Below are positions 1 through 32,251 of a DNA stretch of 32,251 bases, piece after piece. Location of the stretch: NCBI GenBank assembly GCA_947453375.1, contig CANGGT010000024.1:1-32251 (forward strand), given 5' to 3'. Origin of the DNA: Planctomycetaceae bacterium. Lineage in GTDB: Bacteria > Planctomycetota > Planctomycetia > Pirellulales > UBA1268. The position numbers and the translations under genes are program-made. The notes beneath the pieces are model-generated. The model was not told the DNA's origin and made no database searches. It was given only the letters and a program-made list of their open reading frames with translations. Numbering within the stretch: the stretch's first letter is position 1; each line of letters opens with the position of its first letter.

Positions 1-132
1 GCACAGCACCGCGTTCCCCATGCTTCCGATTCGACTTCCCTCCGGAGGCGAGGCCGAAGGAAATCGCGGAGGCAGGCCTTCACCATTCCCGCGAAAAACG
101 CCTTCACTCCCCGGAAACAGCGAAACGAACAG

Positions 133-206
133 TACCCCCGGCAGGGATCGAACCTGCGACCTGAGCTTTAGGAAAGCTCCGCTCTATCCAACTGAGCTAC
201 GGGAGC
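133..206 (-). tRNA. tRNA-Arg (anticodon CCU)
   Basis: Read on the minus strand, the 74 nt fold as a complete cloverleaf. The 7-bp acceptor stem pairs GCTCCCG with CGGGGGT (one G-U), and the discriminator base is A. The D arm is GCTC/GAGC, the anticodon stem GAGCT/AGCTC, and the T arm GCAGG/CCTGC with the loop TTCGATC. The 7-nt anticodon loop TTCCTAA puts CCT at positions 34-36, so it reads the Arg codon AGG. The 3' CCA is not encoded, because CTG follows the discriminator. It stands alone; I see no second tRNA beside it and no clear T-tract terminator between it and the window edge. Confidence 0.95.
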
Positions 207-423
207 AAAACGCCAGGCGCGGCTTGGCCGCCACGCCCCGGCTCCGGTCATCGTACGGCCCCCCACCCCTGCCAACAAGAAGTGGTGCCGATGCCCCGAC
301 CGGCTCGAAATCCCCGGGTCGGATGACCGGATGAACGGATGCCCGATGCCGGCTGCCGACGGCGGGGGCGGGCTGCGTTCTGCTGGCTGTCTGCTGGCTG
401 CGGGAGCCAGGACGAGCTTTTCG

Positions 424-1827
424 TCAGAGCAGCTCCGACAGGATCCGACCGCGGTCGACCAGCGGATGCGGCCGACCCGTCACGTCGGTCAGCGTCGTCG
501 CCTGCGGATCGATCCCCAGGCAATGCCAGATCGTCGCCGTCACGTCCTTGAACGTCACCGCCCCACCGAGCGGCGCTCCACCCCACCGATCGGTCTCGCC
601 AAGCACACGCCCCCCACGGATCCCGCCCCCCACAAGGAGCGCCGGCGAGACCGCCGGCCAGTGATCCCGACCGCCGTCTTTGTTGATCTTCGGCGTCCGA
701 CCAAACTCCCCCCACACCACCACGATCACGTCGTCGAGCATCCCCCGCTCCTCGAGATCGAGGACCAGCCCCGAGAGCCCAGCGTCGAGAATCGGCAGCA
801 CCTGCCGGAGACGGGGATAGTTGCCGGCATGGGTGTCGAAGTCGCTCAGGGAGATGCTCACGCACCGCACCCCTGCCTCCACCATCCTCCGGGCAAGGAG
901 AAACTTGAGCACCGCCCGCGGCCCGTCAGCGGTCTCGAAGGGAGGAAGTTCCGGTGTCGTCATCCGATACCGGGCAAGCACGGCAGGCGACTCCGACGCC
1001 AAGTCGAGCGCCGCCGCCACCCGCCCCGAGGTGAGAATCCCGATCGCCTGATCATGAAAGCGATCCCCCGCCTGAAGTGAATCCGTCGACTCCAGGCGCT
1101 GCTTCCAGCCATCGAGCGATGCGAGCAGCTGCCGGCGACTGCCGAGCCGGTCGACGGTGAGCGACGGAGAGAGCGACAGCGACGTGGCGAAGTCGCCGCC
1201 ACGGGCAGCAAGCTCCCCCACCATCCCCGGCTCGAGCGGCCGGGCGAAGAGACCGCCGATGTCGGGGCGGAACGGACCGTGCGCGGCCCCGAGGAAGCCG
1301 GGACGGGCACTGTTGCGCACCATCCCGCGCCCCTGCTGACAATCGACGAACGGCGGCGCCGTGTCACCGGGCCGACCATGGAGCTTCGAAAGCACCGAGC
1401 CGATCGCCGGCCAGCCCCCCTGCGATTTCAGATGCTCCGGGTCATAGCCCGACTGACACTGGTAGGCATCGTGCTGACCGGCCGAGCCGACCACCGCGCG
1501 GAGGAAGGCAAACCGGTCGGCAAGCCTGGCGAGCCCAGGGAGCAATTCGCAGACATGAATCCCTGGCACCGCCGTGGCGATCGCCGAAAACTCCCCCCGC
1601 ACCTCCGCCGGCCCATCGGGCTTCATGTCGATCGTGTCCATCTGCGGCGGCCCGCCGTCGAGGTGGACATGGATCACCGCCCGATGCGCGGCGGCGGGGG
1701 TGGCATCGGCCCGGAGGAGATCGGCAAGCCCCACGCCCCCGAGACCGGCCAGGCCAGCCGTGAGGAGGCCGCGGCGCGACGGCCGAGGGCAGGAGGAGGC
1801 GCGGCGGCTGGAAGCGAAGGAAGACAT
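424..1827 (-). CDS. DUF1501 family protein, secreted (Tat-like signal)
   Basis: A 467-residue protein of the DUF1501 family, sulfatase-like proteins abundant in Planctomycetota whose exact reaction is not established. A twin-arginine-like signal lies at residues 17-36 (SRRGLLTAGLAGLGG onward), pointing to export in folded form. Family features follow: HVHLDGGPPQMDTIDMKP near residue 53, the GLARLADRFAFLRAV region, and a C-terminal block with VVVWGEFGRTPKINKDGGRDHWP and the ending VTGRPHPLVDRG. In related genomes such proteins usually sit beside DUF1549/DUF1553 cytochrome-type partners. None is adjacent here, so it is a solitary copy. On the minus strand a perfect TTGACA hexamer lies at 1857-1862, about 30 nt before the start, without a convincing -10. 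The length is normal for the family and no truncation is seen. Confidence 0.9.
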   Translation of the reverse strand: MSSFASSRRASSCPRPSRRGLLTAGLAGLGGVGLADLLRADATPAAAHRAVIHVHLDGGPPQMDTIDMKPDGPAEVRGEFSAIATAVPGIHVCELLPGLARLADRFAFLRAVVGSAGQHDAYQCQSGYDPEHLKSQGGWPAIGSVLSKLHGRPGDTAPPFVDCQQGRGMVRNSARPGFLGAAHGPFRPDIGGLFARPLEPGMVGELAARGGDFATSLSLSPSLTVDRLGSRRQLLASLDGWKQRLESTDSLQAGDRFHDQAIGILTSGRVAAALDLASESPAVLARYRMTTPELPPFETADGPRAVLKFLLARRMVEAGVRCVSISLSDFDTHAGNYPRLRQVLPILDAGLSGLVLDLEERGMLDDVIVVVWGEFGRTPKINKDGGRDHWPAVSPALLVGGGIRGGRVLGETDRWGGAPLGGAVTFKDVTATIWHCLGIDPQATTLTDVTGRPHPLVDRGRILSELL

Positions 1828-1905
1828 CGCGACAGCGAGCGGGGGACGTTGAGAACTGTCAAACTGCCCACGACGAAAAAGTATCGCACGCCCCGGCGGT
1901 CGCTG

Positions 1906-3048
1906 TCAGCCCCGGCGGAAACGCCGTCCCAGCCGCTGGAACGAGCGCCACGCCGGCCCGCCGAGATACCTGATCACATCGACCGGGTCATGCTCGCCGA
2001 GGGTTTGCCAGACGCCATGGCGATTGGTGAGTAGCTCAAAGGCACCCATCCGGAACGGATAGGCAAGATCGATCGTCGGCGGGCCCCGTTCTCGCGGCGG
2101 TGGCCACGCGAGCACGCGTCCCTCCTCGATCGCCGTGCGGATCGCCGGGGCCGGATCGTCGCCGAAAAGCCGCGACGCCTCCACCCAGACGTTCGGGCGG
2201 AGATCGGCCTCGATGAACAGCAGCCGGCCACCGCCGCGCTGACGCAGCGCGCTGACGTTGACGAAGCCGTCGAGGCCGAGGGCCTCCCCGAAGTGGCCGA
2301 GATCCTCGAAGACCTCCCGGACGACTGCCGAGAGTCGTGTATAGCGGCGCAGGATCGAGACGCCGAACCGGCTGCCGACCGTCTTCAGGTATTCGTTGTG
2401 GACGAAATGGACCGGACGTCCGCCGCGGAAGAAACCGGAGAGATCGAACAAGTCGCCGTCGATCAATTCCTGGACGAGCAGCGGGAGCCGGAGGGACTGC
2501 GCCGCAAGCGTTTCCGCCTCCGCCCGCGAGCCGCAGGGGAACACGCCCTGCCCCCCGCCCGACTCGTCCACCTTGACCACGAGCGGATAGCCGAGCTCGT
2601 CGCAGGCGGGGACGAGGGCGGCTGTTGCCTCAACGACGGCGAACCGCGGCGCGGCTACGCCGGCCTTCGCAAGCGCCCGCGCGAGCCCCACCTTCGATCC
2701 GACATGACCGAGATGCTCTGGACCCGTGATCGGCAGGAGCCGGCACTTCGTGGCATCATCGATCGCGGCGTCGCGCACCTGACGGACGAGATCGTCGTCG
2801 CAGGGAACGACCAGGCCGCCCGTCCGCGACTGCCACTCAAGCGCCGCCTCGATCCAGCGCGGGGCCGGCTCGAAGGGAAACACACGCTGCATCACCCCCG
2901 CACGGGCCAGTCGCCGGTCGCTCGAGATGGCATCGCAAAGGAAGCCTGCCCGCGACAGGAGGCGGGCCACGGAACGCATCTGCTGCCGCGAATGGCCGAC
3001 GAGGAGCGCGGTGGGGGGCGATCGAGATGGCGCCGGGCAGCGTGGCAT
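1906..3048 (-). CDS. ATP-grasp domain protein, substrate unknown
   Basis: A 380-residue cytoplasmic protein with carbamoyl-phosphate-synthase-like ATP-grasp architecture. The N-terminal half (about residues 12-110) looks like a Rossmann-type pre-ATP-grasp domain, with TALLVGHSRQQMRSVARLL and VVPCDDDLVRQV. The ATP-grasp fold follows: GYPLVVKVDESGGGQGV (153-169) is the nucleotide-binding strand and glycine loop, LLVQELIDGDLFDLSG (190-205) the central strand, and FIEADLRPN (278-286) the usual Mg/ATP-binding acid-Asn segment. Enzymes of this superfamily ligate a carboxylate to an amine or thiol through an acylphosphate. Nothing nearby identifies the substrate. The gene runs divergently from the efflux adaptor at 3138 and ends 78 nt before the DUF1501 start. 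Fold assignment is firm; function is unknown. Confidence 0.85.
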   Translation of the reverse strand: MPRCPAPSRSPPTALLVGHSRQQMRSVARLLSRAGFLCDAISSDRRLARAGVMQRVFPFEPAPRWIEAALEWQSRTGGLVVPCDDDLVRQVRDAAIDDATKCRLLPITGPEHLGHVGSKVGLARALAKAGVAAPRFAVVEATAALVPACDELGYPLVVKVDESGGGQGVFPCGSRAEAETLAAQSLRLPLLVQELIDGDLFDLSGFFRGGRPVHFVHNEYLKTVGSRFGVSILRRYTRLSAVVREVFEDLGHFGEALGLDGFVNVSALRQRGGGRLLFIEADLRPNVWVEASRLFGDDPAPAIRTAIEEGRVLAWPPPRERGPPTIDLAYPFRMGAFELLTNRHGVWQTLGEHDPVDVIRYLGGPAWRSFQRLGRRFRRG

Positions 3049-3137
3049 CGGGAGTGCGCCGCGGGGGGAGAGGCAGGATTTGACGGCTGTCGAGCGGAAG
3101 AGCCTGCGAGGAGTATGATGGGTTTTCCTCCACCGGA

Positions 3138-4406
3138 ATGGTCGCCATGCGCGGATTCCTCAAACTCTTCCTCGCCCTCGCGATCGTCGGCGGAGCCGTC
3201 GCCGCCGGTCAGGGCCCGGCCCGCGCCTGGTGGGCCGCCCGCACCCGGCCGAAGTTCGATACGCTCGTCGCTGAACGGGGCGACGTCATCGAGGTCATCA
3301 ACTCCACCGGCACTCTTCAACCGGTGCAGTCGGTCCATGTCGGGGCCTTCGTTTCCGGGCCGATCGTCGGGATCCACGCCGATTTCAACGGCGAAGTGAA
3401 GGAGGGGGAACTCCTCGCCGAGATCGATCCCCGCACCTATCGGGCCATCGTCGCCCGTGACAAGGCCGCCCTCGCCGCCCGCCGGGCCGAGCTCGAGCGC
3501 GGCGCGGCCCGCCTCCAGCAGGCGCGGCGCGAGGAGGATCGCTCCAACGCCCTCGCTGAACGCAACGTCGCGTCGATCTCCGAGAGCGATCTCGACCAGG
3601 CCCACTTCACCCGCGTGGGGATGGAAGCCGAGGTCGTCATGGCCGAGGCGGCGATCGAGCAGGCCGAAGCCAATCTCGACATGTCGCAGGCCAACCTCGA
3701 TTACACGAAAATCCTCGCGCCGGTCTCCGGGATCGTCATCGATCGCAAGGTGGAGCTTGGCCAGACGCTCGCCGCGCAGTTTCAGACGCCGGAGCTGTTT
3801 GTCATCGCCCCCGACATGCGCCGTGAGATGCGGATCTTCGCGTCCGTCGACGAGGCCGATATCGGCCAGATCCGGCTCGCGCAGGAATCGGGGAAGTCGG
3901 TGCAGTTTGCCGTCGATGCGTATCCGGGGGAGGTGTTCGAGGGAAAGATCGCCCAGATCCGCCTCGCCTCGACGACAACCCAGAACGTCGTCACCTATCC
4001 GGTCGTCCTCTCCACGCCCAATCCCGAGCTCAAGCTCCTCCCCGGAATGACAGCCGAGATCTCGTTTCAGGTTGACCGGCGCGACGGCGTGATCAAGGTG
4101 CCCAACGCCGCCCTCCGCTTCTATCCCATCCGCGACCATGTCCGTGAGGCCGACCGGGCGATCCTCGATGGCACGGCGATGGAGGCCGACGATCAGGCTC
4201 GCGGTGAGGCCCCGTCGGCGACGGCGCGGGCCGAGGCGGAGGGAGAACGGAAGCGGCGCCACGTGTGGGTGGTCGAGGCCGACGGGCTCCTCCGCGGCAT
4301 CCCGGTCACGGCGGGGATTGGCGACCACCGCGCGACCGAGATCGTCTCCGGTGATGTCGAGCCGGGGCAGAGGCTCGTCGTCGGGGTCGCGCCCAAGGAC
4401 GACTGA
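3138..4406 (+). CDS. HlyD/MacA-like periplasmic adaptor of an ABC efflux system
   Basis: A 422-residue membrane fusion protein. A single N-terminal membrane anchor lies at residues 6-23. It is followed by a barrel/lipoyl half (about 41-100), a helical hairpin rich in Ala/Glu/Arg (about 105-165), the second lipoyl half with DYTKILAPVSGIVIDRKVELGQ, and a beta-barrel domain with LPGMTAEISFQVDRRDGVIKVPNAAL. This is the MacA/HlyD pattern linking an inner-membrane ABC transporter to the outer layer. A second start, ATG at 3147 (MRGFLK), is equally plausible; neither has a strong Shine-Dalgarno site. The FtsX-type permease begins 27 nt downstream, so the two are probably co-transcribed. The extra segment near residues 340-380, rich in Glu, Ala and Arg, is an unusual charged insertion before the last strands. 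Confidence 0.9.
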   Translation: MVAMRGFLKLFLALAIVGGAVAAGQGPARAWWAARTRPKFDTLVAERGDVIEVINSTGTLQPVQSVHVGAFVSGPIVGIHADFNGEVKEGELLAEIDPRTYRAIVARDKAALAARRAELERGAARLQQARREEDRSNALAERNVASISESDLDQAHFTRVGMEAEVVMAEAAIEQAEANLDMSQANLDYTKILAPVSGIVIDRKVELGQTLAAQFQTPELFVIAPDMRREMRIFASVDEADIGQIRLAQESGKSVQFAVDAYPGEVFEGKIAQIRLASTTTQNVVTYPVVLSTPNPELKLLPGMTAEISFQVDRRDGVIKVPNAALRFYPIRDHVREADRAILDGTAMEADDQARGEAPSATARAEAEGERKRRHVWVVEADGLLRGIPVTAGIGDHRATEIVSGDVEPGQRLVVGVAPKDD

Positions 4407-4433
4407 ACGGGGATCGTGGAAAAGGGGGCGACC

Positions 4434-5666
4434 ATGGTCACGCTGCAACTCGCCTTTCGGTCGCTCCAGAAGAACCGGCTCCGCGCCCTCCTCACCGTCC
4501 TCGGGGTGGTGATCGGCATCGCCGCGGTGACGACGCTCGTCTCCGTCGGCCAGAGCGCCGCCGAGATGATCCGCGGGCAGTTCTCGGCGATCGGCACGAA
4601 CGTCATCGTCGTCATCCCGGGCACCGGCGAACGGGGGGGAGTGCGCCAGGGGCCGCTCCAGACCCTCTCCCAAGGGGATGTCGATGCGATCGCCAACGAG
4701 TGCCAAAGCGTGCTTGCCGTCACACCGCTGGTGGCCGCTGCCGGCCAGGCGATCCACGCCGGTACCAACTGGAGCCCGAAGCAGATGTTCGGGGTCGGGG
4801 TCGACTACCCGACGGTGCGAAGCTGGCAGGTTCGCCGCGGTGGTTTTTTTAGCGAGCGCGACGTGGCAGGGGCGGAGAAGGTTTGCGTCCTCGGCACCAC
4901 GGTCGCGTCGCGGCTGTTCCAAACGGCCGACCCCCTTCAGCAGATCGTTCGCATCCGCAACATCCCCTTCCGGGTCATCGGGGTGCTCGAGAAGAAGGGG
5001 GCGAACATCGTCGGCGACGATCAGGACGACATCCTCCTCATGCCCTATTCGACGGCCCGCAAGCGGCTGGTGGGGAACGGCTTCAAGGGTGTGCACGCGA
5101 TCCTCGTCTCCGCCCGGAGTGTCGACGGGATGCGTGGCACGGAGCGGGAGATCCGCCACCTCCTCGCCGACCGCCACCGGATCGCGCCGGGGCAGCCGAA
5201 CGATTTCCAGGTGCAAAACACCACCGAGATCGCCAAGGCCCTCGGCGTCGTCACCGGCGTGATGACGGCGATGCTCGCCTCGATCGCCGGCATCTCGCTC
5301 CTCGTCGGCGGTGTCGGGATCATGAACATCATGCTCGTGAGCGTCACCGAGCGCACCAAGGAGATCGGCCTGCGGATGGCGCTGGGGGCGACCGGTGGCG
5401 ACATCCTCCGGCAGTTCCTCCTCGAGGCGGTGCTCCTCTCGGCGCTCGGCGGCCTCGTCGGCTTCGCGCTCGGCGTGGCTGGGGCGGCCGGCCTGACGAT
5501 GGCGATCAACGCCTACTCCAGCGGCACCGACTGGCCGATCGTGATCTCGGTGCCGGCCGGCGTGCTCGCGATCCTGTTTGCGGCGATCGTCGGAGTCTTC
5601 TTCGGATGGTATCCGGCCCGGCGCGCTGCCCGGCTCGATCCGATCGAGGCGCTCCGCTATGAGTAA
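4434..5666 (+). CDS. MacB/FtsX-type ABC transporter permease
   Basis: A 410-residue permease. It opens with LAFRSLQKNRLRALLTVLGV and a first membrane helix at about 18-38, then a large periplasmic MacB_PCD domain (about 40-280). The C-terminal FtsX domain has three helices and the family signature VGGVGIMNIMLVSVTERTKE followed by IGLRMALGAT. It ends with YPARRAARLDPIEALRYE, the standard end of MacB permeases. The ATG at 4434 is preferred over a GTG at 4416 because a GGGGG tract sits 5-10 nt upstream. It lacks the fused N-terminal ATPase of classical MacB, so it is the LolC/MacB half type that needs a separate ATPase. The obvious candidate is encoded convergently at 5708-6421. Together with the adaptor it should form an efflux or lipoprotein/peptide export complex. 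Confidence 0.93.
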   Translation: MVTLQLAFRSLQKNRLRALLTVLGVVIGIAAVTTLVSVGQSAAEMIRGQFSAIGTNVIVVIPGTGERGGVRQGPLQTLSQGDVDAIANECQSVLAVTPLVAAAGQAIHAGTNWSPKQMFGVGVDYPTVRSWQVRRGGFFSERDVAGAEKVCVLGTTVASRLFQTADPLQQIVRIRNIPFRVIGVLEKKGANIVGDDQDDILLMPYSTARKRLVGNGFKGVHAILVSARSVDGMRGTEREIRHLLADRHRIAPGQPNDFQVQNTTEIAKALGVVTGVMTAMLASIAGISLLVGGVGIMNIMLVSVTERTKEIGLRMALGATGGDILRQFLLEAVLLSALGGLVGFALGVAGAAGLTMAINAYSSGTDWPIVISVPAGVLAILFAAIVGVFFGWYPARRAARLDPIEALRYE

Positions 5667-5714
5667 AGCGTCGCTGCGAGAAACGCGTCGCTCTGAGAAA
5701 AGCGTCGCTAGGAG
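5665..5714. repeat. Three imperfect 16-17-bp tandem repeats between convergent transporter genes
   Basis: Three consecutive copies share the core CGTCGCT: AAAGCGTCGCTGCGAG (5665-5680), AAACGCGTCGCTCTGAG (5681-5697) and AAAAGCGTCGCTAGGAG (5698-5714). They begin in the permease stop codon and run into the last codons and TAG stop (5708-5710) of the ATPase gene. They fill the whole convergent gap. No stable terminator hairpin is seen there. Confidence 0.75.
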
Positions 5715-6421
5715 TGAGCCGGCTCGACGGGACCCGTGGCCCGGACGTCGGAGAGGATCAGGCCGTCGCGGAGCGTGACGACGCGATCGGCGCTCGCGGC
5801 GACTTCTGGATCGTGGGTGACGATGATCACCGTCAGCCCCTGCTCCCGGTTGAGCCGACGGAACAGCGCGATCACGTCCTGACCGGTGCGGCTGTCGAGG
5901 TTGCCGGTCGGCTCATCCCCCATGAGGATCGACGGACCGTTGACGAGCGCCCGGGCGATCGCCACACGCTGCTGCTGACCGCCGGAGAGCTGGGCGGGAT
6001 GGTGGTCGAGCCGGTCGGCGAGGCCGACGCTCTCGAGCGCCTCGCGGGCCCGTTTGCGCCGCTCGCGGGCCGGGATCCCCCGGGCATAGATCATCGGCAG
6101 CTCGACATTTTCCAGCGCCGACGTCCGCGCCAGGAGGTTGAAGTTTTGGAACACGAAGCCGAGGTGGCGGTTGCGGACCGCGGCGCGCTCGTCCTTCGAG
6201 AGCGTCACCACCTCCCGGCCGTCGAGCCGGTAGCTTCCGGACGTGGGCCGATCGAGGCAGCCGAGCGTGTTCATGAGCGTCGACTTGCCCGACCCCGACG
6301 GGCCGACGAGGGCGACATACTCCCCGCGCTCGATCGCCAGCGACACCCCCTTGAGGGCCTCGACGCGGACCGTGCCGAGGTCGTAGTGCTTCGCGACCGC
6401 GGTGACCTCGATGAGCGGCAT
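5708..6421 (-). CDS. ABC transporter ATPase, MacB/LolD type
   Basis: A 237-residue ATPase with every expected motif: Walker A GPSGSGKST (40-48), Q-loop VFQNFNLLART (Gln92), signature LSGGQQQRVAIARAL (145-159), Walker B ILMGDEPTGNLD (165-176) and the H-loop VTHD. The pattern GYVALVGPSGSGKSTLMN with GCLDRPTSG is typical of the LolD/MacB branch that powers FtsX-type permeases. The start MPLIEV at 6421 is chosen because family members begin immediately before this strand. A longer reading to 6472 would add 17 residues encoded by a 13-bp duplication. It faces the adaptor-permease pair convergently rather than following it, so the complex would need two transcripts. It probably serves that permease, but this is inferred from proximity. 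Confidence 0.92.
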   Translation of the reverse strand: MPLIEVTAVAKHYDLGTVRVEALKGVSLAIERGEYVALVGPSGSGKSTLMNTLGCLDRPTSGSYRLDGREVVTLSKDERAAVRNRHLGFVFQNFNLLARTSALENVELPMIYARGIPARERRKRAREALESVGLADRLDHHPAQLSGGQQQRVAIARALVNGPSILMGDEPTGNLDSRTGQDVIALFRRLNREQGLTVIIVTHDPEVAASADRVVTLRDGLILSDVRATGPVEPAHS

Positions 6422-6445
6422 AGGGGGGGCCGGCGACGAGAAAGT

Positions 6446-6472
6446 GGGATGCTGGCACGGGGATGCTGGCAC
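6446..6472. repeat. 13-bp direct duplication upstream of the ATPase gene
   Basis: GGGATGCTGGCAC occurs at 6446-6458 and again at 6460-6472, separated by one G. It lies in the leader of the minus-strand ATPase gene and creates the apparent longer open frame upstream of the favoured start. A TACACT hexamer, a possible minus-strand -10, follows at 6481-6476, without a recognisable -35. Confidence 0.8.
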
Positions 6473-6629
6473 TCCAGTGTAGCGGGCGTTGGACCGTGCT
6501 CGGGGCCGGCTCGGGCCCTGGTCTGGGTCTGGCCCCGTCCGTAGACGCGCGATCTTCGGAGGAAAGCGGTAGGTTGAAATTCATCGGGCCCCAGGGCGGG
6601 CTCGGATTCCTCTGGAGATTGGAACTATC

Positions 6630-7022
6630 GTGAACAGCATTCGTCGTGGGTTGATGGCGGCGGTGGTGTGCGGGGCGATCGCCTGCGTTCCGCAAGCGGC
6701 CAACGCCCAGGGCTTGTGGGTCGGCGGCTGGGGTTGGGGCGGGCCGGTCGCCATCGGCGGCTTTGGCCCAGGCTTTGGCCCAGGCTACGGTCCGGGCGTG
6801 TATGGCTTCGGGCCGCGGTATGTCTCGAGCTTCAGCTCGGTCGGCTGGGGCTATCCCGCCTACCGCGCGCCGTACTACGGCTCGGCCTTCTACGGGGCAC
6901 CGGTCTATGCGCCTGTCTATCGGCCGGCGCCGGTCTACGTCGGTCCCAGCGCCCATGCGATCCGCGTCGGCAACCGGGTGGCCCGGCGCAACTGGCGGCG
7001 CGGCTTCGGCTGGGGCTGGTGA
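6630..7022 (+). CDS. Small secreted Gly/Tyr/Pro-rich protein, function unknown
   Basis: A 130-residue protein starting with GTG, with GGAG at 6614-6617 upstream. Residues 1-26 form a clear Sec signal peptide ending PQAANA before QGLWVGG. The mature part is low complexity. It has Gly/Trp repeats (GGWGWGG), three FGPG/YGPG steps (about 45-56), a Tyr/Pro/Ala stretch (YPAYRAPYYGSAFYGAPVYA) and an arginine-rich, tryptophan-ending tail (RRNWRRGFGWGW). Such Gly/Tyr-rich exported proteins may be surface or matrix components, but I recognise no family. It is transcribed alone, divergent from the ATPase and convergent with the FGE-like gene; a strong hairpin follows its stop. Confidence 0.8.
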   Translation: MNSIRRGLMAAVVCGAIACVPQAANAQGLWVGGWGWGGPVAIGGFGPGFGPGYGPGVYGFGPRYVSSFSSVGWGYPAYRAPYYGSAFYGAPVYAPVYRPAPVYVGPSAHAIRVGNRVARRNWRRGFGWGW

Positions 7023-7055
7023 GCCATCCCGAATCCGGAGTGATCATCGCGAGGC

Positions 7056-7089
7056 GCTGGTGCGCGGCCGAGAGCGGCCGCGCGCCAGC
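7056..7089. terminator. 15-bp stem-loop between convergent genes, probable bidirectional terminator
   Basis: GCTGGTGCGCGGCCG (7056-7070) pairs with CGGCCGCGCGCCAGC (7075-7089) across an AGAG tetraloop. The stem has 15 bp with one G-T wobble at 7061/7084. It fills most of the 73-nt gap between two genes whose 3' ends face each other. There is no T-tract on either side, so intrinsic termination is likely but not certain. Confidence 0.65.
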
Positions 7090-7095
7090 CGCCGA

Positions 7096-8013
7096 TCACT
7101 CGCCGGCGAGGACGACGCGGAAGCCACCGGAGAAGTCGGTGAAGGAGGCATCGTTCTTGTTGCGATCGGCCGAGCGGCAGCGGGCCGGGTCGTAGCCCCA
7201 GCCACCGCCACGGAGGACCTTCATCGTGCCGGTTGACGGCCCCTGCGGATTCTCACCGCCGGCGAGCGCCGACTTGTACCAGTCGGAACACCACTCGTAG
7301 ACGTTGCCGTGCATGTCGCACAGGCCCCAGGGATTGGGTTTCTTGCGGCCGACCCGATGGGCGTAGGCCTCCTTGCGGTCGCTCGTGTTGCCGTAGTGCC
7401 AGGCGTGGTCGTCGAGCTTCCGCGGATCGGCGCCGAACGACCACGCGGTCTTGGTGCCGGCGCGGCAGGCATACTCCCACTCCGCCTCCGTCGGCAGCCG
7501 GTAGTGCTCCCCCTTCTCGAGCCACCCGCCGGCCCGCTCCTGGACGGTGAGCTTGCGGCAGAAGGCGACCGCGTCGTGCCAATCGACGTAGACCGCCGGG
7601 GCGTCGTCCCCCTCGACGACACAACGCTGCCCCTTCCACGGCTCGGTCTTCATCACCCCCTTCCACTGGGCCTTCGTGACGACCGTGCGGCTGATGAGGA
7701 ACGGATGCGGGATCGTGACGCGTTGCTGCGCTTCGTCCGTGCCGCGTCCCTTCTCCGTAAGTGGGCTTCCCATCGTGAAGCTGCCGGCGGGGATCGGCAC
7801 GAGCTTCATCCCCACCGAGTTTGCCTCAGGCCGACCGGCGACGGTGCGGCGTGCCGGCTTGGCCGCAGCGGGCTTCTTCACGCTGCCTTTCGCTCGCGGC
7901 GCGGCCTTCTTGGCCGCGAGCGATCCGGGGGCCTTGGCCTTGGTGCCGGGTGCCTTCGGCTTCGCGGTCTTGCCCGTCGACGTTCGGGCTGAGGTCGTTT
8001 TCTTCAGGGCCAT
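7096..8013 (-). CDS. FGE/SUMF1-like domain protein with Lys/Ala/Pro-rich histone-like N-terminal tail
   Basis: A 305-residue protein in two parts. Residues 1-62 are a basic low-complexity tail with AKKAAPRAKGSVKKPAAAKP-type repeats, like the C-terminal domain of histone H1 and bacterial H1-like proteins. Residues 63-304 form a formylglycine-generating-enzyme (SUMF1) domain: GMKLVPIPAGSFTMGSP, VDWHDAVAFCRKLT, YRLPTEAEWEYACRAGT, GLCDMHGNVYEWCSDWY and VLRGGGWGYDPARCRSADR. In true aerobic FGE two cysteines in the block after RGG bind copper. Here only Cys279 fits, and the position five residues earlier is Tyr, so sulfatase-maturing activity is doubtful. There is no signal peptide, so the protein is cytoplasmic and its tail could contact DNA or RNA. 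It lies 76 nt downstream of the channel-like gene. Confidence 0.88.
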   Translation of the reverse strand: MALKKTTSARTSTGKTAKPKAPGTKAKAPGSLAAKKAAPRAKGSVKKPAAAKPARRTVAGRPEANSVGMKLVPIPAGSFTMGSPLTEKGRGTDEAQQRVTIPHPFLISRTVVTKAQWKGVMKTEPWKGQRCVVEGDDAPAVYVDWHDAVAFCRKLTVQERAGGWLEKGEHYRLPTEAEWEYACRAGTKTAWSFGADPRKLDDHAWHYGNTSDRKEAYAHRVGRKKPNPWGLCDMHGNVYEWCSDWYKSALAGGENPQGPSTGTMKVLRGGGWGYDPARCRSADRNKNDASFTDFSGGFRVVLAGE

Positions 8014-8089
8014 CGGGGGTGCTCCGGAAGGGTGGGGTTCCGGATCATTTCACCTGTTCCCTTGGCGACGCACAACCGGCGTGGCCGGA

Positions 8090-8431
8090 TCACTCCTCCT
8101 CGATGTGGAGGCTGTGCATGATCCGATGGACGAACGGCGCGATCGCGAGCGACGCCACGCCGATGAAGACGAGCCCGGAAAACAGGGCGTAGAACGACGC
8201 AAACAACTTCCCCGCCGGCGAGGAGATCGGGTCGACAGGCCCCATGCCGCCGAGGATCATCGACGCGTTGAGAAGCGCGTCGATCCACGGCAGACCACCG
8301 AGCCAGTGGTAGCCGACCACGCCGAACCCCAACGCCAGCGCCACCACGGCGCTGGCGATGGAGAGATGCCACGCCACCCGCCGGGCGAACGCCTGCCGGG
8401 GAAGGAGCGACTCGCGGCGGTGTTCGAACAT
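8090..8431 (-). CDS. Two-helix membrane protein resembling a K+ channel pore, degenerate filter
   Basis: A 113-residue protein with membrane helices at about 20-43 and 77-98, a re-entrant-like segment between them, and a basic/His-rich C-terminus (HRIMHSLHIEEE). The order helix, WIDALLNASM, GGMGPVDP, SSPAGKLFASFYALFSGLVF, helix follows the 2-TM potassium-channel (Ion_trans_2) layout, in which TxTTVGYGDxxP forms the selectivity filter followed by xxGKxFxxxYxLxG. Here the filter TVGYG is replaced by ILGGMGP, so potassium selectivity is unlikely to be preserved. It sits 34 nt downstream of the DUF4254 gene and may be the next gene of that operon. Membrane topology is well supported; channel function is inference. 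Confidence 0.78.
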   Translation of the reverse strand: MFEHRRESLLPRQAFARRVAWHLSIASAVVALALGFGVVGYHWLGGLPWIDALLNASMILGGMGPVDPISSPAGKLFASFYALFSGLVFIGVASLAIAPFVHRIMHSLHIEEE

Positions 8432-8465
8432 GGAGACGAAACTCCCCCGGCGGAGCCGGAGCCGA

Positions 8466-9128
8466 TCAGGCGGCCGACCGGCTCTGGGCCTTGTAGAGAT
8501 ACGGGTTCATCGTCGGATCGTTGTACATCTTCATCATCCGGAACACACGCAGCGGCCGCTGGCCCTGGAAGATCTCCGTGAGGAGACGGTCGATCGCGTC
8601 GATGAGGTGGCCGCGCTGGGCGTCGAGCACCGCCATCCGGGCCGCCGCCTTCTCGCGGTGCTCCTGGGTGGCATCGGCACGGTCGAGCTGCTCACGCATG
8701 TGAAACCGGCGGAGCTCGAGGATCGAGAGCCGGTCGATCGCCGAGCCGGGTGTCTCGGTGGCCGCGGGGGTGCCGGCAGAGGCCTGGATGCCGCGGGCGG
8801 CGAGCTCCGTGACGAGCCAGTCGTCGACCTTCTCGATGGCGTCGTTCCGCGCCTGGTTGAAGCGATCGATGTTCCGCTTCACCTCGGCGATCCGCGCGTC
8901 GGTCACCTCGGGGGAGCGGGCGATGTCCTCTTCGTGCCAGAGCTGGAAGTTGAACTTGTGGAGATCGCAGATCCGCCCTTCGAGCTCGGTGGCGGTGTGT
9001 CCCGGATCGACGACATGCCACTCGGCCACGAGCCGCTCGAGGAGCGAGTCGATCTCGGCGGCGGGGAGCGGCGGGCTGGAGGGATCGGCGGGGCGGCGGC
9101 AGGCGCACTGCGAGGAGCAGGTGGTCAT
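8466..9128 (-). CDS. DUF4254 domain protein
   Basis: A 220-residue mostly helical cytoplasmic protein matching DUF4254, a family of unknown function seen mainly in Planctomycetota and Bacteroidota. Characteristic stretches are LHKFNFQLWHEEDIARSP, IAEVKRNIDRFNQARNDAIE and the C-terminal TEIFQGQRPLRVFRMMKMYN before DPTMNPYLY. The ATG at 9128 is supported by GGAG about nine bases upstream (CCGGAGACTCCCACG). The long open frame continuing upstream is the shadow of the ketosynthase gene. The N-terminus carries an unusual Cys-rich stretch, MTTCSSQCACRRP, with three cysteines that could bind metal. It starts 41 nt after the ketosynthase stop and is probably the fourth gene of the ACP/ketosynthase operon. 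Confidence 0.88.
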   Translation of the reverse strand: MTTCSSQCACRRPADPSSPPLPAAEIDSLLERLVAEWHVVDPGHTATELEGRICDLHKFNFQLWHEEDIARSPEVTDARIAEVKRNIDRFNQARNDAIEKVDDWLVTELAARGIQASAGTPAATETPGSAIDRLSILELRRFHMREQLDRADATQEHREKAAARMAVLDAQRGHLIDAIDRLLTEIFQGQRPLRVFRMMKMYNDPTMNPYLYKAQSRSAA

Positions 9129-9169
9129 CGTGGGAGTCTCCGGGGAAATGGCAGGGAAATGGTGAGGGA

Positions 9170-10414
9170 TCAGGCGGCGCGGCGGATGACGAGGCAGAGG
9201 TTCGCCCCACCGAAGCCGAAGGAATTGCTGGCGGTGACGGTGACGGGATGCGGCCGGGCGACAAGGGGGACATGGTCGAGCCGGCAGCGCTCGTCGGGGG
9301 AATCGAGGTTGAGCGTCGGGGGGATCGCCTGGCGATCGATCGCGGCCAGGCAGGCGATCGCCTCGAAGGCGGCCGCACCGCTGACGAGGTGGCCCGACAT
9401 GCTCTTGGTCGAGCTCGCCGGGACATGGTCGGTGGCGGCGCCGAGCGCCAGACGGATCGCCGCCGCCTCGGCAACGTCGCCGACGGGAGTGCCGGCGGCG
9501 TGGGCGTTGACGTAGTCGAGGTCGGCAGGCTGCACGCCAGCGCTTTGCAGCGCCAGATGAATGGCCCGAGCGGCCTCGGTCGGATCGTCGCTGGGGATCA
9601 CCATGTGCGCCGCATCCCCGCTCATCCCCACCCCGGCCAGTTCCCCCCGGACCCGCGCGCCGCGGGCGTCGGCGTGGCGGCGCGATTCGAGGACGAGCAC
9701 CGCGCCCCCCTCCCCCATGACGAAGCCGTCGCGGTCGCGGTCGAAGGGGCGCGAGGCGCGGACGGGATCGTCGCTGCGTCGCGACAGGGCACGGAGGTTG
9801 TAGAAGGCGGCGAAGCCGGTCGGGCTGAGGATGTCGCAGCCGCCGGCTAGGCAGACATCGACGAGACCGGCGGCGATCCAGCGGCGGGCGAGAGCCAGCG
9901 CGTAGCCGCTCGAGGCACACGCTGCCGCGACGGTCACCGCCGGCCCCTCGATCCCGAGCCGGGCGGCGATCCGGTGGACGAGGCTCGTGGGCCTGTCAGG
10001 AGCGAAGACCTGCCGTCCGCCGGCGAGGAAATCGGCCTCCCAGCTCTTGAGGTGCTCGGCGCCGATGCCGAGGACGAGGCCGACCCGCGCCCCGGCGACC
10101 GGGCCGCTGCCGTGCAGGTCACCCAGCCCGGCGTCGGCCTTGGCCGCGCTCGAGGCCGCGAGGCAGATCTGGCCGAGCCGGTCGAAGGCGTCGTTCGAGT
10201 CGTTGGAGTCGGCTGCCACCGTCGGGATCGCGGCGACCGGCGCGGCGAATTGCCGGGCTTCCCGGCTGAACCCGGCGCCGTCGATCTCCACGATGCCCGA
10301 TCGCCCGGCGAGGAGCGCGTCGGCGATGGAGTCGAAATTGTTGCCGAGGGGGGTGACGGCACCGATCCCGGTGATCACGACGGCTCGGTCGGCGGAAAGG
10401 GGGGCGCGGTTCAT
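9170..10414 (-). CDS. Beta-ketoacyl-ACP synthase (FabF/KS-alpha type), catalytically intact
   Basis: A 414-residue condensing enzyme of the thiolase fold. It would catalyse decarboxylative Claisen condensation of an acyl chain with malonyl-ACP. The complete catalytic triad is visible: Cys166 in TVAAACASSGYALALARRW, His305 in YVNAHAAGTPVGD, and His342 in STKSMSGHLVSGAA, with the usual Lys337. The glycine-rich end NSFGFGGANLCLVIR is also standard. It opens with VVITGIGAVTPLGNN. The start at 10414 overlaps the stop of the upstream ketosynthase-like gene as ATGA, so the two proteins are probably translationally coupled and made in equal amounts, as in KS-alpha/KS-beta heterodimers. The housekeeping fabF usually lies with other fab genes. 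The partner here argues for a specialised chain, such as a polyene or polyketide. Confidence 0.93.
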   Translation of the reverse strand: MNRAPLSADRAVVITGIGAVTPLGNNFDSIADALLAGRSGIVEIDGAGFSREARQFAAPVAAIPTVAADSNDSNDAFDRLGQICLAASSAAKADAGLGDLHGSGPVAGARVGLVLGIGAEHLKSWEADFLAGGRQVFAPDRPTSLVHRIAARLGIEGPAVTVAAACASSGYALALARRWIAAGLVDVCLAGGCDILSPTGFAAFYNLRALSRRSDDPVRASRPFDRDRDGFVMGEGGAVLVLESRRHADARGARVRGELAGVGMSGDAAHMVIPSDDPTEAARAIHLALQSAGVQPADLDYVNAHAAGTPVGDVAEAAAIRLALGAATDHVPASSTKSMSGHLVSGAAAFEAIACLAAIDRQAIPPTLNLDSPDERCRLDHVPLVARPHPVTVTASNSFGFGGANLCLVIRRAA

Positions 10415-11265
10415 GCGGCGTCCCTCCTCCGCTCCCGCGCACCGAGCCGCGCTGCAGCGGTCTCGAGATGCACCATCGCTCCCCAGCCGAGGCGAAACGA
10501 CCAGCCACAACCGTCGTCGTCTCGGTCCCGATCCCCTCCGCCAGCGTGGGCGGCCCGGTCGAGAAACGCTGCCAGTTCGGCGAGGGAAGGCTGGCCGGTG
10601 CGGAAGGTCGGCGACGCGTTGTCGATCGCCGCGATGCTCGGCACGGTACGGAGCGAAAGCTCGAGTCTTCCGGCGGCAGCCCGATCGAGGGCCAGTGCCA
10701 CCCCCCGGCAGACCGCCTCGGCGGGGAGGTCGCCACGGTCGTCGAGCGTCGGCTCGTCGTCCCAGGCGGTGAGCACGAGCCAGCATCCCTCAACCCCCGG
10801 CTCGTCGAGGAGCGACAGCGCCGTGATGAACGCCTCGGAGAGCGCCTCGGGGCCACCGCCGACGCCGACGTTGGGCCCGTGGATCCGCAGGCCGACGCTC
10901 ACGGCGCTGGCCACCGCGTGGAGCGAGCACTGCGGGACAACATGCGGCGAGACCGTCACCGGCCCACCGTCACGGAGACTGACGAGCGTCCGGGCACTCG
11001 CCGGCCGGCCGGCGCTGCACGGCGCGGCGACGATGGCGAAGCGATCGGTCGCTCCGGCCTGGGGATTGCCCGGACGGGGACCGAACGCAGCCATCGCTTC
11101 CTGCACCGCGCGGATGCCGACGACCGTGTGCTCGTCGGCGTGGCGGAGGAATCGTGGCGGCAGCGGCGGCACTCCCGGCACGGCCGCCTCGCGCAATGCC
11201 GCCACTCCCGCCGCACGGCAGGTGACGTTCGCATGGACCGCGACGGGGCAGGAGAAGTGGGGCAT
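10411..11265 (-). CDS. Ketosynthase-like protein without the active-site cysteine (chain-length-factor-like)
   Basis: A 284-residue protein resembling the N-terminal half of beta-ketoacyl synthases, close to the Ketoacyl-synt_2 type found beside ketosynthases in aryl-polyene and related clusters. The recognisable segment is SPHVVPQCSLHAVASAVSVG, then RIHGPNVGVGGGPEALSEAF (about 128-147). In a catalytic KS the nucleophilic Cys would lie here, but the stretch reads GVGGGPEAL, so it cannot load a chain. WLVLTAWDDEP follows the usual core strand order. It is shorter than a complete KS and has no second-half His motifs. It probably pairs with the intact KS downstream, with which it overlaps by ATGA. 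The gene starts 33 nt after the ACP stop. Confidence 0.82.
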   Translation of the reverse strand: MPHFSCPVAVHANVTCRAAGVAALREAAVPGVPPLPPRFLRHADEHTVVGIRAVQEAMAAFGPRPGNPQAGATDRFAIVAAPCSAGRPASARTLVSLRDGGPVTVSPHVVPQCSLHAVASAVSVGLRIHGPNVGVGGGPEALSEAFITALSLLDEPGVEGCWLVLTAWDDEPTLDDRGDLPAEAVCRGVALALDRAAAGRLELSLRTVPSIAAIDNASPTFRTGQPSLAELAAFLDRAAHAGGGDRDRDDDGCGWSFRLGWGAMVHLETAAARLGARERRRDAA

Positions 11266-11298
11266 CGAGAGTGCTCGGTGACCGTGCTGGCCGGGGGC

Positions 11299-11565
11299 TC
11301 AGGCCGCCTTGCGGACCGACTTGGCGGCGATCTTCGTCTCGAGGACGTTGAGCAGGTCGCCGACCGACTGGATGCCGTCGAGGAGTTCGCTCTCGATCTG
11401 GATGCCGAAATGGCTCTCGATATGGAGAACGAGGCCGGCCATGTCGAGCGAGTCGAGGTTGAGGCCCTCGCGGAGCGTGGTCGATTCCTCGACGGCGGGG
11501 TAGGTCTCCCCCGTCTCCTTCTCGAGCAGCTCGAGGACGACCGCCGACAACTGCGTGCGCTCCAT
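11299..11565 (-). CDS. Acyl carrier protein
   Basis: An 88-residue phosphopantetheine-binding carrier protein. The attachment site is Ser39 in GLNLDSLDMAGLVLHIE, and the flanking pattern (FGIQIESELLDGIQSVGDLLNVLE) is the helix II-III region of type II ACPs. The ATG at 11565 is chosen because AGGAG lies about ten nucleotides upstream and ACPs are normally 75-90 residues. The very long frame running upstream is a shadow of the UDP-sugar gene. It is the first gene of a minus-strand operon leading into the ketosynthase-like, ketosynthase and DUF4254 genes. Its basic tail (TKIAAKSVRKAA) is unlike the acidic end of housekeeping AcpP, fitting a dedicated carrier for the neighbouring synthases. Confidence 0.92.
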   Translation of the reverse strand: MERTQLSAVVLELLEKETGETYPAVEESTTLREGLNLDSLDMAGLVLHIESHFGIQIESELLDGIQSVGDLLNVLETKIAAKSVRKAA

Positions 11566-11715
11566 GGGGATGGGCTCCTGGGTGTCCGGGCCGGCGCCCT
11601 TGGGCGACGAGTCACCGAACTGTGGGGGTATGGGGGCCTCGAGGCTCCGGTATGCTCCGCCTGTGCCGATGCCCGTGGGGTGTCGGCCGGATGCGAAGGG
11701 GGGGGAAGGTAGCGA

Positions 11716-12177
11716 ATGACCGACGCTCGACGAAGCCCAATTCCGCCCCCGCCCGATGCCCTTCCCGGGCCGTGGCAGCGGGTTTTCGACCTCCTGGCGG
11801 CGGCCTACGCCTGCGTCCTCGTCTACGCGACGCACCATCCGCGGCCGGGGGAACTCGTCGGGCCCGATGCCCCGGGCGACAAGACGCTCCACACCATCGC
11901 CTACACCCTCCTCGGGGGTGCGGTGGCGGCGGCCTTCGCCTCCCGCGGCGGATGGGGCTGGCGATCGGCCGCGGCCCTCTTCGTGCCGCTCGCTCTCTTT
12001 GCGGCAGCCGACGAGATCACCCAGCCGCTGTTCGGGAGATTTGCCGACACGCTCGACTGGGCCTTCGACGAACTGGGGCTCGTCGCCGGGATCGGGGCGG
12101 TGACGGTGGCTGCCATGCTCCTCAGCCCGATCTTCACCCGGAGGGTGGCGCGGCGGGGGGAGTCGACCGCTCAGTAG
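11716..12177 (+). CDS. VanZ-like integral membrane protein
   Basis: A 153-residue protein with four predicted membrane helices (about 24-44, 58-77, 81-99 and 118-137). The VanZ-type signature is [20 protein letters not shown] followed by [20 protein letters not shown]. In this family a conserved Asp/Glu-rich pair around the third helix, here DE and DxxD, sits next to the membrane. VanZ gives low-level teicoplanin resistance in enterococci, but most family members, including this type, have no known role. It is divergent from the ACP operon across 150 nt and convergent with the epimerase gene; the two stop codons overlap within TCAGTAG at 12171-12177. Confidence 0.85.
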
Positions 12178-13145
12178 TTCGGCGTCGGCGGACGGTAGTC
12201 GGCGATGTTCACCGTCCGGAACCACCCAATCGTCCGCTCGAGACCTTCGCGGAGGGGGATCGTCGGCTCCCAGCCGAGCCGAGCGCGCGCGAGCGTGATG
12301 TCGGGGCGGCGGCGCTCGGGATCGTCGACCGGCAGGGGACGGTGGACGATCTCCGACGACGATCCACAGAGCTGCACCGTCAGTTCGGCCAACTCGCGGA
12401 TCGTGAACTCGCCAGGATTGCCGATGTTCACCGGGCCGACGAAGTCGTCCGAGGCGGCCATCATCCGCATCATCCCGTCGATGAGGTCGTCGCGGTAGCA
12501 GAAGCTGCGGGTCTGGTCGCCCGAGCCGAAGATCGTGATCGGTTCGCCGGCGATCGCCTGACGGATGAAGTTGCTCACCACCCGGCCGTCGTAGGGATTC
12601 ATCCGTGGGCCGTAGGTGTTGAAGATTCGCACGATCCGAACGTTGAGCCGATGGGCGCGGTGGTAATCCATGAACAGCGTCTCGGCGGCCCGCTTCCCTT
12701 CGTCGTAGCAGGCCCGGGGGCCGATCGGATTGACTGCGCCGCGGTAGCTCTCGGGCTGCGGATGGATTTCCGGATCGCCGTAGACTTCGCTCGTCGAAGC
12801 CTGGAGGACCTTCGCCCGGCAACGTTTCGCCATCCCGAGGACGTTGATCGCCCCGATCACGCTCGTTTTCATCGTCTTGATCGGGTTGAATTGGTAATGC
12901 CCCGGCGCCGCCGGGCAGGCGAGGTTGTAGATCTCGTCCACCTCGAGCCACAGCGGCTGGACGATGTCGTGGCGGAGGAGCTCGAAGTTCGGCTGCGCGA
13001 GGAGATGGGCGACGTTCCCCTTCTGGCTCGTGAAGAAGTTGTCGACGCAGATCACGTCGTGCCCCTGGGCCACCAGCCGCTCGCAGAGGTGACTGCCGAG
13101 GAAGCCGGCGCCGCCGGTGACGAGGATCCGCTTGAGGGAAGGCAT
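12171..13145 (-). CDS. UDP-glucuronate decarboxylase-like NAD-dependent epimerase/dehydratase
   Basis: A 324-residue short-chain dehydrogenase of the extended family. It shows the NAD-binding motif [10 protein letters not shown] (11-20), [31 protein letters not shown] (residues 75-94, the UXS signature), STSEVYGDP, and catalytic Tyr147/Lys151 in YDEGK. Next come the substrate region [19 protein letters not shown] and [19 protein letters not shown]. These segments match UDP-xylose synthase, which converts UDP-glucuronate to UDP-xylose for surface polysaccharide. MPSLKR at 13145 is the natural start because the nucleotide-binding strand begins at once; a longer frame to 13202 is possible. It is complete and not clearly in an operon. 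Confidence 0.92.
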
Positions 13146-13237
13146 GGCGTGGGCTCGTGAGGGCGGGAGAGCGGAAAGAGGCCGCGGTGCGCGACCCCCC
13201 ATGCTACCGCGCCGCGGCCGTCGCCCTCCTGCCGCGG

Positions 13238-16200
13238 TCAGCGGCCAAGCGAGGAGAGATACCGGACGAGATCGGCGATCTCCTCCTTCGACAGGCCATC
13301 GACGAGGCCAGCGGGCATCAGCGATGTGCCGGGGGCTTCCTCGTCGATGTCGGCCAGCTGGAGACGGACTTCCTTGTCGAGCGCGTTACGGAGGACGAGT
13401 TCGGTGTCGGACCGCGACACCGGGATGCCGCTGGTGACCTGGCCATCGGTGGTGACGACGACGAGCGACCCGTAGCCCTCCTTGACGTTCTTGGCCGGAT
13501 CGAGGAGCGATTCGAGGAGGTAATCGGGCTGCGCGGCCGATCCGATCGCGGTCAGATTCGGCCCCACGCGGCCCCCTTCCCGGTCGATCCTGTGGCAGGC
13601 GAGGCAGCGGAGATTCTCGCGGCGGTAGAGCTCACGCCCCCGGCCGGCGTCGGCCCCGGTGCCGACGCGGGCGAGGATCCACGCCCGCTCCTCGGCCGTC
13701 ATCGTCCGGCCACTGGTCGATGCGGCGGCACGTTCGAGCACGGCGGTGAGGCCCGGCTCGGGCCGCCCCGCTGCGGTCACATCCTGGAGCGCCGTGCGGG
13801 CGGTGGATGGGGCGAGCGTGGTTGGGGCCAGGGCCTGGGCAAGGCGATCGGCGGCGCCGCGGGCCCCGAGGAAGGCCCGCATCACCTCGTGGATCGCGCC
13901 ATCGCCGGGGCCGGTTGCGAGCCAGGCGGCGGTGATCGTGGAGGCGTCATCCAACGATCGGCCCACGAGCGAGGAGAGCGCCGCGGCGACGAGCGGCTCC
14001 GGGGTCGTCGGCCCGGCGCCGAGCGCGGCGAGGGCGTCGTGGGCCGCCTGGCCAGGAAGGTTGCCGAGGGCCCGACAGGCGGCCTCGCGCCGGACCAACG
14101 GCCGGTCGACGTCGGCGGCAATGCGCTCGAGCGTCGCGGCGGCAGCCTCGACCTGCCAGACGCCGGCCGCGTCGACCGCGGCGCTTTCCAGAGCCGCGTC
14201 GGGGCTCGTGAGGAGACGCGTCAAGCCGGCGAGATCCCCGGCCGGCGCGACCTTCCGCTTCCGCTGCGACTCGGCGAGATGGCCGAGGAGGGATGCCGAC
14301 TTGGCCGGGGGGGTGTCGGCGGCGAGGGCGACGTCGAACACGTGCCGCAGGTGCTCGGCGGTGCCGAGCAACGCCACGGCATGGAGGAGGGCGTCGATGT
14401 CGGCGCCGGTGAGCTTGGCTCCGTCAATCCCGGCCTGCTGCCACTGCTCCATCATCCAGCCACTGGCGGCGGTCGTCTCCGCGGCCCGGATCGCGAACAG
14501 GACGCGCCCGATCTTCCCGCCATCGTCGAAGCTGCCCGCGAGGAGCGCGGGGAGCCAGGCTGGCTCGAGGTCGCGGGCGGCAAGCCAGACGGCGTAATCG
14601 AGGGCGTCGTCGCGGGGGCGATCGACGGCGTGGAGAGCGAGGGCGGCCGCCCGGCGCGCTTCGGGCGAGCCGGGATCGAGCCGGCGGCCGACGGCGGCCA
14701 AGGCCCGCACCCCCTCGAGGCGCACAGCCGCGTTCTCGTCGTCGACGGTCGGGGCGAGGAGGTCGATGGGCCCGAGGCTGCCGTCGGGGCCAACGCCCGG
14801 TTTCCCGAGCCGATCGGCCCAGTCGACGACGACTCTGGCTGCGGCGGCCCGGGCGCGCGGGTCGGGCGAGGTGAGCACCCGCGACAGGAGCGCTCCGTCG
14901 ATCGCCGCAGTCGACCCGTCGTCGAGCCCTTGGCGGAGCCAGAGCAGCTCGAGACAGCGCCGTTCGAGGCCGGCGTGGTAGCCGGCGGAACCGGGCACGG
15001 CGCGGCGGGCCGCGGCCGACCAGTCGTCGAGATCGGGGCCGACCTCGTCGATCCCCCGCTCGACGAGGACGCGTCGGGCGGCGTCGCGGGCCCAGCCGTC
15101 GGCCGTGAGCAAATCGATCAGTTCGCCGTTGGCGAGCTTTGTGGCATCGAAGCGCGGCACGAGCGCACGCCCCTTCGCCGTCACGCGCCAGATCCGGCCG
15201 TGCGTGCGGTCGCGGCGGTCGTCGCGGAAGTCGACTTCCCCGTGCTGGATGATCGGGTTGTACCAATCGGCGATGTAGATCGCCCCGTCGGGGCCTGTCT
15301 TCACGTCGATCGGCCGGAAGTCGACGCGCGATGAGCGGATCAGATCGGGGAGCTTTTCGCTCTCGAATCCCGAGCCCGATTCGGTGAGCCGGTAGCGGCA
15401 GACGCGGTTGGCGCGGAAGTCGTGGGTGACGAGCGTCCCTTGCGCGTCGTCGGGCAGATGGGCCCCGGAGAGGATCTCGAGGCCGCAGAGCTTCGGGCTC
15501 CCGGGATTCATCCCATGGAGGATCCGCGGCGTGCCGACGGCGGTGAAGTAGGCGGCGCCGGGGAAGCCGAGGTTGATCCCTTCGCCGCCGGCGCCGTCGG
15601 TGACGAGCGACCGGCCCCAGGGGTCGATCGCATGGCCCCATGGATTCACCCAACCGCGGGCGAAAACATCGAGTTCGAGGGTCGAAGGGTGGAATCGCCA
15701 CATCCCGCCGCCATTGAGGCGCCGCACGCCAGAGGGCGTCTCGACATGGCTGTGGATGTAAATCGACTGGTTGAAATAGAGACGCGAGTCGACGCCCCAG
15801 CGAAACGTATGGATGAGATGGTGGGTGTCCTCGGTGCCGAAACCGGAGAGGACCGTGCGCCGGAGGTCGGCCCGGTCGTCGCCGTCGGTGTCGGCGAGGT
15901 GGAGCATTTCGGTGGCGTTGGCAACGTAACAGCCCCCGTCGCCGGGAAGCACGGCCGTCGGCATGTGGAGGCCGGAGGCGAAGACCTGCGAAACGTCGGC
16001 GACGCCGTCGCCGTCGGTGTCGTCGAGGATCGTCACCGTATCGTCGGGGATTTCGCCGGGGCGGAGTTGCGGATAGACACTCGACGACGACACCCACAGC
16101 CGTCCGCGCGGATCGAAGTTGATCTGGAGTGGCTTGCGGATCGCCGGGTCGGTGGCGAACAGATTCACCTCGTAACCCTCGGCGACCTCCATCGCCTCGA

Positions 16201-16324
16201 GCTCCGCCGCCGGATCGGGGACGGGGATGTCGGTGAGGGCGCGCTGAGCGGAGGCGACGGGGGCGACCGTGGCGACGACGAGAAGGGCCGACAGCAGGGC
16301 GCGCAGCGGCGAGGCGAGGGGCAT
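13238..16324 (-). CDS. PVC-type membrane-bound dehydrogenase with HEAT-like repeats and c-type haem domain
   Basis: A 1028-residue secreted protein. The signal peptide at 1-26 ends ASAQ. A beta-propeller dehydrogenase domain (about 40-400) carries [60 protein letters not shown] and [19 protein letters not shown] (read [20 protein letters not shown]). A long alpha-helical HEAT-like region (about 410-840) follows. The C-terminal cytochrome c domain has CLACH at 907-911, [12 protein letters not shown], and a likely axial Met1003 in SLMPAGL. This is the PVC-type heme-binding CxxCH architecture, thought to oxidise carbohydrate-like substrates in the periplasm and pass electrons to the haem. Its ATG follows the hydrolase stop after one base, so the two are co-translated. 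The gene is intact. Confidence 0.93.
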
Positions 16325-16325
16325 G

Positions 16326-17306
16326 TCAGGGAGACTCCTGGGCCAGCGTCCGCACCGTCGCCTCGGCCGCCTCGACGAGCGGGTCGAACTGCGGGATCTC
16401 GACGGCGTTGTTCCCCTGCTCGTGTCGACGAAAGAGGAAGAGATACGTCTCGTTGGCGGGGCGCCAACGGTGGAAGAAGAGCCGGTTCTTCTCGTTGACC
16501 GCCGTGCGGATCGCGGCAGTGCGGCCGGCGAAGTCGCCCGAGAGTGGCTTTCCGCAGGCCGCGGCGAAGACCGCTGCGGCGGCGTCGTATCCGGCGTCGG
16601 AGAGGTGGACGCCGTTCTCCGTCAGCCGCGCCCCGGCGGGGAGTTGGGCCTCCACCGCGCCGAACAGATCGACGATTCCTGCACCCTGTTCGAGCGCCAC
16701 GTCCCGGATCGCGGATGCATAGTCGGAGAGCGCGGCGTTGCGGGCGGTGGCCGCGGCGGCGGAGAGCGGGGGGATGGCCTCGAAGGGGGGCGGGGTGACG
16801 AGCACGATTCGCGTCGGGGGGGCGTCGGCTGCTTCCCGTGGCGGCCTGCGGAGATCGTGACAGAGGCGGCCGAGCTGCTCCCGGAACGGCGCGAGGCCGG
16901 CAGCGCCAGCGAACGATTCGTTGCGACCGTAGGCGACGATCACGACCGTCGGCTGGAGGCCGCGGACGAGATCGAGGAGACGGGCATAGCCTGCCGACGG
17001 CGCGTCGAACACGCCGCGCGACTCGGCCCACACCGTGTCGCCGCTCCAGCCGAGATTGCGGAAGGTGAGGTTGGCACCGGGATGCGTGGCAACGAGCGCC
17101 GTCTCGATCGCGCCCCGCTCCCCCTCGCGCTCGATGATCGCATCGCCGAGGAGGACGACCCGGTCGCCGCGAGAGAGTTCGAAGGGGGGCTGGCCGGCCG
17201 GCTCGGCAGCGCCCGGCTGGGAACACAGGCAGATCGCCACGGCGATGAAAAGCCGAGCGGCCAGCGGCAAAAGACCGCCCGGCCAAGGACACGCTTTGGA
17301 GGGCAT
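16326..17306 (-). CDS. SGNH/GDSL-like secreted protein lacking the usual nucleophilic serine
   Basis: A 326-residue secreted protein with a signal peptide at about 1-33 ending PGAAEP. It has the SGNH block layout, but block I reads VVLLGDAIIERE (51-62), with Ala where GDSL enzymes have the Ser nucleophile. Block II is RNLGWSGDTVW (83-93), block III AYGRNES (125-131) and block V ENGVHLSDAGY (230-240), in which Asn replaces the catalytic Asp while His234 stays. The C-terminal region HRWRPANETYLFLFRRHEQG with NNAVEIPQFDPLV is a recognisable extension of planctomycete versions, which I recall as often fused ahead of PVC dehydrogenases. Here the dehydrogenase is a separate gene one nucleotide downstream. 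Hydrolase activity is doubtful; a carbohydrate-binding or alternative chemistry role is possible. Confidence 0.85.
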   Translation of the reverse strand: MPSKACPWPGGLLPLAARLFIAVAICLCSQPGAAEPAGQPPFELSRGDRVVLLGDAIIEREGERGAIETALVATHPGANLTFRNLGWSGDTVWAESRGVFDAPSAGYARLLDLVRGLQPTVVIVAYGRNESFAGAAGLAPFREQLGRLCHDLRRPPREAADAPPTRIVLVTPPPFEAIPPLSAAAATARNAALSDYASAIRDVALEQGAGIVDLFGAVEAQLPAGARLTENGVHLSDAGYDAAAAVFAAACGKPLSGDFAGRTAAIRTAVNEKNRLFFHRWRPANETYLFLFRRHEQGNNAVEIPQFDPLVEAAEATVRTLAQESP

Positions 17307-17447
17307 GGCGGACGCTTCCGGAGTGGCAGGAGAGGTGGTAGTGTAGCCTCCGTCGCGGTGGCCGGGGGGCGTCCGCGGCGGCGGCGTGTGCCGCCGATTG
17401 CCATCTCCCCGATCCCCACCATTTGCACGCATTCCGGAGAGCCATTC

Positions 17448-18272
17448 ATGAAGGGCAACATCAACCACTCCCTCGTCTACTGGTGTTACAACGTCGCCGG
17501 CGACAAGTGGGATCTGGAGAAGATGTGCCACGTCGCCAAGGATCTCGGGTGCACGTCGATCGAGATCCTCGAGCCCGAGGCGTTCCCGACGCTCAAGAAA
17601 CACGGCCTCACCTGCGCGCTGGCTGCCAACGGCATGCCCGGGGCGCCCTTCATGCGCGGCTTCAATAACCCGGCCTACCAGGCTGAGGTGATCGAGCGGA
17701 CGACGAAGACGATCGACGCCTGTGCCGAGCACGGGATGCCGGCCGTGATCGCCTTCACCGGCTACAAGTGGCGCGACGCGGACGATCCCAACAGCGGCGA
17801 GATCTCGCTCGAGGAGGGGGCCGACAACTGCGTGAAGGGGCTCAAGGCCATCGCTTCCCACGCGGAGAAGAAGGGGGTGACGATCTGCCTCGAGCACCTC
17901 AATACCCGCGACGGCAGCCATCCGATGAAGGGCCACCCCGGCTACCAGGGGGACGACATCGACTACGTGGCGAACATCTGCCGCCGTGTCGGATCGCCGC
18001 GCGTCAAGCTCCTCTTCGACATCTACCACGTCCAGGTGATGAACGGCGACGTGATCCGCCGCCTCGAGGAATGCAAGGACGTCATCGGCCACATCCACAC
18101 CGCCGGCAACCCGGGCCGCGCCGAGCTCGACGACAACCAGGAGATCAACTTCCCGCCGATCATGCGGAAGATCGTCCAGCTCGGCTACAAGGGTTGGGTG
18201 GGGCACGAGTTCATCCCCACGCGCGACGCGCTGACCGGTCTCAAGCAGGCCGTCAGCCTGTGCGACGTCTGA
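17448..18272 (+). CDS. Hydroxypyruvate-isomerase-like TIM-barrel protein
   Basis: A 274-residue sugar isomerase/epimerase of the xylose-isomerase-like TIM-barrel superfamily, closest by eye to hydroxypyruvate isomerase. Likely metal ligands and catalytic acids are Glu149 in CLEHLNTRDGSHPMKGHPG, Asp191 in LLFDIYHVQVM, and Glu254 in WVGHEFIPTRD, with HIHTAGNPGRAELDD providing a further His/Asp site. Such enzymes interconvert hydroxypyruvate and tartronate semialdehyde, though relatives act on other small sugars. The ATG at 17448 follows CCGGAGA with about eight bases of spacing, and a long upstream open frame is a shadow of the SGNH gene. It is divergent from that gene and convergent with glycerate kinase, a link to glyoxylate/glycerate metabolism. 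No signal peptide is present, so it is cytoplasmic. Confidence 0.88.
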   Translation: MKGNINHSLVYWCYNVAGDKWDLEKMCHVAKDLGCTSIEILEPEAFPTLKKHGLTCALAANGMPGAPFMRGFNNPAYQAEVIERTTKTIDACAEHGMPAVIAFTGYKWRDADDPNSGEISLEEGADNCVKGLKAIASHAEKKGVTICLEHLNTRDGSHPMKGHPGYQGDDIDYVANICRRVGSPRVKLLFDIYHVQVMNGDVIRRLEECKDVIGHIHTAGNPGRAELDDNQEINFPPIMRKIVQLGYKGWVGHEFIPTRDALTGLKQAVSLCDV

Positions 18273-18317
18273 GCGACGGTCCCCTTCGGGTGAGGCGGTC
18301 ATCGCCGGGCGAGAAGC

Positions 18318-19691
18318 TCACGGCCTGGCGAGAATGATCCGCACGTCGGCGACGTTGGTGCCCGTGGGTCCGGTGCGCACGAGGCCGCCTGAGCGCTCGA
18401 GGATCGGCAAGCTGTCGCAGCGGGCGAGGGCCCGTTCGAGCGCCGGCCGGTCGGCGCCGAGCGCCCGGGCCACGGCCGCGTCGGCTTGTGCGCCGGCTGC
18501 GTCGGTGGGGCCATCCTCGCCGTCGGTGCCGAGGCTCGCCACGAGGAGACCGGCCGGCCAGTTGGCCACCGCCGAGACGGCTGCGAGTACCGTCTGCTGA
18601 TTGCGTCCCCCCAGGCCGTGATCGGCGGGGATCACCACCGTCGCCTCTCCCCCTTCGATGACAGCGCGGGGCTGGCCGTCCCGGGCCGCCCGGGCAGCCA
18701 GCTCGCTCCCTTCTGCCGCGAGCCGGAGGCCGATCCCCTCGGCGTGGTTGAGGGTCGCGGGGGTGCCTGGGCGGGCGTGGCGGACGATCGTTTCATACCC
18801 CAAGGCGCGCGCCGCGGAGGCGGCGGCCTCGACCGCCGTGTCGTTGTTGCCGACGATCCGGTGGCTCACCTCGCAGCCGGCAGCGTTCTGCCAGTTCGGG
18901 CCGGCGGGGGCCGATCGCTGCGGAGAGAACGCCGTGGCAAGATCACGCTCGAGACGCTCGACGATGCGCGGCGCGATACCGGCGGAGATGGCGCCGAAGC
19001 GCTCGAGGAGATCGAGCGCGACTTCCGGCTCGGCCGGCGTCGGCATGCAGGGGCCAGAGGCGATGAGGTCGAGCGGGTCGCCGATGACGTCGGAGAGGAC
19101 GAGGACGACGAGCCTCCCGGCGGTGCAGGCTCGGGCCAGGCCGCCCGCCTTGACGGCGCTTGCCGCCCGGCGGACGGTGTTGAGGCTGCCGATGTCGGCG
19201 CCGGCGCCCGAGAGGAAGCGGGTGACGGCGATCTTGTCGTCGAGGGTGAGGCCGTCGCGCGGCGCTGCCAACAGCGCAGAGCCGCCGCCGGTGACCAGCG
19301 CCACCGCCAGGTCGTCGGGCCCGAGGTGGCCGACGCTTTTCAGCATCGCGGCAGTGGCCGCGACGACGCGCGGCGTGGGGAGATTCACCCCGGCGGGGCG
19401 GGTTTCACGGACCTCGATCGACGCAAGACCCCGGCCACACCCCTCCGGCACGCTGACGAGCCCCGAGAGACGCCCAGGGGGGAAGCCGGCGGCGGCCAAG
19501 CGGGCCTCGAGCCCCGCAGCCATCGCGGCGGCGGCCTTGCCTGCACCGACGACGACGATCCTGCCGGCCGGCAGGGGCCCGAGGAGATCGGCCGGCGCCA
19601 GGGCGAGGAGACGCTCCGGGTCGACGGCGCCGATCGCCCCCTGCCAGATCTGCTCCGCGTCGGCGCGGAGGCTCGACGGCATCGTCATCAT
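18318..19691 (-). CDS. Glycerate 2-kinase (DUF4147/MOFRL type)
   Basis: A 457-residue kinase of the MOFRL family, which phosphorylates D-glycerate to 2-phosphoglycerate. The N-terminal DUF4147 domain shows VVVGAGKAAAAMAAGLEA, VSVPEGCGRG and ALVTGGGSALLAAPRDGLTL, then LNTVRRAASAVKAGGLA and LSDVIGDPLDLIASGP. The C-terminal MOFRL domain has ADHGLGGRNQQTVLAAVSAV and the conserved LGTDGEDGPTDAAGAQAD. ATG codons at 19691, 19688 and 19682 are all possible. The first overlaps the TGA of the upstream gene as ATGA, so translational coupling is likely. It is convergent with the hydroxypyruvate-isomerase-like gene, 45 nt away. The pair fits a route from hydroxypyruvate to glycolysis, but the reductase between them is missing from the window. 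Confidence 0.93.
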   Translation of the reverse strand: MMTMPSSLRADAEQIWQGAIGAVDPERLLALAPADLLGPLPAGRIVVVGAGKAAAAMAAGLEARLAAAGFPPGRLSGLVSVPEGCGRGLASIEVRETRPAGVNLPTPRVVAATAAMLKSVGHLGPDDLAVALVTGGGSALLAAPRDGLTLDDKIAVTRFLSGAGADIGSLNTVRRAASAVKAGGLARACTAGRLVVLVLSDVIGDPLDLIASGPCMPTPAEPEVALDLLERFGAISAGIAPRIVERLERDLATAFSPQRSAPAGPNWQNAAGCEVSHRIVGNNDTAVEAAASAARALGYETIVRHARPGTPATLNHAEGIGLRLAAEGSELAARAARDGQPRAVIEGGEATVVIPADHGLGGRNQQTVLAAVSAVANWPAGLLVASLGTDGEDGPTDAAGAQADAAVARALGADRPALERALARCDSLPILERSGGLVRTGPTGTNVADVRIILARP

Positions 19692-20542
19692 TCACCCGGC
19701 GGCGGCTGGAAATTCTTTGGATCGAACTTGGTGAGATCGATCCCGCCGCGGGCTTCCTCCTCGAGGAGCTTGACGCGCATCTCGAGGCGTTCGAGCCGCC
19801 GCGCGAGGAGCGCCGGCGATTCGGCCGAGGGGGTCGCAGGCGCCGGGCGTGGCACCGACGGATAGCCGAGCTGCCGCTCGAGGGCGGCGAACAGGAAGAG
19901 AGGATCCTTGCCGCGGTTGGCCCGCGCGATCCGCCCCTCCTTCTCGCCGAAGAGCATCGCCCGGTCGGGGCCGGTCTCCTCGCGACCGGCCAGGATCGCC
20001 TCGCGCTTCTCGAGCCTCCAGTACTCCGGGCTGCGGACGCTGATGAGGTCGCCGAGATCGACGAAGCCGACCTGCCGGCCGACGGTGCGGATCCATGACT
20101 TCCAGTCGGCGTCGAAGATCGGGTCTTCGGCGATCGCGTCCATCCCCTGCTGGTAGTCGAGCCGGTTGCGCGAGAGACATTCGAAGCGGTAGAAGAACAG
20201 CCCCTGCGGGGTGGGCCCGTCGGCCAAGTAGCGGGCCTCGCGCTCGAGGATCGCCAGCGCCGTCCGCATGTCGAATCTCCCCCCCTCCTGCTCGGCCCGG
20301 TTCATGACAAATGTCTGGAAGCGGGTGAAGTAGTGGGGGATGCGGGCCATCGCGGTGGAGAGGGTGCCGAAGAGCTTGAGTTCGGCGACGAGGTAGTCGA
20401 TCGCCATCGGCAGCTTCGTCGTCGCGAGGACCTCCTGGGCGATCGATCCGAGGGCCTCCTGGGCTGCGATCCCGGCCGCCATCCGCTCGGCCAAGGCGTG
20501 GAACAGGTGGGCCTGTTCGATGTACTCCTCTCGGTCGAGCAT
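19688..20542 (-). CDS. Conserved-looking protein of unknown function with C-terminal coiled coil
   Basis: A 284-residue soluble, mostly helical protein that I do not recognise. It opens with LDREEYIEQAHLFHALAERM, includes AIDYLVAELKLFGTLSTAMA and RIPHYFTRFQTFVMNRAE, and has many aromatic and acidic residues. A Pro/Ala-rich hinge near 235-250 is followed by a short coiled coil (LLARRLERLEMRVKLLEEEA) and the tail DLTKFDPKNFQPPPGE. There is no signal peptide or membrane helix. Codon use and frame fit the strand, and an overlapping frame (19692-20603) reads as arginine-rich shadow. Its stop overlaps the glycerate kinase start, so both are probably on one transcript. It is divergent from ribBA, with 102 nt between starts. 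Confidence 0.8.
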   Translation of the reverse strand: MLDREEYIEQAHLFHALAERMAAGIAAQEALGSIAQEVLATTKLPMAIDYLVAELKLFGTLSTAMARIPHYFTRFQTFVMNRAEQEGGRFDMRTALAILEREARYLADGPTPQGLFFYRFECLSRNRLDYQQGMDAIAEDPIFDADWKSWIRTVGRQVGFVDLGDLISVRSPEYWRLEKREAILAGREETGPDRAMLFGEKEGRIARANRGKDPLFLFAALERQLGYPSVPRPAPATPSAESPALLARRLERLEMRVKLLEEEARGGIDLTKFDPKNFQPPPGE

Positions 20543-20584
20543 GGAAAAGTCTGTCGCGGGGGACGTCCGGTCGTCGTGGCATCC

Positions 20585-20590
20585 TATACT
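20585..20590 (+). promoter_or_regulatory. Candidate -10 element upstream of ribBA
   Basis: TATACT lies 54 nt before the ribBA start, inside the divergent gap. No convincing -35 is present at 16-18 nt spacing. I looked for an FMN riboswitch, which often precedes ribB-type genes, and saw neither its conserved blocks nor room for it in the 102-nt leader. Confidence 0.35.
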
Positions 20591-20644
20591 CAGGGAGGTT
20601 CACGCGCCGCTTTCGCGCGCGGCTCCTCCCCTACGGGCCTCGCC

Positions 20645-21853
20645 ATGCCGGAAGGTTTTTCCACGATCGAAGCCGCCGTCGCCGCCTTCCGGCGGGGGGA
20701 GGTGATCGTCGTCGTCGACGCCGAAGACCGGGAGAACGAGGGGGATTTCGTCTGCGCCGCCGAGAAGGCCACGCCCGAGGTGGTGAACTTCATGATCCGG
20801 CACGGCCGCGGCCAGGTGTGCATGCCGATCCTGCCGGAGATGGCCCGCCGACTCGATCTGCCGATGATGGTCGAGGCCAATTCCACGCCGCTGGGCACCG
20901 CCTACACCGTCCCGGTCGACCACGTCTCCGCGCGGACGGGGATCACGGCCGGCGAGCGGGCCACGACGATCGCCGCGATCCTTGCCCCCGAGACGCGTCC
21001 GGCCGACTTCGTCCGCCCCGGCCACCTCTTTCCACTCGTGGCCAAGGAGGGGGGCGTGCTCCGCCGAGCCGGCCACACCGAGGCGGCCGTCGATCTGGCG
21101 CGAATGGCGGGGCTCCAGCCGGCGGGAGTGCTCTGCGAGATCCTCGACGACACCGGCAACCGCGCCGACCGGCAGACGCTCCAGGCGCTGGCGCGTGAGC
21201 ACCGGCTCGAGATCATCTCGATCGAACAACTCATCCGTCACCGTCGCACCCGCGAGCAACTCGTTGAGCGGATTGCCGAGGCCGATCTGCCGACGCCCTG
21301 GGGGCGTTTCCGGATCATCGCCTACGGGGTGAAATTCGAGGCCCAGCAGCCGATCGTCCTCGTCATGGGGGATCCCGCCACCGCCACCGATCCGCTCGTC
21401 CGGCTCCACTCCTCCTGCTTCACCGGCGACCTCCTCGACAGCCTCCGCTGCGACTGCGGCGATCAACTCCATCTCGCCCTGGAGAAGATCGGCCAAGAGG
21501 GGGTGGGGGTGCTCGTCTATCTCCCGCAGGAGGGGCGCGGCATCGGGCTGGTGGAGAAGATCCGTGCCTACGCGCTCCAGGATCAGGGGCTCGACACCGT
21601 CGAGGCCAATCTCGCCCTCGGCTTCAAGGCCGATGCCCGGGATTACGGCGTCGGCATCCAGATCCTCAAGGACCTCGGCCTGCGTCGGGTGCGGCTGCTC
21701 ACGAACAATCCGAAGAAGACCGACGCCTTCATCTATGGCGGCTTCGATCTGGAGGTCGTCGATCAAGTGCCGATCCTCCCCCCGGTGCATGAGTTCAACC
21801 AGCGCTACCTGCAGACGAAGCGGGAGAAGATGGGACACCGTTTCCCGGAGTGA
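20645..21853 (+). CDS. ribBA: Bifunctional RibBA: DHBP synthase / GTP cyclohydrolase II
   Basis: A 402-residue fusion supplying both starting branches of riboflavin synthesis. Residues 1-200 are 3,4-dihydroxy-2-butanone-4-phosphate synthase, which acts on ribulose 5-phosphate: DAEDRENEGDF (25-35), RHGRGQVCMPIL (52-63), DHVSARTGITAGERATTI and GHTEAAVDLARM. Residues 205-400 are GTP cyclohydrolase II: RLHSSCFTGDLLDSLRCDCG with zinc ligands Cys258, Cys269 and Cys271, then YLPQEGRGIGLVEKIRAYAL and LLTNNPKKT. ATG at 20645 is the start because the DHBP domain begins at once; an in-frame extension to 20333 is shadow. In the DHBP half the position after GVLCEI reads LDDTGNRADRQTL, slightly unlike the usual NDDG; all other catalytic sites look intact. 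A peptide-binding lipoprotein gene follows 28 nt later. Confidence 0.96.
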   Translation: MPEGFSTIEAAVAAFRRGEVIVVVDAEDRENEGDFVCAAEKATPEVVNFMIRHGRGQVCMPILPEMARRLDLPMMVEANSTPLGTAYTVPVDHVSARTGITAGERATTIAAILAPETRPADFVRPGHLFPLVAKEGGVLRRAGHTEAAVDLARMAGLQPAGVLCEILDDTGNRADRQTLQALAREHRLEIISIEQLIRHRRTREQLVERIAEADLPTPWGRFRIIAYGVKFEAQQPIVLVMGDPATATDPLVRLHSSCFTGDLLDSLRCDCGDQLHLALEKIGQEGVGVLVYLPQEGRGIGLVEKIRAYALQDQGLDTVEANLALGFKADARDYGVGIQILKDLGLRRVRLLTNNPKKTDAFIYGGFDLEVVDQVPILPPVHEFNQRYLQTKREKMGHRFPE

Positions 21854-21881
21854 GCTCGGGCTCGCCGGGGGAGAGAGAATC

Positions 21882-23795
21882 ATGCGCTGGCTGCGATACA
21901 TGCTCGTGATCGTGGCGACGGCGTCGGCCGTGCTCGGCTGCAGCCGGCGGCCTGAGGCGCTGCCGGCGGGAGTGACCGTCCCGGCCCTCGATGGAACGCG
22001 GGGCGCGGTGCGGGCGGCCGGCCTGACGAAGGGGCGCGACGAGGCCTTCGTCCCCCCCACGGCGGCCGAGTTCGATCGCTCCGTCTGGATCGATCGACCG
22101 GTAAAGGACGGCTTGGAAGTCCTCCGGGAGGAACTCGCGGCCGGGGAGCCGGGGGACGAGGGGGCGCTTGCCGCCCCGAACGACTCTCCTGCCGCCAACG
22201 CGCGGATCGTCGCGGCGCTGTCGAGGATGCCCGCCCCCGGCGAAGCCGATCCCGATGCCACGCTCGTCCTCCATCTCCGCACCGATCCGGTCAGCCTCAA
22301 CCCGATCATGCGAGCCACGCCGGCGGACTTCGAAGTCGTCGGGCTGACGGAGTTCCGCCTGTTCTCGTTCGATCGCCGTCTCGAGCCGTTTGCCACGGCG
22401 GAGACGGTCGCCTCCTGGCAAACCAGCGCCGACGGCCTCGTCGACCGGGTCGTGCTCCGCGACGATCTGGTGTGGAGCGACGGCCAGCCGATCACGGCCC
22501 ACGATGTCGCCTTCAGTTATGCCGTGATCATGGATGACGAGCTCCCGGTGCCGAGTGTCCGCGACGGCACCGACCAACTCCGCGCCGTCGAGGCCTATGG
22601 CGAGCGGACGGTCGTGTTCTTCCACCGCGAGCCGTTGGCGACGAACGTCTGGAACCTCAACTTCCCGGTCATCCCCCGTCATGTCCACGAGGGGAAGTGG
22701 CGCGACGACCCGACGTTTCCTGCCGGCGATCCTGCGGCGCCGCCGGTCTGTGGGGGCCCGTACCGGGTCGTCGAGTGGCGCCGGGGGGAACGGGTCTTGC
22801 TGCGCCGGCGCGACGAATGGTCGACCGTCGAAGGAGTCCGGGTACGCGAGCTCCCTTCCTTCCGTGAGATCGAGTTCAGAATCGTCGAGGACTCCGACGC
22901 GGCCTTTGCCGCGCTCGAGGCGGGGACGATCGACGAGATGCTGCTGACGCCCGAGCAGTGGCGGCAGGCGGGAGGGGCTGGGAACGGCCGATGGACGCCG
23001 GTGGCGGCGCCTGAATGGACCGTGACGTTCTTCGCCTGGAACATCGACACGCCGTTGTTCGCCGACCGGCGGGTCCGCCGGGCGATGACCTACGCCTTCG
23101 ATCACGGCTGGATGCTCCGGGAGCTATTTTCTGGCCTCTACGATCCGGCCACCGGCCCGTTCCACGAAGGCTCCTGGGCGGCGCCGCGGAAGCGCCGGCC
23201 CGCAGCCCAACAGGATCTCCAACGCGCTCAGCAACTCCTCGATGACGCCGGATGGGTCGACACCGACAACGATGGCATCCGGGATCGAGATCTCGACGGC
23301 CGCCCCCTCCCCTTTGAGTTCACGATGCTCGTCGCCGACCAGCCGCTCCGCATCCGGACCTGCGAACGCCTTCGCGACGATCTGGCGCGGATCGGGGTGC
23401 GGATGCATCTCCAGGTGGTCGACCAGGCGACGCTCGTCGACCGCACCCAGGCACGCCGTTTCGAGGCCTGGCACGGCAGCCGGGGGGCCGCCGCCGATCC
23501 CGATGCCACGGAGCATCACTGGACGACCGGCGGCGCCGGGAACGTCGTCGGCTATTCCAATCCGCTCGTCGATGCGCTCTACGACGCGGGACGCCGGGAA
23601 CTCAACCGGACGAAGCGCGGCGAGAAGTACGGACGGATCCAGGAACACCTCTGGGAGGATCAGCCCTTCACCTGGCTCTACTGGCGGAACGGGTTGTACG
23701 GATTCTCGAGCGATCTCCGCGGCATTGTTTTCAGCCCCCGCGGGCCCTCCACGTATTCCCCCGGCACCCGCAGCCTGTGGCGCCCACCTCGCTGA
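21882..23795 (+). CDS. Peptide/oligopeptide-binding lipoprotein (SBP_bac_5 family)
   Basis: A 637-residue extracytoplasmic solute-binding protein. The signal ends in the lipobox AVLGC with lipidated Cys20. Family landmarks include ASWQTSADGLVDRVVLRDDLVW (given here as WQTSADGLVDRVVLRDDL and VW), SDGQPITAHDVAFSYAVIMD, GGPYRVVEWRRGERVLLRR, DRRVRRAMTYAFDHGWMLRE and GWVDTDNDGIRDRDLDGRP, the last a common acidic loop in this family rather than a proven calcium site. Such proteins deliver peptides to an Opp/Dpp ABC transporter or act as sensors. No permease or ATPase partner is in the window, so it is an orphan here. GGGGGAGAG upstream of ATG 21882 is a good ribosome-binding site. The first 110 residues, before HLRTDPVSLNPIM, are a longer leader than usual. 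It may share a transcript with ribBA. Confidence 0.9.
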   Translation: MRWLRYMLVIVATASAVLGCSRRPEALPAGVTVPALDGTRGAVRAAGLTKGRDEAFVPPTAAEFDRSVWIDRPVKDGLEVLREELAAGEPGDEGALAAPNDSPAANARIVAALSRMPAPGEADPDATLVLHLRTDPVSLNPIMRATPADFEVVGLTEFRLFSFDRRLEPFATAETVASWQTSADGLVDRVVLRDDLVWSDGQPITAHDVAFSYAVIMDDELPVPSVRDGTDQLRAVEAYGERTVVFFHREPLATNVWNLNFPVIPRHVHEGKWRDDPTFPAGDPAAPPVCGGPYRVVEWRRGERVLLRRRDEWSTVEGVRVRELPSFREIEFRIVEDSDAAFAALEAGTIDEMLLTPEQWRQAGGAGNGRWTPVAAPEWTVTFFAWNIDTPLFADRRVRRAMTYAFDHGWMLRELFSGLYDPATGPFHEGSWAAPRKRRPAAQQDLQRAQQLLDDAGWVDTDNDGIRDRDLDGRPLPFEFTMLVADQPLRIRTCERLRDDLARIGVRMHLQVVDQATLVDRTQARRFEAWHGSRGAAADPDATEHHWTTGGAGNVVGYSNPLVDALYDAGRRELNRTKRGEKYGRIQEHLWEDQPFTWLYWRNGLYGFSSDLRGIVFSPRGPSTYSPGTRSLWRPPR

Positions 23796-23821
23796 CCCGC
23801 AGCAGGCTGGCGCGGTAGAAT
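23792..23821 (+). promoter_or_regulatory. Candidate sigma70-type promoter
   Basis: CTGACC (23792-23797) and TAGAAT (23816-23821) are separated by 18 nt, 60 nt upstream of the ATG at 23881. The -10 is identical to that before the TPM/coiled-coil gene. The -35 overlaps the stop of the binding-protein gene. Confidence 0.45.
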
Positions 23822-23880
23822 GAATCGGTTCGATCGCTCCCCTTGGCCTCCGAGGCCAATTCCTCTCCGCGGAACGCCCC

Positions 23881-24873
23881 ATGGAACGGATGACCGTCTG
23901 GCTGCCACGCCGCTTCAGGTCGGTTGAAACGGCGACTCGGCAGGGTGCATCGCTGCGTGGCTGGCTTGCCGGATTCCTGGCCATGGCCGCGGTCATCGGG
24001 GGATCGGCCGCCGCGCAGGGGCCATCGCGCACCCGCCCGGCTCCGCCCCGTTTTCCGAGCTTCGGCACCGAGCCCAAGGGGACCGAGTCCAAGGCGGCCG
24101 AGTCCAAGGCGGCCGATGAGCCGCCGCCGTTGCTTTCCCGTGGGGAACTGCTCCGCCGCTTCGACCTCAACTTCGACGGCAAGATCGACGAGGCGGAGGG
24201 GGAGATCGGGCGCGCCAAACTGCGCCGCGAACGCGAGGAGGAGGAACGGCAGCGCAAGGAGCGAGAGGAGATCAATCCGCTCACCGGCCGACCGCGCGGC
24301 GAGGGAGGGCTGGAGAAGGAAGCCGAGCCGCGCAAACGCCGCATCATCAGCATCGATGACCTCCTTCCCGGAAACGAAGATGCTCTCGAGGGAGATCAGG
24401 CCGGGGAGTCGGCGGCCGGAGTTGACAGGGGAACGGGATCTCGGAAGGAAAAGGACGGCGCCACCGATCCCGCCGCGGCCGGCCGGTCGCGGAACGGCGG
24501 CCTGTTCGGAGGCAAGGAAGCGCCGCGATCGGCGGCGAGGAAGCCCACGGCTGCACCGGAGGCTGGCGGCGCCCGCCCCGGGCTACTTTCCGGCGGTGTC
24601 CGCGCAGGCGCCCCTCCGGCACGCCCGGGCTACGGCGCTCCCTCGACCACCGCGCCGGGGAGCGGCAACAAGTCCCCCCGTCCGCTCAACGCCGGCCGTC
24701 CGCTGGGAAGCATTCCCCCCGGATCGTCCACGGCCAGGCCCGGGGCTCCGGCCGCCGGAGACGGGGCCGGGGGACAGGTGCCGGCCCGCCCTCAGACGGG
24801 CCGGTCCTCGGCGACGCAGCCCAGCCCAGCGGCACCGCGGGTGCCGCTCTTCCCGGACCGGCCGATCGAGTGA
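23881..24873 (+). CDS. Secreted, largely disordered protein with one EF-hand
   Basis: A 330-residue protein. The N-terminal membrane/signal segment runs to about residue 46 (ending GGSAAAQG), with ATG 23890 as an alternative start. A single canonical EF-hand loop, DLNFDGKIDEAE (95-106), has Asp, Asn, Asp, Lys, Asp and Glu at positions 1, 3, 5, 7, 9 and 12, and could bind calcium. A charged helix (RREREEEERQRKEREE, about 115-130) follows. The last 180 residues are rich in Gly, Pro, Ala, Ser and Arg, with no visible fold. A 15-bp direct repeat encodes KAAESKAADE near 70-80. EF-hand proteins of this type are common in Planctomycetota, but no specific role is known. Its stop overlaps the next gene's GTG start (GTGA). 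Confidence 0.78.
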   Translation: MERMTVWLPRRFRSVETATRQGASLRGWLAGFLAMAAVIGGSAAAQGPSRTRPAPPRFPSFGTEPKGTESKAAESKAADEPPPLLSRGELLRRFDLNFDGKIDEAEGEIGRAKLRREREEEERQRKEREEINPLTGRPRGEGGLEKEAEPRKRRIISIDDLLPGNEDALEGDQAGESAAGVDRGTGSRKEKDGATDPAAAGRSRNGGLFGGKEAPRSAARKPTAAPEAGGARPGLLSGGVRAGAPPARPGYGAPSTTAPGSGNKSPRPLNAGRPLGSIPPGSSTARPGAPAAGDGAGGQVPARPQTGRSSATQPSPAAPRVPLFPDRPIE

Positions 24874-25289
24874 CCGTGGCCGGCCCGCTCCCGTCTCCCT
24901 CTGATCCCCCTGCCGGCTCCGCGTCGGCCGCAGCCGCGGGCTTGGTTGCAGCGCTCGTCCGAGACGGCCTCTCAGGGCCGGCGTTGGTCGTCGCCACCGA
25001 CGACTCGGTCGGCGGGCTTGCGCCGGCTTGGGCCGAGGCGTTCGCGCGGGTCGGTTGGCATCATCGCGTGTGGGTGCTCGCTCCGAGGGGGATGGATGCG
25101 GAGCTCGCCGATCTCGCCGCCGATCTCTGCCGCGGGATTGGCGGTTTCGCGGCGGGGGTGATCATCGTCGCGGCACCGTCGGAGATTCTCGACGCCATCC
25201 GGAGGATGGCGGGGGCCGAAGGGCCGCCGGTCGTCATCTGGCCCACCCGAACGTGCCCCACGGACGGAAACACCCTGCCGGCCGATTGA
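24870..25289 (+). CDS. Hypothetical 139-residue cytoplasmic protein
   Basis: I do not recognise a family. The protein has an alternating helix/strand character with hydrophobic strands such as GPALVVATDD, VWVLAPRGMD and FAAGVIIVAAPSE, suggesting a small Rossmann-like alpha/beta domain. Its start is GTG 24870 or GTG 24876. The first overlaps the upstream stop as GTGA, which favours translational coupling to the EF-hand gene. No signal peptide or membrane helix is seen. It ends at 25289, just inside a promoter-like TTGAGC that precedes the TPM/coiled-coil gene. The reading frame looks genuinely coding, with varied amino-acid composition rather than arginine/proline shadow, but its reality is less certain than its neighbours'. 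Confidence 0.6.
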   Translation: MTVAGPLPSPSDPPAGSASAAAAGLVAALVRDGLSGPALVVATDDSVGGLAPAWAEAFARVGWHHRVWVLAPRGMDAELADLAADLCRGIGGFAAGVIIVAAPSEILDAIRRMAGAEGPPVVIWPTRTCPTDGNTLPAD

Positions 25290-25313
25290 GCCCCCCACCG
25301 GCGTCCGTAGAAT
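25286..25313 (+). promoter_or_regulatory. Candidate sigma70-type promoter
   Basis: TTGAGC (25286-25291) and TAGAAT (25308-25313) are 16 nt apart, 52 nt upstream of the GTG at 25365. The -10 matches the one at 23816-23821, suggesting both genes use the same type of sigma factor. Confidence 0.5.
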
Positions 25314-25364
25314 CTTCTGCTGCGGGGCGCATCGCTCCGCGAAGCGTCTCATCCCGGAGGAGTT

Positions 25365-28031
25365 GTGGAGAAGAGCCTGATCGCATCGATGTCTGCCCCT
25401 TGTTCGCGCTCTGCTCCGCCCGCCCCATCGACCGGACGGCGGCGTGCCCTCGGGTTCCTGGTGGCCGCGATAACACTCGTCATCGCCGGGGGATGGGCGC
25501 CAGGGGCCGACCAGGCCAGGGCACAGGACACAGGGACCGTCGAACGCGTCGCTCCTGATTCAAGCGAGCACGTGTTCGTGTCGGGGGTGCCCGATACGTT
25601 CGACGATCTCCGGGCCACGATCGACCGCGTCAAGCGGGACACGGGGCGGGATTACCGCGTGATCGTCGTCGGCGATGGTCCGGAAGGGGATCGATCCGCG
25701 CGCGAGGTTCTCGACGCGATCCTCGCCCGCTGGGGGCGGGAGGTTCCCACCGGCACTTCGAAGACGGCCTTCGATCCGTCGCAGGACGTGCTCGTCTATG
25801 TCGACGTCAACAAGCACCGTCTGGCGATGCACGCGCCGTGGAGCCTGGAGACCGGCAGCGGCCTCGACCCGCAGACGATCGAGCGCGAGATCATCGGCAA
25901 GGCGTTCCAGCCGCAGGCGCAGGACGGTCGCGTCGATGCCGGGCTCGTGGCCCTCGTCAACGCCACCGAATCGTGGGTGAAGGAGCGGCGCGACCGCGAG
26001 GTGGCGCGGCGCGAGGCCGAGCGGGTGTTTCGCACGCGGACGCTCCCGCTGGCCGTCGCGACGCTCGGGGGGCTGGGGGCGCTCGGGGCGCTTGCCGTCC
26101 AGTGGTCGAGGCATACGCGGCGGACGCGCGAGGCGCGGGCGAAGCTCGCGGAGTTCAAAAGCGAGGTCGTCGCCCTCTCCGACTTGCTCGATGCCGAGCA
26201 GGAGCGGCACCGCATGCTCCCCCACTCCGATCCCGATTTCCTCACACCGATGGAAGGGCGGACGCGCGGCGCCTATGACGGCGTGCAGTCGGCGCTCCAC
26301 CGCTACCGAGAGCGCTGGCTGGAATTGATGGATGTTTGGGAGAAGGCCGACGAGACGATTCAGGCGGAGCGGACGCTCGGCGCGGCAAAGGCCGAGGAGG
26401 CGATCCGAATGCTCGACGCTGCCGGGGCGAAGCCGACGCTCGAGGACGTGGCCCGGGAATGCCGGGAGCCGCTCGATGAGCTCGAGAAGGCCCACGAGAC
26501 GGCCCGGTCGATGGCCGGCGAACTCGACGGTCAGGTCGGGGCGACCGGCAAGCGGCTCGAGTCAATCCAAAAACGGGGGCGTTCTTCGGCGTCGTTTCGC
26601 GGGCCGCTCGCCGAAGTCGGGCATGGCCTCGAGCTCGCGCGGGCGGAGTTGGAGCGTGATCCGCTGTCGGCCCGGGCCAGGATGGAGGAAGCGCGGGCCG
26701 GGCTCGACGCCTCGGCCGTCCGGATCGACCTCTTCGAGGCCGCCGATGAACGCCGCCGGCTGGCGGCGGTCCAGGCCGATGATCTCGAACAGCGGGTGCG
26801 GGCGAAGCGGGCCGAGGGCTGGCTCCTCACCGAGCCGGGGGCCGATCCGTCGATCCACGTCGACAAAGCGCGAAAGCATCTCGAGGTCGCCGTGCAGCTC
26901 CTCGATGCCGGGGAGATCGAGACGGCGACGAAGCATGTCGAGGAGGCGGAACGCGGCGTGGCCGAAGGGGTAGCGCTGCTCGAGAGCGTCGTGGCCGCCA
27001 AAGCCCGCGTCGAGGAGCTCCTTCCCGGTGCGATCGCGAGGCTCGAGGCCCTTGCCGGGCGCCGCGACGCCACGAGCCGCACGCTCGATCACCTCGCCGA
27101 GGCCTACGCCCCGGGGTCGTGGTCTGATGTCGCCGACAATCCCGTCAAGGCGGACGAGGGGCTGTCGCGGGCCAGGGCGATGATCGCCGAGGCTCAGGAC
27201 GCAATGCGTCCTGAACGCCAGCACTACTTCCGGGCGATGGCCCTGGTCGAGGAGGCGGTGCGGCAGGAGGATTGGGTCGATCGCTGCCAGACGGCGGTCG
27301 GGGAGCGTCGCGGCGAGCTCGATGCCCTGCGGGCGTCGTTGCCGAATCGGTGCACGGAGGTGGGGCAGCGCATCGGCACGCTCGCCCGTCGCCTGGAGCG
27401 CCAGGCCACCGACCGCGTCCGGGCCAATGAACAGTGCCGTGAGGCCGACCGCCTCGTCGAGGTGGCGAAGCGCGGGCTGGAGCTGCAGCGGCCAGACCTC
27501 CCGAAGGCAGGCCAGGTGATCGACGCCGCCGAGACGGCCGTTGTTTCCGCCGAGACGTTGGCCGACGACGACGAGCGGCTCGCCCGTCAGGCCTTCGACG
27601 GCATCGAGACGGCAGACCACGAGCTGCGGAAGGTGGCCGGCTGGTATGCGGAAGGGGTGAAGCCCGACGTCCGATCAGGCGTCGCGGCCTTGGAGAACGC
27701 CAAGGGGTTGCTGACGCGGCAGCGGTACGAGGATGCGATCAGGGCCGCAGCCGAGGCCCAACGACTCTCGCGCGAGGCCCTCGCCGAGGCCAACGACGAG
27801 GCGGGGCGCCGGCGTCGGGCCAGGCAGATCGAGATGCAACGCCGCCAGATGGAGGATTCGTTCGTGCGGATGTCGCGCGGGGCGGGGCCCTGGGTCATCC
27901 AGCTTCCCGGCGGAACCTTCTCGGGGCCCGATCCGTGGCGCACCGTCCAGGCCAGACCGTCCGCGCCTCAGGGAGGGGGCTCGACGTCATCCGGGGGCTG
28001 GGGCAGTCGTACCGCCGAAGGGGGCTGGTGA
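25365..28031 (+). CDS. TPM-domain membrane protein with a very long coiled-coil region
   Basis: An 888-residue protein. An N-terminal signal or anchor lies at about 28-44 (ending ARAQ). A TPM domain (about 68-205; TLP18.3/Psb32 fold) has YRVIVVGDGPEGDRSAREVL, DVLVYVDVNKHRLAMHAPWS and LDPQTIEREIIGKAFQPQAQ. A membrane helix at about 228-247 is followed by some 600 residues of Glu/Arg/Ala-rich helix with coiled-coil character (250-850). A Gly/Ser/Trp tail (GGGSTSSGGWGSRTAEGGW) resembles the glycine-rich ends of many TPM proteins. The TPM part should be outside and the coiled coil probably inside. Usual TPM proteins are 250-300 residues long. The start is GTG 25365, just after GGAGGAG. It could act in envelope maintenance or repair, but no specific role is known. 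Confidence 0.82.
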   Translation: MEKSLIASMSAPCSRSAPPAPSTGRRRALGFLVAAITLVIAGGWAPGADQARAQDTGTVERVAPDSSEHVFVSGVPDTFDDLRATIDRVKRDTGRDYRVIVVGDGPEGDRSAREVLDAILARWGREVPTGTSKTAFDPSQDVLVYVDVNKHRLAMHAPWSLETGSGLDPQTIEREIIGKAFQPQAQDGRVDAGLVALVNATESWVKERRDREVARREAERVFRTRTLPLAVATLGGLGALGALAVQWSRHTRRTREARAKLAEFKSEVVALSDLLDAEQERHRMLPHSDPDFLTPMEGRTRGAYDGVQSALHRYRERWLELMDVWEKADETIQAERTLGAAKAEEAIRMLDAAGAKPTLEDVARECREPLDELEKAHETARSMAGELDGQVGATGKRLESIQKRGRSSASFRGPLAEVGHGLELARAELERDPLSARARMEEARAGLDASAVRIDLFEAADERRRLAAVQADDLEQRVRAKRAEGWLLTEPGADPSIHVDKARKHLEVAVQLLDAGEIETATKHVEEAERGVAEGVALLESVVAAKARVEELLPGAIARLEALAGRRDATSRTLDHLAEAYAPGSWSDVADNPVKADEGLSRARAMIAEAQDAMRPERQHYFRAMALVEEAVRQEDWVDRCQTAVGERRGELDALRASLPNRCTEVGQRIGTLARRLERQATDRVRANEQCREADRLVEVAKRGLELQRPDLPKAGQVIDAAETAVVSAETLADDDERLARQAFDGIETADHELRKVAGWYAEGVKPDVRSGVAALENAKGLLTRQRYEDAIRAAAEAQRLSREALAEANDEAGRRRRARQIEMQRRQMEDSFVRMSRGAGPWVIQLPGGTFSGPDPWRTVQARPSAPQGGGSTSSGGWGSRTAEGGW

Positions 28032-28047
28032 CGAAAGCCCGACGGTC

Positions 28048-28154
28048 CGTGGAAAAAGTCACCCATGACCTTTTTCCACGTGAGACACCCCAAAAAAGCC
28101 GAGGTTTTTCGGGGGTGTCGGCCGCCGCATCCAGCGGCGGGCACTTTCTCCACA
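28048..28154. repeat. Three-hairpin palindromic element (MITE/REP-like), may double as bidirectional terminator
   Basis: Three stem-loops follow each other. 28048-28080 has CGTGGAAAAAG/CTTTTTCCACG arms plus TCA/TGA, one bulged C and loop CCCA. 28084-28119 has GACACCCC/GGGGTGTC arms plus an A5/T5 inner stem. 28122-28140 has CCGCCGC/GCGGCGG with loop ATCCA. The ends are also imperfect inverted repeats of each other: GTGGAAAAAGTCACCC at 28049-28064 and the reverse complement of GGGCACTTTCTCCAC at 28140-28154. No transposase is present and no second copy is seen in this window. It occupies the gap between two convergent genes, so it could also terminate both. Confidence 0.6.
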
Positions 28155-28171
28155 GCCTGTGAACCGTCGTG

Positions 28172-29170
28172 TCAGCGGACTTCGATCGGATCGACGTCGA
28201 GGCGTCCGATCTCGGTGACCGGCTCGACCGCGGGAGCCGGAGGCGCGGCGGCCACCGGGGGACGGGCTGCGGGGGCATTCGCTGGCGGTGCGCTCGCCGC
28301 GGATGGCGGCGGCGCGGTCGGCCCGGTGGCGACGGCCGGAAGAGGGAGCGGGATCGTAGCGGGGGGAGCCGCCACCGCGTCGAGCATCAACTCGAGTTGC
28401 GTCACCCGCTCGCGAACCCGCCTGGGGATCAGGCTGCGTTGCTGCGGCGTGGCGATCGGGCCATTGAACACCAGCCAGCCGCGCGCATCGCGGGCCATCA
28501 GGCAGGTGTCGGAGTCGCGGTAGACCTTGAGCCAGAAGTCGCGGTCCGCGAGGAGCACCGCATCGGGGCCGAGCCTCTGCGCGCCGGGAGGGGGAACGAA
28601 TGACGCGGACGGTGCCGCGGCCACCGGCACGCTCGTCGTCGGAGTGGGAGGCATCGGCGCGGCGCCCGGCGGCGGTTCGGCAAGCGCTGCCGGGGCTCCG
28701 GGCAGCGGGGGAACCGAAGCGGCCCTGGAGGGACGGGAGGGGTTGAGCGATAGGCTCAGCGGCTTGCCGGCGCGGCGGAGGTCGAGGACGAGCGGCGCTT
28801 CAGGCCCGGCGGCGGCGACGAGGGCCGCGAGATGATCGGGGCGGAGGAGCGCCTGGCCGTCGAGGGAGACGAGGAGATCGTGGACCCGCAGACCGGCGAC
28901 CTCGGGCGGCGAGCCGGCGTCGATTTCGCGAACGACAAGCCCCACCCCATCCGGGAGCACGAGGTGGGTGCGGAGGAGTGCGGGGACAGGCGCCAGGGTC
29001 ATGCCAGCCACGAGAGAGGGGCGTTCGGCGGCGGCGACTTCGCCCGCCGGCCGGAGGTCGGAGCGGGGGGGCTCGGTGGCTACCGCCGGCGATGCAGCAG
29101 CCAGCCCGAGGAGCGCGGAGACCAGCCTCGCGATGGTGATCGAGACCCGGCTGGGACTTCTGGGGTGCAT
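28172..29170 (-). CDS. Secreted PDZ-domain protein with Pro/Ala-rich linkers
   Basis: A 332-residue exported protein. The signal peptide (about 1-32) ends PAVATEP. A PDZ domain follows at about 58-145, with GVGLVVREIDAGSPPEVAGL, RVHDLLVSLDGQALLRPDHL and LDLRRAGKPLSLSLN, the standard strand order that binds the C-terminus of a partner or misfolded protein. A Pro/Ala-rich linker (about 150-205) leads to a short second region (GAQRLGPDAVLLADRDFWLK, residues 206-265, then RVRERVTQLELMLDAVAA) and another Pro/Ala-rich tail. No protease domain is present, so it is not DegP. ATG at 29170 is chosen because the signal peptide begins at once; a long upstream open frame has no homology I can see. Function unknown, perhaps a periplasmic scaffold. 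Confidence 0.78.
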   Translation of the reverse strand: MHPRSPSRVSITIARLVSALLGLAAASPAVATEPPRSDLRPAGEVAAAERPSLVAGMTLAPVPALLRTHLVLPDGVGLVVREIDAGSPPEVAGLRVHDLLVSLDGQALLRPDHLAALVAAAGPEAPLVLDLRRAGKPLSLSLNPSRPSRAASVPPLPGAPAALAEPPPGAAPMPPTPTTSVPVAAAPSASFVPPPGAQRLGPDAVLLADRDFWLKVYRDSDTCLMARDARGWLVFNGPIATPQQRSLIPRRVRERVTQLELMLDAVAAPPATIPLPLPAVATGPTAPPPSAASAPPANAPAARPPVAAAPPAPAVEPVTEIGRLDVDPIEVR

Positions 29171-29505
29171 CGCGACGGGGTCCGGGGGGCGGTGTGGCGG
29201 CACGGCGTCGACCGAAGGGATGTTTAGGGGAGGCGCGGCCCGAGTCGCCAGACAGGTTTCGCCGACCGTCCCCCTCGGGCGGGAAGCTAGGCAACCGCGG
29301 CAACCGGGGGCGGTCGTCGAAGCGGGGGAGCGCCGGGGCTCGGGGTGGGAGAGGGTCGATGCCCACGGCTGCGGGGAAGGGGTTCCACGCCGCTGCGGTG
29401 ATCCGTCGATACCCCGACATATCGGGGGAAAGCGTCCCCTGTGGCTGCCACGGCGCGGCCGGCGGAGATCGGTGGGACGAAGCGTCGACGAAGGGATCAA
29501 CGGCC
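29171..29505. other. 335-bp divergent intergenic region
   Basis: This gap separates two outward-running genes and must hold both promoters. I see no convincing -35/-10 pair. It contains a GGCAACCG direct repeat around 29288-29304 and a short inverted repeat at 29412-29427, listed separately. Open frames crossing it read as arginine/glycine-rich shadow and are not called. No riboswitch or small RNA motif was recognised. Confidence 0.6.
29412..29427. promoter_or_regulatory. Inverted repeat, possible operator or hairpin
   Basis: CCCCGA (29412-29417) and TCGGGG (29422-29427) flank CATA. The dyad lies 79 nt before the start at 29506, in the divergent region. Spacing and symmetry suit a dimeric regulator or a short leader hairpin; no regulator gene is nearby. 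Confidence 0.35.
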
Positions 29506-30570
29506 ATGAAGTGCACGGTGCGGGGGGCGGTCATGGTGGCGCTGGCGATCGGCGCGGTGCTCGGCGGTGCCGAACCGGCGGCGGCGCAAAACAGGTTGCG
29601 CGCTCTCCTCAAGCGACCGCTCCCGAAGGCGTTCAATGGTCCCCCACCGGTGGCCACCGACGTGACGTTCGTCCCCGGCAGCGGCACGGTCGTCGAGGCG
29701 ATCGGCGACGACTTCGAGGACGAGAAATGGAGCTGGAACTACCGCCATCCCAAGAGCTCGGAGGAGCAGGACAAGCGCGTCCGGGAGCCAGTCGGCCGGG
29801 CGGTCAACGGCCGCTGGTTCGAGGGGATGAAGCGGGGCACGCCCGACGTCGTCAAGCGCGTGCCGTTGCCGAGCCCGGGGCTCGAGGGGAGCGAATACGG
29901 TCTTCTCATCGCCTCGCTCAACACCGGCATCCCCGGCCGTCCCAGCTACAAGATGGAGCAGGACGACCTCATCTACAACATGCAGCGCAACTTCGGTCAG
30001 GGGATCCGCGTCAGCAATTCACCGAGCGTCGTGGCTCGCGTCTATCTGCCGCCGATGGACCAGTGGGAGAAGCGCAGCGGCCCGACCTTCGGCTTCCGCG
30101 CCGGCTGCTACACGCACGCGGTGATCACCGGCGAGGATCATCCTGAGAAGGGACGCTTCGGCCTCGAGGAATACTGGCCGGGGATGTTCATCTGCTACGA
30201 GACGGCCGCCGAATCGAAGTCGAAGGAGGAGGGGGCCTATCTGAAGGTCCGTGGCGGCCGCAACGGCGGTGAGATTCGCGGACCGCAGATGACCGAGATG
30301 GGTTGGTGGACGCTCGGCCTGTCGTTCACCCCCGACGGGCAGGTTCACTACTACGCCAGCCCCGGCGTCGACGATCTCACTGCCGACGACCACATCACCT
30401 CGCAGTTCCCCTACAACTACCGCACCGAGACGCTGAAGACGTTTTTCTTCAACGTCTGCACGAAGGACGACGGCAAGACGTGGAGCACCCCCTGGGTGAT
30501 CGACGACCCGAAGGTCTATTGTGTCCAGCCGCTCCCCGTCGCCCGCGCCAAGACGACGACGACCCGGTGA
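29506..30570 (+). CDS. Secreted protein of unknown function
   Basis: A 354-residue exported protein that I do not recognise. The signal peptide (about 1-28) ends EPAAAQN. The mature part is a well-ordered, aromatic-rich sequence with strand-like segments: DVTFVPGSGTVVEAIGDDFE, WSWNYRHPKSSEEQDKR, VARVYLPPMDQWEKRSGPTF and TEMGWWTLGLSFTPDGQVHY. Two cysteines in GFRAGCYTHAV and FICYETAA could form a disulfide. The pattern of beta strands around WSWNYR and GWWTLGLSF is like jelly-roll (laminin-G or glycan-binding) domains, but this is only a visual resemblance. The ATG at 29506 has a weak purine stretch upstream (AAGGGATCAACGGCC). It is monocistronic, convergent with the carboxypeptidase-like gene. 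Confidence 0.78.
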   Translation: MKCTVRGAVMVALAIGAVLGGAEPAAAQNRLRALLKRPLPKAFNGPPPVATDVTFVPGSGTVVEAIGDDFEDEKWSWNYRHPKSSEEQDKRVREPVGRAVNGRWFEGMKRGTPDVVKRVPLPSPGLEGSEYGLLIASLNTGIPGRPSYKMEQDDLIYNMQRNFGQGIRVSNSPSVVARVYLPPMDQWEKRSGPTFGFRAGCYTHAVITGEDHPEKGRFGLEEYWPGMFICYETAAESKSKEEGAYLKVRGGRNGGEIRGPQMTEMGWWTLGLSFTPDGQVHYYASPGVDDLTADDHITSQFPYNYRTETLKTFFFNVCTKDDGKTWSTPWVIDDPKVYCVQPLPVARAKTTTTR

Positions 30571-30628
30571 CGGTCGCCGTCCCCGGCCGAATCGCCCGGC
30601 CAGGGCGGGCGCGGGGGCATGCCGAAAG

Positions 30629-32194
30629 TCATGGGGGAGTCACGAAGCGGGCCAGGTCGGCTTGCATCCGGGCCAGATCGGGGAGGTTCAGATACATCAT
30701 GTGCCCCGAGGTGTACTCGGCGAACGTGATGTTGTCGCGGAGGGCCCGGTCGAGGCGGAGGTGGTCGACGCTGTGGCGCATCGCGTCGCAGGGAACGGCC
30801 AGATCGCACAAGCCCACGAGGACGAGGACGCGGAGGTGCGGGTTCTCGTGCATCGCATCGGCGAGGTCGTCGGCGGTGTTGGCATAGGCGTTCTGCTGAT
30901 AGGGCCAGGGGCCGACGCCGGCGAGGACCTTGTAGGGGAGATCGCTCTCGTACCCGAGCTCCTCGCGGACGTAGGCGTTCATCGCCGACGAGAGCGGCCC
31001 GAGGGCGGCGGTGAAGGAGGGATCGAAGCCGGGGCGCGATCCGGCCGCCGAGCCGTCGCGCCCGGTGATCCGGCCGTCGAACCTCCCGCAGATCAAGCCT
31101 TCGTCGGCCAAGAGCTTCTCCTGAAAGAGGCCAGGATCGACGCGCAGGTCGTGGTCGAGGATGAGCTTCTCGGGGAGCCCGGTGAGCCGGGCGAGTTGCC
31201 GGGCCACAGCGACGCGCCGTTGGTCCGGGAGTGACGCCCCGGCGAACAGCGCCGTCGCGTAGTCGCCGGCAGCGAACGCCCGGGCCTCGGCGAGCGCCGC
31301 GGGGAGATCGGCGCGGAGGTCGGCGGCGAGCTTCCCGTGGTGGGCTGCTACGGCGGTGAAGCCGGGGAGAAAGGTCGCATAGGGGAGATCGTTGCTCGGG
31401 CCGGGGTGGATCGTCTGGAAGTCGACGAGCCCCGACACGAGCACGAGGCCGTTCAAGAACATCCCGTGTTCGTCCTGGAGCCGCCGCGCCAATCCGGCGG
31501 CCCGGAAGACGCCGTAGCTCTCGCCGCAGAGATACTTCGGCGACCGCCAGCGGCGCGCCCGCGTCGTCCACAGGCGGATGAAGTCGGCGACGGCCGAGAT
31601 GTCGGCGGCCGCGCCGAAGAATTGGTCGGCCCGCTGGTCCTTGACCGGGCGGCTGTAGCCGGTGGCGACCGGATCGATGAACACCAGATCGGCGGCGTGG
31701 AGGAGCGTGTGAGCGTTGTCGACCAGGCCGAACGGTGGTGGCGGGAGGGTGCCGTCGTCGTTGATCTTCGCCCGCCGGGGCCCGAGCCCGCCGAGATGGA
31801 GCCAGACCGACGCTGCGCCCGGGCCGCCGTTGAAGCAGAACATCACCGGCCGCGTCGCAGGATCGGCCGCCGGCTTGGCGGTGTAGGCCACATAGAAAAC
31901 GCCCGCCCGTGGCGTGCCGTCGTCGCTGAGGAGGGGAAGCATCCCGGTCTCGGCCCGGTATTCGAGCGTCGTTCCCCCGAGCGTGATCGCGTGGTCGGTG
32001 ACGATCGGCTTGTCGGTCGCCTCCGGGATGCGGAGCGGCTTCTTCCGATCCTTCTCGGCAGCCTCCCCTGTCGCCGTCGGCTCGGCCGGCTTCTCGGCCA
32101 CCTCCGGCTCGGCCGCCTCGCCGGCCCCGGCCAACACCAGGGCCAGGAGGATTCCGTGAACGAGTGAGCGGTGAAGAAGGCTGGGCACGTTCAT
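30629..32194 (-). CDS. S10 serine-carboxypeptidase-like exported enzyme
   Basis: A 521-residue alpha/beta-hydrolase of peptidase family S10. It has a signal peptide (about 1-28, ending AGEAAEP) and then a short charged linker of Glu, Ala and Pro. The oxyanion motif FNGGPGAASVWLHLGGLGP lies around residues 121-139. The complete catalytic triad is visible: Ser226 in CGESYGVFRA, Asp464 in GLCDLAVP and His498 in TSGHMMYLN. Such enzymes remove C-terminal residues from peptides in an acidic or periplasmic compartment. A start at ATG 32194 is preferred because GAGGA lies about nine bases upstream; ATG 32209 would add five residues. The gene is complete within the window. Its stop is 58 nt from the convergent gene. 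Confidence 0.92.
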   Translation of the reverse strand: MNVPSLLHRSLVHGILLALVLAGAGEAAEPEVAEKPAEPTATGEAAEKDRKKPLRIPEATDKPIVTDHAITLGGTTLEYRAETGMLPLLSDDGTPRAGVFYVAYTAKPAADPATRPVMFCFNGGPGAASVWLHLGGLGPRRAKINDDGTLPPPPFGLVDNAHTLLHAADLVFIDPVATGYSRPVKDQRADQFFGAAADISAVADFIRLWTTRARRWRSPKYLCGESYGVFRAAGLARRLQDEHGMFLNGLVLVSGLVDFQTIHPGPSNDLPYATFLPGFTAVAAHHGKLAADLRADLPAALAEARAFAAGDYATALFAGASLPDQRRVAVARQLARLTGLPEKLILDHDLRVDPGLFQEKLLADEGLICGRFDGRITGRDGSAAGSRPGFDPSFTAALGPLSSAMNAYVREELGYESDLPYKVLAGVGPWPYQQNAYANTADDLADAMHENPHLRVLVLVGLCDLAVPCDAMRHSVDHLRLDRALRDNITFAEYTSGHMMYLNLPDLARMQADLARFVTPP

Positions 32195-32251
32195 CACGGG
32201 GATCCTCATGGGGCTGGCCTGTCCAGCCAGGCCGCGGCCTTGAAGATACCC

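Follow-up and report, generated by a model that had tools for sequence, protein, structure and literature searches.

What does a domain of the formylglycine-generating enzyme (FGE) type do behind a histone-H1-like tail and with no signal peptide? The question is raised by a gene on the minus strand of a 32,251-nucleotide stretch of DNA from a Planctomycetaceae bacterium (the whole of this stretch is called the window here); its parts are located in Table 1. Orthologues of the encoded protein are present in 17 other genomes with 59–91% identity. A mis-called start as the source of the tail is ruled out, since the start-context comparison showed that the GGAG core and the ATG are kept in orthologues across the genus, and since Met69, the possible internal start, is a Val in one orthologue (L099), which favors the upstream start.

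Table 1. Position of the tailed gene, its start signal, its two parts and the residues discussed in the text (coordinates of the window).
Feature	Position	Strand	Basis
Tailed FGE-fold protein gene, 305 aa	7096..8013	-	Single open frame, ATG at 8013
GGAG, probable Shine-Dalgarno	8022..8025	-	8 nt ahead of ATG, read from sequence
K/A/P-rich basic tail, residues 1-62, predicted disordered	7828..8013	-	Composition, pLDDT, orthologue charge
FGE-type C-type-lectin-fold domain, residues 63-305	7099..7827	-	PF03781, pLDDT, Foldseek
C-terminal ligand-face segment, residues 266-301	7111..7218	-	Nearly invariant in tailed clade; entropy, alignment
Gly271, at human FGE Ser333 position	7201..7203	-	G in 13/13 tailed rows, S in 4/4 FGE rows
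Tyr274, at human FGE Cys336 position	7192..7194	-	Y in 13/13 tailed rows, C in 4/4 FGE rows
Cys279, nominally Cys341 column by sequence alignment	7177..7179	-	Family-wide cysteine beside 3-residue deletion

The tail had been described as Lys/Ala/Pro-rich and H1-like, and its composition bears this out: residues 1–62 comprise 13 Lys, 5 Arg and no Asp or Glu, with K, A and P together accounting for 36 of the 62. Lysine makes up 21% of the tail vs 1.4% of 11 neighboring ORFs of the window (5,476 aa), and against the make-up of those ORFs the probabilities of at least 13 Lys and of at least 36 K/A/P residues are 5e-12 and 9e-10, respectively. No other 60-residue stretch with at least 11 Lys was found among window ORFs of at least 80 aa, and a search of the organism's own genome gave no close match to the tail (nearest E = 0.08). 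A drift toward GC-rich codons (A/P/R) was ruled out as the origin of the segment because the enriched residue, lysine, is not encoded by GC-rich codons. In an AlphaFold2 model built from a 78-row alignment, the first 60 residues have pLDDT values of 56–68 and are devoid of secondary structure. Across all 18 orthologues the tail keeps a net charge of +12 to +21 over a length of 48–84 residues; in six of them, belonging to two other genera, it is richer in Arg and always 48 residues long. The pN/pS ratio among 11 genomes of the genus is 0.62 for the tail and 0.20 for the domain, by which measure the tail is under a loose yet discernible constraint, the pattern that a disordered basic segment should show. 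It is K/A/P-rich, disordered in the model and strongly basic, the three properties taken here to define an H1-like basic tail.

Lys/Ala/Pro repeats with AKKA/AAKK motifs bind DNA in the mycobacterial proteins HupB and HbhA (PMC10665949). Composition is the only guide to DNA binding by the present tail; it suggests DNA as the likeliest single partner, and polyphosphate, RNA or the ribosome would fit it equally well. The tail might thus bind polyphosphate or ribosomal RNA and not DNA, making the protein a granule- or ribosome-associated factor: the KPAA-tailed, H1-like DNA-binding protein AlgP associates with polyphosphate granules (PMC9239181) and AKKA repeats are also found in the ribosomal protein RplV (PMC10665949), although the sequence separates none of these ligands, and we consider this reading improbable. 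As for location, the tailed protein shows no hydrophobic signal-like stretch, its highest 15-residue Kyte-Doolittle mean being 0.9 compared to 2.1–2.6 in the nearest untailed relatives, in agreement with the signal peptide having been called absent. This absence is the reason for which a cytoplasmic, polyanion-tethered protein is proposed below. Counting against it, signal peptides are present in the nearest relatives that lack the tail, which places the family usually outside the cytoplasm, and the tail, whose sequence is under loose constraint, could instead aid solubility or make contact with ribosomes or membranes.

The body of the protein belongs to Pfam family PF03781 (residues 71–301, 160.9 bits with respect to a cut-off of 23.3), and residues 61–305 were modeled at about 97 pLDDT (90–99 per block) in the same AlphaFold2 run. 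A Foldseek search of the PDB placed PvdO (5hha, E 1.3e-21) at the top, followed by TvpA (2y3c) and then by true FGEs, with a probability of 1.00 to each of them; by sequence, TvpA is the best PDB match. None of the narrower families was recognized: the NCBIfam equivalog for PvdO, a dihydropyoverdine dehydrogenase, gave 115.6 bits against a cut-off of 500, EgtB gave 46.3 against 360, OvoA 21.8 against 400, and the SenA cut-off was missed widely.

The structural match to PvdO raises the possibility that the domain, like PvdO, serves a small-molecule pathway as a tailoring enzyme, with the tail only positioning it. In the organism's own genus the gene has a MacB/HlyD exporter on one flank, and the opposite flank carries a small ORF together with ORFs for DUF4254, a ketoacyl synthase and a PP-binding carrier protein, an arrangement that is syntenic in the six genus genomes with enough flank to be read, and the ketoacyl synthase and PP-binding domains of these ORFs would suit such a pathway. 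However, none of these neighbors is present near the orthologues of two other genera (L120–L123), so the function of the tailed protein is independent of them as neighbors, and the PvdO score lies far below its cut-off; a tailoring enzyme is accordingly an unlikely reading in our estimate. Beyond the genus, no conserved neighbor pointing to a nucleic-acid process was found either, which counts against tethering to nucleic acid. In the window, the DUF4254, ketoacyl synthase and PP-binding ORFs adjoin the tailed gene at 8466–12951 on the minus strand and possibly form a small fatty-acid or polyketide-like cluster. In two relatives within the genus (L119:6529-7438 and L127:8214-9122), a cassette resembling by eye a PIN-domain toxin with a small partner lies just past the tailed gene, whose final ~23 codons recur at the far side of the cassette, as if its insertion had regenerated the 3' end of the gene; no integrase was seen in the cassette.

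The catalytic triad of human FGE is formed by Ser333, Cys336 and Cys341 (PMC6328139), and the preliminary description had one of the two copper-binding cysteines missing. The alignment does place Tyr274 at the first position and Cys279 at the second, and it additionally shows that the triad Ser is lost (Gly271); Cys279, however, is no relic of a copper site. All three MAFFT modes put a 3-residue deletion, relative to FGEs, just past this residue. Of 61 non-FGE paralogues, 45 have a Cys in its column, and as a family-wide cysteine it was rejected as evidence of a retained copper ligand or a half-kept site. In TaqVP, a related short-loop protein, Cys341 was reported to be without a close structural equivalent (PMC6328139). 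An alignment restoring both catalytic cysteines, which had been named beforehand as a result that would overturn the interpretation, was not obtained in any mode. On the other hand, a lack of the copper cysteines is the rule across this very large paralogue family and is not unusual in itself.

The genome also encodes a separate FGE-type protein (L001) with both cysteines in the motif GGSFLCTDQYC, conserved across the family, together with 18 sulfatase matches; the window genes tested included no sulfatase. Because the triad residues are lost, a separate two-cysteine FGE exists and those window genes include no sulfatase, the suggested role other than sulfatase maturation has good support, and by its alignment the tailed domain is not a sulfatase-maturing FGE. 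The presence of both an inactive-looking paralogue and a two-cysteine FGE in the same genomes also recalls SUMF2/pFGE, which binds and antagonizes SUMF1; pFGE has no formylglycine activity and lowers that of FGE (PMC13199485). It is nevertheless very improbable that the tailed protein regulates the true FGE while being catalytically dead itself, since in the tree it stands well apart from the FGE clade and since the export of L001 is suggested by a hydrophobic segment at its N-terminus, which the tailed protein does not have.

In proteins of this fold the ligand face is formed by the C-terminal segment (PMC6328139). In the tailed clade the mean column entropy of residues 266–301 is 0.20 bits vs 2.20 in the paralogues, and that of residues 273–296 is 0.27 vs 2.80 bits; Tyr207, Arg278, Asp283, Lys286, Phe294 and Gly296 are fixed or nearly so in the clade and vary freely elsewhere. 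The residues making up the invariant face include Tyr274, Arg278, Cys279, Asp283, Lys286, Asp293 and Phe294. Since the face is nearly frozen, the protein would be expected to have one fixed ligand or substrate. The opposite reading, a target of a diversity-generating retroelement (DGR), is suggested by TvpA being the best PDB sequence match and by the paralogues varying in the same C-terminal segment. It was rejected for the genome as assembled (91.8% complete) because no match to a reverse transcriptase (PF00078) was found in it; the reverse transcriptase tested from a relative in the genus (L131) is a group II intron maturase, and the segment that should be hypervariable among close relatives of a DGR variable protein is nearly invariant across the clade. 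The probability left to a DGR target is negligible.

The fusion of tail and domain, for which a search of other genomes had been recommended, is restricted in its distribution. Among 72 genomes of the family, 18 tailed orthologues were found, in 12 of 12 genomes of the organism's own genus (g1), in 4 of 4 of genus g11 and in 2 of the g4 genomes. Homologues with a similar tail therefore exist, and their absence, the other result named beforehand as overturning the interpretation, did not come about. A comparable tail is absent from ~100 further FGE-domain ORFs of GTDB genomes, and on reading the sequences of the other relatives whose match reached the tail region no basic tail was seen. A sample of 294 genomes of the phylum contained no equally close homologue; the only three other matches at E <= 1e-65 start at residue 61 or later. 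Among the matches listed, the only untailed ones below E 1e-85 are two paralogues of one genome (G012). Maximum-likelihood analysis united the tailed sequences in a single clade with 100/100 support, and the tailed architecture has a single origin; the nearest sequences are planctomycete paralogues, among them L104–L106 with signal-peptide-like N-termini. Among the tailed genes L100 to L103, the one from the g11 genome G035 clusters with its counterpart in the g4 genome G014 and not with the other g11 sequences, and most g4 genomes lack the gene; this grouping and the patchy g4 distribution indicate a probable transfer within the family. The nearest non-tailed row of the tree (L107) has a caspase-like N-terminal region, by eye, ahead of its FGE-type domain. 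Additionally, G012 (genus g2 of the same family; e.g., L104 and L181) has 31 matches to the protein in a genome of 4.3 Mb, several of them in tandem and, among those read, several with signal-peptide-like N-termini, making up a large lectin-fold paralogue family; that genome, too, yielded no reverse transcriptase.

Taken together, the protein has a two-part anatomy in which both parts are conserved, and we give an even chance to the reading that this FGE-fold protein stays in the cytoplasm, tethered to a polyanion, and has a single fixed ligand or substrate. The body, an FGE-type C-type-lectin fold that lost its formylglycine triad, would recognize that ligand or substrate through a fixed, strongly conserved face, acting either as a binding domain (as TvpA) or as an enzyme of another chemistry (as PvdO). 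The polybasic, disordered N-terminal tail would anchor this body to a polyanion inside the cell, for which nucleic acid (DNA of the nucleoid, or RNA) is the likeliest candidate. The nucleoid, or a comparable site rich in polyanions, would then be where the protein acts on its ligand or senses it, with the ordinary FGE elsewhere in the genome presumably maturing the sulfatases. A bolder and doubtful version, though a little less so than a granule or ribosome factor, is a new class of nucleoid-tethered FGE-fold proteins, in which a lectin-fold enzyme or sensor left the cell surface for the chromosome when its signal peptide was exchanged for an H1-like tail, and acts there on one fixed ligand.

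The fusion of a basic tail to an FGE fold is a new architecture of known parts, confined to one planctomycete family, and the open-licence literature yielded no paper describing a comparable tail on a protein with an FGE domain. Should the tail indeed bind nucleic acid, this family would have brought to its nucleoid a fold otherwise familiar from the maturation of sulfatases, from secreted ligand-binding proteins and from the oxidation of metabolites. The case also serves as a warning that the many planctomycete FGE-domain paralogues should not be annotated as sulfatase activators, the two-cysteine FGE of this genome being a different gene.

Among known systems, SUMF1/FGE shares the fold and the Pfam family (PF03781) with the tailed protein, in which, unlike SUMF1/FGE, Ser333 and Cys336 are replaced and 3 residues are deleted beside Cys341. 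SUMF2/pFGE is likewise an FGE paralogue with no active site, but it lies on a separate branch, has no tail and resides in the eukaryotic ER. PvdO of P. aeruginosa (5hha) has the same FGE fold lacking the FGE cysteine pair (31% identity over 258 aligned columns); it differs by having no basic tail and by taking part in pyoverdine synthesis, and its NCBIfam cut-off is not reached by the tailed protein. TvpA and other FGE-type C-type-lectin variable proteins, the closest PDB match by sequence, build their ligand face from the same C-terminal segment, which is diversified in them and frozen in the tailed protein, whose genome has no retroelement. Finally, HupB, HbhA, AlgP and the chlamydial Hc2 likewise possess a Lys/Ala/Pro-rich, disordered basic tail of loose sequence; in the present protein the tail stands at the N-terminus and is fused to an FGE fold, a combination of which no other example was found.
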